NCBI RefSeq assembly: GCF_014174375.1
Contig: NZ_JABEQE010000016.1
Location: 1-64,000, forward strand
Reading direction: 5' to 3'
DNA: 64,000 nt
From: Gluconacetobacter asukensis
GTDB lineage: Bacteria; Pseudomonadota; Alphaproteobacteria; Acetobacterales; Acetobacteraceae
Part shown: piece by piece, positions 1-64,000 of the stretch
Numbering within the stretch: position 1 is the stretch's first letter
Layout of the letters: each line of letters begins with the position of its first letter
Notes under the pieces: model-generated
Database searches by the model: none
What the model was told of the DNA's origin: nothing
The model's input: the letters and a program-made list of their open reading frames with translations, nothing else
Made by a program: the position numbers and the translations under genes

Positions 1-157
1 CCGGACCAAACGCCGACCACGCCGAAAGCCCGCCCCACGCCAGAACCGCAATCAACCCACCCAGCAGGCCAAGGATCAGCCACCCGGACAGACGCACCAG
101 GCCCGCAAACAGGCGGTCACCGATTTCCGTGTTTGTGGTTTGTCTCACCGGGACCAT
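1..157 (-). CDS. pstC: Phosphate ABC transporter permease PstC-like, N-terminal fragment
   Basis: Only the first ~52 residues are inside the window; the gene runs off the left edge. The reverse strand reads from an ATG at 157 into a short polar leader, then an amphipathic stretch (GDRLFAGLVRLSG) and a hydrophobic Gly/Leu-rich segment, which is the layout of the PstC N-terminus and its first membrane helix. PstC with PstA forms the inner-membrane channel of high-affinity phosphate uptake. An in-frame ATG at 184 would add nine residues. A Pho-box-like sequence about 110 bases upstream supports the call. Identification rests on a short segment; another binding-protein-dependent permease is possible. 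Confidence 0.45.
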   Translation of the reverse strand, partial: MVPVRQTTNTEIGDRLFAGLVRLSGWLILGLLGGLIAVLAWGGLSAWSAFGP

Positions 158-184
158 GTCCCGGGATCGCGGCATCCGCTGCAT

Positions 185-529
185 CCATTTATTCCCGATG
201 CCGTCCTTAATCCGTTCCTCCAATACATTTCGCCCCCTCGGGCTTCAATCGAACAGGATCGGAAGGGCAATTAAGTTTTTATGACATCCCCCACCCTCTC
301 CATGAGAGGATACTTCGGAAATACCGGTGGAGAGCCGGAACGCGGCGAACATCACCCGTGCAGCGCCTTTTCGCCCCGCCGCACAATGCCATCAGGATCG
401 CAGGAAACAACGCTCGGCAATCCGGCAGTCACGGCCCGTCATGTTCGTACGAAGCTGGCGCCCGGCGTGCGCACTCACCCCGCCGGCGATCCGAAGCGGA
501 TGCACGTCGCCCCCGCCCATGCAGCCTAG
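185..529. other. Intergenic region between the c-di-GMP gene and pstC
   Basis: No credible coding sequence is seen. It lies downstream of the GGDEF/EAL gene and upstream of the pstC-like start, so it should contain the promoter of the phosphate uptake genes. A TGTCATA element on the minus strand near 280 is the only recognisable site. Confidence 0.5.
270..287 (-). promoter_or_regulatory. Pho-box-like half site upstream of pstC
   Basis: On the minus strand the sequence ATGTCATAAAAACTTAAT matches six of seven positions of the first PhoB repeat (CTGTCAT) and has the A-rich 4-base spacer, but the second repeat matches in only three of seven positions. Its place upstream of a pstC-like gene is what makes it plausible. 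PhoB control is an inference. Confidence 0.3.
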
Positions 530-3112
530 CTACGCCGCGGGCAGCCGCGCCAGCGAGGCCGGATAGGATTGCTGCCACGTACGCACCCAACCCGGCAGAT
601 GCTCGACCTCCAGCGGATGGGAAATCAGGAATCCCTGCACCACCGGGCATCCCAGCTCGTCCAGAAGCTCAAGCTGCTGCTTCGTCTCGACCCCCTCGGC
701 CACGATGGACATGCCCAGATTGCGGCCGATACCAAGGACGGCGTTCACGATCAGACGGCTTTCATCGACCCGATTCAGCCCGTCCACGAAGCTGCGATCG
801 ATCTTCACTTCATTCAGCGGCAGGTTGACCAGATTGGCCAGCGTCGAGAAACCGGTGCCGAAATCGTCCATCGACAGGCCGACCCCCAGGGCCCGGATGG
901 CACGCGCCGCCTGGATCGTGCTGTCCACATCGGCGATCATCGTGCTCTCGGTCATTTCCACCATCAGGCGGTTGGCCGGAATGCCGGTCTCCTGCAGGAT
1001 GGCGGCAATCATCGACGGCAGGCCGGGCTCCCGGAAATGCCGCGCGGACAGATTGACCGACACCGACGGAATCCCGATCCCTTCCGCCATCCATCGCGCC
1101 ATCTGGCGGCAGGCCTGGCGGAGCGCCCATTCCCCCAGCGCCTGGATCAGGCCGGTTTCCTCTGCCAGCGGGATAAAGCGCACCGGCGAGATATCGCCGC
1201 GCACCGGGTCATGCCAGCGCGCCAGCGCCTCCACTCCATGGATGGCGCCCGTATGCGGCGAAACCTGGGGCTGATACACCAGCCGCAGCCGATCGGACGC
1301 CAGCGCGGTCCTCAGCGCACTGCCCAGAATGACGCGGTCATGGGCTCGCTGGTTCATCGCCGGACTGAAGAAGCGGTAGCAGTTCCCACCCGCATCCCGC
1401 GCGCGGGAAACCGCAATCCGGGTATTGCGCAGCAACGTATCGACGGTGCCGCCTTTCTCACCGCCGGCACAGATGCCGATGCTGACGCCCGACGTGACCG
1501 GCAAGCCGTTGATGACGAACGGAAGCGCCATGCTCCGCAAGATGGCACTCGCAACCACTGACGCATGATCGACCGCGATGAACCCGTCCCGGTCCACGCA
1601 ACAGCCCGGCCCCATCGGGGTGCGGCCACACCCGGTCACGATCGAAAACTCGTCTTCGCCGGTACGGGTCAGGATACCGTCCTGCCCCACCGCGCGTTTC
1701 AGCCGCTGGGCGACCGTCTCCAGCAGTTCATCCGCCCCCGCGCCACCCAGCCCGTCACGAATCGTCCTGAACTGATCGAGATCAATCGCGATCAGCGTCA
1801 GGCCGCACCAGCCCGGCCTGTCCTGCAGACCTGCGAGATGCTCGCGAAGCCACGTCCGGTTGGGCAAGCCGGTCACCGCGTCGTAATGCGCCAGTTGCGC
1901 GATTCGCACCCGTGCGCGCTCCTGTTCGACCGCCAGCGTGCAGAAATGGATGCAGGCCTCCACGACCCGGCGGTGCCACAGCGTCGGCTCCCGCCGGTCG
2001 AGAAAATATATGGCCAGCGCCCCAGCCACGCTGCCGTCGCGCAAACGCACCGGTATCGACCAGCTGGCGCGTATTCCCAGCGGGCGCACCTTGTCGCGCA
2101 ATGCAGGCGACCAGCGCGGATCGGTCTCGATATCGGGGGCCAGGACCTCATGGCCGGAATAGATCGCTGCTCCGCAGGTCCCCACCATCGGGTTGACGGC
2201 CATCCCGTCGAAACCCGAGGCAAACGATTCCGGCATCGCGCCCCGGCCCGCCATCCAGGCCGTGCCCTCGTCCGTCACCAGCAGGACCGACACCAGGACA
2301 TCCGGCAAAATCGCCTCGACCCTCTTGCAGATCAGCGCCATGACATCATTGAAGTCCGTCGCACTGCTCAGGGCCGTCGTCACGTCCTGCCGCAGGCTCT
2401 GCAATTCCATCGCCCGGGTCTTGTCGGCCAGAAGGACGATGACATCGCCATCCGCCGCGCCATCATCACTTACCGGGCTCACGGCCGTGCTCAGCCAGAT
2501 CTCGCGTCCCCCGCGCGACCGCGCCCGCAGGTCGATCTCGAATGCCTTTCGGCCCCGCAGATTGTACCGGAACTCGCGCAGGACCGGCATGTCGGCCTCT
2601 TCCGCCGACAGGACGACCGAGACATCCCGCAACAGCACATCTTCCGGACGATAGCCCAGCAGGTGCTTGAAGGCCGGATTGACGTAGGTGATCCGGTCCA
2701 GCCCATCGAGGACCATCACACCCCGGTCGGTCCGATTGACAACGGTGGAACACAGTTCCCCGGCCTCACGCCGAGCGACCTCCACGCTCACATCACGCAG
2801 CGTGACGATCCATGCCGCACCGTCAGATGCGTCGCCACGCGCGACGACCGCTTCCAGCCAACGAACCGGGCAGCCGGGCCGGAAGAGCGGCAGTTCATGG
2901 GATGCCGGACCAGATGTCAGGTCCAGCGCGGGCACCATGTCGCGCACCGGCCGCCCCACCCACGAATCAGCCCCTCCGCCGCACATCGCCACGGACGCGT
3001 CGTTGACGAAAACCACCATGCCGCTGTCGTCGACCATGATCACGCCATCGGCCAGCGCGTTCAGAACCGACGAAAGAGATGACGGCCCATTGTGCAACGC
3101 CGGCTCCCTCAT
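530..3112 (-). CDS. PAS-PAS-GAF-GGDEF-EAL cyclic-di-GMP protein, probable phosphodiesterase
   Basis: 860 residues. In order: two PAS domains (about 12-110 and 120-235), a GAF domain (about 245-395), a GGDEF domain (about 405-580) and an EAL domain (about 590-845). No membrane segment is seen, so it is probably a cytoplasmic sensor. The cyclase signature is GEDEF at residues 485-489. The EAL domain keeps the EAL motif (628-630), SVNLSARHF, VEMTES, DDFGTG, VKID, AEGVE and QGF, the residues expected of an active c-di-GMP phosphodiesterase. The Caulobacter protein PdeA has the same GEDEF variant; there the GGDEF domain binds GTP and activates the EAL domain instead of making c-di-GMP, so net degradation is the likeliest activity. 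In cellulose-making acetic acid bacteria such proteins set cellulose synthesis; that link is inference here. Confidence 0.93.
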   Translation of the reverse strand: MREPALHNGPSSLSSVLNALADGVIMVDDSGMVVFVNDASVAMCGGGADSWVGRPVRDMVPALDLTSGPASHELPLFRPGCPVRWLEAVVARGDASDGAAWIVTLRDVSVEVARREAGELCSTVVNRTDRGVMVLDGLDRITYVNPAFKHLLGYRPEDVLLRDVSVVLSAEEADMPVLREFRYNLRGRKAFEIDLRARSRGGREIWLSTAVSPVSDDGAADGDVIVLLADKTRAMELQSLRQDVTTALSSATDFNDVMALICKRVEAILPDVLVSVLLVTDEGTAWMAGRGAMPESFASGFDGMAVNPMVGTCGAAIYSGHEVLAPDIETDPRWSPALRDKVRPLGIRASWSIPVRLRDGSVAGALAIYFLDRREPTLWHRRVVEACIHFCTLAVEQERARVRIAQLAHYDAVTGLPNRTWLREHLAGLQDRPGWCGLTLIAIDLDQFRTIRDGLGGAGADELLETVAQRLKRAVGQDGILTRTGEDEFSIVTGCGRTPMGPGCCVDRDGFIAVDHASVVASAILRSMALPFVINGLPVTSGVSIGICAGGEKGGTVDTLLRNTRIAVSRARDAGGNCYRFFSPAMNQRAHDRVILGSALRTALASDRLRLVYQPQVSPHTGAIHGVEALARWHDPVRGDISPVRFIPLAEETGLIQALGEWALRQACRQMARWMAEGIGIPSVSVNLSARHFREPGLPSMIAAILQETGIPANRLMVEMTESTMIADVDSTIQAARAIRALGVGLSMDDFGTGFSTLANLVNLPLNEVKIDRSFVDGLNRVDESRLIVNAVLGIGRNLGMSIVAEGVETKQQLELLDELGCPVVQGFLISHPLEVEHLPGWVRTWQQSYPASLARLPAA

Positions 3113-3951
3113 GAATCAATTCTCCACCCTGCAATCACCTCACGCAGGACATTCAGGACTGCTTGGAGACGATAGCGACGGTCAGCCCACCTGACCCGAT
3201 ATCTGGCTTTTTCTTATTCCATACCGCTGGCCGCCCGCAATGTTCGACAGGTCATATCCGCACACTTTCTACACATACCTGCCATTCAGCAAGTAAAAAT
3301 GTAACATGATATAACTCAATACACCCTACGTCACTTTGGCGTACAGGCCGCCGAGCGGGCATGGAGATTCGGAGCCGCTTATTTTGTCATATTGTTGCAG
3401 AACCGCACTCATGACACCGGTTCCAATGTTCGCTTCCTGCCCCATCGAGAGGGTCCAACATTCTACGCCGGCCCTCCTCCCGGTCAGGAATTGGCAGCCT
3501 GATGCGAGATCGTGCACGCCCAAAAACCGGAAACCATCCGTACGCCAACGCACATATTCATTGTGTCAAAATATGCCTACCCACAGCCCCGATCAATAGT
3601 AACAAAACTGAAACAATTTTCTATAGTCTTTTTTCCCCTACAGTCTTAAAAAGACACACAAAAAAACAGTCCCATGGCATTGTCCCGACAAAGGCACCCC
3701 GTAAGCCGACCACCGCGCGCTTTCACCTGAATGACCGGCCTCGGCCCGGACAGGCGGCAACAATCCCGTCAGTGGACACCGCGCTGCCCGCCGAACCGAT
3801 CACATGCCGACACGCAGAGTTTCAAGAAAATGCGCGAAAGGTTGGCCGACAGGAAGATCCCGCCCCAGACTGGTCATCCTGGCGAAAGCGGCGATGCCGG
3901 GCGAAATCGGAAACGACACGGCCTGTCGGCCGCAAGACGCCGCCCGCCCAG
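3113..3951. other. Intergenic region, AT-richer than surroundings
   Basis: About 840 bases with no convincing gene. The stretch from about 3190 to 3670 is clearly richer in A+T than the flanks and includes runs of A and T near 3600-3670 and a small inverted repeat (GTCTT-AAA-AAGAC near 3645). It may hold the promoter of the c-di-GMP gene at its left end. Open frames here are short, overlap in several frames and show no start signals. Confidence 0.4.
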
Positions 3952-4146
3952 TCAGCCCGGGCCGGCGCCCTGGGCCGGGCATTTGGCGTAACGCCCTTTT
4001 TCGTCACGGCATTTGGCAGGCTTCGGCTTGGGACAGGTCGTAAACTTGCCCTTGGCGTCCCGACACGGCGCGGCGGCGGAAACCGGAGCCGACACGCCGA
4101 TCAGGGTGACGACGGCCAGGCTCGAAAGAAGCAGGCGCAAGCGCAT
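3952..4146 (-). CDS. Small secreted protein with two CRD...C repeats
   Basis: 64 residues. An N-terminal signal peptide (MRLRLLLSSLAVVTLIGV, cleavage probably after APVSA) precedes a mature part of about 40 residues with two copies of a C-R-D-x-K-G-+-aromatic-x-x-C unit: Cys28 and Cys38, then Cys46 and Cys56, each pair ten residues apart, joined by a Lys/Pro linker. A purine-rich AAGGAT precedes the ATG by about ten bases. The four cysteines could form two disulfides in the periplasm. The family is not recognised and no function is assigned. Confidence 0.6.
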   Translation of the reverse strand: MRLRLLLSSLAVVTLIGVSAPVSAAAPCRDAKGKFTTCPKPKPAKCRDEKGRYAKCPAQGAGPG

Positions 4147-4347
4147 GTGAAAACATCCTTATCGCAGTGGAAGGCCGCCAGCATGCCAGCGTTGCCCGGC
4201 ACCGGACAAGCAAATCCCCTATCGGGATCATCCCTCCGGCAGATCGTGGGGATGTGATCATGCGACACGCCTTGTTCGCGCGATGGCACATCCCACGTCC
4301 AGCAACGGGCAGACGGGTAAGAACGACCCTCGGCAAAGGAGGCAGTC

Positions 4348-4482
4348 ATGGCCCATACCATCACACGCGGCATCTCCGCCACGCCACCCCGCTCGATCGG
4401 TTACTGGACCATCATGGTCGGCGGGATCGTCGCTCTTGTCATGTTCTATGCCGGCGTCCTGCTGTTCGGACAGGCCTGGTAA
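4348..4482 (+). CDS. 44-residue single-pass membrane protein
   Basis: A short frame starting at an ATG six bases after a perfect AAAGGAGG ribosome-binding site (4335-4342), ending with TAA at 4480-4482. A polar N-terminus with an RGISATPPRSIGYW segment is followed by one hydrophobic helix (about residues 21-40). It resembles the very small inner-membrane proteins that attach to larger complexes, but no partner is encoded next to it. The strong ribosome-binding site and clean helix are the grounds for calling it real. Confidence 0.6.
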   Translation: MAHTITRGISATPPRSIGYWTIMVGGIVALVMFYAGVLLFGQAW

Positions 4483-4630
4483 GGAAATGACGGCACGGTC
4501 CGGCAACATGGAGCCGGGACCGTCGCAGCAGGGCTTTTCTTTTCCGGGAAACATGCTCAGTCTGGCAGGACATGATGCATGGTCACGGGTGTATCGACGC
4601 GCCCGTTACACCGCGCGGGGCCGAAAGACG

Positions 4631-5389
4631 ATGACGATAAGGACAAAGATCATCCTGTCCGCATTCCTCGCGGGTGTCGGCCTTGCGGGGCCGGCGCTGG
4701 CGGCTCCCGGCGTGGTCGTCGGCGGCACGGACATTTTCGCCGGCCCATCACCGGCCTATCCCATTGTCGGGGCATTGCCGCCGGGCGCCCCCATCGAAAT
4801 TTTCGGATGCCAGCCGGGCTGGGGATGGTGCGACGTGGCCGGAGGCCCCTATCGCGGCTGGGCCCCCTCTGACAGGGTGCAGATCCTGTATGACGGCTCG
4901 CCGGGACCATTGAGCGAATATGGCCCCATGATAGGCCTGCCCCTGATCGGTTTCGCCTTTGGTCATTACTGGGGCGCGCATTATCGCGATCGCCCATGGT
5001 TCTCCAGTTACGATCGCTGGGGCGGTGGCCGTGGTCGCGGAGAGGACATCCGCGGCCGGGGACCAGGCGATGGTCCTGACAGACGCTGGGGCGCCGGTCC
5101 CGGAAGACCCGGACCAGGCAGCGGTTACGGCGGACCGGGCAACGGCCCCAGGGGAGCAGGTCCCGGAGGACCGGGACCCGGATGGAGTGGCCGAGGCGGC
5201 CCGCCGCCGGGCGACCATCGCGGAGGGGGCTTCCCCGGCGGCGGACCCGGCAATGCGCGCGGTGGCGATAACAGGGGCGGTGATCATCGGGGCGGCGGCA
5301 TGCCCCATGCCGACATGCCCCATGGAGGTCCCCCCGGCGGCGACCGTGGGCATGATGGCCATGGCGGCCATGACAGGGGGCCCCGGTGA
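4631..5389 (+). CDS. Secreted SH3-like domain protein with Gly/Pro/Asp/His-rich tail
   Basis: 252 residues. The start at 4631 gives a clean signal peptide (MTIRTKIILSAFLAGVGLAGPALA). Residues about 25-95 form a bacterial SH3-like module: VGALPPGAPIEIFGC, then GWGWCDVAGGPYRGWAPSDRV. A short hydrophobic stretch follows, then about 120 residues made almost wholly of Gly, Pro, Arg, Asp and His, probably disordered, ending in a His/Gly-rich segment. Related alphaproteobacterial exported proteins pair an SH3 module with a low-complexity tail; they are thought to act at the cell wall, and the His-rich end could bind metal. Both roles are inference. Confidence 0.72.
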   Translation: MTIRTKIILSAFLAGVGLAGPALAAPGVVVGGTDIFAGPSPAYPIVGALPPGAPIEIFGCQPGWGWCDVAGGPYRGWAPSDRVQILYDGSPGPLSEYGPMIGLPLIGFAFGHYWGAHYRDRPWFSSYDRWGGGRGRGEDIRGRGPGDGPDRRWGAGPGRPGPGSGYGGPGNGPRGAGPGGPGPGWSGRGGPPPGDHRGGGFPGGGPGNARGGDNRGGDHRGGGMPHADMPHGGPPGGDRGHDGHGGHDRGPR

Positions 5390-5475
5390 TCATCATGGCG
5401 GACAAGTCTTGGGTTTGCGTCTGAACTTTGCTGATCTCTCCGGGTTCAACGCCCGGCATCCTGGGCAGGAGGACC

Positions 5476-5721
5476 ATGTCGATGACACACGCGGCCGGCA
5501 TCATCGGACATATCCTGGTCCGTGACTGGATCGGCACCAGGCAGCCCGCCCCCGCCGACGACCATCAGGGCATATGCCTGACACAGAACCCACGGACCCG
5601 TCGCGCCGACCGGCAGCGCTGGACAGGCAATCGGTCCCTGTCATGGCCCGGCTATGTCGCCTCGATGCGCCAGATGTCGGCGGGCCTGTCGCGCCGCGTC
5701 GCCTTCCGCCGACAGCGATAG
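5476..5721 (+). CDS. Hypothetical basic protein, 81 residues
   Basis: A frame that begins MSMTHAAGIIGHILVRDWIG, preceded at the right distance by AGGAGG (about 5468-5473). The product is Arg-rich with a very basic C-terminus and no membrane segment or known motif. It follows the SH3-like gene by 86 bases and precedes the amidohydrolase. Only the ribosome-binding site supports it; the composition is also compatible with chance in GC-rich DNA. Confidence 0.3.
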   Translation: MSMTHAAGIIGHILVRDWIGTRQPAPADDHQGICLTQNPRTRRADRQRWTGNRSLSWPGYVASMRQMSAGLSRRVAFRRQR

Positions 5722-5820
5722 ACGCACAGTCCCGCCTACCCTGCACGAGGACCTCGCGCGGTGCCCCGGCGTCGTCCTCATTGACACATCGCAACATCCG
5801 CATCCTCATGGCAGGACATC

Positions 5821-7647
5821 GTGTCCACAGCCGTCCGGATTGCCATGCGCCGCGCCTCGCTCCTTCTTGCCGCCTCCTCTCTCCTCGCGGCCCATGCCAC
5901 GCTTGCCGCCCCGGCACCCCCGGCCGATATCCTGCTGACCAACGGCACCATCCGCACCGTCGATCATGACGACAGGACGACCGAAGCCCTGGCCATCCGT
6001 GACGGACGGATCGTCTGGACCGGCTCCAGCGCCGATGCACCGGCCCACGCCGATGCCCATACGAAGACCATCGACCTCAAAGGCCATATGGTCATGCCAG
6101 GCCTGACCGACGGCCACATGCACCCGCTGGAGGGCGGCCAGAACCTGGTCGGCTGTTCGCTGGACTATCTTCCGCTGACCGCCGACCTGTTCACCGCCCG
6201 CATCCGCGCCTGCGCCGCCAACCCCGCCTATCGCACCACGTCCGGCTGGCTGGTCGTCCGCAACTGGTTCCAGGAGGCGATGCAGCCCGCCGGCCTGCGG
6301 ATGACGAAAGCCGCGCTCGATTCCATCGACAGCACGCGTCCCATCATCGTCCTCTCTTCCTTCGGCCATTCGCTGCTGGCCAACAGCGCCGCCCTCCGAC
6401 GCGCCGGCATCACCAAAGCAACGCCCAACCCCACCGGCGGCCAGATCATCCATGGCCCGGACGGACAGCCAACCGGTATCCTCGAGGACACGGCGCTGGA
6501 TCTGGTCATGACCGTGCTGCCGCACCCAACCACGCAGGAAAATATCGCGGCAGCATCGGCAGCCCTCGCCGCCATGCGCGCCCAGGGCATTACCGGCTTT
6601 CTCGACGCCTGGGCCCTGCCCGAAGATCTGGATTCGTTCACCGCCCTGCAAAAACAGGGCAAACTGACTGCCCGCGCCCATTTCGCGCCCGTGATCGAGC
6701 CCGCGCAGGGCAAGGATATCGCGGGCGACATCAGGCGCCTGACCACCATTCGCGCCCGCTACGACCAGGGCCCCCTCACCCCCGCCCCCTCCATCACGGT
6801 ACGCAACGTCAAGCTGTTCATGGATGGCGTCATCACCGCCCCATCCCAGACCGGACTGCTGCTCGCCCCTTATCTGGTCAACAAGGGAACGAAGGACCAT
6901 CCGGACTGGCAACCCGGCCCGTCGAAGGGCCCCGCCCCCTACTTCCCGCTGGAAACCCTCAGCCCGCTGCTGAAGGCCCTCGTCACGGCAGGCTTCGACC
7001 CGCACATGCATGCCGATGGCGACGGCGCCGTCCGCCTGGCGCTCGACGCCATCGCGGCCACGCGCAAGGCGCTGCCCGCCAACGATTTCCGTCCGGCGAT
7101 CGCGCATGACGAAATGGTCGATCCCGCCGACATGCCCCGCTACCGCGCGCTGAACGCCACCCCCGTCCTGTCCTTCCAGTGGGAAAAACAGGCTCCGGAC
7201 ACCACCGAGGGCGTACTGCCCTATATCGGCCCCGGCCGCGCCCCGTATCTCGAACCCGCTTCGCAGATGGAGAAGGCCGGCGCCCGCATCACCTATGGCA
7301 GCGACTGGCCGGTCGACCCGCTCGACGAATGGTTCGCGCTCAAAGTCGGCGTCACCCGCACCAACGCGCCCGCCGCCGGCGCGCAATACGGCAAGCCACT
7401 CGGCACGGAACCGGGCCTGTCGCGCGCCAGCGTGATGCGCGCCATCACCATCAATGCGAATGACGAGCTTCGTTCCGACCCGGTCGCCGGCTCGCTCGAA
7501 CCGGGAAAATTCGCCGACCTCATCATCCTGGACCGCGACATCGCCACCATCCCGGCCGAGCAGATCGCCGGCACCAGGGTCCTGCTCACCATGGTCGGCG
7601 GCCGCATCGTCTACAGTACCGGAACCTTCAGCCCACCCGTCAGATAG
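5821..7647 (+). CDS. Exported amidohydrolase of the YtcJ-like (amidohydrolase 3) family
   Basis: 608 residues from a GTG; an in-frame ATG at 5845 (MRRASLLLAASSLLAAHATLA) would start directly on the signal peptide and is a good alternative. The metal-dependent hydrolase barrel shows DGHMH (residues 97-101), a DPHMHADGDGAV segment with a further metal histidine, HDEMVDP, and YGSDWPVDP with the C-terminal catalytic Asp. The VGG-RIVY end closes the small beta domain typical of the family. Enzymes of this type hydrolyse amide or ester bonds of varied small molecules; the substrate cannot be told. It probably works in the periplasm. Confidence 0.85.
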   Translation: MSTAVRIAMRRASLLLAASSLLAAHATLAAPAPPADILLTNGTIRTVDHDDRTTEALAIRDGRIVWTGSSADAPAHADAHTKTIDLKGHMVMPGLTDGHMHPLEGGQNLVGCSLDYLPLTADLFTARIRACAANPAYRTTSGWLVVRNWFQEAMQPAGLRMTKAALDSIDSTRPIIVLSSFGHSLLANSAALRRAGITKATPNPTGGQIIHGPDGQPTGILEDTALDLVMTVLPHPTTQENIAAASAALAAMRAQGITGFLDAWALPEDLDSFTALQKQGKLTARAHFAPVIEPAQGKDIAGDIRRLTTIRARYDQGPLTPAPSITVRNVKLFMDGVITAPSQTGLLLAPYLVNKGTKDHPDWQPGPSKGPAPYFPLETLSPLLKALVTAGFDPHMHADGDGAVRLALDAIAATRKALPANDFRPAIAHDEMVDPADMPRYRALNATPVLSFQWEKQAPDTTEGVLPYIGPGRAPYLEPASQMEKAGARITYGSDWPVDPLDEWFALKVGVTRTNAPAAGAQYGKPLGTEPGLSRASVMRAITINANDELRSDPVAGSLEPGKFADLIILDRDIATIPAEQIAGTRVLLTMVGGRIVYSTGTFSPPVR

Positions 7648-7659
7648 GCCAGGGCCAGG

Positions 7660-7938
7660 TCAATGCACCGGCACGCCCGCTGTCACCAGCAGGGCGTGCA
7701 GCAGGATCAACATCAGCACCAGCCCGATCAGAACGGCGAACACACCCCCGAACAAGCGGAAGGCACCGATCGCCAGGCTGACCAGCAGAATGATCAGAAG
7801 CGCAGTCTGCAACTCGCCCCGGATGCCCATACCGGCAAGGACCTGCCGTGCCAGGTTCTCGATCGCGGCAACCGCCGTCAGGATCAGGCCGAACAAGCCC
7901 AGCAGCAGGCCCGTAACAACGGCAATGACGCCCTCCAT
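7660..7938 (-). CDS. Small inner-membrane protein
   Basis: 92 residues from the ATG at 7938, which has GAAGGGAAA upstream. Two hydrophobic helices: a Gly/Leu-rich one at the N-terminus (about 2-22) and a long one in the C-terminal half (about 45-88, possibly two). The segment between, about IENLARQVLAGMGIRGELQ, is amphipathic. It converges with the amidohydrolase gene, 12 bases apart. No family is recognised. Confidence 0.6.
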   Translation of the reverse strand: MEGVIAVVTGLLLGLFGLILTAVAAIENLARQVLAGMGIRGELQTALLIILLVSLAIGAFRLFGGVFAVLIGLVLMLILLHALLVTAGVPVH

Positions 7939-8061
7939 GACGATTTCCCTTCCTGGCAGAGCCGGGGTCATCCCCGGCGCCCGGCCCCGTTACGGTGTTT
8001 TCGGCCGTCGGTCCATCCCGTCGAACCGCCGTAACCGGAAACGCCCCGCCCGGTCAGCCGT

Positions 8062-9153
8062 TCAACGCGCGGACATATTCTGCGCGCGTGTAAGGGCATC
8101 GAGGAACATGCGCGCACAGGCCTCCCAGGTAAACCGGGCGGCATGAGCCCGGCAGGCGGCACGATCCCCCCGCAACGCCGCCAGGATATTGCGCCGCAGG
8201 TCGGGCCCGATCGCACCCACCGCCGACACGCCCGGCGGCAGAATATCCCGCGGCCCGGTCACTTCGAAGGCCGCAACCGGCACTCCGCAGGCCAGCGCCT
8301 CCAGAATCACCAGCCCGAACGTGTCGGTCAGGCTGGGAAAGACGAACACGTCGCTGGCCGCATAGGCCGCCGCCAGATCCGCGCCGGTCAGATAGCCGGT
8401 AAACAGCACGTCCGGATAGCGCGCGGCCAGAGCCACCCGGTCCGGCCCGTCCCCCACCACGATCCGGGTGCCGGGAAGGTCCAGCGACAGGAACGCCTCC
8501 AGATTCTTCTCCACCGCCACCCGCCCGACATAGAGCAGGTACGGACCGCGTATGTCATACCGAACATGCCAGTCGATCGCAGCAGCATCGGGGTGGAACC
8601 GGTCAGCATCGACACCCCGGGTCCAGCATTCCAGATGCTGGAAGCCCCGCTCGCGCAGATCTTCAAGAAGACTGGCCGTCGGCACCAGCGTCAACGCCGC
8701 CGCACCATGGAACCAGCGCAGGAAGCGATAGGGCAGCGGCGTCGAGAACCCGATACGGGCGCGGATATATTCCGGAAAACGCGTATGGAATGACGAGGTG
8801 AAGCACCGCCCATGGCGGATCGCCCAGCGGCGCGCGGCCAGGCCCAGCGGCCCTTCGGTCACGATATGGATCGCATCGGGCCGAAAGGCTTCGATCAACC
8901 GCTCCAGCCGGCGGCCGGGCAGGATGCACAGCCGGATCTCGGGATAGGTCGGGCACGGCACGGTGCGGAACAGATGCGGGCCGATGATCTCGACCGTATG
9001 CCCCATCGCTTCCAGCGCGTCCCGCAGGCGCGAGACGGTGCGCACCACGCCGTTGACCTGCGGATACCACGCATCGCTGACCATCAGGATGCGCAGGGGG
9101 CCCTCCGCCGTGTCCTCCTGCCGTTCGGCAGCGGCAGCCACGCCGTCCGTCAC
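8062..9153 (-). CDS. GT4-family glycosyltransferase
   Basis: 363 residues, GTG start one base after the last base of the upstream stop codon. The N-terminal Rossmann domain opens with ILMVSDAWYPQVNGVVRTV. The C-terminal domain carries VGRVAVEKNLE, the donor-binding VVGDGPDR loop and a DTFGLVILEALACGVPVAA stretch containing the EX7E-type motif. Retaining GT4 enzymes of this subgroup transfer mannose, glucose or glucuronic acid from a nucleotide sugar to lipid acceptors such as diacylglycerol. It is coupled to the metallophosphoesterase gene, a pairing common in alphaproteobacteria, which suggests membrane glycolipid work. Donor and acceptor are not determinable here. Confidence 0.88.
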   Translation of the reverse strand: MTDGVAAAAERQEDTAEGPLRILMVSDAWYPQVNGVVRTVSRLRDALEAMGHTVEIIGPHLFRTVPCPTYPEIRLCILPGRRLERLIEAFRPDAIHIVTEGPLGLAARRWAIRHGRCFTSSFHTRFPEYIRARIGFSTPLPYRFLRWFHGAAALTLVPTASLLEDLRERGFQHLECWTRGVDADRFHPDAAAIDWHVRYDIRGPYLLYVGRVAVEKNLEAFLSLDLPGTRIVVGDGPDRVALAARYPDVLFTGYLTGADLAAAYAASDVFVFPSLTDTFGLVILEALACGVPVAAFEVTGPRDILPPGVSAVGAIGPDLRRNILAALRGDRAACRAHAARFTWEACARMFLDALTRAQNMSAR

Positions 9154-9993
9154 TCAGGCACCGGCGGCAAACAGGGGCGACGCCAGCGGCGCAGGCGCCG
9201 GGAACCGGTTGCGGACATCGGTCACGTCCAGAAGTTCCATGCTGCCGTCATGATGTTCCACCAGCGCACTGCAACTTTCGACCCAGTCGCCGTCATTCAT
9301 GTACAGCACGCCGTCCAGATCCTTGATCACGGCATGATGGATATGGCCGCAGATCACCCCATCCATGCCCCGGCGCCGCGCCTCGTCCGCCACGGCGGTC
9401 TCGAACCGATCGATGGCCATGACCGCGCTCTTCACCTGACGCTTCAGCCATTGCGACAGCGAGCGGTAGGGCAGCCCCAGCCGGCGCCGCGCCAGGTTGA
9501 ACCAGCGGTTGACGACCAGCGCCAGCGTATAGGCCCGGTCCCCCAGCATCGCCAGGAAGGGGGCATAGCGCACCACGCTGTCGAATTCGTCTCCATGCAG
9601 GACAAGGAACTTCCGACCGGTCGCCGTCACATGCTCGGCCTCGCCGCACAGGCGGATGCCGGCGACTTCCAGCTCATGCGGCAGCCAGCGGCGGAACATC
9701 TCGTCATGATTGCCGGGAATATAGATGATTTCGGTCCCACTGCGTCCCATGCGCAGAATCAGGTTCAGCACATCGTCATGATGGCTGTTCCAGAACCACG
9801 ACCGCTTCAGCTTCCAGCCGTCGATGATATCGCCGACCAGATACAGGCGCTGACAGGTCAGATTGCGCAGGAATTCCGCCAGCAGGTCGGCACGGCAATC
9901 GCGCGTTCCCAGATGGACGTCCGAAACAAAGACGGCCCGATAACTGGCGGATGCAAGTCGATCGTTCAGAATCACGTTCATCGCAAGCGGCAT
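9154..9993 (-). CDS. LpxH-like metallophosphoesterase (UDP-2,3-diacylglucosamine diphosphatase family)
   Basis: 279 residues. Calcineurin-type metal motifs in order: VFVSDVHLGT (D-x-H), LVGDIIDGW (G-D), IPGNHDE (G-N-H-D), LHGDEFD and ICGHIHHAV (G-H-x-H). This is the UDP-2,3-diacylglucosamine hydrolase-like branch, which acts in lipid A synthesis in some bacteria. Its position ahead of a GT4 transferase suggests instead, or in addition, a role in making or trimming a glycolipid. An ATG at 9981 is an alternative start. No signal peptide; cytoplasmic or membrane-surface enzyme. Confidence 0.85.
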   Translation of the reverse strand: MPLAMNVILNDRLASASYRAVFVSDVHLGTRDCRADLLAEFLRNLTCQRLYLVGDIIDGWKLKRSWFWNSHHDDVLNLILRMGRSGTEIIYIPGNHDEMFRRWLPHELEVAGIRLCGEAEHVTATGRKFLVLHGDEFDSVVRYAPFLAMLGDRAYTLALVVNRWFNLARRRLGLPYRSLSQWLKRQVKSAVMAIDRFETAVADEARRRGMDGVICGHIHHAVIKDLDGVLYMNDGDWVESCSALVEHHDGSMELLDVTDVRNRFPAPAPLASPLFAAGA

Positions 9994-10059
9994 ACCCTGA
10001 TGAAGGACGTGCCCTCTCTAGCCGCATCCGACTATTTCTTTCGTGTATCTTTCATGAAA

Positions 10060-10380
10060 CTATCTGCTCTCCTTCGGAACGGCCGCGCGGTCGGGCAAGG
10101 CAGGACCATCCAGGGCGCCCCCAGGCACCGGAACGGTCGTGCGGGTAAAACTGTCCAGGCTGCCCAGCGCCAGCAGAATCGTCAGCCAGAACAGTCCACC
10201 AAGCGCGAAGATGATCGCAAGCGGTGGCCCGCGCAGGATCTGCATGAAACCCAGCACGATGACCAGAACCATCAGGACCGCCACCACACAGACAGCGATA
10301 CCGAGCCCTGCCCACGTGGCCGCCAGCTCCGCCGCCAGCAGCAGCACCAGCATCCCCCAGCAGGCCGCGATGCGCGCCAT
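10060..10380 (-). CDS. ctaF: Cytochrome c oxidase subunit IV-like protein (caa3)
   Basis: 106 residues with three hydrophobic helices: MLVLLLAAELAATW, VCVVAVLMVLVIVLGFMQI and IIFALGGLFWLTILLA. Its length and pattern fit the small fourth subunit (prokaryotic COX4 type) encoded last in caa3 operons. Its ATG overlaps the last base of the subunit III stop codon (TGATG), so translation is coupled. It is the last gene of the respiratory operon. Subunit IV stabilises the oxidase and holds no cofactor. Confidence 0.75.
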   Translation of the reverse strand: MARIAACWGMLVLLLAAELAATWAGLGIAVCVVAVLMVLVIVLGFMQILRGPPLAIIFALGGLFWLTILLALGSLDSFTRTTVPVPGGALDGPALPDRAAVPKESR

Positions 10381-11019
10381 CACGCCCGCCCGATCAGATA
10401 GAGCAGCGGGAACAGCAGCATCCAGATCAGATCGACGAAGCTCCAATACAGCCCCACGACATCGACGGGCGTGCTCCATGCCGGACTGAATGCCCCCTGA
10501 CGGGCCTTGCGGCAGATCCACAGGATCAACCCGATCCCGACCACCATGTGCATGCCATGCAGGAAGGTCGCCAGGAAATAGAAGCTGTAGAACAATGCAG
10601 CTGCCCCGGACGCCGGACCATGAAGGGCGAAATGCGGCCCGGGAAACAGGTTCTCGCTGAATTCCTGCCCCCATTCGACACCCTTCAGGACCAGGAACGC
10701 CAGGCCCAACCCCGCAGCGCCCAGTCCGGCCCGAACCACGCCGCGATTGTCGCCGCGCCTACCCGCCTCGACCGCCAGCGTATAGACCGCGCTGCTGGTG
10801 ATCAGGATCAGGGTGTTGACCGCGCCGATCGTCAGGTTCGTATGGCGCACGCCCTCGGCCCATCCCCCGGCACGGGTCTGTGAATAGACCAGGCAGACCA
10901 GAAACAGGCCGCCGAACAGCAGCGCCTCGCTGGCCAGGAACAGCCACATACCGGCAATCGCGCTCTCGTCGCGATGCAGCGGCGTCTCATAAGGGGAATG
11001 GTGGTCCAGCACCGACCCG

Positions 11020-11027
<8 letters not shown>
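10380..11027 (-). CDS. ctaE: Cytochrome c oxidase subunit III
   Basis: 215 residues. The start at 11027 ([14 protein letters not shown]) has GGGAGGG upstream and overlaps the end of subunit I by eight bases. About five helices; family marks are the [10 protein letters not shown] helix, the conserved KGVEWGQEF segment, [21 protein letters not shown] with its His, and [20 protein letters not shown] at the end. It is the short form with five helices usual in caa3 enzymes. It has no redox centre but maintains oxygen and proton delivery to subunit I. Confidence 0.93.
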
Positions 11028-12645
<1,618 letters not shown>

Positions 12646-12650
12646 CGCAT

Positions 12651-13616
12651 TCAATTCCCTGCTTCTGGAGGAAGGGCGGGCGAGAGGGTCTGCAGATAGG
12701 CGACCAAAGCGGCCAGATCGTCCTCGGCCAGCACCCCGCGAAAGGACGGCATTTCGGTCGCGAACGACGCACCCGGGCGGTGGGGCGGATCAAGGATCGA
12801 ATCATGCAGAAAGGCGGCATCGGCCACGATCGCCCGCCCATCCGCCAGCGCCACCCGACTGCCGTACAGCCCGACCATCGACGGCGCCCGGCTGGTATCC
12901 CCCGCATCCGGGGCATAGCGGCTGGAGGCATGGCAGCCGCTGCAACCGCTGCGGATGAACAGCGCCTCCCCCACCGTCGCCAGACTGCCACTGGCCGGGG
13001 CGCTGTTCAGCCAGCCGGCATAATCCGTGGCATTCATGACCGTCAGCGTGGCGGTCATGCGGGAATGGCCCAGTCCGCAGAACTGCGTGCAATAAAGACG
13101 AAACGATCCGGTCCGCGTCGCCGTGAACCACAGGCTCTGATACCGGCCGGGCAGCACGTCGTGCTTGATCCGCAGCGCCGGGATCGAGAAATCGTGGATC
13201 ACGTCTTCCGATGTCAGCAGAAGCTGGACCGGCCGGCCCGCCGGCACATGCAGCGCGTTGATCTCGCGCTGGCCGCCCGGATACTGGATCTTCCACATCC
13301 ATTGCTTGCCGGTGACATAGATCTGGATCGCATCCGCCGGCGGCCGGAAGCCCACGACATAAAGCTGCGTCGCCCACAAAAACAGGCCGAAGAAGATCAC
13401 CAGCGTCGCCGAGGTCCAGGCGATTTCGAACCACCAGCTCTTATGTTCGGCGATGGCCCGCGCGATGGCCGTCGTCCGGCCGGCGCGAAAGCGCAGCACG
13501 TTCAGCACCATCAGCCCGAACACCAGCCCCAGCACCGCCAGGCTGATGATCACCAGCCCGGCCAGCAGGATATCGATCCGCATGGCATGGGCCGAGGCTT
13601 CGGGCAGCCAGGTCAT
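12651..13616 (-). CDS. ctaC: caa3 oxidase subunit II with fused cytochrome c
   Basis: 321 residues. After a short N-terminus come two membrane helices (about 18-40 and 65-85), a cupredoxin CuA domain (about 95-205) with [20 protein letters not shown] supplying the two Cys, His and Met of the binuclear copper site, and a C-terminal class I cytochrome c domain with Cys225, Cys228, His229 and a distal Met in ATEMPSF. The fusion makes this a caa3 rather than aa3 enzyme: electrons reach CuA through the attached haem. The ATG overlaps the stop of the sco gene (ATGA). Copper loading is probably by the Sco protein encoded just upstream. Confidence 0.95.
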
Positions 13617-14395
13617 CGCACCCTCCGCCAATGCGCCATGCCCAGCATGGTCCCCAGGGCCAGCACCGTCATCAGCGCGCCCAGTTGCAGCAGCTTGCGA
13701 ACGGCCAGCGTATAGCGCCCGGTGACCGCATCGTAATGAAAGCACAGCAGCAGCACCGGCGACGCCTCGGCCCGCTGCCCCGCCGCCGCCTGCATCACGG
13801 CCTGGCGCACATCGCCGGAGCGGTAGCCCACCCCCAGCACATAGCCCGAAACCATGCCGGCCGGCGTCGTGAACACCAGCCCCATCGGGTGCAGATACTG
13901 CTTCAGCCCCGGATCGTAGCGCGCATGGAACCCCACCGCATCCGCCAGCCGCCGGATCGACGGCCCCTCTCCAACCAGAAAGTGCCAGCCCCGCTCCGCG
14001 CCCGGCGTGGCATGGCGGCCCAGATCGTCCTCCCGGGCCTGACGGGCCAGCGCAACGGTTTCGGCGGGGTCGATACTGACGACGATCAGCGTGTAATCGT
14101 CAGGCGTCTTCAGCCCGCTGCCATCCAGCGCATGCAGCAGGTCCTCGCGTTCCAGCGCGCATAGATTGGGGCACGCATAATAGCCGATCGACAGAATCGC
14201 CGGATGGCCGTCCACAAACGCCCCCAGCGGCAAATTGCGTCCCGCCGTGTCGGTAAAGCGCGCGTCCAGCGGCAGTGTCGCCCCCTGCCGCTGGGTGAAG
14301 GCCAGATCCCGCATCGTGCCCGCCCATGCCGGCATGGCAATCACCAGCACCAGCGCCGCCATGACGGCACGCCCGACCCTCCCCCCGCGCATCAT
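13613..14395 (-). CDS. Sco1/SenC-family copper chaperone with C-terminal membrane anchor
   Basis: 260 residues. Signal peptide (about 1-25), thioredoxin-like domain with the copper-binding CPNLC (Cys75, Cys79) and His169 in KQYLHPMG, then a C-terminal helix (LLQLGALMTVLALGTMLGMAHW) that anchors it from the other end. Sco proteins usually have an N-terminal anchor; the signal peptide plus C-terminal helix form is typical of copies inside ACIII/caa3 operons. Role: delivery of copper to, or thiol reduction of, the CuA site of subunit II, the next gene. Both ends overlap neighbours by four bases. Confidence 0.92.
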   Translation of the reverse strand: MMRGGRVGRAVMAALVLVIAMPAWAGTMRDLAFTQRQGATLPLDARFTDTAGRNLPLGAFVDGHPAILSIGYYACPNLCALEREDLLHALDGSGLKTPDDYTLIVVSIDPAETVALARQAREDDLGRHATPGAERGWHFLVGEGPSIRRLADAVGFHARYDPGLKQYLHPMGLVFTTPAGMVSGYVLGVGYRSGDVRQAVMQAAAGQRAEASPVLLLCFHYDAVTGRYTLAVRKLLQLGALMTVLALGTMLGMAHWRRVR

Positions 14396-14784
14396 GGCCG
14401 GTCCGCCACGGCGGCAGGCCAGTCGGGGATACCATCGCGGGCCACCTGCCGCATCGCCTGCCCGATCGGCACATGCGCCACCCCATGCGCGCGATCCACC
14501 CAGCCGAACCCGTTCAGCCGCGCCATGTCCGCCGCGCGAAAGGCCGCCATATCGGCCGGCGGATCGCTTTGCAGCGCGGGTGCTGCCATCGGCGGCAGAG
14601 GCGCGGCCAGCAGCCGGTCCAGCCGGTGCTGCGGAAACAGCAGATTGGCCACCACCGCCAGCATCACCAACGCCACGCCTACCCCAAGGCCAACGGCAAG
14701 GACGGGGCGCAGCGCAACATCCCGGGCCTCATGCCGGGGGCGGGAAAAAGGCGGGGCGGCAGCCGGCGCGGGATCGTCAGGCAT
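14392..14784 (-). CDS. Conserved small membrane protein of ACIII operons
   Basis: 130 residues: a Pro/Ala/Arg-rich cytoplasmic N-terminus, one helix (about 27-48, VLAVGLGVGVALVMLAVVANLLF), and a periplasmic tail with the motif LNGFGWVDRAHGVAHVPIGQAM, then a short RDGIPDWP end. I recognise this LNxYGWVD...GVxxIPI tail from proteins next to actF in other proteobacterial gene clusters; no function is established as far as I know. It overlaps actF by eight bases and sco by four, so it is made with the complex and may be an accessory subunit or assembly factor. Confidence 0.8.
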   Translation of the reverse strand: MPDDPAPAAAPPFSRPRHEARDVALRPVLAVGLGVGVALVMLAVVANLLFPQHRLDRLLAAPLPPMAAPALQSDPPADMAAFRAADMARLNGFGWVDRAHGVAHVPIGQAMRQVARDGIPDWPAAVADRP

Positions 14785-15817
14785 GGCGTACCTCACGCTG
14801 CATCGCCCGGATGCCAAGCGCCGCCCCCGCTGCCCCAAAAAGCAGAAGCGACGCCAGCGTCAGCAGCACCGAAACCGACGCCTGCCCGGGCAACACCAGC
14901 CACAGATTACGCACGACCTCCATGGCCACCAGCAGCCCCGCCGCACCCAGAACAACGGGGCGCCGAACCTGCAACGGCGCAAGCATCAGCAGCGCAAAGG
15001 GCAACAGGAAATGCAGCAGCACGATCCCCACCGCGACGCCCCCCCACCCGCCATGCAGGCGGCGGCCATACCACGCCGCCTCGACCGGCAGATTGGACTG
15101 CCAGACGATCAGGAACTGCATGAAATCCAGATACGCCCACAGCACCGTCAGCCCCAGCAAGAGCCGGGCCAGTTCGCGCAGCACGATCCGGTCGGCCTGC
15201 GGAGCACCCGCCAGCAGCACCAGCAGCATGGCCAGCGCCAATGCCAGCAGGCCGGCCCCTGCGGAGGCAATCAGCCCGTAAGCACTGGAATTGAAGTGCG
15301 GATCGAGCGATTCCGTCAGATCGATGGACGCGAAACTGAACGTCAGGGCCAGCAGGATCAGCCCCGCCGGCGCAATACGCGCCAGCCCCTGCCCACGCAG
15401 GCACAACACCCCCAGCGTGCCCCAGATCCCGGCATACAGAGCAATCCGCAGCAGGGCGAAGAGCGGGTTCAGATAGAACCGGTTCGCGGCATGCGCCGCT
15501 CCCTCCCCATGCAGCCAGGGATAAAGCTCCCCCGCCCCGGCCAGCAGAACGGCCAGCGCCGGCAGCCCCAGCGGCAGGGTCGCCACGCCGGCACGCAGGG
15601 CAGGCCGCAGGATCTCGCCCCAACGCCCGCCCGTCAGCGCATGCACCAGCATCAACGCCATGCTGCCCAGCGGCCAGCCCAGCCATGCCGCGCACGCCCC
15701 CAGCCAAGGGCGATAGACAGCATGAGGCATCCACACCAACCCCGCCAGCACCGCCACCCCCGCCAGCCCGGCAACGGCCCATGCAACGCCTTCGACGGGG
15801 AGCCGAGCCCCGGTCAT
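14777..15817 (-). CDS. actF: Alternative Complex III subunit ActF
   Basis: 346 residues, about ten hydrophobic helices from start to end with short loops. ActF is an integral membrane subunit related to the C-terminal half of the ActC/NrfD fold, without cofactors; it lines a second helix bundle that may take part in proton translocation. Recognisable features are WLGWPLGSMALMLVHALTGGRWG near residue 50 and FNSSAYG in the middle. Its ATG overlaps the actE stop (ATGA). Confidence 0.88.
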   Translation of the reverse strand: MTGARLPVEGVAWAVAGLAGVAVLAGLVWMPHAVYRPWLGACAAWLGWPLGSMALMLVHALTGGRWGEILRPALRAGVATLPLGLPALAVLLAGAGELYPWLHGEGAAHAANRFYLNPLFALLRIALYAGIWGTLGVLCLRGQGLARIAPAGLILLALTFSFASIDLTESLDPHFNSSAYGLIASAGAGLLALALAMLLVLLAGAPQADRIVLRELARLLLGLTVLWAYLDFMQFLIVWQSNLPVEAAWYGRRLHGGWGGVAVGIVLLHFLLPFALLMLAPLQVRRPVVLGAAGLLVAMEVVRNLWLVLPGQASVSVLLTLASLLLFGAAGAALGIRAMQREVRHA

Positions 15818-16299
15818 GGCGCAACCCGCTGTTCCGGCGTCAGGTCGGCCACCATCATATGCTGGCTGCGCTGCAACGCATGCACATAGGCAACGACGGC
15901 CCAGCGATCCTCCGGTGCGATCCGCTGGGCAAAACCATACATCACGCCCCGACCGTTGGTTATGACATCATAGACAAACTGCGGGCGCTCAGCGGCCAGC
16001 GGCGGCGGCGCGGGAAAGCCGCGCTGCACGATCATCCCGTGCCCATCGCCGGTCTCCGCATGGCAGGGCGCGCAGAAGACGTGATATTCGGTCTGTCCAC
16101 GCTCCAGCAGCGCCATCGTCACCGGCGGCACCGGGGCAGAAATTTCGCCATACGCCACCGTACCGGCCGGAACCTCGCCAGGCGCGGTCGCACGACTGGC
16201 ATACGGATTCTGCTTCTTCTGCTTAGTCATGTCGTCGCAGCCGGCAACCAGCACCAGCGCGGCAGCAAGTCCAAGGACAGTAGCAGGACGCGGCATCAT
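15814..16299 (-). CDS. actE: Alternative Complex III monohaem cytochrome c, ActE
   Basis: 161 residues. A lipoprotein signal ends in LVLVAGC (Cys21), so the protein is anchored by lipid on the periplasmic side. The mature part has one haem site CAPCH (Cys76, Cys79, His80) and a C-terminal ligand region with MYGF. ActE takes electrons from the pentahaem subunit toward the oxidase. It carries the start signal GAGGAGGTGG upstream and overlaps the actD stop by ATGA. Confidence 0.9.
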   Translation of the reverse strand: MMPRPATVLGLAAALVLVAGCDDMTKQKKQNPYASRATAPGEVPAGTVAYGEISAPVPPVTMALLERGQTEYHVFCAPCHAETGDGHGMIVQRGFPAPPPLAAERPQFVYDVITNGRGVMYGFAQRIAPEDRWAVVAYVHALQRSQHMMVADLTPEQRVAP

Positions 16300-16796
16300 T
16301 CCGCCACCTCCTCGATCCTGATCGGGGCATGCCGGGCCAGCACCCGTCGCGCGCACGCACTGTCGGCAGGGCGCACGACCAGCACATAGGACCCCAGCAT
16401 GGCCCCGCGCATGCAATCGGCCTCATCGACCGGCTCATACAGGCGCAGCATCCCGGCCAGCAGCAGAAACCCGGCCATACCGGCGACGACCGCCCCCAGA
16501 ACCGCCAGTTCGAAAGTCGCCGGCACATAAGATGGCCAGGACAGATCCGGCCGCCCGCCGATATTCTGCGGATAGCTGACGGTCGTGGCATAGGCCTGCA
16601 TCAGAAAGCCTCCCACCCCGCCCACGATTCCGCCACCCAGCATGACGGTCGGCAGGACGGAGCCCCCCTCCACGCCGACCTCGGCCTCCCACGGCTCCAT
16701 CGCCATATAGGTTTCGACAAAACCGCAATCGCCGCGCCGCATTTCGGCGGCAGCCTCCCTCATCCCCTCTTCGGTGGCGAAGGCGGCGACGATCAT
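16296..16796 (-). CDS. actD: Alternative Complex III membrane protein ActD (DUF3341)
   Basis: 166 residues. The N-terminal soluble part (MIVAAFATEEGMREAAAEM... then ETYMAMEP) matches the DUF3341 fold, and is followed by two helices (VLPTVMLGGGIVGGVGGFLMQ and ELAVLGAVVAGMAGFLLLAG) separated by the conserved segment with SYPQNIGGRP. The C-terminus is a short soluble tail. ActD joins the cytoplasmic surface of the complex and carries no cofactor. Four-base overlaps on both sides. Confidence 0.9.
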   Translation of the reverse strand: MIVAAFATEEGMREAAAEMRRGDCGFVETYMAMEPWEAEVGVEGGSVLPTVMLGGGIVGGVGGFLMQAYATTVSYPQNIGGRPDLSWPSYVPATFELAVLGAVVAGMAGFLLLAGMLRLYEPVDEADCMRGAMLGSYVLVVRPADSACARRVLARHAPIRIEEVAE

Positions 16797-18142
16797 CCCA
16801 CCCCTCCCCGCAGCATCGCGCGCATTTCCGCCATCGCCACCACCGGCATCAGCCGCACGATCAGCAGGAACGTGGTCAGGAACAGCCCGATCGTGCCGAA
16901 CAGCAGGCTCCATTCCCATATCGTCGGCGTATATTGCCCCCACGAAGAGGGCATCTGCGTCCGCGCCAGACTGGTCACGATGATCTGGAACCGCTCCAGC
17001 CACATGCCCACCAGCACGCCCAGCCCGATCAGCCAGACCAGGGGCGCAGTCATTCGCACCGCGCGCCACCACAACAATTGTGGCAACACGATATTCAGGA
17101 CGATGGTGCCCCAATAGACCGGCGCATACAGGCCAAAAACGCGCAGGACGAACATCGTCCGCTCCGCCGGGTCCGAACCGTAGAACGTGGAAAACGCATC
17201 CATGAGATAGGCATAGGCGACACACAGCGAACTGGTCAGGAACAGCCGGCCCAGCACATCGATATGCCGCGCCGTCACATAGGCCTGCAGCCCCAGCAGC
17301 GCGCGCAGCGGCAGAATGGCCACCAGCACGACGGCGAACCCCGACAGCGCCGCACCGAACACAAAAAAAGGCGGAAACTGCGTGGAATGCCAGCCGGTGG
17401 CGGCACTCCCCGCGAAATCCATGCCTACGATGCTGTGGACCGACACCACCAGCGGCGCCATCAGCGCGGCCATGACGGCATAGACCGCCCGATAATGCCG
17501 CCATTGCCGGCCCGATCCGCGAAAACCCAGGGCCAGCACACCATAGAACACACGTTGCCCCGGCCGCCCCGCCCGATCGCGCAAGGTCGCCAGATCCGGC
17601 AGCAGCCCGAAATACCAGAACAGGATCGACGCGAGAACATAAGTCAGGATCGCAAAGAAATCCCACACCAACGGACTGCGGAACTGCGCCCATAACCCCA
17701 TCGTGTTCGGATAGGGAAACAGCCAGTAGAAGAACCATGGCCGCCCCAGATGCAGAATGGGAAAGATCGCGGCACACAGCGCCGCGCATAGGGTCAGACT
17801 TTCCGCCAGCCGATTCAGCGCCGTGCGCCATTCCACCCCCAGCAGAAAGAACAGCGCGGAAATGAACGTGCCGCCCGAAGCAATGGCGATCCACCAGACG
17901 TAATTGAGAATATCCAGCCCCCAGACCACCGGCCAGTCGATGCCCCAGATCCCCAGCCCGGCATAGAACAGCCACGCGACCGAAATCACGCCCATCCCCA
18001 GCAACCCCAGCGAGACTGCAAAGGCTACCCACCACCATAGCGGCGTCCAGGGACGTGCCCCCTCCCGCAGCGTCACCGCACAGATGCGCTCGGTCACCGA
18101 TTGCGCGGTCTCGCCGGCGGCAATAACGGCCGGGGCACTCAT
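16793..18142 (-). CDS. actC: Alternative Complex III quinol-binding membrane subunit ActC (NrfD-like)
   Basis: 449 residues, about ten helices. NrfD/PsrC-family membrane protein: WWWVAFAVSLGLLGMGV near residue 35, WWIAIASGGTFISALFFLL, HLGRPWFFYWLFPYP, SVHSIVGMDFA and GWHSTQFPPFFVFGA are conserved landmarks. In the ACIII structures this subunit holds the quinol site next to the [3Fe-4S] cluster of ActB and a putative proton path. Its ATG overlaps the actB stop by ATGA. Confidence 0.93.
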   Translation of the reverse strand: MSAPAVIAAGETAQSVTERICAVTLREGARPWTPLWWWVAFAVSLGLLGMGVISVAWLFYAGLGIWGIDWPVVWGLDILNYVWWIAIASGGTFISALFFLLGVEWRTALNRLAESLTLCAALCAAIFPILHLGRPWFFYWLFPYPNTMGLWAQFRSPLVWDFFAILTYVLASILFWYFGLLPDLATLRDRAGRPGQRVFYGVLALGFRGSGRQWRHYRAVYAVMAALMAPLVVSVHSIVGMDFAGSAATGWHSTQFPPFFVFGAALSGFAVVLVAILPLRALLGLQAYVTARHIDVLGRLFLTSSLCVAYAYLMDAFSTFYGSDPAERTMFVLRVFGLYAPVYWGTIVLNIVLPQLLWWRAVRMTAPLVWLIGLGVLVGMWLERFQIIVTSLARTQMPSSWGQYTPTIWEWSLLFGTIGLFLTTFLLIVRLMPVVAMAEMRAMLRGGVG

Positions 18143-20985
18143 GATTCGAGAGCCGGGTTGGGGTTGCGGATGCGCGCCTCATACGTCACGCGCGGATGCG
18201 TGCCCTGCTCGGGCAGCACACCATAAGTCAGCGGACTGGCCTTGCGATGCCTGACGGCAGCATCGGGATCGTTGATATCCCCGAAGGTAATGGCCTGCGT
18301 GGGACAGACGGCCTGACAGGCCGTCACCACCTGTTCCGCCACACCATCCCGGTCGGCCGCAATCCGTGCCTGCGCAATCCTCTGGACGCAGAAGGTGCAT
18401 TTCTCCATCACCCCCCGCGCGCGCACCGAAACGTCCGGATTGCGGCTGATCGGCGGCCGGCGCTCCTGCTCGGCAAAGGCGAAGTAGTTGAATCGCCTGA
18501 CCTTGTAAGGACAATTATTGGAACAGAATTTCGTGCCGACGCATCGGTTGTAGACCATTACGTTCAGGCCCTCCGAATCATGCGTCGTGGCACCGACGGG
18601 GCAGACCGTTTCGCACGGCGCCTGTTCGCAATGCATGCAGAGCATCGGCTGGAAGAACGTGTCCGGGGCATCCGGCGTTCCTTCATAGGCGCGATCGATC
18701 CGCAGCCAGTGCATCTCGCGCTGGCGCAGCACCTCATCCCGCCCCACCACCGGCACGTTATTCTCCGCCTGACAGGCGATCATGCAGGCATTGCAGCCGA
18801 TACAGGCATTCAGGTCGATGCTCATCCCCCACGCCACCGGCGCGCCGGGGTCCCGCCGGTACAGGGCAGCTTCGGATGCCCGATGATCCTGCGCGGTACC
18901 GAGAAATCCCGGCTCCTGCCGAAACCGCGCCAGCGTGCCATGCCGCACGATGTCGGAAGGCGTATCCGCAACCAGCGTGGCATGATGTTCCGTGCAGGCC
19001 ACGTCGACCCTGCGGCCGGTAGCGGCAATCCGCACCGGCCCCACGGCATCGCGCAACGGATACAGGTCGGTACCGACCCCATCCCCCGTTTCCCCGGCAT
19101 GCCGCCGCCCCGACCCCAGCAGCCCGACGACACAGCCCGATGCCTGTCCCGGCTGCACCCAGACCGGCAGCACGGCCCGGCGTGCGTCCACCGACAGCAC
19201 GATTTCATCTCCATTGCGCAAACCCATTGATCGCGCCAGATCCGGCGGAATCAGCAACGGATTCCCCCAGACACTCTTGCTGAGCGGCCGAGGCAATTCC
19301 TGCAACCAGGGATTATTCGCCTCACGCCCGTCCCACAAATGCGGGTCGGGCCGCAGCAGCAACGTCAGATCCGCGGATGCTGCCCCACGGGGCGAAACAG
19401 GCGGCATGACGGGCGAAATCGCCGCCTCGAGGCGCGCGCTGGCCGTACCGGGAATAACCCCGGCAGCCAGCGCCGCCCGCCAGTCGCGTTCCGACGCCAG
19501 ATGCTCCCGCCAGACCTGCCGCACCAGTTCCCGCGCCGGGCGGCCAACCTCTCCGGCACAGAAGCGCAGGATGGTCGCGGCGCTGGTTCCGCCATAGAGC
19601 GGCATCGCCTGCGGCTGGAGGATCGTCGCCGTACCATCATCGGCACGCGCATCACCCCACGCCTCGAACCCATGCGCCAGCGGAACATGCCACCGCGCCG
19701 CCCGCGCCGTCTCATGCGGCCGATCCGCCAGCGCGACGCTGAGAGGAACACGCGGCAGCACCGCCGCAAAGCGCGGCACCTGATGGACCGGATTGACGTC
19801 CAGGATCAGCAGCGTGCGCACCCGCCCCTTTTCCATATCGTCCATCAGGTCCGACAAGGTGGAAACGGGCTGCACCGGGCGATATTCAGGCGGTTCGAAA
19901 ACATCGAACACCTTGCCCCGCCCACCCAGCGCCTCGTTCATCGCATGGATCGCAGTATGGGCCGGTGCCCCGTAATCAGGGCCGAGATGAACCAACGCCC
20001 GCCCGCGATGCGCGCGCAGATCGGCCACCACCGCCCCCAGCCAGTCCGGACCGCCCGAAGGTTCCTCATTGTGCAGCAGAGCCGCAGCCAGACGCCCGAT
20101 GATCTCCTCACAGGCACCAGGCGCCGCGATGAAGCGATGGTCGGCCGCCACCCCCGTCAGGCTGGGCGTCGGTTCCACGGCATACAGGCGGCTCATGTCC
20201 CCCAGCACCGGATTGCGCCGCCCGGCGAAGGCCCGCGCATGGCGCAGATGCCCCGGAGCGCTGTCCAGCAGGTCGCTATCCACCGCCAGCGCGACATTGA
20301 CCTGCCGCAGATCCGGAATCACCATCGCCGGGCGCCCATAAGCCCTGGCCGCGCCCTGCCGCACCGCCTCCCGCCCGATCGCGTCCCAACGATGCCAGAT
20401 GGCACCGGGATGGGCCGCCAGCAGCGCATCGATCGCCGCCCCCAGCGTAGGCGAGGTCACCGTCCCGGTCAGGATGCGCAAACCCGCCCCACCCGAGGCG
20501 CCCGCACCATCCGGCCCCGCGCGCAGAGCCTGAAGCGCGGTCGTCACCTCCTGCCACGCGGCAGGCATCCCATCATGCAACGGCCCGCTGGCCCGGTCGG
20601 GGTCATAGAAATCCTGAATCGCGGCCTGCGCGAACAGATCGGTGGCCCCCAGGCTGGACGGATGCCCGGGATTACCCTCCACCTTGATCGGCCGCCCCAT
20701 CTGATGGGTGACGAGAATGCCGTTGGCATAACCATCGCGCACATGGGCACTGGCATAGATGTTGGGCACACCCGGTACCACCCCCGGCGCCGCCCGCACC
20801 GCCGAGACGAAGCCGCGATCCGGCGTCCCGGGATCACATCCCGCCAGCCCGCCGCCGGCCAATGCCAGGGCCAGCAGCTTCAGCGTCCGCCGCCGGTCCA
20901 GCGGATGCGCCAGCGCCTGCTCCAGTTGCGGAAAGCGCCTGATCCAGTCCTCTTCGTCGCCCGGCAGCCCCTCTAGCGATGGCAT
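18139..20985 (-). CDS. actB: Alternative Complex III iron-sulfur subunit ActB
   Basis: 948 residues. The N-terminus has an RRR...LALALAGGGLAGC sequence, a Tat-like export signal. Residues about 60-690 resemble a molybdopterin oxidoreductase but ActB proteins do not bind the cofactor. The C-terminal ferredoxin domain (about 720-925) has CIGCNACMIAC, CMHCEQAPCETVC, CVGTKFCSNNC and CTFC...CQAVC groups, enough for three [4Fe-4S] and one [3Fe-4S] cluster. It passes electrons from the quinol site in ActC to the haem chain of ActA. ATG 20985 has GGAG eight bases upstream; GTG 20994 is less likely. It overlaps actA by 13 bases. Confidence 0.94.
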   Translation of the reverse strand: MPSLEGLPGDEEDWIRRFPQLEQALAHPLDRRRTLKLLALALAGGGLAGCDPGTPDRGFVSAVRAAPGVVPGVPNIYASAHVRDGYANGILVTHQMGRPIKVEGNPGHPSSLGATDLFAQAAIQDFYDPDRASGPLHDGMPAAWQEVTTALQALRAGPDGAGASGGAGLRILTGTVTSPTLGAAIDALLAAHPGAIWHRWDAIGREAVRQGAARAYGRPAMVIPDLRQVNVALAVDSDLLDSAPGHLRHARAFAGRRNPVLGDMSRLYAVEPTPSLTGVAADHRFIAAPGACEEIIGRLAAALLHNEEPSGGPDWLGAVVADLRAHRGRALVHLGPDYGAPAHTAIHAMNEALGGRGKVFDVFEPPEYRPVQPVSTLSDLMDDMEKGRVRTLLILDVNPVHQVPRFAAVLPRVPLSVALADRPHETARAARWHVPLAHGFEAWGDARADDGTATILQPQAMPLYGGTSAATILRFCAGEVGRPARELVRQVWREHLASERDWRAALAAGVIPGTASARLEAAISPVMPPVSPRGAASADLTLLLRPDPHLWDGREANNPWLQELPRPLSKSVWGNPLLIPPDLARSMGLRNGDEIVLSVDARRAVLPVWVQPGQASGCVVGLLGSGRRHAGETGDGVGTDLYPLRDAVGPVRIAATGRRVDVACTEHHATLVADTPSDIVRHGTLARFRQEPGFLGTAQDHRASEAALYRRDPGAPVAWGMSIDLNACIGCNACMIACQAENNVPVVGRDEVLRQREMHWLRIDRAYEGTPDAPDTFFQPMLCMHCEQAPCETVCPVGATTHDSEGLNVMVYNRCVGTKFCSNNCPYKVRRFNYFAFAEQERRPPISRNPDVSVRARGVMEKCTFCVQRIAQARIAADRDGVAEQVVTACQAVCPTQAITFGDINDPDAAVRHRKASPLTYGVLPEQGTHPRVTYEARIRNPNPALES

Positions 20986-21626
20986 AGTGAGCACTCCGTC
21001 AGGTTGCGCCCGCCGATATGATAGGCACGCATCAGATCCGCCGGAGGCGGCGTCGCATGGTCCGGATGCCAGTCCATGTCATAGACATGCGCAAGCGGAC
21101 GCAGGTTCGGCCCCGGATTGCGATGGCAGTCCAGACAGAACTGCATCGTCAGCGTCCTGGCTTTAAACGTCAGAGGCATGCGCGCCACGTCGCCGTGACA
21201 GCTCTCGCACCCAACCCCTTTGGAAACATGGATGCTATGGTTGAAATAAACGTAATCCGGCACATCCGTCACCCGCGCCCAGACAATCGGCCGGTCTTCC
21301 GTCAGGCTCTCGCGAACCGGCGCCAGCAGGGCGGCATTCGTCCAGATCTGCGAATGGCACGTCATGCAGGTGAAAGTCGGCGGCAGGCTGGCCTGCGCGC
21401 TACGCTCCACGCTGCTGTGGCAGAACCGGCAATCGATCCCCAGTCCCGCAACATGATGCTGGTGGCTGAAAGGAACCGGCTGCTGGATCGCCCACCCGAC
21501 ATGCCGGACATAATCCGACCGCGGCCATGCAAACCACCACAGGCACAGCCCCACGACGGCACCCACGGCCCCCAGCATCGCCACCGCGACGATGACGTTG
21601 GCGCGTGGACTGAATACCGCCGCCAT
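20973..21626 (-). CDS. actA: Alternative Complex III pentahaem cytochrome c, ActA
   Basis: 217 residues from the ATG at 21626 (AAGGTGG upstream). One N-terminal helix (about 10-33) anchors it, and five CxxCH sites follow at 66-70, 87-91, 140-144, 164-168 and 212-216, with additional His residues as distal ligands (SHQHH, NHSIH, WHPDH). This is the ActA arrangement. It accepts electrons from ActB and hands them to ActE and on to the caa3 oxidase. First gene of the roughly 11.6-kb operon actABCDEF-x-sco-ctaCDEF. Confidence 0.94.
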   Translation of the reverse strand: MAAVFSPRANVIVAVAMLGAVGAVVGLCLWWFAWPRSDYVRHVGWAIQQPVPFSHQHHVAGLGIDCRFCHSSVERSAQASLPPTFTCMTCHSQIWTNAALLAPVRESLTEDRPIVWARVTDVPDYVYFNHSIHVSKGVGCESCHGDVARMPLTFKARTLTMQFCLDCHRNPGPNLRPLAHVYDMDWHPDHATPPPADLMRAYHIGGRNLTECSLCHR

Positions 21627-21730
21627 CAGCCATGTTCCACCTTGCAGACCGGGGCGGCCCGATCCACCCGGGCATCGTTCCTGCCTCGAACGCATCCGAA
21701 GCAAAAAACGATCCCATCACGTCGCGGTGA

Positions 21731-21740
21731 CTGACGTCAG
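21731..21740. promoter_or_regulatory. Perfect palindrome upstream of the actA operon
   Basis: CTGACGTCAG is a 10-base perfect palindrome about 105 bases before the actA start, in the 147-base gap that should hold the operon promoter. It could be a regulator site; a palindrome this short can also arise by chance. Confidence 0.2.
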
Positions 21741-21773
21741 CCGTTCAAATCCCCCGTGTTTTTCGCGTATTTT

Positions 21774-22562
21774 TCACGAACCCGTTCGTTCGTCGTCGGC
21801 CCGCCCATCGGTCAGGCTCCAGGGCACGACCGCATCACCCACCCGGCGGACAGTCACACGATAGACCGCGCGCATGGCCCTGTCGGTCAGGATCTCCGCC
21901 GGACGCCCCTGCGCCACGATCCGCCCGTCCCGCATCAGCACCAGCCGATGACAGAACCGCCCGGCCAGCGTCAGGTCGTGCAGCACCACCGCCACCCCCA
22001 TGCCCGCGCGCGCCAGCCGACCGAACGACGCCATCACCGCCAACGCATGCGCGGGGTCCAGCGCCGCCACCGGCTCATCCGCCAGCAGATAGGGCGCCTC
22101 GACCGCCAGCGCCCGCGCCAGCCGCAGGCGGGCACGCTCACCACCCGACAACTGGCTGGCCGGCCGGTCGCGCAGATCCAGCAGCCCGGTTTCCGCCAGC
22201 GCGCATTCCACCGCCGCCCGATCATGCGCCCCGTCCCGCGCCGCACGATGCGGCAGACGCCCAAGTGCCACCAGATCCTCGACCCGCATCGGCGGCGGCG
22301 GCTCCCCCTCCTGCGGCAGAAAGGACAGGCGCCGAGCCCGCTCGCCCGGCGTCATCCCCGCCAGCCCGCGGCCTTCCAGCATCACCTCTCCCGCATCGGC
22401 AGACTGGATGCCGGACAGCACCCGCAGCAGCGTGCTCTTGCCCGCGCCATTGGGGCCGATCACCCCCACAACCTCACCGGGGGCCACCGCAACACACGCC
22501 TCATGCAGCACCCTCCGTCCCCCCAGCGACAGCGTCACCCCACGCGCGACCAGGCCGGTCAT
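21774..22562 (-). CDS. btuD: Vitamin B12 ABC transporter ATPase BtuD
   Basis: 262 residues. Walker A GPNGAGKS (36-43), Q-loop in FLPQEGE, signature LSGGERARLRLARALAV, Walker B YLLADEP and switch His in VVLHDLTLAGR. This is the FecE/BtuD/HmuV class of iron-chelate and cobalamin importers. The cobalamin riboswitch at the head of the operon points to B12 or cobinamide rather than haem or siderophore. The start overlaps the permease stop by four bases; the gene is the last in the operon. Confidence 0.9.
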   Translation of the reverse strand: MTGLVARGVTLSLGGRRVLHEACVAVAPGEVVGVIGPNGAGKSTLLRVLSGIQSADAGEVMLEGRGLAGMTPGERARRLSFLPQEGEPPPPMRVEDLVALGRLPHRAARDGAHDRAAVECALAETGLLDLRDRPASQLSGGERARLRLARALAVEAPYLLADEPVAALDPAHALAVMASFGRLARAGMGVAVVLHDLTLAGRFCHRLVLMRDGRIVAQGRPAEILTDRAMRAVYRVTVRRVGDAVVPWSLTDGRADDERTGS

Positions 22563-23563
22563 GCCTGGCTCCGCCGCATGGCGATCACCCGATGAAAGAA
22601 GACAGGCGCCCCGATCAGCGCCGTCAGCACGCCGATCTGGATCTCGGTGGCACCGGACAGCAGCCGCACCGCCGCATCGGCCACCAACAATAGCAGCGCG
22701 CCCCCCAATGCCGAGGGCAGCAACAGGCGCGACGGCTGGTGCCCCGTCAGCGGACGCAGCAGATGCGGCACCACCAGTCCCACAAACCCGATGGCCCCGC
22801 TGACCGCGACGCAGGACCCGACGGCGACGGCCGCCCCCACCACCACCCGCGTCTGAACACCGGACAGGCCGCGCAGGCGAAAGCCCATGCTCTCGGCCAC
22901 CTCATCCCCCAGCGCCAGCGCGTCCAGCGCCCGCGCGGTCGTCAGCATCAGCAGGCAGCCCGCGACGGTGCCGGGCAGGCTGATCGACACATCGGTCAGG
23001 GTCCGGTCGGTCAACGACCCCATCACCCAGCGCATGACCTCATAGGCCGCATAGGGGCTGGGCATCAGATTCATCGCCATGGCCGTCAGCGCGGCGGCAA
23101 AACTGCTCAGCGCTGCCCCCGCCAGCAGCAGCACCAGCGTCCCGCCCTGTCCCACCAGCCCCAGCAGCAGCAGCACCGCCAGCAGCGCCCCCGCCAGCCC
23201 GCCCGCCGGCAGCAACAGCGCGGACACACCGGCCAACCCGGTATAGAAGACCAGCACCGCCCCCAGCGCCGCGCCGCCCGACACGCCCAGCAGACCGGGA
23301 TCGGCCAGCGGATTGCGCAGATAACCCTGCATCACCGCCCCACACAGCCCCAACGCCGCCCCGATCGAAACCCCGAGAATCGCCCGAGGCAGGCGCAACT
23401 GGCCAACGATGATCGCCCCCACACTATGCCGGCCAGCCATCAGGTCGCGCAGGGCCGACGGCAACGAAACGGCGCTGTCCCCCCACGCCAGCGACAGCAC
23501 CAGCATCACCAGCACACCCAACGCCAGGGCAGCGATCAGCGGATAGTCGCGGCGGTCGATCAT
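22559..23563 (-). CDS. btuC: Vitamin B12 ABC transporter permease BtuC
   Basis: 334 residues from the ATG at 23563, which overlaps the btuF stop (ATGA). FecCD-family permease with about ten helices; landmarks are RLPRAILGVSIGAALGLCGAVMQGYLRNPLADP, GVSGGAALGAV, and near the C-terminus GAIGFVGLVVPHLLRPLTG. It forms the homodimeric channel that BtuD drives. Confidence 0.92.
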   Translation of the reverse strand: MIDRRDYPLIAALALGVLVMLVLSLAWGDSAVSLPSALRDLMAGRHSVGAIIVGQLRLPRAILGVSIGAALGLCGAVMQGYLRNPLADPGLLGVSGGAALGAVLVFYTGLAGVSALLLPAGGLAGALLAVLLLLGLVGQGGTLVLLLAGAALSSFAAALTAMAMNLMPSPYAAYEVMRWVMGSLTDRTLTDVSISLPGTVAGCLLMLTTARALDALALGDEVAESMGFRLRGLSGVQTRVVVGAAVAVGSCVAVSGAIGFVGLVVPHLLRPLTGHQPSRLLLPSALGGALLLLVADAAVRLLSGATEIQIGVLTALIGAPVFFHRVIAMRRSQA

Positions 23564-24405
23564 CGGGACATCTCCAGCGCCTTGCGGGCCGCAATCAGCC
23601 TGTCCAGCGTATCGAGCGTCTGCGGCAGGCCGCATAGCCACATCCGGTCGGGCAAGGACAGACGATGCGAGGCGGGAAAGGCATCGCGCAAGGCCGGATG
23701 GTCCAGCATCGCCTGCGCCATCGACGTGCCGACATCGGATCGTGCCACAATCAGCAGGTCAGGCGGCCGGGTCAGCAGGCTCTCCAACGGCACAGCGAGC
23801 GCATGCCGCCCATCCAGCCCGTTCGCCGCATTGCGAAAACCGGCACGCACCAGCATATCGTCCGCCAGCGACCCCGCGCGGGTCACGAAACCATTGGCGG
23901 CATAGATCACCGCCGAGGGAACAGCCCCACCACCCGCCGAAACAGAATAAGCCGCGAGACGAGAGTTGAACGCGTCGGCCAGTTCCCGCCCCCGCGCAGG
24001 CACGCCCGCCGCATTTGCCACGGCCACGATCTGGCCCGGAATATCAACCAGCCGCTCGACAGGGTCGAACAGTTCGACCGGCATTCCCGCCTGCCGCGCC
24101 GCCAGCAAGGCGGTAACACCCGCATAGCGCCCACCCAGTACCAGATCGGGACGCGCCGCCACCACGGCCTCGGCCGTGGGGCGCACAACAGGGACCGACC
24201 GCGCCTCGCCGCACATCACGGAATAGGCGCAATCCCGCGCCAGCGGCGACAGGCCCGCAATGTCACGGGCCGGCACCAGTTGCAGCAGCAACTGGTCGGT
24301 ACACAGATTCAGCGAAACAATCCGATGCCGGGGCTCGGCCCGCGCTCCTCCCGCCAGCACCACCGCCAGCAGCATGATCGCGGAGCATCGAGCCCAGGTC
24401 CGCAT
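23560..24405 (-). CDS. btuF: Cobalamin/corrinoid-binding periplasmic protein BtuF
   Basis: 281 residues from the ATG at 24405 (MRTWARCSAIMLLAVVLAGGARA is a signal peptide). Class III periplasmic binding fold: RIVSLNLCTDQLLLQLVPA at the start of the mature protein, AARPDLVLGGRYAG, and a long backbone helix before the second lobe. It starts four bases after the receptor stop. It should carry corrinoid from the receptor to BtuC. Confidence 0.87.
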   Translation of the reverse strand: MRTWARCSAIMLLAVVLAGGARAEPRHRIVSLNLCTDQLLLQLVPARDIAGLSPLARDCAYSVMCGEARSVPVVRPTAEAVVAARPDLVLGGRYAGVTALLAARQAGMPVELFDPVERLVDIPGQIVAVANAAGVPARGRELADAFNSRLAAYSVSAGGGAVPSAVIYAANGFVTRAGSLADDMLVRAGFRNAANGLDGRHALAVPLESLLTRPPDLLIVARSDVGTSMAQAMLDHPALRDAFPASHRLSLPDRMWLCGLPQTLDTLDRLIAARKALEMSR

Positions 24406-24409
24406 CCCG

Positions 24410-26521
24410 TCAGTAGGACAGCGTAAAGCCGCCATACCCGCCACGCCCGGGCTGCAGATAGCCGATCGGCTCCTCATATTGCCTGTTCAGCAAATTATCC
24501 GCATGGGCGTAGACCGAAACAAACCGGTTGATCTTGTAATTGGCCGCGATGTCGATCGTGACATAGCCATGCCCCTTGGCGCAGATGCTGCATGTCTCGC
24601 TGCCGATCACCGGCAGGTCACGCCAGCCGCTGGTATAGAGGATGTTGCCCGAGAAGGTCAGATCCCGGATCGGCGTCCATGTCGTATTGAAATTGAACTT
24701 ATGCTGCGGGCGCTGCTGCAATTCCGTATGCAGCGTCTCGTCCCGCGCATGGGTCCAGGTGTAGCTCAGGTTGAATTCCAGGTCGCTGCGGGCCTTCCAG
24801 TTCAGAAAGGCCTCCACGCCATACATGCGCGCCTTCGCCACATTCTCGTATGAATAATTGTAGTTATACGAAGAGTCGATCGACAGGGACGACTGGATCA
24901 GGTTCCTCACCCGGTTGTCATACCAGGTGGCGCCGAATTTCAGGCGCTCATGCAGCAGCTTCTGTTCGACACCGGCATCATAGCCGATCAACTGTTCCGC
25001 CTTCAGGTTCGGATTGCCTTTTTCCGAATACCCCACGCCGACCTGATTGGCGAAGAGCTGATACAGCGAAGGCCCATGGAAGCCGGAGCCGGCGCTCGCC
25101 TTGATGATGGTCCCGGTCCCCGGCACATGGATGGCAGGCGCCACCCGCCAGGTCACATGGTTGCCGTAGCGCGAGTTGGCATCATAGCGGATATTGGCCG
25201 CACCATAGAGGATGCGGTTCCAATTCCCCTGATACTGCCCATATCCCGCCGTCGTATCCATGCCGGCCGAATTGTTATACCCGCTGTCCCACATGCTGGA
25301 CGCGGTATGGCTGGTGTTGAAATTATCGTGGAAATGTTCGGCACCGATCAGGAACTGCCCATACTGCTTCAGGTCGAAGGTCCCATGCCAGTCGATCTTC
25401 AGCCGGTCGGAACGATAATAGCTGGGGTCCGGATTGAGCGGGCTGCCATAGCTCGTGCCGGTCTCCGTCCAGCGATTGCGGTTGGTCATGTATCCCAGCC
25501 CGATCACCTGGTCGAACAGCCCGTTGAACGACACAAGATGCGCCGTGCCGCGCACGATCGCCTCATTCTTGTTGTTCTGCTCACGCACCCCGGACGCCCC
25601 ATACAGGTTCTCGCTCTGCAGGTCGTACACCGAATAGGAATGATAATTCGACTGGATCAGGCGCGCCGTCAGGCCCAGGTCGAACGTCCGGGTCACATCA
25701 TATCCCAACCGGATATTCGCGCTCCGATTGTCGTTGCGGTTCCCTTCGCTCCGTTGCTGGCGGTCGGCACCGTAATACCGCTCGATATAGGATGGGATAT
25801 TGTTGAACCCATCCATGCGGTAATGGGACAGCGCGACATTGTAATGAAACCGCCCCTTGCTGCCACGCGCACCCAGCACCTGGTTGAACGTGCCATACTC
25901 CCCACCCTCGAGCCGGACGAACGGCGCAAAGCGCCCCTGCCCCTGCGCGGTGGTGATGTCGATGACGCCCGCCATGGCATCGGCACCATACAGGCCGCTC
26001 TGCGGCCCGCGCAGGATTTCGATCCGCCCCATGCCATCGGTCACGAACTGTCCAGCATCGAACGCACCGCTGGTCGAACTGCCATCATTGATGTCCATGC
26101 CGTCCAGCCGGACCTTGACCTCGTTCGAATTGTTCCCGCGCATGAAAATCGAGGTCGTGCCGCCGAACCCGCCCGTCTGCACGACATTCAGCCCAGGCTG
26201 CCGCTCCAGGATATCCGCCAGGCCACGGCGCTGCTGGGTCTGGATCTGCTGTTCGGTCACGATCGTCACGCTGGAGCCGATGTCATCAACGCTGACCGGG
26301 CGGCGGGCGGCACTGACCGTAATGGTCTCCCCTCCATCCCGCTGCTTCAGCGCGACATGGTTGCCGACAGCCGCGACCGGGCGCGTCGTCGCGGTAGCCG
26401 GACGGACGGGAGGAACCTTCGCCGGCACGGGCGCGGACGGCACCTCCTGCGCCAGCGCACCGGACAGGCCGACGGCGGTAAACAGCGTGGAGAAAAAAAG
26501 AATCGAGCGAAAATCGTGCAT
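24410..26521 (-). CDS. btuB: TonB-dependent vitamin B12 receptor (BtuB-like)
   Basis: 703 residues from the ATG at 26521 (signal peptide ending in LSGALA); an ATG at 26542 is possible. Plug domain about 75-190 (SVDDIGSSVTIVTEQQIQ, PGLNVVQTGGFGG, IEILRGPQSGLYGADAMAGVIDI), then a 22-strand barrel ending in the aromatic residue of GFTLSY. Outer-membrane importer of corrinoids driven by TonB. The assignment to cobalamin comes from the riboswitch in its leader and from btuFCD downstream. Confidence 0.92.
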   Translation of the reverse strand: MHDFRSILFFSTLFTAVGLSGALAQEVPSAPVPAKVPPVRPATATTRPVAAVGNHVALKQRDGGETITVSAARRPVSVDDIGSSVTIVTEQQIQTQQRRGLADILERQPGLNVVQTGGFGGTTSIFMRGNNSNEVKVRLDGMDINDGSSTSGAFDAGQFVTDGMGRIEILRGPQSGLYGADAMAGVIDITTAQGQGRFAPFVRLEGGEYGTFNQVLGARGSKGRFHYNVALSHYRMDGFNNIPSYIERYYGADRQQRSEGNRNDNRSANIRLGYDVTRTFDLGLTARLIQSNYHSYSVYDLQSENLYGASGVREQNNKNEAIVRGTAHLVSFNGLFDQVIGLGYMTNRNRWTETGTSYGSPLNPDPSYYRSDRLKIDWHGTFDLKQYGQFLIGAEHFHDNFNTSHTASSMWDSGYNNSAGMDTTAGYGQYQGNWNRILYGAANIRYDANSRYGNHVTWRVAPAIHVPGTGTIIKASAGSGFHGPSLYQLFANQVGVGYSEKGNPNLKAEQLIGYDAGVEQKLLHERLKFGATWYDNRVRNLIQSSLSIDSSYNYNYSYENVAKARMYGVEAFLNWKARSDLEFNLSYTWTHARDETLHTELQQRPQHKFNFNTTWTPIRDLTFSGNILYTSGWRDLPVIGSETCSICAKGHGYVTIDIAANYKINRFVSVYAHADNLLNRQYEEPIGYLQPGRGGYGGFTLSY

Positions 26522-27019
26522 CAGGACCGTTCTCGTGACCATGCGCGGCTGCCACGAGACCACGGGCCACGATCCGCCATCCGATGCCGTGATGACGTCC
26601 CTGTCCCGTCCGCCAGATCACCCCGCCTGACGGTTCCCGGTCGCAACCAGTGCTGACGGCAGGTCTCCTGGCTCGCGGTTGTCGTTCCGCATGGCCTTCC
26701 CGGGTTGAACGAAACCCCAGTGGCCCCGGGCCATGACGCCCGGCGATGCGTGAACATGCCGCCTACAGTTGCGGGGACAGCCACAGGCTTGGGCCTTCTG
26801 GCCCGCACTGTGTTCCCTTTTAATCCTCGTTGAGAGGAACCATCGCGCCCTTCATAGAATCTGAGCCCCGCCTGTCAAGAAAAACGCATGGCCAGCTTCA
26901 ATAGAACCGCCACACTTCGTCCCAGGCACCACGACATGAAATGGCGGCGAAACTCCCTCGTCCCGCGCAATTGTTTCTTTTCCCTTGATCGCCTGCGCCC
27001 GATCCCGATTGATCGGGTC
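26522..27019. other. Divergent control region between btuB and cobC
   Basis: About 500 bases with the cobalamin riboswitch of btuB on the minus strand (about 26650-26848). The remaining part toward cobC shows an AT-richer patch near 26960-27010 that could hold promoters. Open frames over the riboswitch are not genes. Confidence 0.6.
26650..26848 (-). promoter_or_regulatory. Cobalamin (AdoCbl) riboswitch
   Basis: Read on the minus strand the leader has, in order, the elements of the B12 aptamer: the entry region with AAAAGGGAAC, GCCTGTGGCTGTCCCCGCAACTGTAGG, a GCCACTG segment, GGGAAGGCC, and the B12 box GCCAGGAGACCTGCC (26658-26672) followed by GTCAGCA. It lies about 130 bases ahead of the receptor start, so corrinoid excess should turn off btuB and probably the whole btuB-F-C-D operon. 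Boundaries are approximate. Confidence 0.96.
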
Positions 27020-27637
27020 ATGACCGCTCCCCCCGCCGCTCCGACCGATACCCACTGGCTGCTCCTGGCCCGCCACCCGCCCGTGGCGATTGCGCCAGGC
27101 ACCTGTTACGGCCGGCTGGACGTCGCCTTACGCCCCGGCTGGGAACGCCATGCCGACGGGCTGGCGGTGCTGGCGCGCGGCGCGGCACTCCGCGTGATCC
27201 ACAGCGCGCCGGCCGCCCGCTGCCAGATGGTCGCCGGGCGGCTGGCCACCACGACCGGCCTGCCGTTGCGGATCGACCCACGCCTGGCAGAACTGGATTT
27301 CGGCACGTGGGAGGGCCAGCCGTGGGCGGATATCGACCGCGCGGCGCTGGATCGCTGGGCGGCAGACCCGGAAGGGTTCGCCCCCCCCGGCGGCGAGAGC
27401 GGCGCGGCCCTGCGCCGGCGCGCCCTGTCCTTCTGGGCCGACCTGCTGCACGAGGGGCAGCCGGCCGGAATCATCGCTCATGGCGGTCCGTTGCGCCTGT
27501 TATGGGCGCTGGCGCGCGGCAGGGCGCCGGACCTGCTCGCCTCCCCGCCGCCGCAGGGGGGCGCCGGCCTGTTCCCCCTGCCGGCCGTCAGCCGGTCAGC
27601 ACATCCCACAGCAGCTTGCCGTTCAGCCCCAGAATAA
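27020..27637 (+). CDS. cobC: Histidine phosphatase, probable alpha-ribazole phosphatase CobC
   Basis: 205 residues. The phosphatase motif is LLARHPPV (Arg18, His19 the phospho-acceptor), followed by [17 protein letters not shown], which is the CobC-type sequence after the RHP variant; later [22 protein letters not shown] with the acid Glu, and AHGGPLRLL with the second His. CobC removes the phosphate of alpha-ribazole-5'-phosphate or of cobalamin phosphate in the last steps of B12 assembly or salvage. It is divergent from the B12 uptake operon, which fits. Its last 50 bases overlap mntH tail to tail. Confidence 0.82.
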
Positions 27638-28952
27638 TCAGCGCCACCCCCCAGGACAGGACGGCAACCGGGCGGGAGATGGCAAAGGGCCCCATCATCC
27701 GCCGGTCGGACACGAACCAGACCAGCGGAACGACGGCAAACGGCAATTGCAGCGACAGCACCACCTGGCTGAACACCAGCAGCCGGTCGACGCCCGCATT
27801 ACCGTACAGGGCCGTCACCACCACCACCGGAACGATGGCGATCCCCCGCGTGACCAGCCGCCGCGCCCAGGGCGGCAGGCGCAGGTCCAGGAACCCTTCC
27901 ATCACGATCTGCCCCGCCAGGGTCCCGGTCACGGTCGAATTCATCCCCGCTGCCAGCAACGCCACGGCGAACAGCGTGGCGGCAGCCCCCAGCCCCAGCA
28001 GGGGCGAGATCAGGCGCCAGGCCTGCCCGATATCGGCCACGTCGCGATGCCCGCTCTCATGAAAGGCGACGGCGGCAACGATCAGGATCGCGGCATTGAC
28101 GAAGAACGCCATCATCAGCGCCAGCGTACTGTCCCAGGTCGCCCAGCGGATCGCATCGCGCCGCCCGGCCTCCGACCGCTCATAGGCCCGGCTCTGCACG
28201 ATCGAGGAATGCAGGTACAGATTATGCGGCATCACCGTCGCCCCGATGATGCCGATGGCAACGTACAGCATCCCCGGGTCGGTCAGGATCTCCGGCCGGG
28301 GCACCAGCCCCCGCAGCACCGCCGCCACGGGCGGGGCCGCAGCCACGATCTGGATCGCGAAACACACCGCAATCACGCTCAGCAGCCCGATCACGAAGGC
28401 TTCCAGCGCACGAAACCCCCGGTTCATCAGCATCAGCACCACGGTGGCATCCAGCGCGGTCACCACCGCGCCCAGCAGAAGCGGAATGCCGAACAGCAAT
28501 TGCAGCGCGATCGCGGTGCCGATGACCTCGGCCAGGTCGCAGGCGATGATCGCCGCCTCGCACGCCACCCACAGCATCACGGCCACCGATGGCGCGAAAC
28601 GGTCGCGGCAGGCCTGTGCCAGGTCGCGCCCGGTGGCAATGCCCAGCCGCGCCGACAGGGCCTGCAGCAGGATCGCCATCAGGTTGGACAGCATGATGAC
28701 CGAGAGCAGCGTGTAGCCGAACGCCGAACCACCGGCCAGGTCGGTCGCCCAGTTGCCCGGGTCCATATAGCCGACCGACACCATGTAGCCCGGCCCCAGA
28801 AACGCCAGCAGCCGCCGCCAGCCGACCGCCCCCGGCGGAACCCGTATCGAAGCGCTGATATCGTCGGGGCGCGAGGGCGATGCCGCGCGCATCCTGCCGC
28901 CACCACCCTTCACGCCGATGGATGCATCCACACCAGGGAAACGATCAGACAT
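27588..28952 (-). CDS. mntH: NRAMP-family manganese/divalent metal transporter MntH
   Basis: 454 residues, 11 helices. Metal-binding DPGN in [12 protein letters not shown] on the first helix and [15 protein letters not shown] on the sixth are intact. The N-terminus of about 50 residues is extended and polar. MntH imports Mn2+ (and Fe2+) with protons. A palindrome-like element lies about 80 bases upstream of the start and may be a metal-regulator site. Confidence 0.94.
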
Positions 28953-29031
28953 CGATTGGAACGCCCTCCGCCGGAAACGGGATTACGGACCGCCTATGGC
29001 CCAGCCTAGGACCGGACGAGAGGAATATGCA

Positions 29032-29047
29032 ACATGCTATATGATGT
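29032..29047. promoter_or_regulatory. Imperfect palindrome upstream of mntH
   Basis: ACATGCTATATGATGT is a 16-base imperfect inverted repeat (arms ACAT/ATGT around TATA) about 80 bases ahead of the mntH start. It recalls the ACAT...ATGT core of MntR-type operators (DtxR-family MntR) but does not match the E. coli consensus fully. Confidence 0.28.
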
Positions 29048-29213
29048 GGCCGAGGCAATGTGACCAGACGCACAACCCGCTGCCCCCGCCGGGTTTTCCG
29101 TCCCTGCCGCATCGCGCGAATCCGATCGGGCATCACGCACATTGTAAAATCCGTGAGATCAGTCTTGAGTGAGGAGCCGCCACCGGCACGCACCCTGTCG
29201 AGGAGGATGCAGC

Positions 29214-29666
29214 GTGAAGAAATTCCTGTCCGCCGGACTGACTCTCTACGCCCTGGGCCTGCACACGGCGGTTTGCGCGACGCCCGACCCGGCAGCCATG
29301 ACGACCGGACAGGTCACCTTCATGATGAAGGAGATCGGAGTCGGCGCCGGCTACACCTGGGGCACCGGCCAACTGGTCTATGGCGGCCGGTCCTACGACT
29401 TCACAATTTCCGGCGGTGGGCTGGGCAGCCTCGGATATTCCTACATCAAGGGCCACGGCACCGTGCGCAACCTCGCCCGCCTGCAGGATTTCGACGGCAC
29501 CTACTGGGCCGTGCAGGCCGAAGCGACGATGGGGCGAGGCCTGGGCAGCAAACTGATGGAAAACAACCACCAGGTGGATATCGACCTGACAGCCGCCACC
29601 GCCAGCGGCGCCCGCCTGTCGGCGGAAGCCATGCGGATCACGCTCCACCTGCGTCCCCCCGGCTGA
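29214..29666 (+). CDS. Secreted protein of unknown function
   Basis: 150 residues from a GTG preceded by AGGAGG (29201-29206). Signal peptide VKKFLSAGLTLYALGLHTAVCA, then a Gly-rich all-beta-looking domain: GVGAGYTWGTGQLVYGGRSYDF, GGLGSLGYSYIKGHG and WAVQAEATMGRG. The Gly/Tyr pattern and GVGYTWGxG motif resemble small exported domains of the DUF1134/EipA kind, but I cannot assign a family with certainty. The stop codon is 16 bases ahead of the 131-bp repeat. Confidence 0.72.
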   Translation: MKKFLSAGLTLYALGLHTAVCATPDPAAMTTGQVTFMMKEIGVGAGYTWGTGQLVYGGRSYDFTISGGGLGSLGYSYIKGHGTVRNLARLQDFDGTYWAVQAEATMGRGLGSKLMENNHQVDIDLTAATASGARLSAEAMRITLHLRPPG

Positions 29667-29682
29667 GAGGCTGGCCGGCAAT

Positions 29683-29813
29683 GCGCGCTGGTGGCGATCC
29701 GGCGCGCGTTTCCTGCGCTTCGCTGCTCACGGCCATCAAGGCCGCTCCGCTGCGATGCTCGGAAACACACGACGGCCGTGCCGCTGCGCGGCACTCTCGC
29801 TCACCAGCCCACA
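29683..29813. repeat. 131-bp structured repeat, copy 1
   Basis: This element has the same length as and about 88% identity to 62055-62185 without gaps. It is bounded by inverted ends GCTGGTG (29687-29693) and CACCAGC (29802-29808). Inside are a stem GTTTCC/GGAAAC (29708-29713 with 29761-29766), an apical hairpin CGGCC-ATCAA-GGCCG (29730-29744) and a second hairpin with a 7-bp stem and a TGC loop (29778-29794). Two internal direct repeats of the form GCTNCGNTGCTC flank the apical hairpin. It starts 16 bases after the stop of a plus-strand gene. It could be a small non-autonomous mobile element, a BIME-like repeat or a structured RNA. Confidence 0.85.
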
Positions 29814-29981
29814 TTTCCGACCAGCCTCTGCGAGGCGACACGCTGTTTCAGAAGCCCTGCTGGCGGCGGCCGTAAGGCCCGTCTCCCCCGCCCGGCTGCT
29901 TTTCAGATCTTACGATCCCCGCATGGTCCCCCATCCCGCCCCGAGCGGGTGGAATGCGCCCGGCACAATGGACATCGGCAC

Positions 29982-29996
29982 ACTTAAATATTAAGT
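29982..29996. promoter_or_regulatory. Palindromic operator candidate upstream of feoA
   Basis: ACTTAA-ATA-TTAAGT is a perfect inverted repeat with six-base arms, in an AT-rich patch 42 bases before the feoA start. Position and symmetry suggest an iron-responsive operator (Fur or Irr) overlapping the promoter; it does not match the E. coli Fur box closely. Confidence 0.38.
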
Positions 29997-30037
29997 ATTA
30001 TTCTCAACTGAACCTCACGTGCCGAAACGGACCCGGG

Positions 30038-30277
30038 ATGCGACTGAACGAACTGAAACTGGGGGGCAGCGCCATCATCGACCATGTGGAAGACCACACG
30101 GCCGGCGACCCGGTCGCCGAACGGCTGCGCGCCCTGGGTTTCGTGCCGGGCGAGCCGATCCGGATCGTGGCCGTGGGGCCGATCGGCGCCGACCCGATCG
30201 CGGTCGGCATCGGCTTTACCCGCTTCGCCCTCCGCCGTGCGGAAGCGTCGCGCGTGCTGCTGCGCGACGCGGCCTGA
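30038..30277 (+). CDS. feoA: Ferrous iron transport protein FeoA
   Basis: 79 residues, the normal size. SH3-like small cytoplasmic protein: MRLNELKLGGSA, RLRALGFVPGEPIRIV, then IAVGIGFTRFALRRAEASRV. It helps FeoB work. The ATG at 30038 follows a weak ACCCGGG; a longer frame upstream is open but has no FeoA homology. feoB starts 33 bases later. Confidence 0.93.
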   Translation: MRLNELKLGGSAIIDHVEDHTAGDPVAERLRALGFVPGEPIRIVAVGPIGADPIAVGIGFTRFALRRAEASRVLLRDAA

Positions 30278-30310
30278 TCCCCCGGGCCCCCGACATGAGC
30301 CTCCTCTGAC

Positions 30311-32155
30311 ATGAGCGTCCTCAACGCCGCCCTGGTCGGCAATCCGAACTGCGGCAAGACGGCCCTGTTCAACCTCCTGACCGGCAGCCGGCAGAAGGTG
30401 GCGAACTATGCCGGCGTCACGGTCGAACGCAAGGTCGGACGGCTGACCACCCCGGGCGGGCTGGCGGTGCGCCTGCTCGACCTGCCGGGCGCCTACAGCC
30501 TGGTCGCCACCAGCCCCGACGAGGCCGTGACGCGCGACGTCTGCGCCGGCACCTATCGCGGCGAACCCGCGCCGGAACTGCTGGTCTGCGTGCTGGACGC
30601 CACCAATCTGCGCCTGCACCTGCGCTTCGCGCTCGAGGTCCGGCAGATGGGCCGGCCGATGATCCTCGTGCTGAACATGATCGACGCGGCAAGGCGGCAG
30701 GGCATCGCCATCGACGTGCCGCGCCTGGCCGCCGAATTCGGCGCCCCCGTGGTCACCGCCGTCGGCATCCGCCGCAATGGCGGGCAGGAGGTCCTGCGCG
30801 CGCTCGACCTGCCCCCCCCGCCTCCGCCGCCCGCCCTGCCCCCGGGCAGCGATTTCCATGCCGAGGCCCGCCGCATGCTGGCCGACTGCGTCGCCCGCCC
30901 GTCACGGCTGGGCATGGCGCTGGAAGAGCGGCTGGACCGCTGGTTCCTGCACCCCGTCTGGGGCATGGTGATCCTGTTCGCCCTGATGTTCGTCATGTTC
31001 CAGGCCGTCTTCTCCTGGGCCCAGCCGGTGATGGACCTGCTGGATGCCGGCACCGCAGCCCTCGGCCAGGCCGTCGGCACCGTGCTGCCCGACGGCCCGC
31101 TGCGCAGCCTTATCGTCGACGGCGTCATCGCCGGCGCGGGCAGCGTGGTGGTGTTCCTGCCGCAGATCCTCATCCTCTTCCTGTGGATCCTGGCACTCGA
31201 GGAATCCGGCTACCTGCCCCGCGCCGCCTTCCTGCTGGACCGCATCATGGCCACGGCAGGGCTCAGCGGCCGGTCGTTCATCCCCCTGCTCTCCAGCTTC
31301 GCCTGCGCGGTGCCCGGCATCATGGCCACGCGCACGATCCAGAACCCCCGCGACCGGATGATCACGATCCTGATCGCCCCGCTGATGACCTGCTCCGCCC
31401 GGCTGCCGGTCTATACGCTGCTGATCGCGGCCTTCGTGCCCGAACGGCGGATCGGCGGCCTGTTCAACCTGCACGGGCTGGTGCTGTTCGCGCTCTACCT
31501 GGCCGGCATCCTCAGCGCGCTGGTCGTGGCCCGGGTGCTGAAGAACCGCGACCGGCAGGAGGAACATCCCCTGCTGCTGGAACTGCCGGCCTACCGGCTG
31601 CCCAACCCGCGCGACCTCGCCCTCGGGCTGAAGCAGCGCGCGGTGATCTTCCTCTCACGGGTAGGGTCGATCATCGTCACGGTCAGCGTCCTGCTCTGGG
31701 CGCTCGCCAGCTTTCCCGCCCCGCCGGCCGGCGCCGTCGGCCCCGCGATCGAATGGAGCCTGGCCGGCCGGATCGGCCACTGGATGCTCCATGTCATGGC
31801 GCCGATCGGCTTCAACTGGCAGATCTGCGTCAGCCTGATCCCGGGCCTGGCAGCGCGCGAGGTCGCGGTCAGCGCCCTGGCCACCGTCTATTCCCTGGGC
31901 GCCACGGATGGCGACGCCGCCCGCCAGCTCCAGCCGCTGCTGTCGGCACATTGGAGCCTGGGCACGGCCCTGTCGCTGCTGACATGGTATATCTTCGCGC
32001 CACAATGTTTTTCAACCCTCGCCGTAATCCGGCGTGAAACCGGGTCCTGGCGTATGGTAGGCATAACGGCAGGCTATCTGTTCGCCATGGCCTACGGCGC
32101 CGCCTTCATCGTCTGGCACGCATCGCTTCTTCTGGGTTGGGGGGGCAGTCCATGA
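30311..32155 (+). CDS. feoB: Ferrous iron transporter FeoB
   Basis: 614 residues, the short form. N-terminal G domain: G1 GNPNCGKT (10-17), switch I AGVTVE, G3 DLPGAYS, G4 LNMID. After a linker come two Gate regions and FeoB core helices (IPLLSSFACAVPGIMATR, then CSARLPVYTLLIAAF). The Cys of the gate motif is kept. It imports Fe2+ at the inner membrane under low-oxygen or iron-poor conditions. The stop overlaps the next gene (ATGA). Confidence 0.95.
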   Translation: MSVLNAALVGNPNCGKTALFNLLTGSRQKVANYAGVTVERKVGRLTTPGGLAVRLLDLPGAYSLVATSPDEAVTRDVCAGTYRGEPAPELLVCVLDATNLRLHLRFALEVRQMGRPMILVLNMIDAARRQGIAIDVPRLAAEFGAPVVTAVGIRRNGGQEVLRALDLPPPPPPPALPPGSDFHAEARRMLADCVARPSRLGMALEERLDRWFLHPVWGMVILFALMFVMFQAVFSWAQPVMDLLDAGTAALGQAVGTVLPDGPLRSLIVDGVIAGAGSVVVFLPQILILFLWILALEESGYLPRAAFLLDRIMATAGLSGRSFIPLLSSFACAVPGIMATRTIQNPRDRMITILIAPLMTCSARLPVYTLLIAAFVPERRIGGLFNLHGLVLFALYLAGILSALVVARVLKNRDRQEEHPLLLELPAYRLPNPRDLALGLKQRAVIFLSRVGSIIVTVSVLLWALASFPAPPAGAVGPAIEWSLAGRIGHWMLHVMAPIGFNWQICVSLIPGLAAREVAVSALATVYSLGATDGDAARQLQPLLSAHWSLGTALSLLTWYIFAPQCFSTLAVIRRETGSWRMVGITAGYLFAMAYGAAFIVWHASLLLGWGGSP

Positions 32156-32388
32156 TCGAAACCATCGTGATCGTCACCATCGTCACGGCCTCCGCGCTCT
32201 ACTGGGTGCGCCGGCTGGTGCCCGCCAGCCAGGGCATGTTCTGGCGCGGCAGCGCGGACATGCTGCGCGCGGTCCACGCCCCGCGCGCGCTGCGCGACCG
32301 GGCCGCGCAACGGGCCCTGCAGGGCGACAAGCCCCCTTCCGGCTGCGGCGCCTGCACCAAATGCGGCGACGGCGGCGGCTGCCACTGA
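32152..32388 (+). CDS. FeoB-associated Cys-rich membrane protein
   Basis: 78 residues. One N-terminal helix (IVIVTIVTASALYWV) and a basic segment are followed by a C-terminal metal-binding-like tail with Cys65, Cys68, Cys71 and Cys77 plus a final His. The ATG overlaps the feoB stop by four bases. Small Cys-rich proteins of this kind accompany feoB in many bacteria in place of FeoC and may tune or sense iron passage; the exact role is not known. Confidence 0.8.
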   Translation: MIETIVIVTIVTASALYWVRRLVPASQGMFWRGSADMLRAVHAPRALRDRAAQRALQGDKPPSGCGACTKCGDGGGCH

Positions 32389-32511
32389 GAAGACCGGGCC
32401 GGCCAGAATCTCCTCAACCGGAGCCCCTTGAACCTGCAGGGGCACATGCCAACGTCACGTGCCGGCCGTCTGGCGGCCTGGCCGAGGATATATGTCCCGG
32501 GGGGATGGATC

Positions 32512-33390
32512 ATGAATGCCATCACGCTTGTCCTGTCGGCGGCGCTGCTGCTGGCCGGCGCCCTGCTCGCGCGCGAACAGGGCCTCTATCACCCGATCAT
32601 CGCCCTTCCATTCGTCGTCCTGTCGGCATTGACGTTCCTGTCGCTGCGGATGGCCAATGTCTGGCAGAAATTCGTGGTGCTGCGGATGGGCCGCCTGCAA
32701 GGCGTGCGCGGACCGGGCCTGTTCATGATCATCCCCGTCATCGACCGGATCGTGGCGGTGATCGACGAGAGGATTCAGACCACCGCGTTCAATGCCGAAC
32801 AGGCGCTGACCCGCGACACGGTGCCGGTGAATGTCGATGCCGTGATCTTCTGGCACGTCCGCGACGCCGAGGCCGCCGCCTTGCGGATCACGAACTACCG
32901 CGAGGCCATCGACCGGGTCGCCCAGACCTCGCTGCGCGAAATGATCGGCGCGTCCATGCTGGCCGCGCTGCTCTCCGACCGCCGCTCTTCCAATGAGCAG
33001 TTGCGCGCGGAAATCGGCGCCAAGACCGCAGCCTGGGGCATCGACGTGATGTCAGTCGAAATCCGCGACGTCGCCATTCCCGTGGCATTGCAGGACGCGA
33101 TGTCGCGCCAGGCCCAGGCCGAGCGTGAAAAACAGGCCCGGATCATCCTGGGCTCGGCAGAGGCCGAGGTGGCGAGCCGCTTCGTGGATGCCGCCGAGGC
33201 CTATGCCGGCCACCCGGCCGCCCTTCAATTGCGGGCCATGAACATCATCTACGAAACGACCAAGGAGCGCGGGGCCACGATCCTGATCCCCACTTCCATG
33301 ATCGACAGCATGAACCCAGCCTCGGCCCTGATCCTCGCCAACGTCGCCGCCCAGGGGGCGGCCACGTCGGTGCGCACCGCCGCCGAGTGA
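32512..33390 (+). CDS. SPFH-domain (slipin/stomatin-like) membrane protein
   Basis: 292 residues. Two N-terminal helices (about 4-20 and 28-46) and then an SPFH domain with VLRMGRLQGVRGPGLFMIIPVIDRI, VNVDAVIFWHV and REMIGASMLAALLSDR. An alpha-helical segment of charged residues (QAQAEREKQARIILGSAEAE) near 205-230 promotes oligomer formation. Slipins form membrane microdomains and regulate proteases and transporters. It lies 123 bases after the feo genes; usually such genes pair with an NfeD protease, which is absent here. Confidence 0.9.
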   Translation: MNAITLVLSAALLLAGALLAREQGLYHPIIALPFVVLSALTFLSLRMANVWQKFVVLRMGRLQGVRGPGLFMIIPVIDRIVAVIDERIQTTAFNAEQALTRDTVPVNVDAVIFWHVRDAEAAALRITNYREAIDRVAQTSLREMIGASMLAALLSDRRSSNEQLRAEIGAKTAAWGIDVMSVEIRDVAIPVALQDAMSRQAQAEREKQARIILGSAEAEVASRFVDAAEAYAGHPAALQLRAMNIIYETTKERGATILIPTSMIDSMNPASALILANVAAQGAATSVRTAAE

Positions 33391-33488
33391 CATGGATTCC
33401 ACGCGGTTCGGCTAATTTCTGTCCTTAATCAGGTCGGGGACAGCTTGTCAGCCTGTGCCATTTTCCGGGGCCGCCTCTCGAACCGGGT

Positions 33489-35828
33489 TCAGTTGAAACT
33501 GACATCAACACCGGCAAAGACGCCGAAACCGTCTCCGACCAACTCGGCAGCTGCATCCCCCTTCGTCGACGTGTAAACGGGAACCACACCCATCGCGTAA
33601 TGCTTGTTGGCAAGGTTATAGAACTGAAGATAAACGCGACGGCTCTTCTGCGGCCAGAGATAACCGAGTGTATAGCTATAGATATGATACGGCGCCGTTC
33701 TCGCTCCATTGTCGTAGGATGCGACGATTGAAGACGCTGCCTCGACATCGAACGTGGTATAGAAACCGTTCTTGAAGTCCGCGTGCAGTTCACCCTGATA
33801 ATAATGCTCCGGCACACCGGGAAGACGATTATGACCGAAGACCGGATCATGATTGTAATGGAAATCCGACCATGTGTAGGATTGCATGTAGGTAATGGCG
33901 TTCCCGTTCCATTTGAACAACGTGCCATTTATTCCAGCTTCGACACCCTGATGAGTCGTGCGCGAGGCGTTGGTGAAGACCGCACTGTTATAGAGCTGCG
34001 AGACCGCCGTGACCGCCGAGAGAAGCTCGTTATGCACGGCCGAATGGTAGTAGGAGACACTCCAGTGCTGGCCCCTGTATGTCCCGTCCGAGCCGACCTC
34101 GAAGGTCGTCGCGGTCTGCGGCTCCAGCTTCTGCCAGCCTTCGGTCTGCCCCTGCGCGAGACCGGAGGTGTAATGCGTGCCCGAAAGGAACTGCCAGTCC
34201 TGCGCGGACTGAACGCTGCGGCTCACATTGCCATAGATACGGATATCCGGCGTAAGCTGGTAACGGAATCCGCCACGCGGCGCAAAATTCAGCGGCGCCG
34301 TGCTGAAATGATTCTGAACCGGATAGACCACCGACCCGGAACGTGGATCGTAGCTCAGTCCGCCACCGGCCGTCAGCCAGAAGTTCCTGAAGATTTCGGT
34401 ATTATTGCTGACATGGAATACCGTGCTGCTGCCACCCAGCTTCTGCTTGGTGAGGAGCGTGCCCACCGGCACGGTGGGATAGGCGGCCTGCCGGCGAACC
34501 AGGTTCATGAAGTTGCTTCCCGGCAGGTCACCTGTCGCGTAAACACCGGCGGTCGTCTCGGATTTATGACCAAGTATCGTGTCGTTTCGATTATAGTTTA
34601 TGACGCCGCTCAGATAAAAGTTGTTGTAGATTGACGCGGTATTGCCGAGCTGGTGATCCATTGGCGCGTCGATATAGGTCGCCCCGATGACGACGCGGGA
34701 GGCATCGTCGATGCGGACAGTCGTCCGATTGCCGAAATACTTTGTTCCAGGCTCGATCGTATAGGTTCCCCAGGTGCTATAGGGATATTGGGCCTGTTTC
34801 GGATTCTCCCTGACCTGCGCGCGCGTCAGATAATAGGGATTGCCCTCATAGGTCTGGCGGTAGCGGAAGAAGAAGCGCGTATCGACCGAATCATTAAAGC
34901 GGTAGCCGTAGTTGAAATTGATGCCGAACGAAGTCGCCTTCGTCTGGTCCTGGTAGCCGGCACGATATGAGTTCGTGACACTGATATAGTAATCCGATTT
35001 GCCGATGACCTTGCCGGAGGAAAGCTGCTCCTTCACATAGCCGAAGCTGCCCGCTTCGACGCGTGCCTGATAGGTCTTCGCGTCGTAGCCAGTGAAACTA
35101 TGGAAGTTGATCAGGCCGCCGAGCTGGAGCGAGCCGCTGTCGAGCCCGTTACCACCACGCAGGACCTCCGTATACTGGATGCCCAGCGGCTCCATGAGTT
35201 CGTTGAACGAGCCGATGGGCGTGGTCGCCGGCAAGTCGTCGAACAGCACGATGACGCCGGCACGCGTCGCGTTCGCTCCAACCTGGAGGCCAGACCCGCG
35301 GATGGACAGGCGGAGATCGTCCGAGCCGGCCGGGGCCTGCGCGTACACACCCGGCTGATAGCTCAGCAGATCGGCGGAAGTCGCGTTGCGCTGTTTGAGC
35401 ACCATCGCGGAATCGATGATGTTGGTCCCACCGGGGATCGAGAGAAGCTGTGCGCCTGCCCGCCGGATCGGGGCCAGACGGGCAGCCGTCACGTCCACCT
35501 TCTCCGCGTCCGACGCGCTGGCGCCCCCCATATACATGCCGCCCATGTCGTCATCCGCAGCGTTCACGGCATTCGCGGCCTTCACAGCCGGCCCGGCCTT
35601 GCCCGACGAAGCCTTGGCCACAGGCTTCTGTGTCACGGCCTTCGCCGGTGTCGCATTCGTCCCACGATGATGGCCGTTCGTCTGAACATTCGTCCGGGTC
35701 GCATCCGCCGACTGGGCACGGGCCGCGTCAAGGCTTTCAAACGACACCGAGCCCAGCAGCAGCGTCGCCAGCGATGTCGTCACCGCATGTCTCATGGTAC
35801 CGTAACGGGTCCTGTCCTGATAAGGCAT
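33489..35828 (-). CDS. TonB-dependent outer-membrane receptor
   Basis: 779 residues from the ATG at 35828, preceded by AGGACAG. A signal peptide (HAVTTSLATLLLGSVSFESLDAARA) is followed by a Thr/Ala/Lys-rich linker with a Met/Gly patch, a plug domain (about 165-285; SIPGGTNIIDS, LRLSIRGSGLQVG, LRGGNGLDSGSLQLGGLINF) and a barrel ending in DVSFN. The ligand is not evident; plug spacing recalls the FecA type. The gene is noticeably less GC-rich than its neighbours (many ATA, TAT and AAT codons), and it abuts a broken permease gene, so it may have been acquired separately. Confidence 0.9.
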   Translation of the reverse strand: MPYQDRTRYGTMRHAVTTSLATLLLGSVSFESLDAARAQSADATRTNVQTNGHHRGTNATPAKAVTQKPVAKASSGKAGPAVKAANAVNAADDDMGGMYMGGASASDAEKVDVTAARLAPIRRAGAQLLSIPGGTNIIDSAMVLKQRNATSADLLSYQPGVYAQAPAGSDDLRLSIRGSGLQVGANATRAGVIVLFDDLPATTPIGSFNELMEPLGIQYTEVLRGGNGLDSGSLQLGGLINFHSFTGYDAKTYQARVEAGSFGYVKEQLSSGKVIGKSDYYISVTNSYRAGYQDQTKATSFGINFNYGYRFNDSVDTRFFFRYRQTYEGNPYYLTRAQVRENPKQAQYPYSTWGTYTIEPGTKYFGNRTTVRIDDASRVVIGATYIDAPMDHQLGNTASIYNNFYLSGVINYNRNDTILGHKSETTAGVYATGDLPGSNFMNLVRRQAAYPTVPVGTLLTKQKLGGSSTVFHVSNNTEIFRNFWLTAGGGLSYDPRSGSVVYPVQNHFSTAPLNFAPRGGFRYQLTPDIRIYGNVSRSVQSAQDWQFLSGTHYTSGLAQGQTEGWQKLEPQTATTFEVGSDGTYRGQHWSVSYYHSAVHNELLSAVTAVSQLYNSAVFTNASRTTHQGVEAGINGTLFKWNGNAITYMQSYTWSDFHYNHDPVFGHNRLPGVPEHYYQGELHADFKNGFYTTFDVEAASSIVASYDNGARTAPYHIYSYTLGYLWPQKSRRVYLQFYNLANKHYAMGVVPVYTSTKGDAAAELVGDGFGVFAGVDVSFN

Positions 35829-35928
35829 GATCTGTCCTATTTGTAACATCTTTGTCCTGGTCTCTATTCTTCTTCCCTGAAGGACAGCCGACATCGGTCC
35901 GCCCATCGGGCACCGCGCGAAGCAATGC

Positions 35929-36144
35929 TCACCGCGCGAATTCCTCGCCATGCCCAAGGGCAATCAGGATGTCCCGCCGAGGCGCAATGAAGGCCGGGTC
36001 GCGCCTCCAGTGACCACCCATCGCCAGCCCGGCCACAACCCACGCCAGCCCGCTGACAAGGCCCGGCCACCGCGGGCGGAAGACAGGCCGTACGAAAACC
36101 GGCAGGGCAGCACTGCCGACCGCCTGCCCGGTCAGGTCAGACAT
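35929..36144 (-). pseudogene. Truncated ABC transporter permease remnant
   Basis: 71 codons, starting at an ATG that overlaps the substrate-binding gene stop by eight bases. The peptide has one potential helix (PGLVSGLAWVVAGLAMGG) followed by DPAFIAPRRDILIALG, which resembles the N-terminus of taurine/sulfonate-type permeases (helix, then xPAFLPSPxxVLAAL). It stops after GEEFAR, about 100 bases upstream of the TonB receptor gene. A functional permease would need another ~200 residues. The break coincides with the change to lower G+C. Alternatively it is an unrelated small protein. Confidence 0.42.
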
Positions 36145-37234
36145 GCGCCGCCTCCCCTTTTGTCACGTCATCGACAATGCCGCGCGCGAAACGCTGCGGG
36201 TCGAGATCGGGGCTCATCACACCGATGGTCTTGAGCTGCGCCGCGTAGAACGCCACCTCGGCCGCAAGATCATGACCCAGCGGATGCATATGGTGCGTCT
36301 GCATCCGCAGGACGGCGGCAATATCCTCGACCGGCGCCTTGACCGCACCATATTGCGCAAAGGCGCGCGCCACCTGCATCGGATCGGCGGCGCAGATTTC
36401 CGACGCCTGCACCATGGCATCGGCCAGCGCCAGCACGGCCGGCCGGTCGCGCCGCAACAGCATATTGCTCGCCGCTACCACGCAGCATACCCGCCCCTGC
36501 CAGGGCGCGGACAGGTTGGACAGGATCTCCACCAGATCCCCGCCCGACCGGCGCTGCGCGAGATACATCAGCGGATCGGAATCGGCGTAGGCCTGGATAT
36601 CATTTTTCAGCAACGCGGCTTCCAGCAGCGGCGCCGGATAGACACGCCACGTCACATCCCGCAAAGGGTCCACGCCATTGCTCTTCAGCAGCAGGGCGAA
36701 CGTATTGTAGGCAAAGCCGGTCGCATCCGCGATGCCGATGGTCTTGCCGCGCACGCTGGCGATATCATCCGTCACCCCGGCGCGGCGCGAGCCGACCATG
36801 CGCATGCAGCCGCCATGCGTTCCCGCAACCAGCTTCAGGTTGAACCCCTGTTCCAGCGGCTTGATGAACTGCATGATCATGCCGGCACCCAGATCGACCT
36901 TTCCGGTCGCCACCGCCTCCAGCAGGGTCGGGGTATCGGTCCAGTTCGTGAATTCGACCTTCAGCCCACGGTCGCGATACAGCCCGATCTGTTCGGCCAG
37001 GATCAGCGGCGCGACGCAGGGCGCATTCACCGGCAGCGACAGCCGCACGATGCGCAGCCCGTCCGCCGTGCGCGGCAGCGGGCGCGCGCCGGAATGCCGG
37101 GCCGCCAGCACCGTGCCGCCCGCCACGGCGGCCAGCGCACCCAGCACGACGGCCCGCCGCCCCCAGCGCACACCCGCTTCGGGCGGCGGCTCGACGATAT
37201 CGTCGACCGAACGGTCATCCGATGGATGGGACAT
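36137..37234 (-). CDS. ABC transporter substrate-binding protein (NMT1/SsuA-like)
   Basis: 365 residues from the ATG at 37234 with GAGG upstream. A twin-arginine-like signal (RWGRRAVVLGALAAVAGGTVLA) precedes a periplasmic-binding fold: LSLPVNAPCVAPLILAEQIGLY, GLKVEFTNW, KVDLGAGMI, GKTIGIADATGFAYNTFALLL. This class binds sulfonates, nitrate, pyrimidine precursors or related anions. With three SfnB-like oxidoreductases upstream, organosulfur uptake is the natural guess. No intact permease or ATPase follows, only a remnant. Confidence 0.85.
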   Translation of the reverse strand: MSHPSDDRSVDDIVEPPPEAGVRWGRRAVVLGALAAVAGGTVLAARHSGARPLPRTADGLRIVRLSLPVNAPCVAPLILAEQIGLYRDRGLKVEFTNWTDTPTLLEAVATGKVDLGAGMIMQFIKPLEQGFNLKLVAGTHGGCMRMVGSRRAGVTDDIASVRGKTIGIADATGFAYNTFALLLKSNGVDPLRDVTWRVYPAPLLEAALLKNDIQAYADSDPLMYLAQRRSGGDLVEILSNLSAPWQGRVCCVVAASNMLLRRDRPAVLALADAMVQASEICAADPMQVARAFAQYGAVKAPVEDIAAVLRMQTHHMHPLGHDLAAEVAFYAAQLKTIGVMSPDLDPQRFARGIVDDVTKGEAAHV

Positions 37235-37242
37235 GACGCGCC

Positions 37243-38487
37243 TCAGCTCCAAGGATGCAGCGGCGGCCTGCGGCCATTGAAGTAGTAGTCGCCGACGATC
37301 GCGTATTTCCACCGCACCGGGTCATGCAGCGTGTGGGCCCGCGCATTGCGCCAGAGCCGGTCCAGCGCCAGCGAACGGTCGGTCGATGCCGTACCCCCCA
37401 GTTCGAACAGCCGGTTCGTACTCTCGATGGCGATCTCGGTCGTCAGGATCTTGGATTCCGCGACCGCGATCTGCGCGGCAGCCACCGAATCCGGGGTGGG
37501 CTCATCCAGCGCCACGTCGATCGCCCGGCCTGCCACGTCCAGCAGTGCCCGGGCCGCACTCAGCCGGACATGCAGCCCCCCGAGCGCATGAATCGTGTAA
37601 GGGTCATCACGCGCCCGCTCGGCGGCACTGTCCACCCAGGCACGGGTCCGCGTGCGGACAAAATTCTCGGTCTCCGCAATCGCGGCTTCCGCCAGCCCGG
37701 CATCGATCGCCGACTGGATGAATTGCGAAATCGCGCTGTCCGTCGTCGGGTTTTCAGGAAGATAGGCCTTCCAGGCCGCAACGACCCGCCGTTCCGGAAC
37801 CCGCACATTCTCGATCAGGACCTTGCCGCTTCCGGTACCGCGCTGACCGAACGACGCCCAGTCGTTGATGACGGTCAACCCCGGCGCCGCACGATCGGCA
37901 ATGGCCAGCCAGCTCCGCTCCTCCTCGTCCAATGCCACGATCTGCACCAGATCGGCCGCAAGCGCGCCGCTGGCATAATGCTTGACGCCATTGACGACCA
38001 CATCGCGCCCATCCCGCACGAAACGGGTCTTCAGATCGCTTACGGTGCGCGTGCCGGTTTCGGAAAAAGCATTGCCAAAACGCCTTCCGGCCAGAATTTC
38101 AGCGAACAGATCCGCCTTCTGTTCTTCAGTCCCGGTGGACCGAATAACCGCCACCGTGGCCAGATGATTCTGCGTCAACTGGCCGATCGACGAATCCGCC
38201 GCCGAGATCAGCCGGATCACGTGCCCCACCGTCACATAGGACACATCGGCGCCGCCATAGGCGCGCGGCACGGTAACCCCCCACAGGCCCGAAGCGGAAT
38301 AAAGGTCCAGTTCGGCAGAAGGAAACAAATCCCGGCGGTCACGCTCCACGGCCCCTTCCGCGATCCGCGCCGCGACATCCCGCGCAATCGCGATCGCCTC
38401 TTCATCGTCGCGGATCACATGCGCCGCAGGCCGGGCAGCCGGCGGCGGAACCACGCCGCCGTCACCGACAACTAGGGGAATGCTCAT
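37243..38487 (-). CDS. sfnB: SfnB-family sulfur acquisition oxidoreductase
   Basis: 414 residues. Acyl-CoA dehydrogenase fold used as a flavin-dependent monooxygenase: N-terminal helical part, middle sheet with FSETGTRTVSDLKTRFV and VVVNGVKHYASGALAADLV, WASFGQRGTGSG, then C-terminal helices with FELGGTAST and LWRNARAHTLHDP. The SRS/H-rich WRNAR-HTLHDP end is typical of DszC/SfnB proteins. SfnB and DszC oxidise sulfones or thiophene sulfur with FMNH2 supplied by a separate reductase, which is not encoded here. One of three tandem copies. Confidence 0.88.
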   Translation of the reverse strand: MSIPLVVGDGGVVPPPAARPAAHVIRDDEEAIAIARDVAARIAEGAVERDRRDLFPSAELDLYSASGLWGVTVPRAYGGADVSYVTVGHVIRLISAADSSIGQLTQNHLATVAVIRSTGTEEQKADLFAEILAGRRFGNAFSETGTRTVSDLKTRFVRDGRDVVVNGVKHYASGALAADLVQIVALDEEERSWLAIADRAAPGLTVINDWASFGQRGTGSGKVLIENVRVPERRVVAAWKAYLPENPTTDSAISQFIQSAIDAGLAEAAIAETENFVRTRTRAWVDSAAERARDDPYTIHALGGLHVRLSAARALLDVAGRAIDVALDEPTPDSVAAAQIAVAESKILTTEIAIESTNRLFELGGTASTDRSLALDRLWRNARAHTLHDPVRWKYAIVGDYYFNGRRPPLHPWS

Positions 38488-38523
38488 GCTTATTATCCGT
38501 ATTCTGTCCCGTAAGTCGGGAAA

Positions 38524-39729
38524 TCAGGAAGCCAGGACCCTCTGCCCGGCCTTGCGGCGAACCAGTTCTCCATGCGGCGCGTGAATCCGCCCGCACAACG
38601 CGTCCCGATGACATCGCTCCAGCGGATTGCGCGCGTTCAGCCCCGCATTCCCCGCCAGCGACAGCAGATGCAGCGTCAGATCCGCCGCCCCGTCGATCAC
38701 CCGTGCCTTGATGACGGCCGCGCCACGATCGGCCGCCTCGGCCCTGCCGGCGGCGACGTCTCCCGCATACAGGTCGAGAAGCATCCGGTTCTCGTCCAGC
38801 GCCAGCACCACCCTGCCAACCGCATCCTGGACCGAGGGCAGCGTCGCCAGCGGCTGGCCCAGATTCGACGGCACGCGCCCGCGCAGAAAGCCCACCGTCC
38901 AGTCCAGGCCGGCGCGCACGATCCCGTCATACAGCGCCCCCAGCAGGCCGGTATTCCACCGCATCATGCCGCCGAGCACCGGATGCCTCGCGTCGCTTTC
39001 GACCAGATCCGTGACATCTCCGGCAGGGACGGCAACATCACGGAATTCGACCTCGTGACTATGCGTCGCCCGCATGCCCACATGGTCCCAGTTCCGATGC
39101 ACGATCACCCCGTCCGCCCGCGCCGGCACCAGGAACAGCCCGACGCGCGGCGCGGGCTCGTCGGTCCGGGCCCGCACCAGCAACCATGCCAGTGCCGGGA
39201 TGCCCGTCACATAGGCCTTGCGCCCCGTGATCCGCCATCCGTCCGGCATGGCGGTGGCCACCGTCTCGGGCAGGCCACCATAGGAGGCCGAGCCCAGATC
39301 GGGCTCCGCCAGCGCGGCATTGATCAGCCCCGGCCGCCGGACATTCTCGTCCTCAAGCCGGGCCGCCAGCGCCTCCGGCCACCCCGCCCGCGCCGCAATC
39401 GTCGCATGAACCATGTAATGATTGACGATCACCAGCGCGGTGGAGGGGTCCCCCTGCGCCAAGCTGCCGATCACCGCCTGCGCCGTCGCCAGCGATCCGC
39501 CCAACCCGCCCGCTTCCCCCCAGCTGGGCAGCGCCATCAGGCCGGAAGCAATGAAATCGGCGATATCGTCGAACGGAAAGCCCGCATCCCGATCATGCCC
39601 GGCCGCCCGGTCCGCCAAGAGGCCGCGCAGCGATGCCGCCCGCGCCAGGATCGCATCCTGGTTCGCGCCACCCACCTGTTCCGCACTCTCACCCCTGGAG
39701 ACGACGCGGGACGTCGGAATCGAAATCAT
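38524..39729 (-). CDS. Acyl-CoA dehydrogenase-family flavin oxidoreductase (second of three)
   Basis: 401 residues from the ATG at 39729. The fold is the same as its neighbours, but it is the most divergent copy: NAALAEPDLGSASYGG and WRITGRKAYVTGIPALAWLLV in the middle domain, NWDHVGMRATHSHEVEF, and a C-terminus with LSLAGNAGLNARNPLERCHRDALCGRIHAPH. The catalytic acyl-CoA Glu is not apparent, which suits a monooxygenase or desulfurisation role rather than beta-oxidation. It starts 13 bases after the upstream copy. The substrate is unknown. Confidence 0.82.
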   Translation of the reverse strand: MISIPTSRVVSRGESAEQVGGANQDAILARAASLRGLLADRAAGHDRDAGFPFDDIADFIASGLMALPSWGEAGGLGGSLATAQAVIGSLAQGDPSTALVIVNHYMVHATIAARAGWPEALAARLEDENVRRPGLINAALAEPDLGSASYGGLPETVATAMPDGWRITGRKAYVTGIPALAWLLVRARTDEPAPRVGLFLVPARADGVIVHRNWDHVGMRATHSHEVEFRDVAVPAGDVTDLVESDARHPVLGGMMRWNTGLLGALYDGIVRAGLDWTVGFLRGRVPSNLGQPLATLPSVQDAVGRVVLALDENRMLLDLYAGDVAAGRAEAADRGAAVIKARVIDGAADLTLHLLSLAGNAGLNARNPLERCHRDALCGRIHAPHGELVRRKAGQRVLAS

Positions 39730-39742
39730 GAGGCTACCCGCG

Positions 39743-40978
39743 TCATGCCGGCACCCCGCCGGCCGCCGCATTCTGGCGCTTCAGCCCTTCGAGATAAGGC
39801 GTCCACAGCCGCGTCCCATTCAGCGCAAGGTCGCCCAACTCCCTCTGGCGCTGCGCCGCCGGATTGTGAGAGGCCAGGACACGGGCATTGCGCCAGTGCC
39901 GGTCATAACGCCGCGTCTCGCTGGTGGCGGACGCCCCTCCGACCTCGAACAGCAGCGTCGCCGCCTCGAGCGTCTGCCCGACGATGATCTGCTGCGCCTT
40001 GAACGCGATTTCCTGCGCGGTCTCGATCGCCGGATGGCCCGTCTCGCCCTTCTCCCAGAACGGCTCGGCCACCGCCAGCGCGTCGGATACCGTATCGACC
40101 AGGGCAGCGGTCGAGAACGCCAGCGCCGACAGCCGCCCGACCACGCCCTGGACCACCGGATCATCCTTCTGGATCACCTTGCCCGGCACGCCGAACAGGC
40201 GCGTCCGGGGCCGCACGAATTCCAGCGCGTCACGCAGCACCGCCTGCGCAATGCCGGCCAGCGCCGTGTTATGAAACTGCTGATAATAAGCCCCCAGATA
40301 ATCCGGGGCGGGCAATTCCGTCAGCGGGGTCTGGTCCAGGATCTGGGCGGCGGGAACGGCAACATGGTCGAAGATCGTCGTCCCGCTGCCCGTCAGGCGC
40401 TGCCCGAACCCGTCCCAATCGTCGATCCGGGTCACGCCGGGGCTGTCGGCCCGCACGGCCGCATGGACACGCGCGGTCTCATTGGCTGCCCACACCACGA
40501 TCCAGTCGGCGTAGAGCGTGCCGGTGGAGTAATATTTGGTGCCGTTCAGCACCCAGCCCTGGGGCGTCTCATGCAGGGTGGTCTTGATGACCGTCTCATC
40601 GTTCCGCTCGGCCATCGCCGCGCCGAACAGCGCACCGTCATTGATCACGTCGAACCAGGAACGTGAGTCCGATGCCTTCTGACGCCGCCCCTCGATAAAG
40701 GCAAAATGCGCCCGCACGATCTGCGGAATGTTGGAATCCGCCGCCGCCAGCCCGCGCAGGAGCGCAAACGTCTCACGCAGCGAGGCCCCCAGCCCCCCGG
40801 CCTCCTTCGGAACGCGCAACCGCCCGAAACCGGCATCCAGCAGGGCACGCACGGGCGCGCGCGCCAGTTCACGGTGCTGCTCCCGCTCCACCGCCCCCGC
40901 CGCGATCTCGGCAAAAAGCGGAGCGTAACGCGCCTCGAGCGATGGTTCGCGCGCACTCTCAAGGGACGACTGGGTCAT
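39743..40978 (-). CDS. DszC-like flavin-dependent monooxygenase (first of three)
   Basis: 411 residues. Helical N-terminal domain (RVPKEAGGLGASLRETF), sheet domain with FGAAMAERNDETV and WVLNGTKYYSTGTLYADWIVV, DGFGQRLTGSGTT, and helices ending in FEVGGASATSETRRYDRHWRNARVLASHNP. These are the marks of DszC/SfnC-type two-component monooxygenases. It heads the operon of three oxidoreductases and a substrate-binding protein. An AT-rich control region with an inverted repeat lies upstream, between it and the divergent deaminase gene. Confidence 0.87.
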   Translation of the reverse strand: MTQSSLESAREPSLEARYAPLFAEIAAGAVEREQHRELARAPVRALLDAGFGRLRVPKEAGGLGASLRETFALLRGLAAADSNIPQIVRAHFAFIEGRRQKASDSRSWFDVINDGALFGAAMAERNDETVIKTTLHETPQGWVLNGTKYYSTGTLYADWIVVWAANETARVHAAVRADSPGVTRIDDWDGFGQRLTGSGTTIFDHVAVPAAQILDQTPLTELPAPDYLGAYYQQFHNTALAGIAQAVLRDALEFVRPRTRLFGVPGKVIQKDDPVVQGVVGRLSALAFSTAALVDTVSDALAVAEPFWEKGETGHPAIETAQEIAFKAQQIIVGQTLEAATLLFEVGGASATSETRRYDRHWRNARVLASHNPAAQRQRELGDLALNGTRLWTPYLEGLKRQNAAAGGVPA

Positions 40979-41056
40979 GCCTCAATTCACCATTAAAAAA
41001 CGTTATTATGCGCAGCGTAATTCACGAATCGTCCGTTGTATAGTTGATTTTATTTT

Positions 41057-41073
41057 CACTATCTATTGTAGTG
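41057..41073. promoter_or_regulatory. Inverted repeat in the divergent promoter region of the sulfur operon
   Basis: CACTA-N7-TAGTG in an AT-rich stretch about 80 bases upstream of the DszC-like gene and 130 bases upstream of the deaminase. The region 40985-41090 is the probable divergent promoter; a regulator such as CysB or SfnR is not encoded nearby. Confidence 0.25.
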
Positions 41074-41202
41074 ATAAATGACCAAAGCACGGCAATCGGT
41101 CCACGACCGTCTCGTTCCGTCACCCAAAAGAAAGACGTGCCGTCAGCCGCACGACGGGGCATCATCGGCCGCAATGGCCCCGTCCCGATGGAGTGAGACG
41201 CA

Positions 41203-42225
41203 ATGACCGGCTCGATCGCCGCCTTTATCGACGCCCTGCCCAAGGCGGAACTGCATGTGCATCTGGAAGGCACGCTGGAGGCATCGCTCAAGATGGAGCT
41301 GGCCCACCGCAACGACCATCCGCTGAAGGACAGCAGCGCAGAGGCCATCCGCGCCGGCTACACCTATCACGACCTGCTGTCCTTCCTGAACCTCTATTAC
41401 GAGGGCGTCGAACTTCTAAGGACGGAACAGGATTTTTACGATCTGTGCTATCAGTATCTCAGGAAGGTCGCCTCCCAGAACGTCCTCTATGCCGAGATGT
41501 TCTTCGACCCGCAGCTTCACACAAGGCGCGGCATTCCCTTCGCGACCGTCATCACCGGCATCACCCGCGCCCGCAAGGCCGCCGAACGCGATTTCGGCAT
41601 CCGCTCGCAGCTCATCATGTGCTTCGTGCGCGAAATGAGCGCGGAATCGGCCGACGAAACCTTTACCCAGGCCCTCCCCTATCTCGACGACATCATCGGC
41701 GTCGGGCTCGATTCCTACGAGACCGGCAATCCGCCCGCCAAGTTCGCCCATGTCTTCGCCCGCGCCCGCGCAGCCGGTCTGCATGTGACCATGCATTGCG
41801 ACCTGGACCAGGAAAACACACACGAACATATCCGCCAGGCGCTCGACGACCTCGCCAGCGAGCGGATCGACCACGGGCTGAACGTGCTGGACCGCCCCGA
41901 ACTGGTCGCCCGCGCCCGCGAACGGGACATCGTCTTCACCATCTGCCCGTCCCCCAACGACGTCATCCGCCCCGGATGCGGCCGGCGCGACCTGCGCGGC
42001 ATGCTGGATGCCGGGCTGCGGATCACCATCAATTCCGACGATCCGGGATATATGAACAGCGCCTACATGACCGAATGCCTGCGCAGCGCGCAGCAAACGG
42101 CGGACCTGACACGGGCGGAACTGCTGGCCATCAGCCGCAACGCCTTCGATTCCGCCTGGATCCCCGACGCCGAACGCCGCCAGTATCTCGACGCGCTGGA
42201 TCGCTTCGCAGCCCTCCAGGCCTGA
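41203..42225 (+). CDS. Adenosine/adenine deaminase-like hydrolase with altered HAGE motif
   Basis: 340 residues. Metal-dependent deaminase barrel: AELHVHLEGT (His18, His20), VTMHCDLDQENTHEHI (His198), RIDHGLNV and INSDDPGYMNSAY carry the metal and catalytic residues. The normal HAGE sequence, whose Glu donates the proton, reads HCDL at 198-201, with an acidic DQE three residues on. It belongs to a less studied branch of the adenosine deaminase family; a different purine or another amino-heterocycle may be the substrate. It is co-directional with the next gene, 10 bases away. Confidence 0.85.
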   Translation: MTGSIAAFIDALPKAELHVHLEGTLEASLKMELAHRNDHPLKDSSAEAIRAGYTYHDLLSFLNLYYEGVELLRTEQDFYDLCYQYLRKVASQNVLYAEMFFDPQLHTRRGIPFATVITGITRARKAAERDFGIRSQLIMCFVREMSAESADETFTQALPYLDDIIGVGLDSYETGNPPAKFAHVFARARAAGLHVTMHCDLDQENTHEHIRQALDDLASERIDHGLNVLDRPELVARARERDIVFTICPSPNDVIRPGCGRRDLRGMLDAGLRITINSDDPGYMNSAYMTECLRSAQQTADLTRAELLAISRNAFDSAWIPDAERRQYLDALDRFAALQA

Positions 42226-42235
42226 AGGTCACGCC

Positions 42236-43141
42236 ATGCACATCTTCTCGGCCGCGCAGACAGCCAGCCTCCTCCCCTTCCCCGAACTGGTCGACACCCT
42301 GCAGGACGTCCTGCTGGAGTACGCCGCCGGACAGATTCAATGCCCGGAACGCATGGTCCTCGACACGGCGGATGCCAGCGGCCACCTGCTCTGCATGCCC
42401 TCCGTCGCCAGCGACATCATGGCGACCAAGCTGATCACGCTCTTTCACGGCAACCGCACGCTGCCCGTCATCCAGGGGCAGGTGACCTGCTGCGACGCAC
42501 GCGACGGCGCGTTCCTCTTCACCCTCGACGGGCCCGAAACCACAGGCCGCCGTACCGCCGCAATGTCGATGCTGGCTATCCGCCTGCTGCACCGCACGGC
42601 GCCACACCAAATCCTGATCATCGGCACCGGCACGCAGGCACGCGGCCACATCAACGCCCTGCGCGCCCTCCACCCCGACGCATCCATCCGCATCCGCGGC
42701 CGCAACCCGGCCGCGGTCGCCACCCTCTGCGCCACTCTCGACCCGACCGGCCACCATGTCCGCCCCGAGGCCCCCGGCGACGCCGAAGCCGCGGATGTCG
42801 TCATCACCACCACCAGCAGCCACGACATCATCTATGATGCAGCCTCCCGCGCCGGCCGCCTGGTCATCGGCGTCGGCGCCTACCGGCCCGAAATGATCGA
42901 AATCGGCCCGAACCTGGTCCTGAACAGCCGGCTCTTCGTCGACGATCCCGTCGGCGCACCGTCCGAGGCCGGCGACCTGATCCAGGCCGGCGTGGACTGG
43001 CAGACCGTCCACCCCCTGGCCACGTCCATCCACACGCCCCCGCCGCCCGACATGCCGGTCCTCTTCAAATCGGTCGGCTGCGCGGCGTGGGACCTGGCAG
43101 CCTGCCGCCTCGCCCGCCGCCTGGCAGAGAGCGTGGAATAA
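42236..43141 (+). CDS. Ornithine cyclodeaminase / mu-crystallin family protein
   Basis: 301 residues. Substrate domain with QCPERMVLDT and MATKLITLFHGN, then a Rossmann domain with ILIIGTGTQARGHINAL and later GVGAYRPEMIEI and LFVDDPVGAPSEAGDLIQAG. Members reduce ketimines or act as ornithine cyclodeaminase or pyrroline-2-carboxylate reductase with NAD(P)H. Coupling to the deaminase gene suggests that both act in one pathway, perhaps nitrogen salvage. Which reaction it catalyses is not settled by sequence. Confidence 0.85.
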   Translation: MHIFSAAQTASLLPFPELVDTLQDVLLEYAAGQIQCPERMVLDTADASGHLLCMPSVASDIMATKLITLFHGNRTLPVIQGQVTCCDARDGAFLFTLDGPETTGRRTAAMSMLAIRLLHRTAPHQILIIGTGTQARGHINALRALHPDASIRIRGRNPAAVATLCATLDPTGHHVRPEAPGDAEAADVVITTTSSHDIIYDAASRAGRLVIGVGAYRPEMIEIGPNLVLNSRLFVDDPVGAPSEAGDLIQAGVDWQTVHPLATSIHTPPPPDMPVLFKSVGCAAWDLAACRLARRLAESVE

Positions 43142-43161
43142 CGAACCCGCCAGCCGGGTCG

Positions 43162-44571
43162 CTACCCATCCGCCTGGCCGCGCAACGCGCGCCAGGCGGC
43201 CAGGGCCCGCTCCCGCGCCGCCTCATGCACGACGATCGGCGCCGGATACCCCGCGACACCGCCCGCCAGCCACGGCGCATGGATCTGCGTATCGGACAGC
43301 CCCGCCAGTTCCGGCACCCAGGTGCGGATATAGGCGCCGGACGGGTCGAATTTGCGCGACTGGATCAGCGGATTCATCATCCGGAAGAAGGGCGCAGCTT
43401 CCACCCCGGTTCCGGCGACCCATTGCCAGTTCATGCCGTTGCTGGCCGGGTCGTAATCGACCAGCGTGCGCGCAAACCAGCGCTCGCCCTCCCGCCAGTC
43501 GATCAGCAGATGCTTCACCAGGAACGAGGCCGCAACCATGCGCACGCGGTTATGCATCCAGCCGGTCCGCCATAACTGGCGCATGCCCGCATCAACCAGC
43601 GGGTAGCCGGTCCGCCCGCGCTGCCACGCACGCAACCCGTCCGGATCGCGCCGCCACGCCATGGCATCGAATTCCGGACGCAGATTGCGCGACGCCAGAT
43701 CGGGGCACGCAAACAGCACCGACCACGCGAAATCCCGCCACCCCAGTTCCGCCATGAATTTCGCCAGCCCGGCGGCGCGCGGCTGCGCAACGGCCGCCTG
43801 CCGGATCTGCGCGGGCGTGATATGCCCCCAGCACAGGAAGGGCGACAGGCCAGAAGTCGCCGGCCGCGCCGGAAAATCCCGATCCCGCGCGTAATCCTCC
43901 AGCGGACCGTCCAGAAACTGCTCCAGCGCCTCCCGCGCCGCAGCCTCGCCCGGCGTCCAGGCCTCCTCCAGCCCCTCCGTCCAGCCGGTCGCCCGCATCT
44001 CGCGCCCGACGGCCCCCACCTCCGCCGTCGGCGGCAGGCCAGCCGGGTCCAGCGTGGCAAACGCAATCCTCTCCGGCGCCGGCAAGGGCGGCCGCTCATG
44101 GCCCATCTGGCACGCCGCACGCCAATAGGCGCCAAAGACATGATAGGGCTGCCCCATCCGGGTGCGGATCGTCCACGGCTCATGCAGCAGCGCACCCGCA
44201 AAACTATGGGCCGGGGTGCCCTGCTCCTTCAGCATCGCCTTCAGCCGTGTATCCGTCTCCCGTCCTTCGGGGTCGTAGCGCCGGTTCCAGAACACCGCCT
44301 GCGCCCCGGTCGCCGCAACCACCGCCGGCAGAACCCGGATCGCCGGCCCGTGAAAAACATGCAGCCCCCCGTCAAGCGGCCGGAGCGCGGCATCGAACGA
44401 TTCCAGCGCCCGGCCCAGCCACCAGCGCGCTGCAACCTGCCCGGCTGCATCGTCAAGAATATGGATGCACAGCACCGGCGCTCCGGTTTCCACCGCCGCC
44501 GTCAGCGCCGCATTATCCGCCAGACGAAAATCATGGCGAAACCAGACGATCACCGGAGCTGTCACAATCAT
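43162..44571 (-). CDS. phrB: Deoxyribodipyrimidine photolyase
   Basis: 469 residues from the ATG at 44571 (AAGGAT upstream; GTG 44595 is an alternative). N-terminal photolyase domain (VIVWFRHDFRLADNAAL) for the antenna cofactor, then the FAD domain with CWGHITPAQIRQ, GYPLVDAGMRQLWRTGWMHNRVRM, LLIDWREGERWFARTLVDYDPASNGMNWQW and FDPSGAYIRTWVPEL. Class I CPD photolyase that repairs UV-made pyrimidine dimers with blue light. It converges with the cyclodeaminase-like gene. Confidence 0.95.
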   Translation of the reverse strand: MIVTAPVIVWFRHDFRLADNAALTAAVETGAPVLCIHILDDAAGQVAARWWLGRALESFDAALRPLDGGLHVFHGPAIRVLPAVVAATGAQAVFWNRRYDPEGRETDTRLKAMLKEQGTPAHSFAGALLHEPWTIRTRMGQPYHVFGAYWRAACQMGHERPPLPAPERIAFATLDPAGLPPTAEVGAVGREMRATGWTEGLEEAWTPGEAAAREALEQFLDGPLEDYARDRDFPARPATSGLSPFLCWGHITPAQIRQAAVAQPRAAGLAKFMAELGWRDFAWSVLFACPDLASRNLRPEFDAMAWRRDPDGLRAWQRGRTGYPLVDAGMRQLWRTGWMHNRVRMVAASFLVKHLLIDWREGERWFARTLVDYDPASNGMNWQWVAGTGVEAAPFFRMMNPLIQSRKFDPSGAYIRTWVPELAGLSDTQIHAPWLAGGVAGYPAPIVVHEAARERALAAWRALRGQADG

Positions 44572-44617
44572 CCGATCCTTTCGGGCAGCCTCCACCCGTC
44601 AGGTCAGATACCAGCCC

Positions 44618-44827
44618 CTACAGCGCTTTCAAACCCGTATCGATCTTTTCCAGGACCTCGTCCGTCATCACGCCACCCGAAAATTTCGCCAGCGTCTTCA
44701 GTGACAGGCCCTTGGCCATCCCGATCTGCGGATGTTTGGAGAACCCGGGCAGAACCGTTTCGACAACCGCCTTGGCCTGCTCATCGGCAAGAATCTCACG
44801 AACGGTCGAATTGATGGAAAACGACAT
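44618..44827 (-). CDS. Small conserved protein of unknown function
   Basis: 69 residues from the ATG at 44827 with AAAGG upstream. Begins MSFSINSTVREILADEQA and continues with VVETVLPGFSKHPQIGMAKG, SLKTLAKFSGGVMT and EVLEKIDTGLKAL. The pattern (a polar helix, a HPQIGMAKGLSLKTLA segment, a KIDTGLKAL end) recalls the short C-terminal domain attached to some alphaproteobacterial hydrolases; here it stands alone. Function unknown. It lies 46 bases upstream of the photolyase gene. Confidence 0.7.
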   Translation of the reverse strand: MSFSINSTVREILADEQAKAVVETVLPGFSKHPQIGMAKGLSLKTLAKFSGGVMTDEVLEKIDTGLKAL

Positions 44828-44874
44828 GCCAGACACCTTTCAGATCCTATCGATCAACCCGAAAACCCTACCCT

Positions 44875-45855
44875 TTAACCACCCGCACGCACATGGTTCC
44901 CCTTCAACGCACGATCTTCTTCCGCCAGCAGGGCGAGCGTGTCCCGATATTCCCGCCGCAACCGGGCAATCAGCGTCGCGGCCGGCACAACGGATTCGAC
45001 CGCGCCGATCCCCTGCCCCGCCCCCCAGATATCCCGCCACGCCTTCGCCCCGCCGCCCGAGAATGTCGACACGTCCATGCGCGACGGATCGGACAATGCG
45101 AGATCATGCGGGTCAAGACCGGCCTCGCGAATGCTGGGGGCCAGATAATTGCCATGCACACCGGTAAACAGGTTTGAATAGACGATGTCTTCAGCAGATG
45201 ATTCCACGATCATCCGCTTGTAGCGCGGGTCGGCCGCCGCCTCCTCCGTCGCGATGAACGCCGAGCCGATATAGGCCAGGTCAGCCCCAAGCGCCCGCGC
45301 CGCGACAATCGCGCGGCCGTTCGCAATGGCACCGGACAGCGCGAGCGGCCCATCGAACCACGCCCTGATTTCCTGCACCAGCGCGAAGGGCGATTGCGTT
45401 CCCGCATGTCCCCCCGCTCCGGCGGCCACCGCGATCAACCCATCCGCCCCACGCGCCACCGCCTTTCGCGCGAACTCATTGGTGGTCACATCATGCAGGA
45501 CGATGCCGCCATATTCATGCACCGCATCATTGACCTCCGGCCGCGCACCAAGCGACGTGATGACAACCGGCACCTTGTACCTGACCACCAGTGCCAGATC
45601 CTCGTCCAGCCTGGCATTGCTGCGGTGAACAATCAGATTGACGGCAAACGGCGCATCCTTCCCGGTCAGGGACGATGTCAGGCAGTGCAGCCATTCTTCC
45701 AGAACCGGCGCCGGTCGCGCATTCAGCGCGGGAAACGATCCCACTACCCCGGCACGGCAACAGGCCAGGACCAGTTCGACGGTCGAGACAAGAAACATGG
45801 GCGCGACGATAGCCGGCAACGCCAGCCTGCCCTGAAACGCCATCGGCATGGACAT
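44875..45855 (-). CDS. Nitronate monooxygenase family protein
   Basis: 326 residues. TIM-barrel FMN enzyme: LALPAIVAPMFLVST at the N-terminus, NLIVHRSN, the catalytic His in VAAGAGGHAGTQSPFALV, LSGAIANGRAIVAARALGADLAYIGSAFIAT, and a lid at the end. The family oxidises nitroalkanes, propionate 3-nitronate and related anions, or acts as enoyl reductase. It lies divergent from the TetR regulator gene, with a palindromic operator-like sequence between, so it may be under its control. Confidence 0.85.
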   Translation of the reverse strand: MSMPMAFQGRLALPAIVAPMFLVSTVELVLACCRAGVVGSFPALNARPAPVLEEWLHCLTSSLTGKDAPFAVNLIVHRSNARLDEDLALVVRYKVPVVITSLGARPEVNDAVHEYGGIVLHDVTTNEFARKAVARGADGLIAVAAGAGGHAGTQSPFALVQEIRAWFDGPLALSGAIANGRAIVAARALGADLAYIGSAFIATEEAAADPRYKRMIVESSAEDIVYSNLFTGVHGNYLAPSIREAGLDPHDLALSDPSRMDVSTFSGGGAKAWRDIWGAGQGIGAVESVVPAATLIARLRREYRDTLALLAEEDRALKGNHVRAGG

Positions 45856-45907
45856 GCCCCTCTCCCACCCGTCACGGGTTCCACCCCGGCAATCGCACCC
45901 AAAATTT

Positions 45908-45921
45908 CTAACATTTGTTAG
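45908..45921. promoter_or_regulatory. Operator-like palindrome between the NMO and TetR genes
   Basis: CTAACA-TT-TGTTAG, a perfect six-base inverted repeat with a two-base spacer, 53 bases upstream of the nitronate monooxygenase start and ahead of the TetR gene. Related sequences (CTAACG.. and ..CGTTAG) occur in the fatty-acid degradation control region, so this is a candidate site of the TetR protein. Confidence 0.4.
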
Positions 45922-46104
45922 CCCCTATCTACTCCGGGCGCCAGTCCGCGTCGAGCCGCAAACGCGGCCCCTTCCATCACGGATGGTTGAGGGCACAAAA
46001 CCTTACGATGCCAATAGAAAATGACAAATCCCCCAACAAATCCTGTATTCTTTCAAATGCCGGACCGACGGGCCGAAACAATCCAGTTCTGGAATCGACC
46101 GAGA

Positions 46105-46899
46105 ATGACGATATCCCGCACGCCGCCGAACAGAAGAACCCGGGCGCCCGCCGGACGCTCCGTCCTCTCTGCCATGCGCGCGCTCCAGGGCAGCCCGAAT
46201 GGCGAGGAATCCGGCACGCAGGCCGAACGCCGACAGGAAATCCTCGAGGTCGCCGCACAGCTTTTTTCCGAACGCGGCTACAAGGCCACCTCGATCCGCC
46301 AGATCGCGGACGCGGTCGGCATGATGGCCGGATCGCTTTACTACCATATCCAGTCAAAGGAATCCCTTTTCGTCGAGATCCATAACCGCGCGCTCGACGC
46401 GGCAGCCAGCCGGATCTTCTCGGCCATCGCGCCCCATACCGCGCCCTGGGCCCGGCTCGAGGCCGCCTGCGCCGAATTGCTGGATATCCAGCTCAGCCTG
46501 ACATCCATCACGCTCCCGCTGATGAACAGCATCATCTCCGCACCGCCGGACGTGCGCAGCGCACTGATCAAGAAACGCGACGAATTCGAAACGATTTTTC
46601 GCAACATCATCGACGACCTGCCGCTGCCGGCCACGATCGATCGCGACATCTACCGGATCCTGCTGCTGCGCGTCCTCAACACCGCCAGCGACTGGTACCG
46701 CAGCGGTCGCATGTCCCACGACCAGATCGCCCACCAGATCTTCACCATTTTCAGGCACCAGGCCGAAACGGAAGCGGACAGGGAAACCGCCCCCACATCG
46801 ACCAAGCCACGCAACCGCCCGACAGGACGCACGCCGAAGCCGGGACGCCGCCCCGCTGCCCAAGCCTCTTCCGATATACTCGACAAATCAATGGCCTGA
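46105..46899 (+). CDS. TetR-family transcriptional regulator of the fatty-acid degradation block
   Basis: 264 residues from ATG 46105; starts at 46021 and 46174 are also open, and none has a strong ribosome-binding site. The DNA-binding domain (about 45-100) reads ERRQEILEVAAQLFSERGYKATSIRQIADAVG and SLYYHIQSKESLF, then the long ligand-binding helices. The C-terminal ~35 residues are Pro/Arg/Lys-rich and look unstructured. The gene adjoins beta-oxidation genes, and operator-like repeats appear near it and in front of them, so it likely represses them until a fatty acyl-CoA binds. This link is inference. Confidence 0.83.
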   Translation: MTISRTPPNRRTRAPAGRSVLSAMRALQGSPNGEESGTQAERRQEILEVAAQLFSERGYKATSIRQIADAVGMMAGSLYYHIQSKESLFVEIHNRALDAAASRIFSAIAPHTAPWARLEAACAELLDIQLSLTSITLPLMNSIISAPPDVRSALIKKRDEFETIFRNIIDDLPLPATIDRDIYRILLLRVLNTASDWYRSGRMSHDQIAHQIFTIFRHQAETEADRETAPTSTKPRNRPTGRTPKPGRRPAAQASSDILDKSMA

Positions 46900-46926
46900 A
46901 AAAAATCGCGGCCTCCGAAACCGCGA
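46899..46926 (-). terminator. Rho-independent terminator after the chalcone isomerase-like gene
   Basis: On the minus strand, TCGCGG, a nine-base loop, CCGCGA and then seven T residues form an intrinsic terminator just past the 46941 end of that gene. An outer AGGCCA/TGGCCT pair extends the structure, which may also serve the converging TetR gene. Confidence 0.7.
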
Positions 46927-46940
46927 GGCCAGGCCCCTCC

Positions 46941-47534
46941 TCAGTTCGCCGCCCCCAGCAGCCCGTCGCGAAACCCTTCGGTCGGCGCCGCCGCACTCAA
47001 CAGCGACTGCACAAGCCCCACCCCGAACGAGGGGTCAGCGATCGACGCCACCACCACACCGTTACGCTGCATGCTGACCCCCTGATCCGTTACGAGGATA
47101 AGCTGCGCCTCGCCCCTCTTCGCGGCGGCCAGATGGCCGGTAAAAGCGGCATAGGAGGCTTCGTTCTGTGCACTGCATGCATAAAGCTTGCAGTAGCGGG
47201 CATGGATCGAATCATATTCGTCCTTCACCCGCTCCAGCGGCGCATCATGAAGGAATTCGGTATAAATGACTTTCGGATTCGGCCCCTCGGCAATAGTTTT
47301 GCCATCATGGGCCGGCGAGACGAGGTAAAGCCCGGTCGCATACCCATCCACCAGATGATAGAAGACACGCAATCCCACGCCATTGAGCTTCAGGGACGTA
47401 TTGCCGATCTTCAGATCATCGGGAAAGACGGCCCCTCCGACCCTGGTGTCCGCATGACCGGCGGATGATGCTCCCATCAACCCGGCCACCAGGGCCAGGC
47501 CGATATGGAATGACGACCTGCGCAATCCAGACAT
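46941..47534 (-). CDS. Chalcone isomerase-like exported protein
   Basis: 197 residues from the ATG at 47534, GGAGG upstream. Signal peptide ending in SSAGHA, then VGGAVFPDDLKIGNTSLKLNGVGLRVFYHLVDGYATGLYLV, the start of a chalcone isomerase-like (CHI) domain. Bacterial members with a signal peptide are not flavonoid enzymes; they share the fatty-acid-binding fold. Near a fatty-acid degradation locus, binding of a lipid is a fair guess. Confidence 0.75.
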   Translation of the reverse strand: MSGLRRSSFHIGLALVAGLMGASSAGHADTRVGGAVFPDDLKIGNTSLKLNGVGLRVFYHLVDGYATGLYLVSPAHDGKTIAEGPNPKVIYTEFLHDAPLERVKDEYDSIHARYCKLYACSAQNEASYAAFTGHLAAAKRGEAQLILVTDQGVSMQRNGVVVASIADPSFGVGLVQSLLSAAAPTEGFRDGLLGAAN

Positions 47535-47706
47535 AAGGCAATCCTCCAGAGCATGCCGGACACCACCGCATGCGGCATCCCGGTTTGGACTTGACGGCTG
47601 AACAGTCTGAAACACAAAAACGCCCGATATACGCCACCCACCGGCGCAACCCGGCTATCCGCGACGGGAATTGCGATGCACAATCCGCGGCGGAGAAGCA
47701 ACCCGG

Positions 47707-48204
47707 TCAGCTTCGCATGAAATCGCGCAGCAACTTTCCGGTATCGAGCGGAAATTCCGGGTCGGGCGCAATCCGTTTATAGACACCACTGGCCCGCCCG
47801 ATCGGCTTGCCCTTCACCCGCGCCAGCCCCTGGACGAAGACGGTATTCCGCGTGATCCGCAGCACGTCGGCGCTGAATTCTATCCAGTCGCCGGGCATGC
47901 CCGGCGCCAGGAAATCGACACCCAGCGACATCGTGGGCAGGATCGGCACCTGCAGATCATTCTCGAACAGTGTCGCCATGGCCATATACCCGTCGAAGAC
48001 GGTGGCGATCATCCCGCCATGGCAGATCCCCGCATGATTGCAATGACGAGGCTCCACGGTAAAGCCGGCCAGCAATCGCCCGTCCGATTCCGCCACGTCA
48101 AACCCACCGATCGCCGCGTCGAAGCCGGTTCCACTGAGCAGGGGCAGCGGACGAAATCCCGCGGGCCGCGCCCCCGCCGGCGAAGTGTCAGACAGATGGA
48201 CCAT
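47707..48204 (-). CDS. PaaI-family thioesterase
   Basis: 165 residues from the ATG at 48204 with GGGGAA upstream. A GTG at 48285, directly after the upstream stop, could add 27 residues that are not part of the domain. Hot-dog fold with HCNHAGICHGGMIATVFDGYMAM, the catalytic region of PaaI/YbgC proteins, then FSADVLRITRNTVFV and ASGVYKRI. It hydrolyses acyl-CoA, probably to free CoA at blocked steps of beta-oxidation. It follows the acyl-CoA dehydrogenase in the operon. Confidence 0.85.
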   Translation of the reverse strand: MVHLSDTSPAGARPAGFRPLPLLSGTGFDAAIGGFDVAESDGRLLAGFTVEPRHCNHAGICHGGMIATVFDGYMAMATLFENDLQVPILPTMSLGVDFLAPGMPGDWIEFSADVLRITRNTVFVQGLARVKGKPIGRASGVYKRIAPDPEFPLDTGKLLRDFMRS

Positions 48205-48286
48205 CACATCGTTCCCCGGAAAGCAGGCAGATCCGCACGAAATGCCGTCCCGCTCCTCCACCCGGCGAAGCAGGACGGCACGCACG

Positions 48287-50077
48287 TCAGAATGCGTCGT
48301 CGGCCAGCGCCATCATCGACGCCTTGCCTGCCTTGATCTTCAGATAAAGCGACGCCGTTTCCGGAAGAACACGATCATAGAAGAAACGGGCGGAGGCAAT
48401 CTTCCCGCTATAGAATGCCTGATCCGGCCCGGCGGCGAAGGATTTCGGCACGGCCACCGCCACCGTCCGCGCCCACAGATAGGCCAGCGAGACCAGTCCG
48501 ATCAGCCGCAGATAATCCGTCGCGGCCGCCCCCGCCTCCTCCGGGTCCTTCATCCCGCGCTCGGCAATCTGCCCAGTCGCAAGCTGCAACGCCCCGAACG
48601 CGCGCTCCAGCCCGGTGACCATCTCGCCCAGCAGCGGATTCTCCTTGTTCTCGGCAATAAACGCCGCAATGGGGTGAAAGAGCCCGCGCAGATTGCGCCC
48701 CATATGCGGCGGCAGCTTGCGCCCCACGAGGTCGAGCGCCTGAATCCCGTTCGTTCCTTCATAGATCATCGCAATCCGCGAATCCCGCACCAGCTGCTCC
48801 ACCCCATGATCGGCGATATAGCCATGCCCGCCATAGGTCTGCACCGCGAGATTGGCCGATTCAAACCCAAGGTCGGTGAACAGCGCCTTCACCACCGGCG
48901 TCATCAGCGCCACGAAATCCTCGGCGTCGCGACGCTGGCGTTCGTCGGCCCCATGCTCGGCCACATCCAGGGTCATCGCCACCCACGCCCCCAGCGCCCG
49001 GCAGCCCTCGGCATTGACGCGCATGGTCATGAGCATGCGCCGCACATCGGGATGCACGACGATCGGGTCGGCCGGCAGCGCCGGATATTTCGCCCCCGCC
49101 AGCGACCGCCCCTGCAGCCGCTCCTTCGCATAGGCCACGGCGCTCTGGTACGAGACCTCGGCAATCCCCAGCCCCTGGATGCCCACGCCCAGCCGCTCGG
49201 CATTCATCATGGCGAACATTGCCTGCATCCCCTTGTGCGGGGCGCCGACCAGCCAGCCCTTCGCGTCATCGAAGGCCAATTGGCAGGTTGCCGAGGCCTT
49301 GATGCCCATCTTGTGCTCGATGCCCGTGCACAGTACGCCATTGCGCTCGCCCGGCGTCCCGTCCTCGCGCGGCAGGTATTTCGGCACCAGGAACAGGCTG
49401 ATCCCCTTGATCCCGGCCGGAGCATCCGCCAGCCGCGCCAGCACCAGATGGATGATGTTCTCGGACAGGTCATGCTCCCCGGCCGAGATAAAGATCTTCG
49501 CCCCGCTGACGCGGTACGTCCCATCCTCCTGCGGCACGGCCTTCGTGCGCAGCAGCCCCAGATCCGTGCCGCAATGCGCCTCGGTCAGGCACATGCTCCC
49601 CGACCATTCGCCGCTGATCATCTTCGGCAGATACAGCGCCTTCAGTTCGTCCGAACCATATTTGCGCAGCGCCACCATCGCGCCGCCGGTCAGGCCCGGA
49701 TAGAGCCCAAAGGACAGGTTGGTCGCGCAGATCATCTCCGAGAGCATCATGCCAATGGTCTCGGGCAGCCCCTGCCCGCCAAACTCCGGCGGCGCGGACA
49801 GCGCCGACCAGCCGGCCTCGCAGAACTGCCGATAAGCCTCCCGGAACCCTTTGGGCGTGGTGACGACCCCATTCTCCAGCCGGCACCCCTCCCGGTCGCC
49901 CGACGCGTTCAGCGGCAACAGCACTTCGGAGGTGAATTTCCCCCCCTCCTCCAGCACCGTCTCCGCCAGATCGGCATCGACTTCGGAAAACGCCTCAAGC
50001 GTCGTGAGCCGCGAGAAATCATGCAGCTCGGTCAGCACGAACTTCATGTCGCGCAGGGGCGGTGTATAGGTTTGCAT
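48287..50077 (-). CDS. Acyl-CoA dehydrogenase (FadE/DmdC-like long form)
   Basis: 596 residues. N-terminal helices, sheet domain with CLTEAHCGTDLGLLRTKA and VSGAKIFISAGEHDLSEN, C-terminal helices with QTYGGHGYIADHGVEQLVRD and IYEGTNGIQALDLVGR that carries the catalytic Glu, and an additional C-terminal domain that makes it longer than the 380-residue mitochondrial type. It makes the first double bond of acyl-CoA chains and passes electrons to ETF, whose genes are nearby. DmdC-like proteins also fit this length; substrate chain is not determinable. Confidence 0.93.
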   Translation of the reverse strand: MQTYTPPLRDMKFVLTELHDFSRLTTLEAFSEVDADLAETVLEEGGKFTSEVLLPLNASGDREGCRLENGVVTTPKGFREAYRQFCEAGWSALSAPPEFGGQGLPETIGMMLSEMICATNLSFGLYPGLTGGAMVALRKYGSDELKALYLPKMISGEWSGSMCLTEAHCGTDLGLLRTKAVPQEDGTYRVSGAKIFISAGEHDLSENIIHLVLARLADAPAGIKGISLFLVPKYLPREDGTPGERNGVLCTGIEHKMGIKASATCQLAFDDAKGWLVGAPHKGMQAMFAMMNAERLGVGIQGLGIAEVSYQSAVAYAKERLQGRSLAGAKYPALPADPIVVHPDVRRMLMTMRVNAEGCRALGAWVAMTLDVAEHGADERQRRDAEDFVALMTPVVKALFTDLGFESANLAVQTYGGHGYIADHGVEQLVRDSRIAMIYEGTNGIQALDLVGRKLPPHMGRNLRGLFHPIAAFIAENKENPLLGEMVTGLERAFGALQLATGQIAERGMKDPEEAGAAATDYLRLIGLVSLAYLWARTVAVAVPKSFAAGPDQAFYSGKIASARFFYDRVLPETASLYLKIKAGKASMMALADDAF

Positions 50078-50096
50078 CTCTCTGTCTCCCCTTGCG

Positions 50097-52448
50097 TCAG
50101 TTTCTGAGGGGCTTGCCGGTTTCGAGCATGTGCTCGATCCGGTCCAATGTCGGAATGCTCTGGATCAGCTCCAGGAACGCCGTGCGCTCCAGCTCCAGCA
50201 TGTCCTCCTCCGTCACATTCTCCGTGCTGTCATGCGCGCCGCCGGTCAGGATAAAGGCCAGCTTCCCCGCCACGGTCACGTCATGGGGTGTCGCAATGCC
50301 CTGCCGCACCATGCCCTCCACCGCCATGTCGAGCGCAAGCTTCCCGCCCGCCCCCGCCAGATGGAATTCCGGCTTCGGCGGCGGGTGGTATCCCTCGACC
50401 AGCGACAGCGCCAGCTCCTTCGCGTCGGCCAGCAGCCGGTCGCGATTCATGGTGATGCCATCGCGATCACGCAGGATATGCATCCGCCGCGCCTCGGCGG
50501 CCGATTTCGAGACCCGCGCCGTGGCGATCATCTCGAACACCTCGCGCGTCGGCGGCATCGGCCCCCCGGCCGTGTGCGGATCGGCCCGCAGCCGGTCCAG
50601 CATCTCGCCGCACCCGCCCCAGCCCGGGACCAGCCCCACTCCGCATTCGACCAGCCCGATATAGCTCTCCGCATGCGCCTGCACGGCATCGGCATGCAGC
50701 ACGATCTCGCACCCGCCGCCCAGCGCCATGCCGGCCGGCGCCGCCACGACCGGGAACGGCGCATATTTCAGCGCCTTGTAGACAGCCTGCCCGCGCACGA
50801 CGAGCTTCCTGATCTCCCCCCACGCCGCCATGTTCGCCGCAAAGGCCGCCAGGCCAAGATTGGCACCAGCCGAAAAATGCGTGGCATCCGAATAGAGCAC
50901 CAGTGCCTTGAAATGCTCCCCGACATGGGCAATCGATTTTTCCAGGATCGCCATCACGCTCTCATCGAACGTGTTCATCTTCGTCGTGATCTCGAAGCAC
51001 GCCACCCCGTCGCCGATATCCCACAGCGCGCCCGACCTGCTCGACAGCACCGGCTTGCCACGCTTGCGGAAATCGCCCAGCAGGATAACCCCTTCGGCCC
51101 GCGCCACCGGATGCCAGGCACCATCCACACCAAAAGCCTGGGTCACGCCGTCCCGGTCCTGATAGAACCGCCCGTCCCCGACCGCCTCGATCAGCGCCGG
51201 CACCGCGATTCCTTCCTGACGCAGCAATGCGGCCAGCTTCGCGGCCCCAATCTGGTCGATCAGCGCAAACGGCCCCTTCTTCCAGTTGAATCCCAGCTCC
51301 ATCGCCTTGTCGACACCGACGATATCGTCCGAGATCTCGGGCACCAGCGACGCCGCATAGGCCAGCGTCTCGCCCATCACCTTGCGCGCATAGGCCCCGA
51401 ACCGGTCACCGGAGGCCAGCAGCCCGGCCGCATCCCCCGCACCCGGCGGCAGCGTAAACCGTTCGGAGACCGCATAGGCACCCGTGGCCAGATCGATCGA
51501 TTCCTTGACCTTCCCGCCACCCGCCTTGCTGACGCGGTAAAAGCCACCCTTGCCCTTGCGGCCGGTATAGCCCCCCTCGATCATCTTCCCGATCAACGGC
51601 AGATCGTCGGCAAAGGCATGGTACCGGTCCCCGGCCGCCAGCAGCGACTTCATGCTGGCCGAGATATGCGGCATCAGATCGATACCCACCAGGTCGAGCA
51701 ACCCGAACACGCCGGTCTTGGGAATGCCGAACGGCCGGCCGATGATCGTATCGACCTGCTCCACCGTCAGCCCATGGTCCACCGCCACCCGCGCCGCCGC
51801 CTGCATCCAGAACGTGCCGATGCGGTTGGCGATGAAACCCGCCGTGTCCTTGGCCCGCACGACACTCTTGCCCAGCCACCGGTCGCAGAACTCCGTCACC
51901 GTACCGACATGCGCCGGATCGGTCGCCGGCCCGGTCACGATTTCCAGCAGCCGCATGTAGCGCGGCGGGTTGAAGAAATGGGTAATCAGGAAATCGCGCG
52001 TGAAACGCGCCGGCAGCCCCTCCACCAGCCGCGCCAGCGGAATGGTCGAGGTATTCGACGAAATCGGCGTGCCGGGCCGACGAACGGCGTCAAGCCGGCG
52101 ATAGAGCGCCTGCTTGAGGTCAAGCCGCTCGATAATCACCTCGACCACCCAGTCGCATTCCGCGACCCGGGCGAGATCGTCATCGATATTGCCGGTCGTG
52201 ATCAGCTTCGCCGCCGCCGGGTCCATGAAGGGCGCCGGATCGGTCTTCAGCGCCCTGGCGATCGCGTCATTGGCCAGCGCGTTCGGGTCCGCCCCGTCCG
52301 CCTTGCGGTCCAGCAGCAGCACCGGCACCCCGGCATTGGCAATCTGGGCGGCAATCCCCGCCCCCATCACCCCCGAGCCGATCACGCAGACGCGCGAGAA
52401 GGTCGGCCGTGCGCCGTCCGTCCCGCCAGATGTGACATACTGGATCAT
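50097..52448 (-). CDS. Bifunctional 3-hydroxyacyl-CoA dehydrogenase / enoyl-CoA hydratase (FadB-like)
   Basis: 783 residues from the ATG at 52448 (TGATG with the thiolase stop). Order is opposite to E. coli FadB: NAD-binding dehydrogenase first (IGSGVMGAGIAAQIANAG near residue 18, then SNTSTIPLARL, THFFNPPRYMRLLE), a second dehydrogenase-C domain, and a crotonase domain at the C-terminal third (GMALGGGCEIVLHADAV, VECGVGLVPGWGG). It hydrates enoyl-CoA and oxidises the hydroxyacyl-CoA. This inverted layout is common in alphaproteobacteria. Confidence 0.94.
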   Translation of the reverse strand: MIQYVTSGGTDGARPTFSRVCVIGSGVMGAGIAAQIANAGVPVLLLDRKADGADPNALANDAIARALKTDPAPFMDPAAAKLITTGNIDDDLARVAECDWVVEVIIERLDLKQALYRRLDAVRRPGTPISSNTSTIPLARLVEGLPARFTRDFLITHFFNPPRYMRLLEIVTGPATDPAHVGTVTEFCDRWLGKSVVRAKDTAGFIANRIGTFWMQAAARVAVDHGLTVEQVDTIIGRPFGIPKTGVFGLLDLVGIDLMPHISASMKSLLAAGDRYHAFADDLPLIGKMIEGGYTGRKGKGGFYRVSKAGGGKVKESIDLATGAYAVSERFTLPPGAGDAAGLLASGDRFGAYARKVMGETLAYAASLVPEISDDIVGVDKAMELGFNWKKGPFALIDQIGAAKLAALLRQEGIAVPALIEAVGDGRFYQDRDGVTQAFGVDGAWHPVARAEGVILLGDFRKRGKPVLSSRSGALWDIGDGVACFEITTKMNTFDESVMAILEKSIAHVGEHFKALVLYSDATHFSAGANLGLAAFAANMAAWGEIRKLVVRGQAVYKALKYAPFPVVAAPAGMALGGGCEIVLHADAVQAHAESYIGLVECGVGLVPGWGGCGEMLDRLRADPHTAGGPMPPTREVFEMIATARVSKSAAEARRMHILRDRDGITMNRDRLLADAKELALSLVEGYHPPPKPEFHLAGAGGKLALDMAVEGMVRQGIATPHDVTVAGKLAFILTGGAHDSTENVTEEDMLELERTAFLELIQSIPTLDRIEHMLETGKPLRN

Positions 52449-53587
52449 CAGATGCGCTCCAACACCGTGGCAATGCCCTGCCCACCGCCGATGCATTGCG
52501 TCGCCAGCGCGTACCGCGCGCCCTCGCGCCCCAGAAGCTGCGCCGCCTTGCCGACGATGCGCGCGCCGGTGGCGCCCAGCGGGTGGCCCAGCGCGATCGC
52601 GCCGCCATCGATGTTCAGCGTCTCGTCACGCAGCCCGAGTTCGCGCACGCAGGCGATCGACTGGGCGGCAAAGGCCTCGTTCAACTCCACGACGCCCACG
52701 TCCCCGATCGCAATCCCCGCACGCTCCAGCGCCTTGCGTGACGAGAGGATGGGGCCCAGCCCCATCACCTCGGGCGCACAGCCGGAAATGGCGATCGAGC
52801 GGATGCGCGCCAGCTTCGGCAACCCCTTGCGGTCGGCATACGCCTCCGAACAGACCAGCACGGACGCCGCCCCGTCGGTCAGCGGCGAGGACGTGCCCGC
52901 CGTCACCGTGCCATGGGCCGCGTCGAAGGCCGGCTTCAACCCCGCCAGCCCCTCCGCATTGGTGTCCGGACGCGGGCAGCCATCGACCGAGACCACACCG
53001 TCACGGGTCTGGATCGGCACGATCTCCGCCTCCAGCCGGCCCGCCGCGACGGCATCGCGGGTACGCGCCTGGCTGCGCAGCGCGAACGCCTCCTGCTCCG
53101 CGCGACCGATCTCGTATGTCCGCGCGACATTCTCGGCCGTGATGCCCATGTCCATGTACGCACCCGGGCGCTTCTTGTAGAGCGCCGGATTGGGCAGCGG
53201 ATTGAACCCACCCATCGGAATGCGCGTCATGCTCTCCACACCCGCGCAGATAAAGGCCTCCCCGGCCCCCATGCGGATCGCCCCGGCCGCCATATGGACC
53301 GACTGCATCGAAGACCCGCAGAAACGGTTGACCGTCACCCCACCCACCGAAAGCGGCAGGTCGCTCAGCAGCGCCACGATCCTGCCGAGATTGAAACCCT
53401 GCTCTCCTTCCGGAAACGCACAGCCAAGGATCAGGTCCTCGATCTCCTCGGGCGCAACTCCCGTACGCTCCACCAGAGCCCGGACGACCTGGGCCGCGAT
53501 ATCATCGGGGCGCATCCTGACGAACTGCCCCTTGCGCGCGAGCTGAAACGGCGATCGCGCATACCCTGCAATGACAACGGAATTCAT
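52448..53587 (-). CDS. fadA: Acetyl-CoA acyltransferase (thiolase) FadA
   Basis: 379 residues from the ATG at 53587, AGGAG upstream. NRFCGSSMQSV holds the nucleophile Cys, NEAFAAQ and GGAIALGHPLGATGARI the active-site Asn and His, and CIGGGQGIA the second Cys. It cleaves 3-ketoacyl-CoA to acetyl-CoA. It heads the operon fadA-fadB-like-dehydrogenase-thioesterase. Another family assignment (biosynthetic thiolase) is less likely given this operon. Confidence 0.95.
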   Translation of the reverse strand: MNSVVIAGYARSPFQLARKGQFVRMRPDDIAAQVVRALVERTGVAPEEIEDLILGCAFPEGEQGFNLGRIVALLSDLPLSVGGVTVNRFCGSSMQSVHMAAGAIRMGAGEAFICAGVESMTRIPMGGFNPLPNPALYKKRPGAYMDMGITAENVARTYEIGRAEQEAFALRSQARTRDAVAAGRLEAEIVPIQTRDGVVSVDGCPRPDTNAEGLAGLKPAFDAAHGTVTAGTSSPLTDGAASVLVCSEAYADRKGLPKLARIRSIAISGCAPEVMGLGPILSSRKALERAGIAIGDVGVVELNEAFAAQSIACVRELGLRDETLNIDGGAIALGHPLGATGARIVGKAAQLLGREGARYALATQCIGGGQGIATVLERI

Positions 53588-53623
53588 GAATGGCGCTCCT
53601 GGCAATGCCCTCGCCCATTATGT

Positions 53624-53637
53624 CTAACGTTTGTTTG
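53624..53637. promoter_or_regulatory. Operator-like repeat upstream of fadA
   Basis: CTAACG-TT-TGTTTG, similar to the palindrome at 45908 with three mismatches in symmetry, 37 bases upstream of the thiolase start. Candidate site of the TetR protein. Confidence 0.35.
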
Positions 53638-53859
53638 GAACGAAGGCGCGCGTTGTGCCCCCTTTGATAATTGAATGGCAGCCTCCCAGCAAAGACGCTT
53701 TGTCGTGATGACACGGTTCATTGATGGAACCCGCTACCGCCCGGGGAAGGAAAACCCGCGCAATCCCGCAGATATTAATCATATATATCAATATATTATC
53801 ATAATAACCTGCCCTTCATGCCTCACGCCACACCCCTCAAAAATTCTCAAAAATTCATA

Positions 53860-53873
53860 CGAACGGTCGTTAG
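53860..53873. promoter_or_regulatory. Operator-like repeat in the beta-oxidation control region
   Basis: CGAACG-GT-CGTTAG is symmetric in five of six arm positions and shares the arms of the sites at 45908 and 53624. It lies in the divergent control region of the two beta-oxidation operons. Confidence 0.4.
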
Positions 53874-54091
53874 ATTTTTTTCTTCCCTCCCCGGAATCGC
53901 GGGAAAGACCACCGCCGGCACCCGCCGGATATCCACGTCACACTCCCGCATCGACACCAGACCGAGCGCCGATCTCAAACATGTGACGGAAAGAGGAAAA
54001 ACGGATAATTTCTTTTCTTATCATGATTCTATGCAATTTCCCTGCATACCCGGCCCCCTCTTCCACCACGCACGGGGCTCCACTCTCTACC

Positions 54092-54107
54092 TATCGACTG
54101 TTCGATA
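54092..54107. promoter_or_regulatory. Inverted repeat upstream of the ETF-QO gene
   Basis: TATCGA-CTGT-TCGATA is a perfect six-base inverted repeat about 100 bases ahead of the ETF-QO start. Its sequence differs from the CTAACG/CGTTAG sites, so it could belong to another regulator. Confidence 0.3.
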
Positions 54108-54205
54108 AAAACGCGGCGCGATATAGACTTCCCTTGTCGAACGGTACCACGCCCACCAGATGCCGCGTCCGCGCCGCCCGGTACCCGAACACTGGAGACC
54201 TCTAC

Positions 54206-55837
54206 ATGAGCCAACGGGACATCATGGAGTTCGACGTCGTGATCGTCGGCGGCGGCCCGGCCGGGCTGGCGGCCGCCATCCGGCTGAAACAGCTCATGCC
54301 CGACGAATCCGTCTGCCTGATCGAAAAAGGCAGCGAAATCGGCGCGCATATCGTCTCCGGTGCGGTCATCGAGCCCCGCGCGCTCGACGAATTGCTGCCC
54401 GACTGGCGCAACCGCAACGCCCCGCTCGACACGCCGGTAACGCGTGAGGAGATGTATCTCCTGACCGAACGCAAGGCATTCCGCATCCCCGCCCTGCCAT
54501 GGGTCATGCCGCATCTGGCCAATCACGGCAATTTCGTCGTCAGCCTGGGCGATGTCTGCCGCTGGCTGGCCACACAGGCCGAGGCGATGGGGGTGGAAAT
54601 CTATCCCGGCTTCGCCGGCGCGGACGTGCTGATCGAGAACGGTCGCGTCGCCGGCATCCTCACCGGCGACATGGGCATCACCCGCGATGGCACGAAAGGC
54701 CCGAATTTCGCGCCGGGCATGGAACTGCGCGGCAAATACACCCTGTTCGCCGAAGGCTGCCGCGGCTCCCTGACCAAGCGCGTCATGGCGCATTTCAACC
54801 TGCGCCAGGGCGTCGATCCGCAGACCTACGGCCTGGGAATCAAGGAAGTCTGGGAAATCCCTGCCGAACTGCATGAACCCGGCCTGGTACTGCACAGTTT
54901 CGGCTGGCCGCTGGACGACCGGACCTATGGCGGCGCCTGGCTCTACCATTTCGGCAGAAACCTCGTCTCCTACGGCTTCGTCACCGGGCTCGACTACGCC
55001 AATCCATGGCTCTCCCCCTATGACGAAATGCAGCGCACCAAGCTCCACCCGGTCTACCGCAAATATTTCGAAGGTGGCCGCCGCCTGATCTACGGCGCCC
55101 GTGCGCTGTCCGAAGGCGGGCTGCAATCCCTCCCCCGCCTCACCTTCCCCGGCGGCGCCCTGATCGGCGACACCGCAGGCTTCCTCAACACGCCCAAGAT
55201 CAAGGGCACCCACACGGCCATGAAATCCGGCATGCTCGCCGCAGAGGCCATAGCCGCAGCCTATGCGGCAGACGCGCCGGAACCCGATACCTTCACCGAC
55301 CGGCTGCAGGTGTCGTGGCTGCATCAGGAACTCTCGGCCGCCCGCAACATCCGCCCCGCTTTCGCCCGATGGGGCACGCTGCGCGGAGCGCTCTATGCCG
55401 GCATCGATGCCGCCATCCTGCGCGGCCGCGCTCCCTGGACGCTCCATTTCCACCATGCGGACCACGAGACCCTGCGCCCCGCCGCATCGTGCCCGCCGCT
55501 CTCCTATCCCAGGCCCGACGGCACGATCACCTTCGACAAACTCTCCTCGGTCTTCCTGTCCAACACGAACCACGTGGAGGACCAGCCGGTCCATCTTCGC
55601 CTGCGCGACCCGGCCCTGTGGAAGCCCATCAACTGGGACACGTACCGCGCGCCCGAGATCCGCTACTGCCCGGCCGCCGTCTATGAAGTCGCCGATGCCG
55701 AAACCGCGCCCCGGCTCGTGATCAACGCGCAGAACTGCGTCCACTGCAAAACCTGCGACATCAAGGACCCGCCCCAGAATATCGACTGGTACACGCCCGA
55801 GGGCGGCGGCGGCCCCAACTATCCGGGCGGCATGTGA
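54206..55837 (+). CDS. etfD: Electron transfer flavoprotein-ubiquinone oxidoreductase
   Basis: 543 residues from the ATG at 54206 (GGAG upstream). FAD-binding VVIVGGGPAGLAAAIRL at the N-terminus, then GSEIGAHIVSGAVIEPRALDEL. The C-terminal ferredoxin-like part has Cys in RYCPAAVYE and CVHCKTC, the ligands of one [4Fe-4S] cluster, ahead of DPPQNIDWYTPEGGGGPNYPG. It takes electrons from reduced ETF to ubiquinone at the membrane. First gene of the operon with both ETF subunits. Confidence 0.96.
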   Translation: MSQRDIMEFDVVIVGGGPAGLAAAIRLKQLMPDESVCLIEKGSEIGAHIVSGAVIEPRALDELLPDWRNRNAPLDTPVTREEMYLLTERKAFRIPALPWVMPHLANHGNFVVSLGDVCRWLATQAEAMGVEIYPGFAGADVLIENGRVAGILTGDMGITRDGTKGPNFAPGMELRGKYTLFAEGCRGSLTKRVMAHFNLRQGVDPQTYGLGIKEVWEIPAELHEPGLVLHSFGWPLDDRTYGGAWLYHFGRNLVSYGFVTGLDYANPWLSPYDEMQRTKLHPVYRKYFEGGRRLIYGARALSEGGLQSLPRLTFPGGALIGDTAGFLNTPKIKGTHTAMKSGMLAAEAIAAAYAADAPEPDTFTDRLQVSWLHQELSAARNIRPAFARWGTLRGALYAGIDAAILRGRAPWTLHFHHADHETLRPAASCPPLSYPRPDGTITFDKLSSVFLSNTNHVEDQPVHLRLRDPALWKPINWDTYRAPEIRYCPAAVYEVADAETAPRLVINAQNCVHCKTCDIKDPPQNIDWYTPEGGGGPNYPGGM

Positions 55838-55871
55838 TCCGCCCCCAACCCTTCATTCTCCCTGAGGAACC

Positions 55872-56621
55872 ATGAAAATCCTTGTCCCCATCAAACGCGT
55901 CGTCGATTACAACGTGAAGGTCCGCGTCAGGCGCGATGGCGGCGGCGTCGAGACCGCCGGCGTCAAGATGTCGATGAACCCGTTCGACGAAATCGCGGTC
56001 GAAGAAGCCCTGCGCCTGCGCGAGAAGGGCGTCGCGAGCGAAATCCTGACCGTCTCCATCGGCGTCCCTCAGGCCGCCGACACGCTGCGCACCGCCCTGG
56101 CCATGGGCGCCGACCGCGCCATCCTGGTCCAGTCCGAGGAAAGCCCCGAACCGCTCGCCGTCGCCAAGATCCTGAAAATCCTCGTCGATCGCGAAAAGCC
56201 CGATCTCGTCATTCTCGGCAAGCAGGCCATCGACGACGACATGAACGCCACCGGGCAGATGCTCGCCGGCCTGCTGGACTGGCCACAGGCTACCTTCGCC
56301 AGCCGGGTCGAGAAGACGGCGGACGGGCTCGCCGTCACGCGCGAAATCGATGGCGGCTCGGAAACCCTGTCCCTCGCCCTGCCCGCCATCGTCACCGCCG
56401 ATCTGCGCCTGAACGAGCCACGCTACGCCGCGCTGCCCAACATCATGAAGGCCAGGAAGAAGCCGCTGGAGACCATCGCGGCCGCCGATCTCGGCGTCGA
56501 CCTGACGCGCCGCCTCACCATCCTCTCGATGGCCGAGCCCCCGGCCCGCAAGGCAGGCATCAAGCTGGGCAGCGTGGCCGAACTGGTCGAAAAACTCCGC
56601 AACGAAGCCAAGGTGATCTGA
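55872..56621 (+). CDS. etfB: Electron transfer flavoprotein beta subunit
   Basis: 249 residues. [20 protein letters not shown] at the N-terminus and [18 protein letters not shown], then [25 protein letters not shown] and FASRVE, are standard ETF beta sequences; the subunit binds AMP. SD GAGGAACC precedes the ATG. It accepts electrons from acyl-CoA dehydrogenase together with ETF alpha. Confidence 0.96.
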
Positions 56622-56623
56622 CC

Positions 56624-57559
56624 ATGACCGCGCTCGTCCTCCTGGATGCCGAAGACGGCACCATCCCGCAGACCTCCCGCTCGGCCATCGCGGCGGCCAC
56701 CAGCCTTGGCGACATCGACGTGCTGGTGACCGGCGGCGCCGACACCATCGCAGCCGCGGCGGCAAGTGCGGCGAAAATCCCCGGCATCCGCAAGGTCCGC
56801 ACCGCGTCGGGCGAAGCCTTCGCCCACGGCCTGGCGGAACCGCTGGCGGCGCTGCTCGTCGCCCTGGCCCCGGACTATGACCATATCGTCGCCGCCGCAA
56901 CCGCCATCGGCAAGAGCGCCCTGCCCCGCGCCGCTGCCCTGCTCGACGTGCAGGTGATCCCCGATGTCATGGATATCAAGGATTCCGAGACCTTCGTGCG
57001 GCCGATCTTCGCGGGCAACGTGCTGGTCACCCTGCATTCGTCGGACGCTAAGAAGCTCCTGACCATCCGCACCGCCAGCTTCGACCCCGTGGCCGCCGAG
57101 GGCGGCACCGCCCCGATCGAAGCCGTGACCCCACCCGATGACCAGCAGAAATCGCGCTTCGTCTCGGCGGAACATTCCAGCACCGAACGCCCCCAGCTCG
57201 AAGCCGCAAGGGTCATCGTCTCCGGCGGCCGTGGCCTGCAAAGCGCGGAAGGGTTCAAGATTCTGGAACCGCTGGCCGACAGGCTCGGCGCCGCCATCGG
57301 CGCCTCCCGCGTCGCCGTCGATTCCGGCTTCGTCCCCAACGATTACCAGGTCGGCCAGACCGGCAAGATCGTCGCGCCCGATCTCTATATCGCCTGCGGC
57401 ATCTCCGGCGCCATCCAGCATCTGGCAGGCATGAAGGACAGCAAGGTGATCGTCGCCATCAACAAGGACGAGGAAGCCCCCATCTTTCAGGTCGCGGATT
57501 ACGGCCTGGTCGGCGACCTGTTCCAGATCGTTCCCGCCCTCACGGCGGCCCTCGGATAA
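56624..57559 (+). CDS. etfA: Electron transfer flavoprotein alpha subunit
   Basis: 311 residues, two bases after the etfB stop. N-terminal domain, then the FAD-binding C-terminal part with [66 protein letters not shown] and [22 protein letters not shown]. It carries the single FAD of the ETF. Confidence 0.96.
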
Positions 57560-57960
57560 TCCAGCCCCAGCGGGAAGACCATAGGGGCGCCCCGGCCTTC
57601 CCGTCCCCTCCCGACGACATATTCTACCTAACGATTGCTCTACATAATATCCGTCCCGCCATCCCCCACATGTAAGGACCGGCCGCGCGCCTGCCGCGCC
57701 GATAGTCGTTTCCCCATCAAAAAAAACGGCCCGATCCGGTCACTCGCCGGAACTCCCTTCTTTTTCAGACGTTTGGCACCGTCATTTCCGGCTTTTCAAT
57801 CGAGAGAGTGTGAAGCGCGCCGCTTCCGACTCCTGCCGTAATTTTCTTGCAAGCCGCTGGGGCGGCGCTCATTGTTTTCCCGGATCAGAGACATGAGGGA
57901 TGCATTTGTCCGCTTAACCTATCAAATGTTTGGTTTGAATGCTGAGATGGTCAGTCAATA
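57560..57960. other. Intergenic region before fadL
   Basis: 400 bases without a gene. Low G+C. Just after etfA a GC-rich inverted repeat (GGGAAG ... CTTCCC, about 57571-57601) lacks a T-tract. CTAACGATTGCTCT at 57628 resembles the left arm of the TetR-type sites, and TCAAA-N7-TTTGA at 57922-57938 lies 23 bases ahead of fadL. A promoter for fadL is expected here. Confidence 0.45.
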
Positions 57961-59262
57961 ATGAAAAAGAAAATCACACTGATGGCATGCAGCGCCCTCG
58001 TCGCCCAGACATTGCTCAACCCCGGCCAACAGGCCGCCGCCTCGGGCTTCGCCTTGCGTGAGACCGATGCGATTTCGCTGGGCAACGCCTATGTCGGCTC
58101 CGTCAGCCGCGCGGGGGACGCATCCACCGTCCTGATGAACCCCGCCGGCATGTCCTTCCTCGACTATAGCGAATTGCAGGGCAACGTGTTCTACGCCGGC
58201 CCGGTCGCCCGGTTCTCCGGCCAGAACTATCTGGGCCCCGGCATCACCACCCCGGGGGTGCAGGGCAATCGCGGCATCACCGACGCCGCCACCGCCGCCA
58301 GCTACGGCGTCCTGAAAATCGATCCCCGCTGGGCGATCGGCTACGGGTTCTATACCCCCTACGGCCAGCGCGCCAATTACCCGTCCAACTGGGTCGGCCG
58401 CTATCAGAGCCTCGTCAGTTCGATCACGGACTACGAACTCGGGGCGATGGCCTCCTACCGCTTCAACAGGCACTTCTCGGTCGGCGTCGGCCCGCGCTTG
58501 GGCTTTCTCACCGGCCGCTTCACCCGCGATGTCAATCTCGGCGCGCTGAACGCCTTCGGGCCGACCACGGCCGACATGGCCGGCAACGCCTTCGGCTTCG
58601 GTTACGATGCCGGCCTCCTGTACAAGCCCGATGACGCGACCCAGATCGGCATCAACTATCAGTCGCGCATCACGTACGATCTCTCCACCCGCACCCAATT
58701 CTCGCCCCCGCCGCTGCTGGCCGCCAACCGGCTGGTCAATGGTTCGCTGATCGCCCAGAGCGGCCATGGCGCCATGCAGGTCACCCTGCCCGACAGCGTC
58801 TCGTTCGGCGTCACCCGGGTCCTGTCGCCGCGCTGGACCATCATGCTGCAGGGCGAATGGACACACTGGTCCCTCCTGCACGGGCTGAACAATGTGTCCG
58901 ATCACCCCGGCGGCGCCAGCACATCGATCGCGGTCAACTGGCGCAATACCTGGTTCGGCGGCATCGGCGCCACCTACCAGGCATCGAAAGCCGTGCTCAT
59001 TCGCGGCGGCTTCAGCTACGACCAGAGCCCGACGACCCTGAAAAACCGCAACACGATCACGCCGGATACCGATCGTTTCGATCTGGGCGTGGGCGTCGAC
59101 TACACGCCCATTAGGCGTGTGACCCTCACCCTGTCCTACGCCCACATCTTCGGCACCAACCCCAAAATCGACAATGCCGCCTCCGCGACCTCGGGGCGCC
59201 TGGTCGGCACCTACAACGATTACGGCAACATCGTCGCCTTCGGTGTGAGAACGCATTTCTGA
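57961..59262 (+). CDS. fadL: FadL/OmpP1-type outer-membrane fatty acid transporter
   Basis: 433 residues. Signal peptide (MKKKITLMACSALVAQTLLN), then ASGFALRETDAISLGNAYVGSVSRAGDASTVLMNPAGMSFL, the N-terminal hatch sequence of FadL proteins, with NPAGM. The rest is a 14-strand barrel ending in FGVRTHF. Passage of long-chain fatty acids and other hydrophobic substrates across the outer membrane; the FadD ligase follows 69 bases later. Confidence 0.92.
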   Translation: MKKKITLMACSALVAQTLLNPGQQAAASGFALRETDAISLGNAYVGSVSRAGDASTVLMNPAGMSFLDYSELQGNVFYAGPVARFSGQNYLGPGITTPGVQGNRGITDAATAASYGVLKIDPRWAIGYGFYTPYGQRANYPSNWVGRYQSLVSSITDYELGAMASYRFNRHFSVGVGPRLGFLTGRFTRDVNLGALNAFGPTTADMAGNAFGFGYDAGLLYKPDDATQIGINYQSRITYDLSTRTQFSPPPLLAANRLVNGSLIAQSGHGAMQVTLPDSVSFGVTRVLSPRWTIMLQGEWTHWSLLHGLNNVSDHPGGASTSIAVNWRNTWFGGIGATYQASKAVLIRGGFSYDQSPTTLKNRNTITPDTDRFDLGVGVDYTPIRRVTLTLSYAHIFGTNPKIDNAASATSGRLVGTYNDYGNIVAFGVRTHF

Positions 59263-59331
59263 ACGACAGCGGGAGCCACCGGATCGACCCCCTCGCCAGG
59301 GTCTCCCCCGCCCGATTGAAGGGTTTTCCCC

Positions 59332-60990
59332 ATGAATGCCATGAACGAGAGCACCATCCTGCGTCATGCCGCATCAGGCGATGCGGTACACGATCTCTTC
59401 GATCTTCTGCGCGTCTCGACCTTTCGCCGCCCCAATGCCCTGGCCATCGATTTCATGGGGCGCAAATTCACCTATCGCGACATCTTCCAGGCGGTGGAGC
59501 ATGTCGCGGGCGGCCTGAACGATATCGGCGTCTCCAGGGGCGACCGCGTCGCTCTCTCGCTGCCCAACACGCCTTACTCCGTCATCGTCTTCTTTGCCGT
59601 CCAGCGCATCGGCGCCGTCGTCGTCAACCTCAACCCGCTCTACGTCCAGCATGAGGTCCACCAGATCCTGAAGACCGCCGACATCTCGGTACTGGTGATG
59701 TCAGACATCGCCGCCATCGCCGAACCCACATACCGGGCGGCCGAGAACAGTTCGGTCCGGCGCATCGTCGTCTGCCCGTTCTCGCGCGCGCTGCCGCCGA
59801 TCAAATCGACGCTGTTCAAGGTCCTGAAGTGGCGGGACATCTACCATTTCCCGGCCGACAAACGCATCGTCTCCTACGACACGCTGGCCCACAGCAAGAC
59901 GGTGGCCAAACATGTGACGATCGACCCCCAGCACGATGTCGCCGTCCTGCAATTCACCGGCGGTACCACGGGCATTCCCAAGGCGGCCAAGCTCACCCAC
60001 GGCAATCTCCTGGCGAATATCGAACAGGTCAAGGACATGGCGCAGGAGGCCCTGCGCGAGCCACCGACCACACTGGGCATCCTGCCCCTGTTCCATGTCT
60101 TCGCGCTCATGGCCGTCATGCTGCTCACGATCGAACGCGGCGGCGAGATCGTGCTGCTGCCGCGCTTCGACACGCACGCAACGCTCGCCACCATGCGCCG
60201 GGTCCGGATCGCGCTCATGCCCATCGTGCCGACGATCCTGACCGCGCTGCTCCGCGATCAGGATCTCTCACCCGACCTGTTCACCCATATGCGCGCCATC
60301 ATTTCCGGCGGCGCGCCATTGCCCGTCGCCCTGCGCAAGCGCTTCGAGGAAACGGCCCGCTGCCCGATCATCGAAGGATACGGGCTGAGCGAGACCTCAC
60401 CGGTCCTCACCCTCAACCCGCTCCATGGCGTCCGCGACGGCTCCTGCGGCAAGGTGGTCATCCATACCGACCTCCAGATCCGCAGCCTCGACGATATCAC
60501 CCTTCGCCTTCCCACCATGGAAAAAGGCGAAGTCTGCGTACGCGGTCCGCAAGTGATGTCCGGCTACTGGAAGAGCGATGAAAATGCCGCTGCCTTCACA
60601 CCGGACGGCTATTTCCGCACCGGCGATGTCGGCTATCTCGACGCGGACGGCTATCTCTTCCTGGTCGATCGCCTCAAGGACATCATCATCTGCGGCGGCT
60701 ACAACGTCTATCCGCATATCATCGAAGAGGCCCTTCATCGCCATCCGGCGGTGCTCGAGGCCCTCGTCATCGGCGTCCCCGACCCCTATCGCGGCCAGGC
60801 GCCCAAGGCGTTCGTCACCCTGCGCCCCAATTCCACGGCAACACCGGCCGACCTCGCAACCCATCTGGAGCAATATATCTCCAAGATCGAACGCCCGCGC
60901 GAAATCGTTCTTCGCGACTCCCTGCCCAAGACCCTTATCGGCAAACTGTCACGAAAGGACCTGAAAATTCAGGAAGGAATCACAGACTGA
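59332..60990 (+). CDS. fadD: Long-chain acyl-CoA synthetase FadD
   Basis: 552 residues. AMP-forming ligase: P-loop VLQFTGGTTGIPKAAKLTHGNL, GYGLSETSPV, TGDVGYLDADGYLFLVDRLKDIIICGGYNVYP, and the C-terminal catalytic Lys in SLPKTLIGKLSRKDL. It activates fatty acids to acyl-CoA on the inner face of the membrane for the beta-oxidation enzymes encoded next to it. The start at 59332 (MNAMNESTILRH) may be replaced by ATG 59341. Confidence 0.93.
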   Translation: MNAMNESTILRHAASGDAVHDLFDLLRVSTFRRPNALAIDFMGRKFTYRDIFQAVEHVAGGLNDIGVSRGDRVALSLPNTPYSVIVFFAVQRIGAVVVNLNPLYVQHEVHQILKTADISVLVMSDIAAIAEPTYRAAENSSVRRIVVCPFSRALPPIKSTLFKVLKWRDIYHFPADKRIVSYDTLAHSKTVAKHVTIDPQHDVAVLQFTGGTTGIPKAAKLTHGNLLANIEQVKDMAQEALREPPTTLGILPLFHVFALMAVMLLTIERGGEIVLLPRFDTHATLATMRRVRIALMPIVPTILTALLRDQDLSPDLFTHMRAIISGGAPLPVALRKRFEETARCPIIEGYGLSETSPVLTLNPLHGVRDGSCGKVVIHTDLQIRSLDDITLRLPTMEKGEVCVRGPQVMSGYWKSDENAAAFTPDGYFRTGDVGYLDADGYLFLVDRLKDIIICGGYNVYPHIIEEALHRHPAVLEALVIGVPDPYRGQAPKAFVTLRPNSTATPADLATHLEQYISKIERPREIVLRDSLPKTLIGKLSRKDLKIQEGITD

Positions 60991-60993
60991 GGC

Positions 60994-61221
60994 TCAATGA
61001 TGCAGAAACCCCATGCCGACCTGGGTCGCGGTCCGCAGGGCTTCCGTCCACAGCCCCTGCCCGCCGCCACCCATCCCGCCCCTGCCACCGCCGTGCGACC
61101 GGTTATCGTCGACAAAGGGCTGGCCGTCCTCATCCAGCGGTCGGTCCCGGTCGGCACAGGCGGAGAGCATCGGCACCGCAACCGCCAGGGCAAGGACCAT
61201 TTTCAGGGCGGATGCGCGCAC
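60994..61221 (-). CDS. Small Gly-rich lipoprotein
   Basis: 75 residues from a GTG with GAGG upstream; an in-frame ATG at 61200 is also possible. The lipobox is MLSAC after a hydrophobic stretch (MVLALAVAVP). The mature part is short, DRDRPLDEDGQPFVDDN then GGGRGGMGGGGQG and an aromatic end (GMGFLHH). It converges with fadD, with a three-base gap. Function unknown. Confidence 0.6.
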   Translation of the reverse strand: MRASALKMVLALAVAVPMLSACADRDRPLDEDGQPFVDDNRSHGGGRGGMGGGGQGLWTEALRTATQVGMGFLHH

Positions 61222-61404
61222 GGACAGGACCTCTGCATGGCCAACGGGATCGTGCCGGAACCCTAGCGAAGCAAGATCTTTCGTTAAGGCACTGAATTGT
61301 CACAAAGCGTCACCAGCTCCAGCCCCTGCGTCCGCAATGAGTGTCGCGATCCGCCGCAAAAATCCGTAAGGTGCGCCCCATCATCGCCACCAACGGCAAG
61401 AGGC

Positions 61405-62046
61405 ATGCCGAAAAAGACCGCACCCTCCCCCCGCACCGCCCCGCCGACACGGGCAGGCCACCGCACACGCATGGCGCTGTTCGGCCTGGCGGCATGCGGC
61501 CTGCTGCTGGCGGCCGCCGGATTGCGCACGCTGGTCCTGGATCGCCCCCACGCCACCATCGGGGGACCGTACGCGCTGACCGACGAACAGGGCCGCGCCG
61601 TCACCCAGGCCGATTTCCACGGCCACTACACGCTGATCTATTTCGGCTACACCCATTGCATCGATGTCTGCCCGCTGACGCTGGCAACCGTCACCACGGC
61701 GCTCGACCAGCTCGGCCCCCGCGCGGCATCGGTCGTGCCAGTCTTCGTCACCGTCGATCCGGCGCGCGATACCCCTTCGGTCGTACGCGACTATGTGGCC
61801 CATTTCTCGCCGCGCATCGTGGGGCTGACCGGCAGCCCCGCCCAGATCGATCCGGTACTCGCCGAATTCCACGTCCTGGCCCGCCGGCACCCCGCGATGT
61901 CGAGCCTCCCCGACGGGGCCTATCTGATGGACCACAGCTCCGTCCTCTATCTGATGGACGGCAACAACCATCTGGCGGCCATGCTGCCGGTCGATTCCAG
62001 CCCCCAGGCCATCGCCGACCGACTACGCACCGTCCTGAGAACCTGA
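61405..62046 (+). CDS. Sco1/SenC-family copper chaperone (second)
   Basis: 213 residues from the ATG at 61405 with AAGAGG upstream. An N-terminal membrane anchor (about 23-44), thioredoxin-like domain with CIDVC (Cys85, Cys89) after FGYTH, VTVDPARDTP, and His177 in MDHSS. Classic Sco layout, different from the one in the oxidase operon. It may serve another copper site or have a redox role. It ends eight bases ahead of the 131-bp repeat. Confidence 0.9.
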   Translation: MPKKTAPSPRTAPPTRAGHRTRMALFGLAACGLLLAAAGLRTLVLDRPHATIGGPYALTDEQGRAVTQADFHGHYTLIYFGYTHCIDVCPLTLATVTTALDQLGPRAASVVPVFVTVDPARDTPSVVRDYVAHFSPRIVGLTGSPAQIDPVLAEFHVLARRHPAMSSLPDGAYLMDHSSVLYLMDGNNHLAAMLPVDSSPQAIADRLRTVLRT

Positions 62047-62054
62047 CCGGACCT

Positions 62055-62185
62055 GCGCGCTGGTGGCGATCCGACGCGCGTTTCCTGTGCTCCGATGCTC
62101 ACGGCCATCAAGGCCGCTCCGCTTCGGTGCTCGGAAACACACGACGGGCGCGGCCCGTTGGGCCGCTCTCGCTCACCAGCCCACA
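62055..62185. repeat. 131-bp structured repeat, copy 2
   Basis: Same length and order of parts as 29683-29813. The two copies differ at 16 of 131 positions by eye, ten of them within the second hairpin region near 62148-62166. That hairpin keeps a 7-bp stem with a GTT loop (62150-62156 with 62160-62166); three of the seven pairs are changed on both sides. The outer ends GCTGGTG and CACCAGC, the GTTTCC/GGAAAC stem and the CGGCC-ATCAA-GGCCG hairpin are unchanged. It starts eight bases after the stop of the Sco gene. Confidence 0.85.
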
Positions 62186-62230
62186 GGTCCGGTCAGGTTC
62201 TGACGGGCTCGTTGCCGGCAACCCGACTTG

Positions 62231-63625
62231 TCAAACCGTCTCCGTGCCGTCCGCCCGAACGCGGCGCCCCATCACCCATGCCGCCGCCGCCAGCAGCAAT
62301 AGCGATATCCCCAGTTCCGGCAGCAACACGCCCAGCAGGACCATCACCGTAACGGCACCGACGCCCACACGCCGTCCCGGCAGGGCGGCCGGCACGCCCC
62401 AGCCGCCCGGCGGGCGCCGCCGCAGCCACAGAATGGTCGCGGCAATGCTCATGGTCGCCAGCCCGCTGGCCACCAGCAGGTTGAGCAACTGGTTGGGCCA
62501 GCCGAACAACTGCCCCTCATGCGCCGCCACACCATAGCCGACGGCGCGATCGACCAACCCCTTGCCGGCAAAATCCTGCCGCGACATCACCGCTCCATCC
62601 GGGGCGACCTGCACGCTGGCCCGAAGCGGCCGATCCTGCGTATCCGACCGCACCTGCCACGCCGCCCCGGCCGCCGCCGGCGGGGTCACAAGCACCGGCG
62701 CCGGCAGCCCCAGCCGCACACCCGTCGCCACCACATCGTCGAGCCCGACAAGACCATCCGGCGCGACCGCCTGCCCGCCGCCCATCTCCATGCCCGGCAT
62801 GCCACCCATGCCACCCATGCCACCCATGCCACCCATGCCACCCATGCCGGCATGGGCCGCAACCCGATGCCCGGCAATGGTGTCACGCACCGGAACGGCA
62901 CCGATCTCCCAATCCTGCACCGCCATCAGCCGTCCCACCCGCTGCTCGACCGATTGCAGCGCATGCCCCCACACAAACGACCATGGCAGGCCGGACACCA
63001 GAAACAGCGCCAGGACCAGCGACAGCCAGACTCCGCTCACGGCATGCAGGTCGCGCCACCGCGCCCGCCCGGCCAGGCCGAGGCGCGGATAGAGAATACC
63101 CGCCAGCCCGCTGCGCCCTCGCGGCCACCACAGATACAGACCGGTGAGGATCAGCACGATGGTCCAGGACGCGACCATCTCCACGATGACCGACCCCACA
63201 TTGCCCAGCAGCAATTGCCCATGCAGCTTGAACACCAGCCGCTCGAACCGCGCCTCCTCCGGCACCTGCTTCAGGATGGCCAGCGACGACGGATCGACAT
63301 AGACCCGGATCGCCTCACCACCCCGCAGGACAATGATTCTGGCCGCGCCATGCCCTGGGCGCGGCAGTTCATAGGCCATGAACCGGCTGCCCGGCACTGC
63401 CTCCAGCGCCGCCCGCACCTCCGCCGACGGCGCGGCCGGCGCACCCGTCACCGCCAGATGGTCGTAACGCCAGTCGATCAGATCATCGACCTGCGGCTTG
63501 AACAGATAGATCGCCCCCGTCAGCGCCAGAAAGGCGACGAAAGGCAGGCAGAACAATCCCGCCAGCATATGCCAGCGCCAGATCGTCCGATAGTCGGGCC
63601 AGAAGGCGGATCGCCCCTCACGCAT
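62231..63625 (-). CDS. PepSY-associated TM protein (putative iron/siderophore reductase)
   Basis: 464 residues from the ATG at 63625 (GGGGGAG upstream). Four or five helices: WHMLAGLFCLPFVAFLALTGAIYLF, SVIVEMVASWTIVLILTGLYLWWP, LHAVSGVWLSLVLALFLVSGLPW and two near the C-terminus, with PepSY-like soluble parts between and conserved His residues on helices. Proteins of this type lie beside TonB receptors and are thought to reduce ferric siderophores in the periplasm. A Met/Gly repeat (residues about 260-276) sits in the periplasmic loop. The receptor gene ends 14 bases upstream. Confidence 0.87.
   Translation of the reverse strand: MREGRSAFWPDYRTIWRWHMLAGLFCLPFVAFLALTGAIYLFKPQVDDLIDWRYDHLAVTGAPAAPSAEVRAALEAVPGSRFMAYELPRPGHGAARIIVLRGGEAIRVYVDPSSLAILKQVPEEARFERLVFKLHGQLLLGNVGSVIVEMVASWTIVLILTGLYLWWPRGRSGLAGILYPRLGLAGRARWRDLHAVSGVWLSLVLALFLVSGLPWSFVWGHALQSVEQRVGRLMAVQDWEIGAVPVRDTIAGHRVAAHAGMGGMGGMGGMGGMGGMPGMEMGGGQAVAPDGLVGLDDVVATGVRLGLPAPVLVTPPAAAGAAWQVRSDTQDRPLRASVQVAPDGAVMSRQDFAGKGLVDRAVGYGVAAHEGQLFGWPNQLLNLLVASGLATMSIAATILWLRRRPPGGWGVPAALPGRRVGVGAVTVMVLLGVLLPELGISLLLLAAAAWVMGRRVRADGTETV
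62798..62848. repeat. 9-bp tandem repeat inside the PepSY gene
   Basis: Five perfect copies of CATGCCACC from 62798 to 62842 and a partial sixth. In the protein this is a run of Gly-Met-Gly units. The period is a multiple of three, so copy-number changes by slippage would keep the frame and vary the loop length. Confidence 0.9.
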
Positions 63626-63639
63626 GCTCCGCTCCCCCT

Positions 63640-64000
63640 TCAAAAATGCACACGCACGCCGCCGAAGACGGCACGCGGCGACCCGGCATAGATCGACCCG
63701 GTCCGGGTCGCGAGAACCGCCGCCCCGGCCTGCGTGCCATCGGCCTGCAGTACGTCGGCAATGTTCGTCGCCCCGGCAACGTAAGTCTGGTTGGCAAGAT
63801 TCTGCACCTCGATATAGGTATGCAGCCGGTGCACCCAGCCGAGACGTTTCGGCGGATCGTAATGCAGCTCCAGGTTCACCAGCTGATAGGCCGGCGCGCG
63901 CAGGCGATTGGCATTGTCCAGCCAGTAATCGCTCCGCCAGGTCACCTCGACATAGCCGCCCAGCCCTTCCAGCGGCCCATCCGGCTGGTCGTAGAGAAAA
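63640..64000 (-). CDS. TonB-dependent receptor, C-terminal part
   Basis: About 119 residues of the C-terminus; the gene continues past the right edge. The frame shows barrel strands (PAYQLVNLELHYDP, HTYIEVQNLANQTYVAG) and ends with the aromatic-terminated strand FGGVRVHF, as outer-membrane receptors do. EVQNLANQTY is the typical penultimate motif. The PepSY gene follows, suggesting siderophore uptake. Ligand unknown. Confidence 0.85.
   Translation of the reverse strand, partial: FLYDQPDGPLEGLGGYVEVTWRSDYWLDNANRLRAPAYQLVNLELHYDPPKRLGWVHRLHTYIEVQNLANQTYVAGATNIADVLQADGTQAGAAVLATRTGSIYAGSPRAVFGGVRVHF

Follow-up and report, generated by a model that had tools for sequence, protein, structure and literature searches.

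The question raised by this stretch of Gluconacetobacter asukensis DNA (64,000 nt, "the window" hereafter) is what a repeat of 131 bp, seen twice a short distance behind stop codons, actually is, since a sequence-only reading of the window had left three options for it (miniature mobile element, BIME-like repeat or RNA). The two copies exist much as described, with 118/133 positions identical and 4 gap positions (E = 3e-44 within the window), all of the reported stems (GCTGGTG/CACCAGC, GTTTCC/GGAAAC and CGGCC-ATCAA-GGCCG) being found and the 131-bp segments starting 16 and 8 nt past a same-strand stop codon, i.e., within the 16 bases that had been claimed. Neither the number of copies nor the limits held, as the two belong to a large family of mobile palindromes, each of roughly 165 bases, which is found in the Acetobacteraceae and whose copies mostly adjoin stop codons, and the ends that the abundant further copies share lie outside of the 131 bp.

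These ends, defined from alignments of 31 and later 66 copies, include covarying outer arms of about 18 nt on each side of the 131-bp interior (consensus GAGCCTGACCGGAAATG ... CATTTCCGGTCAGGCTC), which brings the full element to about 165 bp and both window copies to the limits given in Table 1. The outer helix constitutes terminal inverted repeats of the kind expected for a TIR MITE and is paired in 96.2% of cells (66 copies), and the interior contains an inner stem bearing CGGCC-ATCAA-GGCCG as its apical hairpin, together with a second, short hairpin that comes in two main alleles. Copies from other genera retain this architecture with variable arm sequence.

Table 1. Positions of the features discussed (window coordinates, unless a contig is named)
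Feature	Position	Strand	Remark
Element copy 1	29667..29828	better-conserved fold on -, host gene on +	limits are the outermost consensus pair
Element copy 2	62039..62200	better-conserved fold on -, host gene on +	limits are the outermost consensus pair
131-bp repeat as first read, interior of copy 1	29683..29813	+	
Corresponding interior of copy 2	62055..62185	+	
Apical core hairpin, copy 1	29724..29750	-	portion conserved across genera
Apical core hairpin, copy 2	62096..62122	-	portion conserved across genera
Copy 1 host gene, 165-aa ORF	29169..29666	+	conserved in genus
Stop TGA of copy 1 host gene	29664..29666	+	directly before copy 1 left arm
Copy 2 host gene, 249-aa ORF	61297..62046	+	start codon uncertain
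Stop TGA of copy 2 host gene	62044..62046	+	within copy 2 left arm
Second gene-end hairpin	own C1 34777, 171391, 213594, 213684, 288604, 288696, 398204, 398292		

The element is abundant in its own genome (4.39 Mb, 64 contigs), where copy 1 as a query gives at least 52 matches at E <= 1 (40 of the 241 first-look candidates having been scored), and where a 28-nt core and a 25-nt left motif have 91 and 119 matches, respectively, at up to 3 mismatches, the reversed-pattern controls giving 0 for both. A 664-kb sample of this genome (the window, positions 1-400000 of contig C1 and positions 128001-328000 of contig C3, the latter selected since it holds a copy shared with the relative G004) contains 40 clusters, 31 of them with a full-length unit, from which a few hundred clusters per genome can be extrapolated; 8/40 are multi-unit clusters, and mixed orientation is seen in 1/40. 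All of the 14 Gluconacetobacter genomes carry the element (10 to 119 left-motif matches per genome), and the exact apical core is present in 39/299 genomes and 18/102 genera of the family, the own genus counted (control 0). When 387 genomes were drawn evenly from the class, the own genome alone had the exact core, a pattern that diverged relatives could escape; 381 of the 387 are from outside the family, and none of these matched.

That the family has been mobile recently follows from copies differing between genomes 3-4% apart: stretches of the own genome, G004 and a further relative, G007, are 96.25-96.85% identical pairwise (96.25% for own versus G004), and 6 of the 8 indels of 35-450 bp between own and G004 (195.9 kb aligned), as well as 5 of the 5 between own and G007 (119.1 kb aligned), fall at elements, which supports the mobile-element option of the sequence-only reading. 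Only two of the six G004 indels at elements read as gains, namely a full own copy at 264 kb of C1, absent from 6/6 relatives examined, and an own copy at 293 kb, absent from 5/5; at 267, 284 and 308 kb the relatives have shortened or otherwise different forms of the element, and the site at 276 kb is compatible with either gain or loss. One G007 copy is absent from both the own genome and G004, the empty site there being the small palindrome CATCC-GACA-GGATG, and, for two gained copies altogether, the relatives carry such a small palindrome instead (CATCC-GACA-GGATG or GGCCGTT-CGAC-AACGGCC). These palindromes are less likely to be footprints of element loss, as two genomes have the identical empty site and the third has the copy. 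No target-site duplication, for which the earlier reading had proposed to look, is recognisable at the few gained sites. The shortened copies resemble deletions between direct repeats such as TTTCC; copies would seem to lose hairpins after insertion, apparently by deletion of this kind between short repeats, and may also exchange modules among themselves. A half-model search of 11 stretches (1.66 Mb) showed that, for 6 of 95 left ends, the nearest right end is 2.4-3.9 kb off, i.e., beyond 260 bp, so that a longer parent element may exist. As a separate observation, at own C1 276606-276730 and near position 34600 of G007 contig C10, the right arm can pair with the conserved 3' end of the host gene's coding sequence (GEP codons plus stop), and where one genome has TAA and the other TAG, the right arm has changed to match.

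The placement of the element with respect to stop codons is one of its two conspicuous properties, the other being the strand that folds. In same-direction gene gaps of the own sample the element is oriented with the gene in 17 cases and against it in 4, the remaining clusters (n = 40) being 15 convergent, 3 divergent and 1 within a called gene. In 27 of the 40 clusters the last base of a same-strand stop codon falls within model positions 1-18, and on the identical base in 15, the former being an automated, uncorrected figure from a home-made gene caller that missed some genes (the conserved host genes of at least two further clusters were overlooked by it). Stretches of relatives, whose 42 clusters include orthologues of own copies, have a stop at model positions 1-19 in 30 of them and 20 elements oriented with the gene versus 4 against. 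A broader set comprised 94 loci with arms among the matches listed (11 other genera contributed 88 and G. diazotrophicus 6; core hits lacking acceptable arms, 10 of 104, were dropped, as were hits with less than 150 nt of upstream sequence), and the arm was considered stop-flush if an open frame of at least 60 codons had its stop within -8 to +14 of the arm start. Among the matches listed, 76 of the 94 loci are stop-flush, as opposed to 174/1795 random positions, and so are 72 of the 88 loci from other genera alone; the commonest placement of the stop relative to the arm start among these 94 listed loci is +1, and when the right end is examined likewise for a stop on the opposite strand, 26 of them are positive. 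Independently of any profile, 29/526 gene ends of the own sample have a long palindrome whose start falls between -15 and +7 nt relative to the stop, versus 3 in an equal range at 5' ends. Native hairpins were rejected as the source of this placement, only 3 of 62 (drawn from 192 element-free gene ends) starting within -5 to +4 of the stop. A fixed CTGA target was likewise found to be insufficient, as several copies away from called stops show CTCA, CCGA or other bases and as TAA and TAG stops are used as well.

How such insertions affect the host genes can be followed at both window copies. The protein encoded upstream of copy 1, for which Pfam gave no match at 0.001, has seven named orthologues, each from a Gluconacetobacter species (tumulicola, aggeris, takamatsuzukensis, liquefaciens, dulcium, sacchari and diazotrophicus). 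Its length is equal in G. sacchari, which lacks an element, and in five species where the element is either full or shortened; in three more distant element-free genomes it agrees within one residue, and the G. diazotrophicus orthologue is several residues longer. The protein upstream of copy 2, presumably of SCO1 type judging by motif, ends in RTVLRT in the own genome, where the stop lies inside the arm, in RTLLPT in G001, where it lies at the arm edge, and in RTLLPNA in the element-free G005 and G010. Taken together, these comparisons suggest that the element appears to enter at the natural stop or up to about nine bases from it. Insertion would take place at a stop codon or immediately behind it, or else into a small palindrome close to a gene end, and stop-flush insertions would persist because the protein is barely changed, being left nearly intact, although the site is perhaps also targeted as such; copies kept at one gene in several species would also fit a retained function. 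Within copy 1 (window 29726-29782), G004 and G007 have one common internal deletion and more distant species retain the large hairpin, which suggests re-conversion or recombination between species. The ferrous iron transport genes feoA-feoB (window 29984-32155) lie downstream of copy 1.

Covariation, judged against shuffled and slid-partner controls, is strong. The gene-strand structure has 57 predicted pairs, 34 of which show changes on both sides among 66 copies (370 cells, versus 99.5 +/- 11.3 after shuffling and at most 50 with the partners slid), and 44 of the 57 opposite-strand pairs do so among 20 sequences spanning genera (187 cells, versus 51.1 +/- 5.8 shuffled and at most 48 slid). 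Such counts, however, speak for a kept structure and not for a purpose, as both relatedness and module exchange inflate them. A passive palindrome, the arms of which are kept complementary by template switching and ectopic gene conversion so that the fold per se has no function, would accommodate the module differences at orthologous sites and the scarcity of one-sided relative to both-sided changes, yet it is very unlikely, given that it leaves the stop-codon placement, the gene orientation and the strand-specific wobbles unexplained.

These wobbles belong to the question of which strand is folded. The consensus fold of the 66 copies reaches -106.9 kcal/mol on the strand opposite the host gene versus -79.4 on the gene strand, a difference of 27 kcal/mol for which column-shuffled controls give 3.4 +/- 3.0 (20 shuffles), and the 20 copies spanning genera behave likewise (-81.5 versus -60.7 kcal/mol). 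Mismatches point the same way, an A-C on one strand being a G-U (or G-T) on the complementary one. Across the 94 loci among the matches listed, the ungapped parts of the outer arms comprise 2021 pairs, with 111 A-C, 16 G-U and 113 other gene-strand mismatches; A-C outnumbers G-U in 58 of these listed loci, with the reverse in 6, and does so in 12/12 genera, as opposed to 29 A-C versus 50 G-U in native gene-end hairpins (n = 170). This excess partly reflects shared ancestry or fixed positions, the ratio among the listed loci being 34 to 13 once the eight A-C-richest positions are left out, and it is weak across the whole structure of the 66 Gluconacetobacter copies (60 A-C versus 37 G-U, 23 versus 22 by columns, and p = 0.23 per copy without one dominant pair on each side). 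Five opposite-strand columns have at least 15% wobbles and are otherwise Watson-Crick, with 14 exceptions in 329 cells (66 copies), versus a single such column on the gene strand, a U-G conserved in 61/66 copies. Single copies also fold better on the opposite strand (66/66, and 92 of the 94 among the matches listed; -118.4 kcal/mol and z -7.3 for copy 1, versus -97.2 and z -4.9 on the gene strand), which proves little, since the strand energies of random 178-nt windows differ by 9.1 +/- 11.2 kcal/mol as well, 43 of 150 of them by at least 15.

The DNA strand opposite the host gene thus appears, on the strength of these predicted folds, to be the one with the conserved folded shape. It is quite unlikely that the element is instead a sense-strand 3'-UTR hairpin of REP-like kind, protecting mRNA ends, stopping transcription or stalling ribosomes at the abutting stop codon, even if it is gene-oriented and flush with the stop, folds well as gene-strand RNA, keeps the one U-G column on that strand and would recall the REPs within 15 nt of a stop for which ribosome stalling has been reported (Liang 2015, cited in the part of PMC5082802 drawn on here). 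The mRNA strand has the poorer consensus fold, the outer-arm mismatches on it are A-C rather than G-U, and the opposite-strand wobble columns further weaken sense mRNA structure as the main constraint; a canonical intrinsic terminator was ruled out, as just 3/66 copies have at least 4 T among the 8 nt that follow the right arm.

The RNA option of the earlier reading may still apply, but the better-conserved fold sits on a strand that it had not considered. The purines of the inner loop (GGA, with GCA in 2/20, opposite GA), kept across genera, and the G-U pairs suit an RNA, and G-T pairs in single-stranded DNA would leave an equal trace. A host-beneficial structured RNA made from that strand, as an antisense or trans-acting family spread by duplication and kept at gene ends, would profit from the same loop and from wobble columns alternating mostly with Watson-Crick pairs. 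At 48 of the 76 stop-flush loci among the matches listed, the opposite strand also has an ORF of 100 codons or more that stops no farther than 150 nt from the element's far end and from which transcription could come, a count without a control, such frames being common at high G+C. We nevertheless consider it unlikely: conserved promoter-like sequence was not found outside the ends, same-direction gaps account for 17/40 own clusters, closely related species differ in the copies they carry, and Rfam gave no gathering-score match for the element, the best of three weak hits (E = 0.16) being far below gathering, by which a known Rfam family was ruled out.

Several described systems invite comparison. 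YPAL shows a bias toward the region after stop codons and ERIC inserts at TA, and the attC sites of integrons are gene-oriented palindromes right behind a stop, the active form of which is the folded strand opposite the gene. The geometry of the Gluconacetobacter element resembles attC; the element differs, however, in being scattered genome-wide, and an integron integrase was found above the curated cut-off in none of the 14 genomes (nor in the control genomes). A REP/BIME of the classic type, mobilised by a RAYT (Y1) transposase, i.e., the "BIME-like" option of the sequence-only reading, shares the high copy number, palindromic and modular make-up and intergenic, gene-end placement, but is hardly credible: Y1 (PF01797) was found in 0/14 Gluconacetobacter genomes (three of them in 1-3 contigs) versus 5/14 control genomes, which led to RAYT-driven REP being ruled out, no GTAG/CGTC tag was noticed on inspection of the consensus ends, and about 165 bp is several times the 20-40 nt of a REP. 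The CGTC class is also reported as missing from the Acetobacteraceae in the portion of PMC3733652 consulted. Br-REP1 and Br-REP2 of Bradyrhizobium are likewise alphaproteobacterial 3'-UTR palindromes (Br-REP1 at about 200 sites), although with a consensus of 20 to about 40 nt and with stop-codon abutment unmentioned in the excerpts of PMC5082802 that were used. ERIC (RU-1, 127 bp) is also small and multicopy, its orientation matters, and it influences upstream transcript stability, but its termini carry TA (both as given in the consulted part of PMC2229807), whereas the ends of the Gluconacetobacter element adjoin any of the three stop codons.

The closest likeness is to YPAL (RU-2, 168 bp) of Yersinia, which, in the sections of PMC2229807 drawn on, is an intergenic stem-loop, recently mobile as judged by empty and filled sites, expressed together with upstream genes, and inserted into targets spanning or adjoining dyad symmetry. 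A mini-insertion of about 168 bp with empty sites in relatives is what is seen here as well, and dyad-symmetry targets were found, on two gained copies only. YPAL, however, belongs to another lineage and is likened by description and not by sequence; it duplicates 3-26 bp of target, a duplication not recognised at the Gluconacetobacter gains, and neither exact stop abutment nor an opposite-strand fold is mentioned for it in those sections. By this descriptive comparison, the element seems to work like YPAL/RU-2, without being filed as a member. No description of the repeat itself was found in the open-licence literature searched, and, in the part of the G. diazotrophicus genome paper that was available (PMC2765452), "palindrom" is absent and neither of two occurrences of "repeat" concerns it.

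On balance, we lean towards regarding the element as a YPAL/REP-like non-autonomous mobile branched palindrome of about 165 bp in the Acetobacteraceae, the selected form of which would be the folded strand opposite the host gene, be it single-stranded DNA or RNA, recognised by a mobilising enzyme. A more tentative reading, which we regard as doubtful, is a dispersed, mobile family of structured RNAs (or single-stranded DNAs) that is installed in antisense orientation to genes, the 3' end meeting the stop codon, e.g., through target-primed copying with the gene strand ending there as the primer, which would make it a new stop-codon-targeting class. Should the favoured reading be true, a mobile structure would place itself against stop codons across a dozen genera with its shape conserved on the opposite strand, and it would become directly testable how a mobile element locates or tolerates the places where translation stops, and whether it alters termination, mRNA decay or antisense transcription in vinegar, cellulose and nitrogen-fixation bacteria.

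Two other features came to light along the way. The sole gathering-level Rfam match of the window is a cobalamin riboswitch (RF00174, 103 bits) on the minus strand at 26641-26859. A second repeated gene-end hairpin, TTCTTTTTTGAAAAAAGAACCAAAAAACTTT..CGTTCAGG, in places occurs as two facing units about 90 bp apart, and five more occurrences of it were seen in the stretches of relatives.
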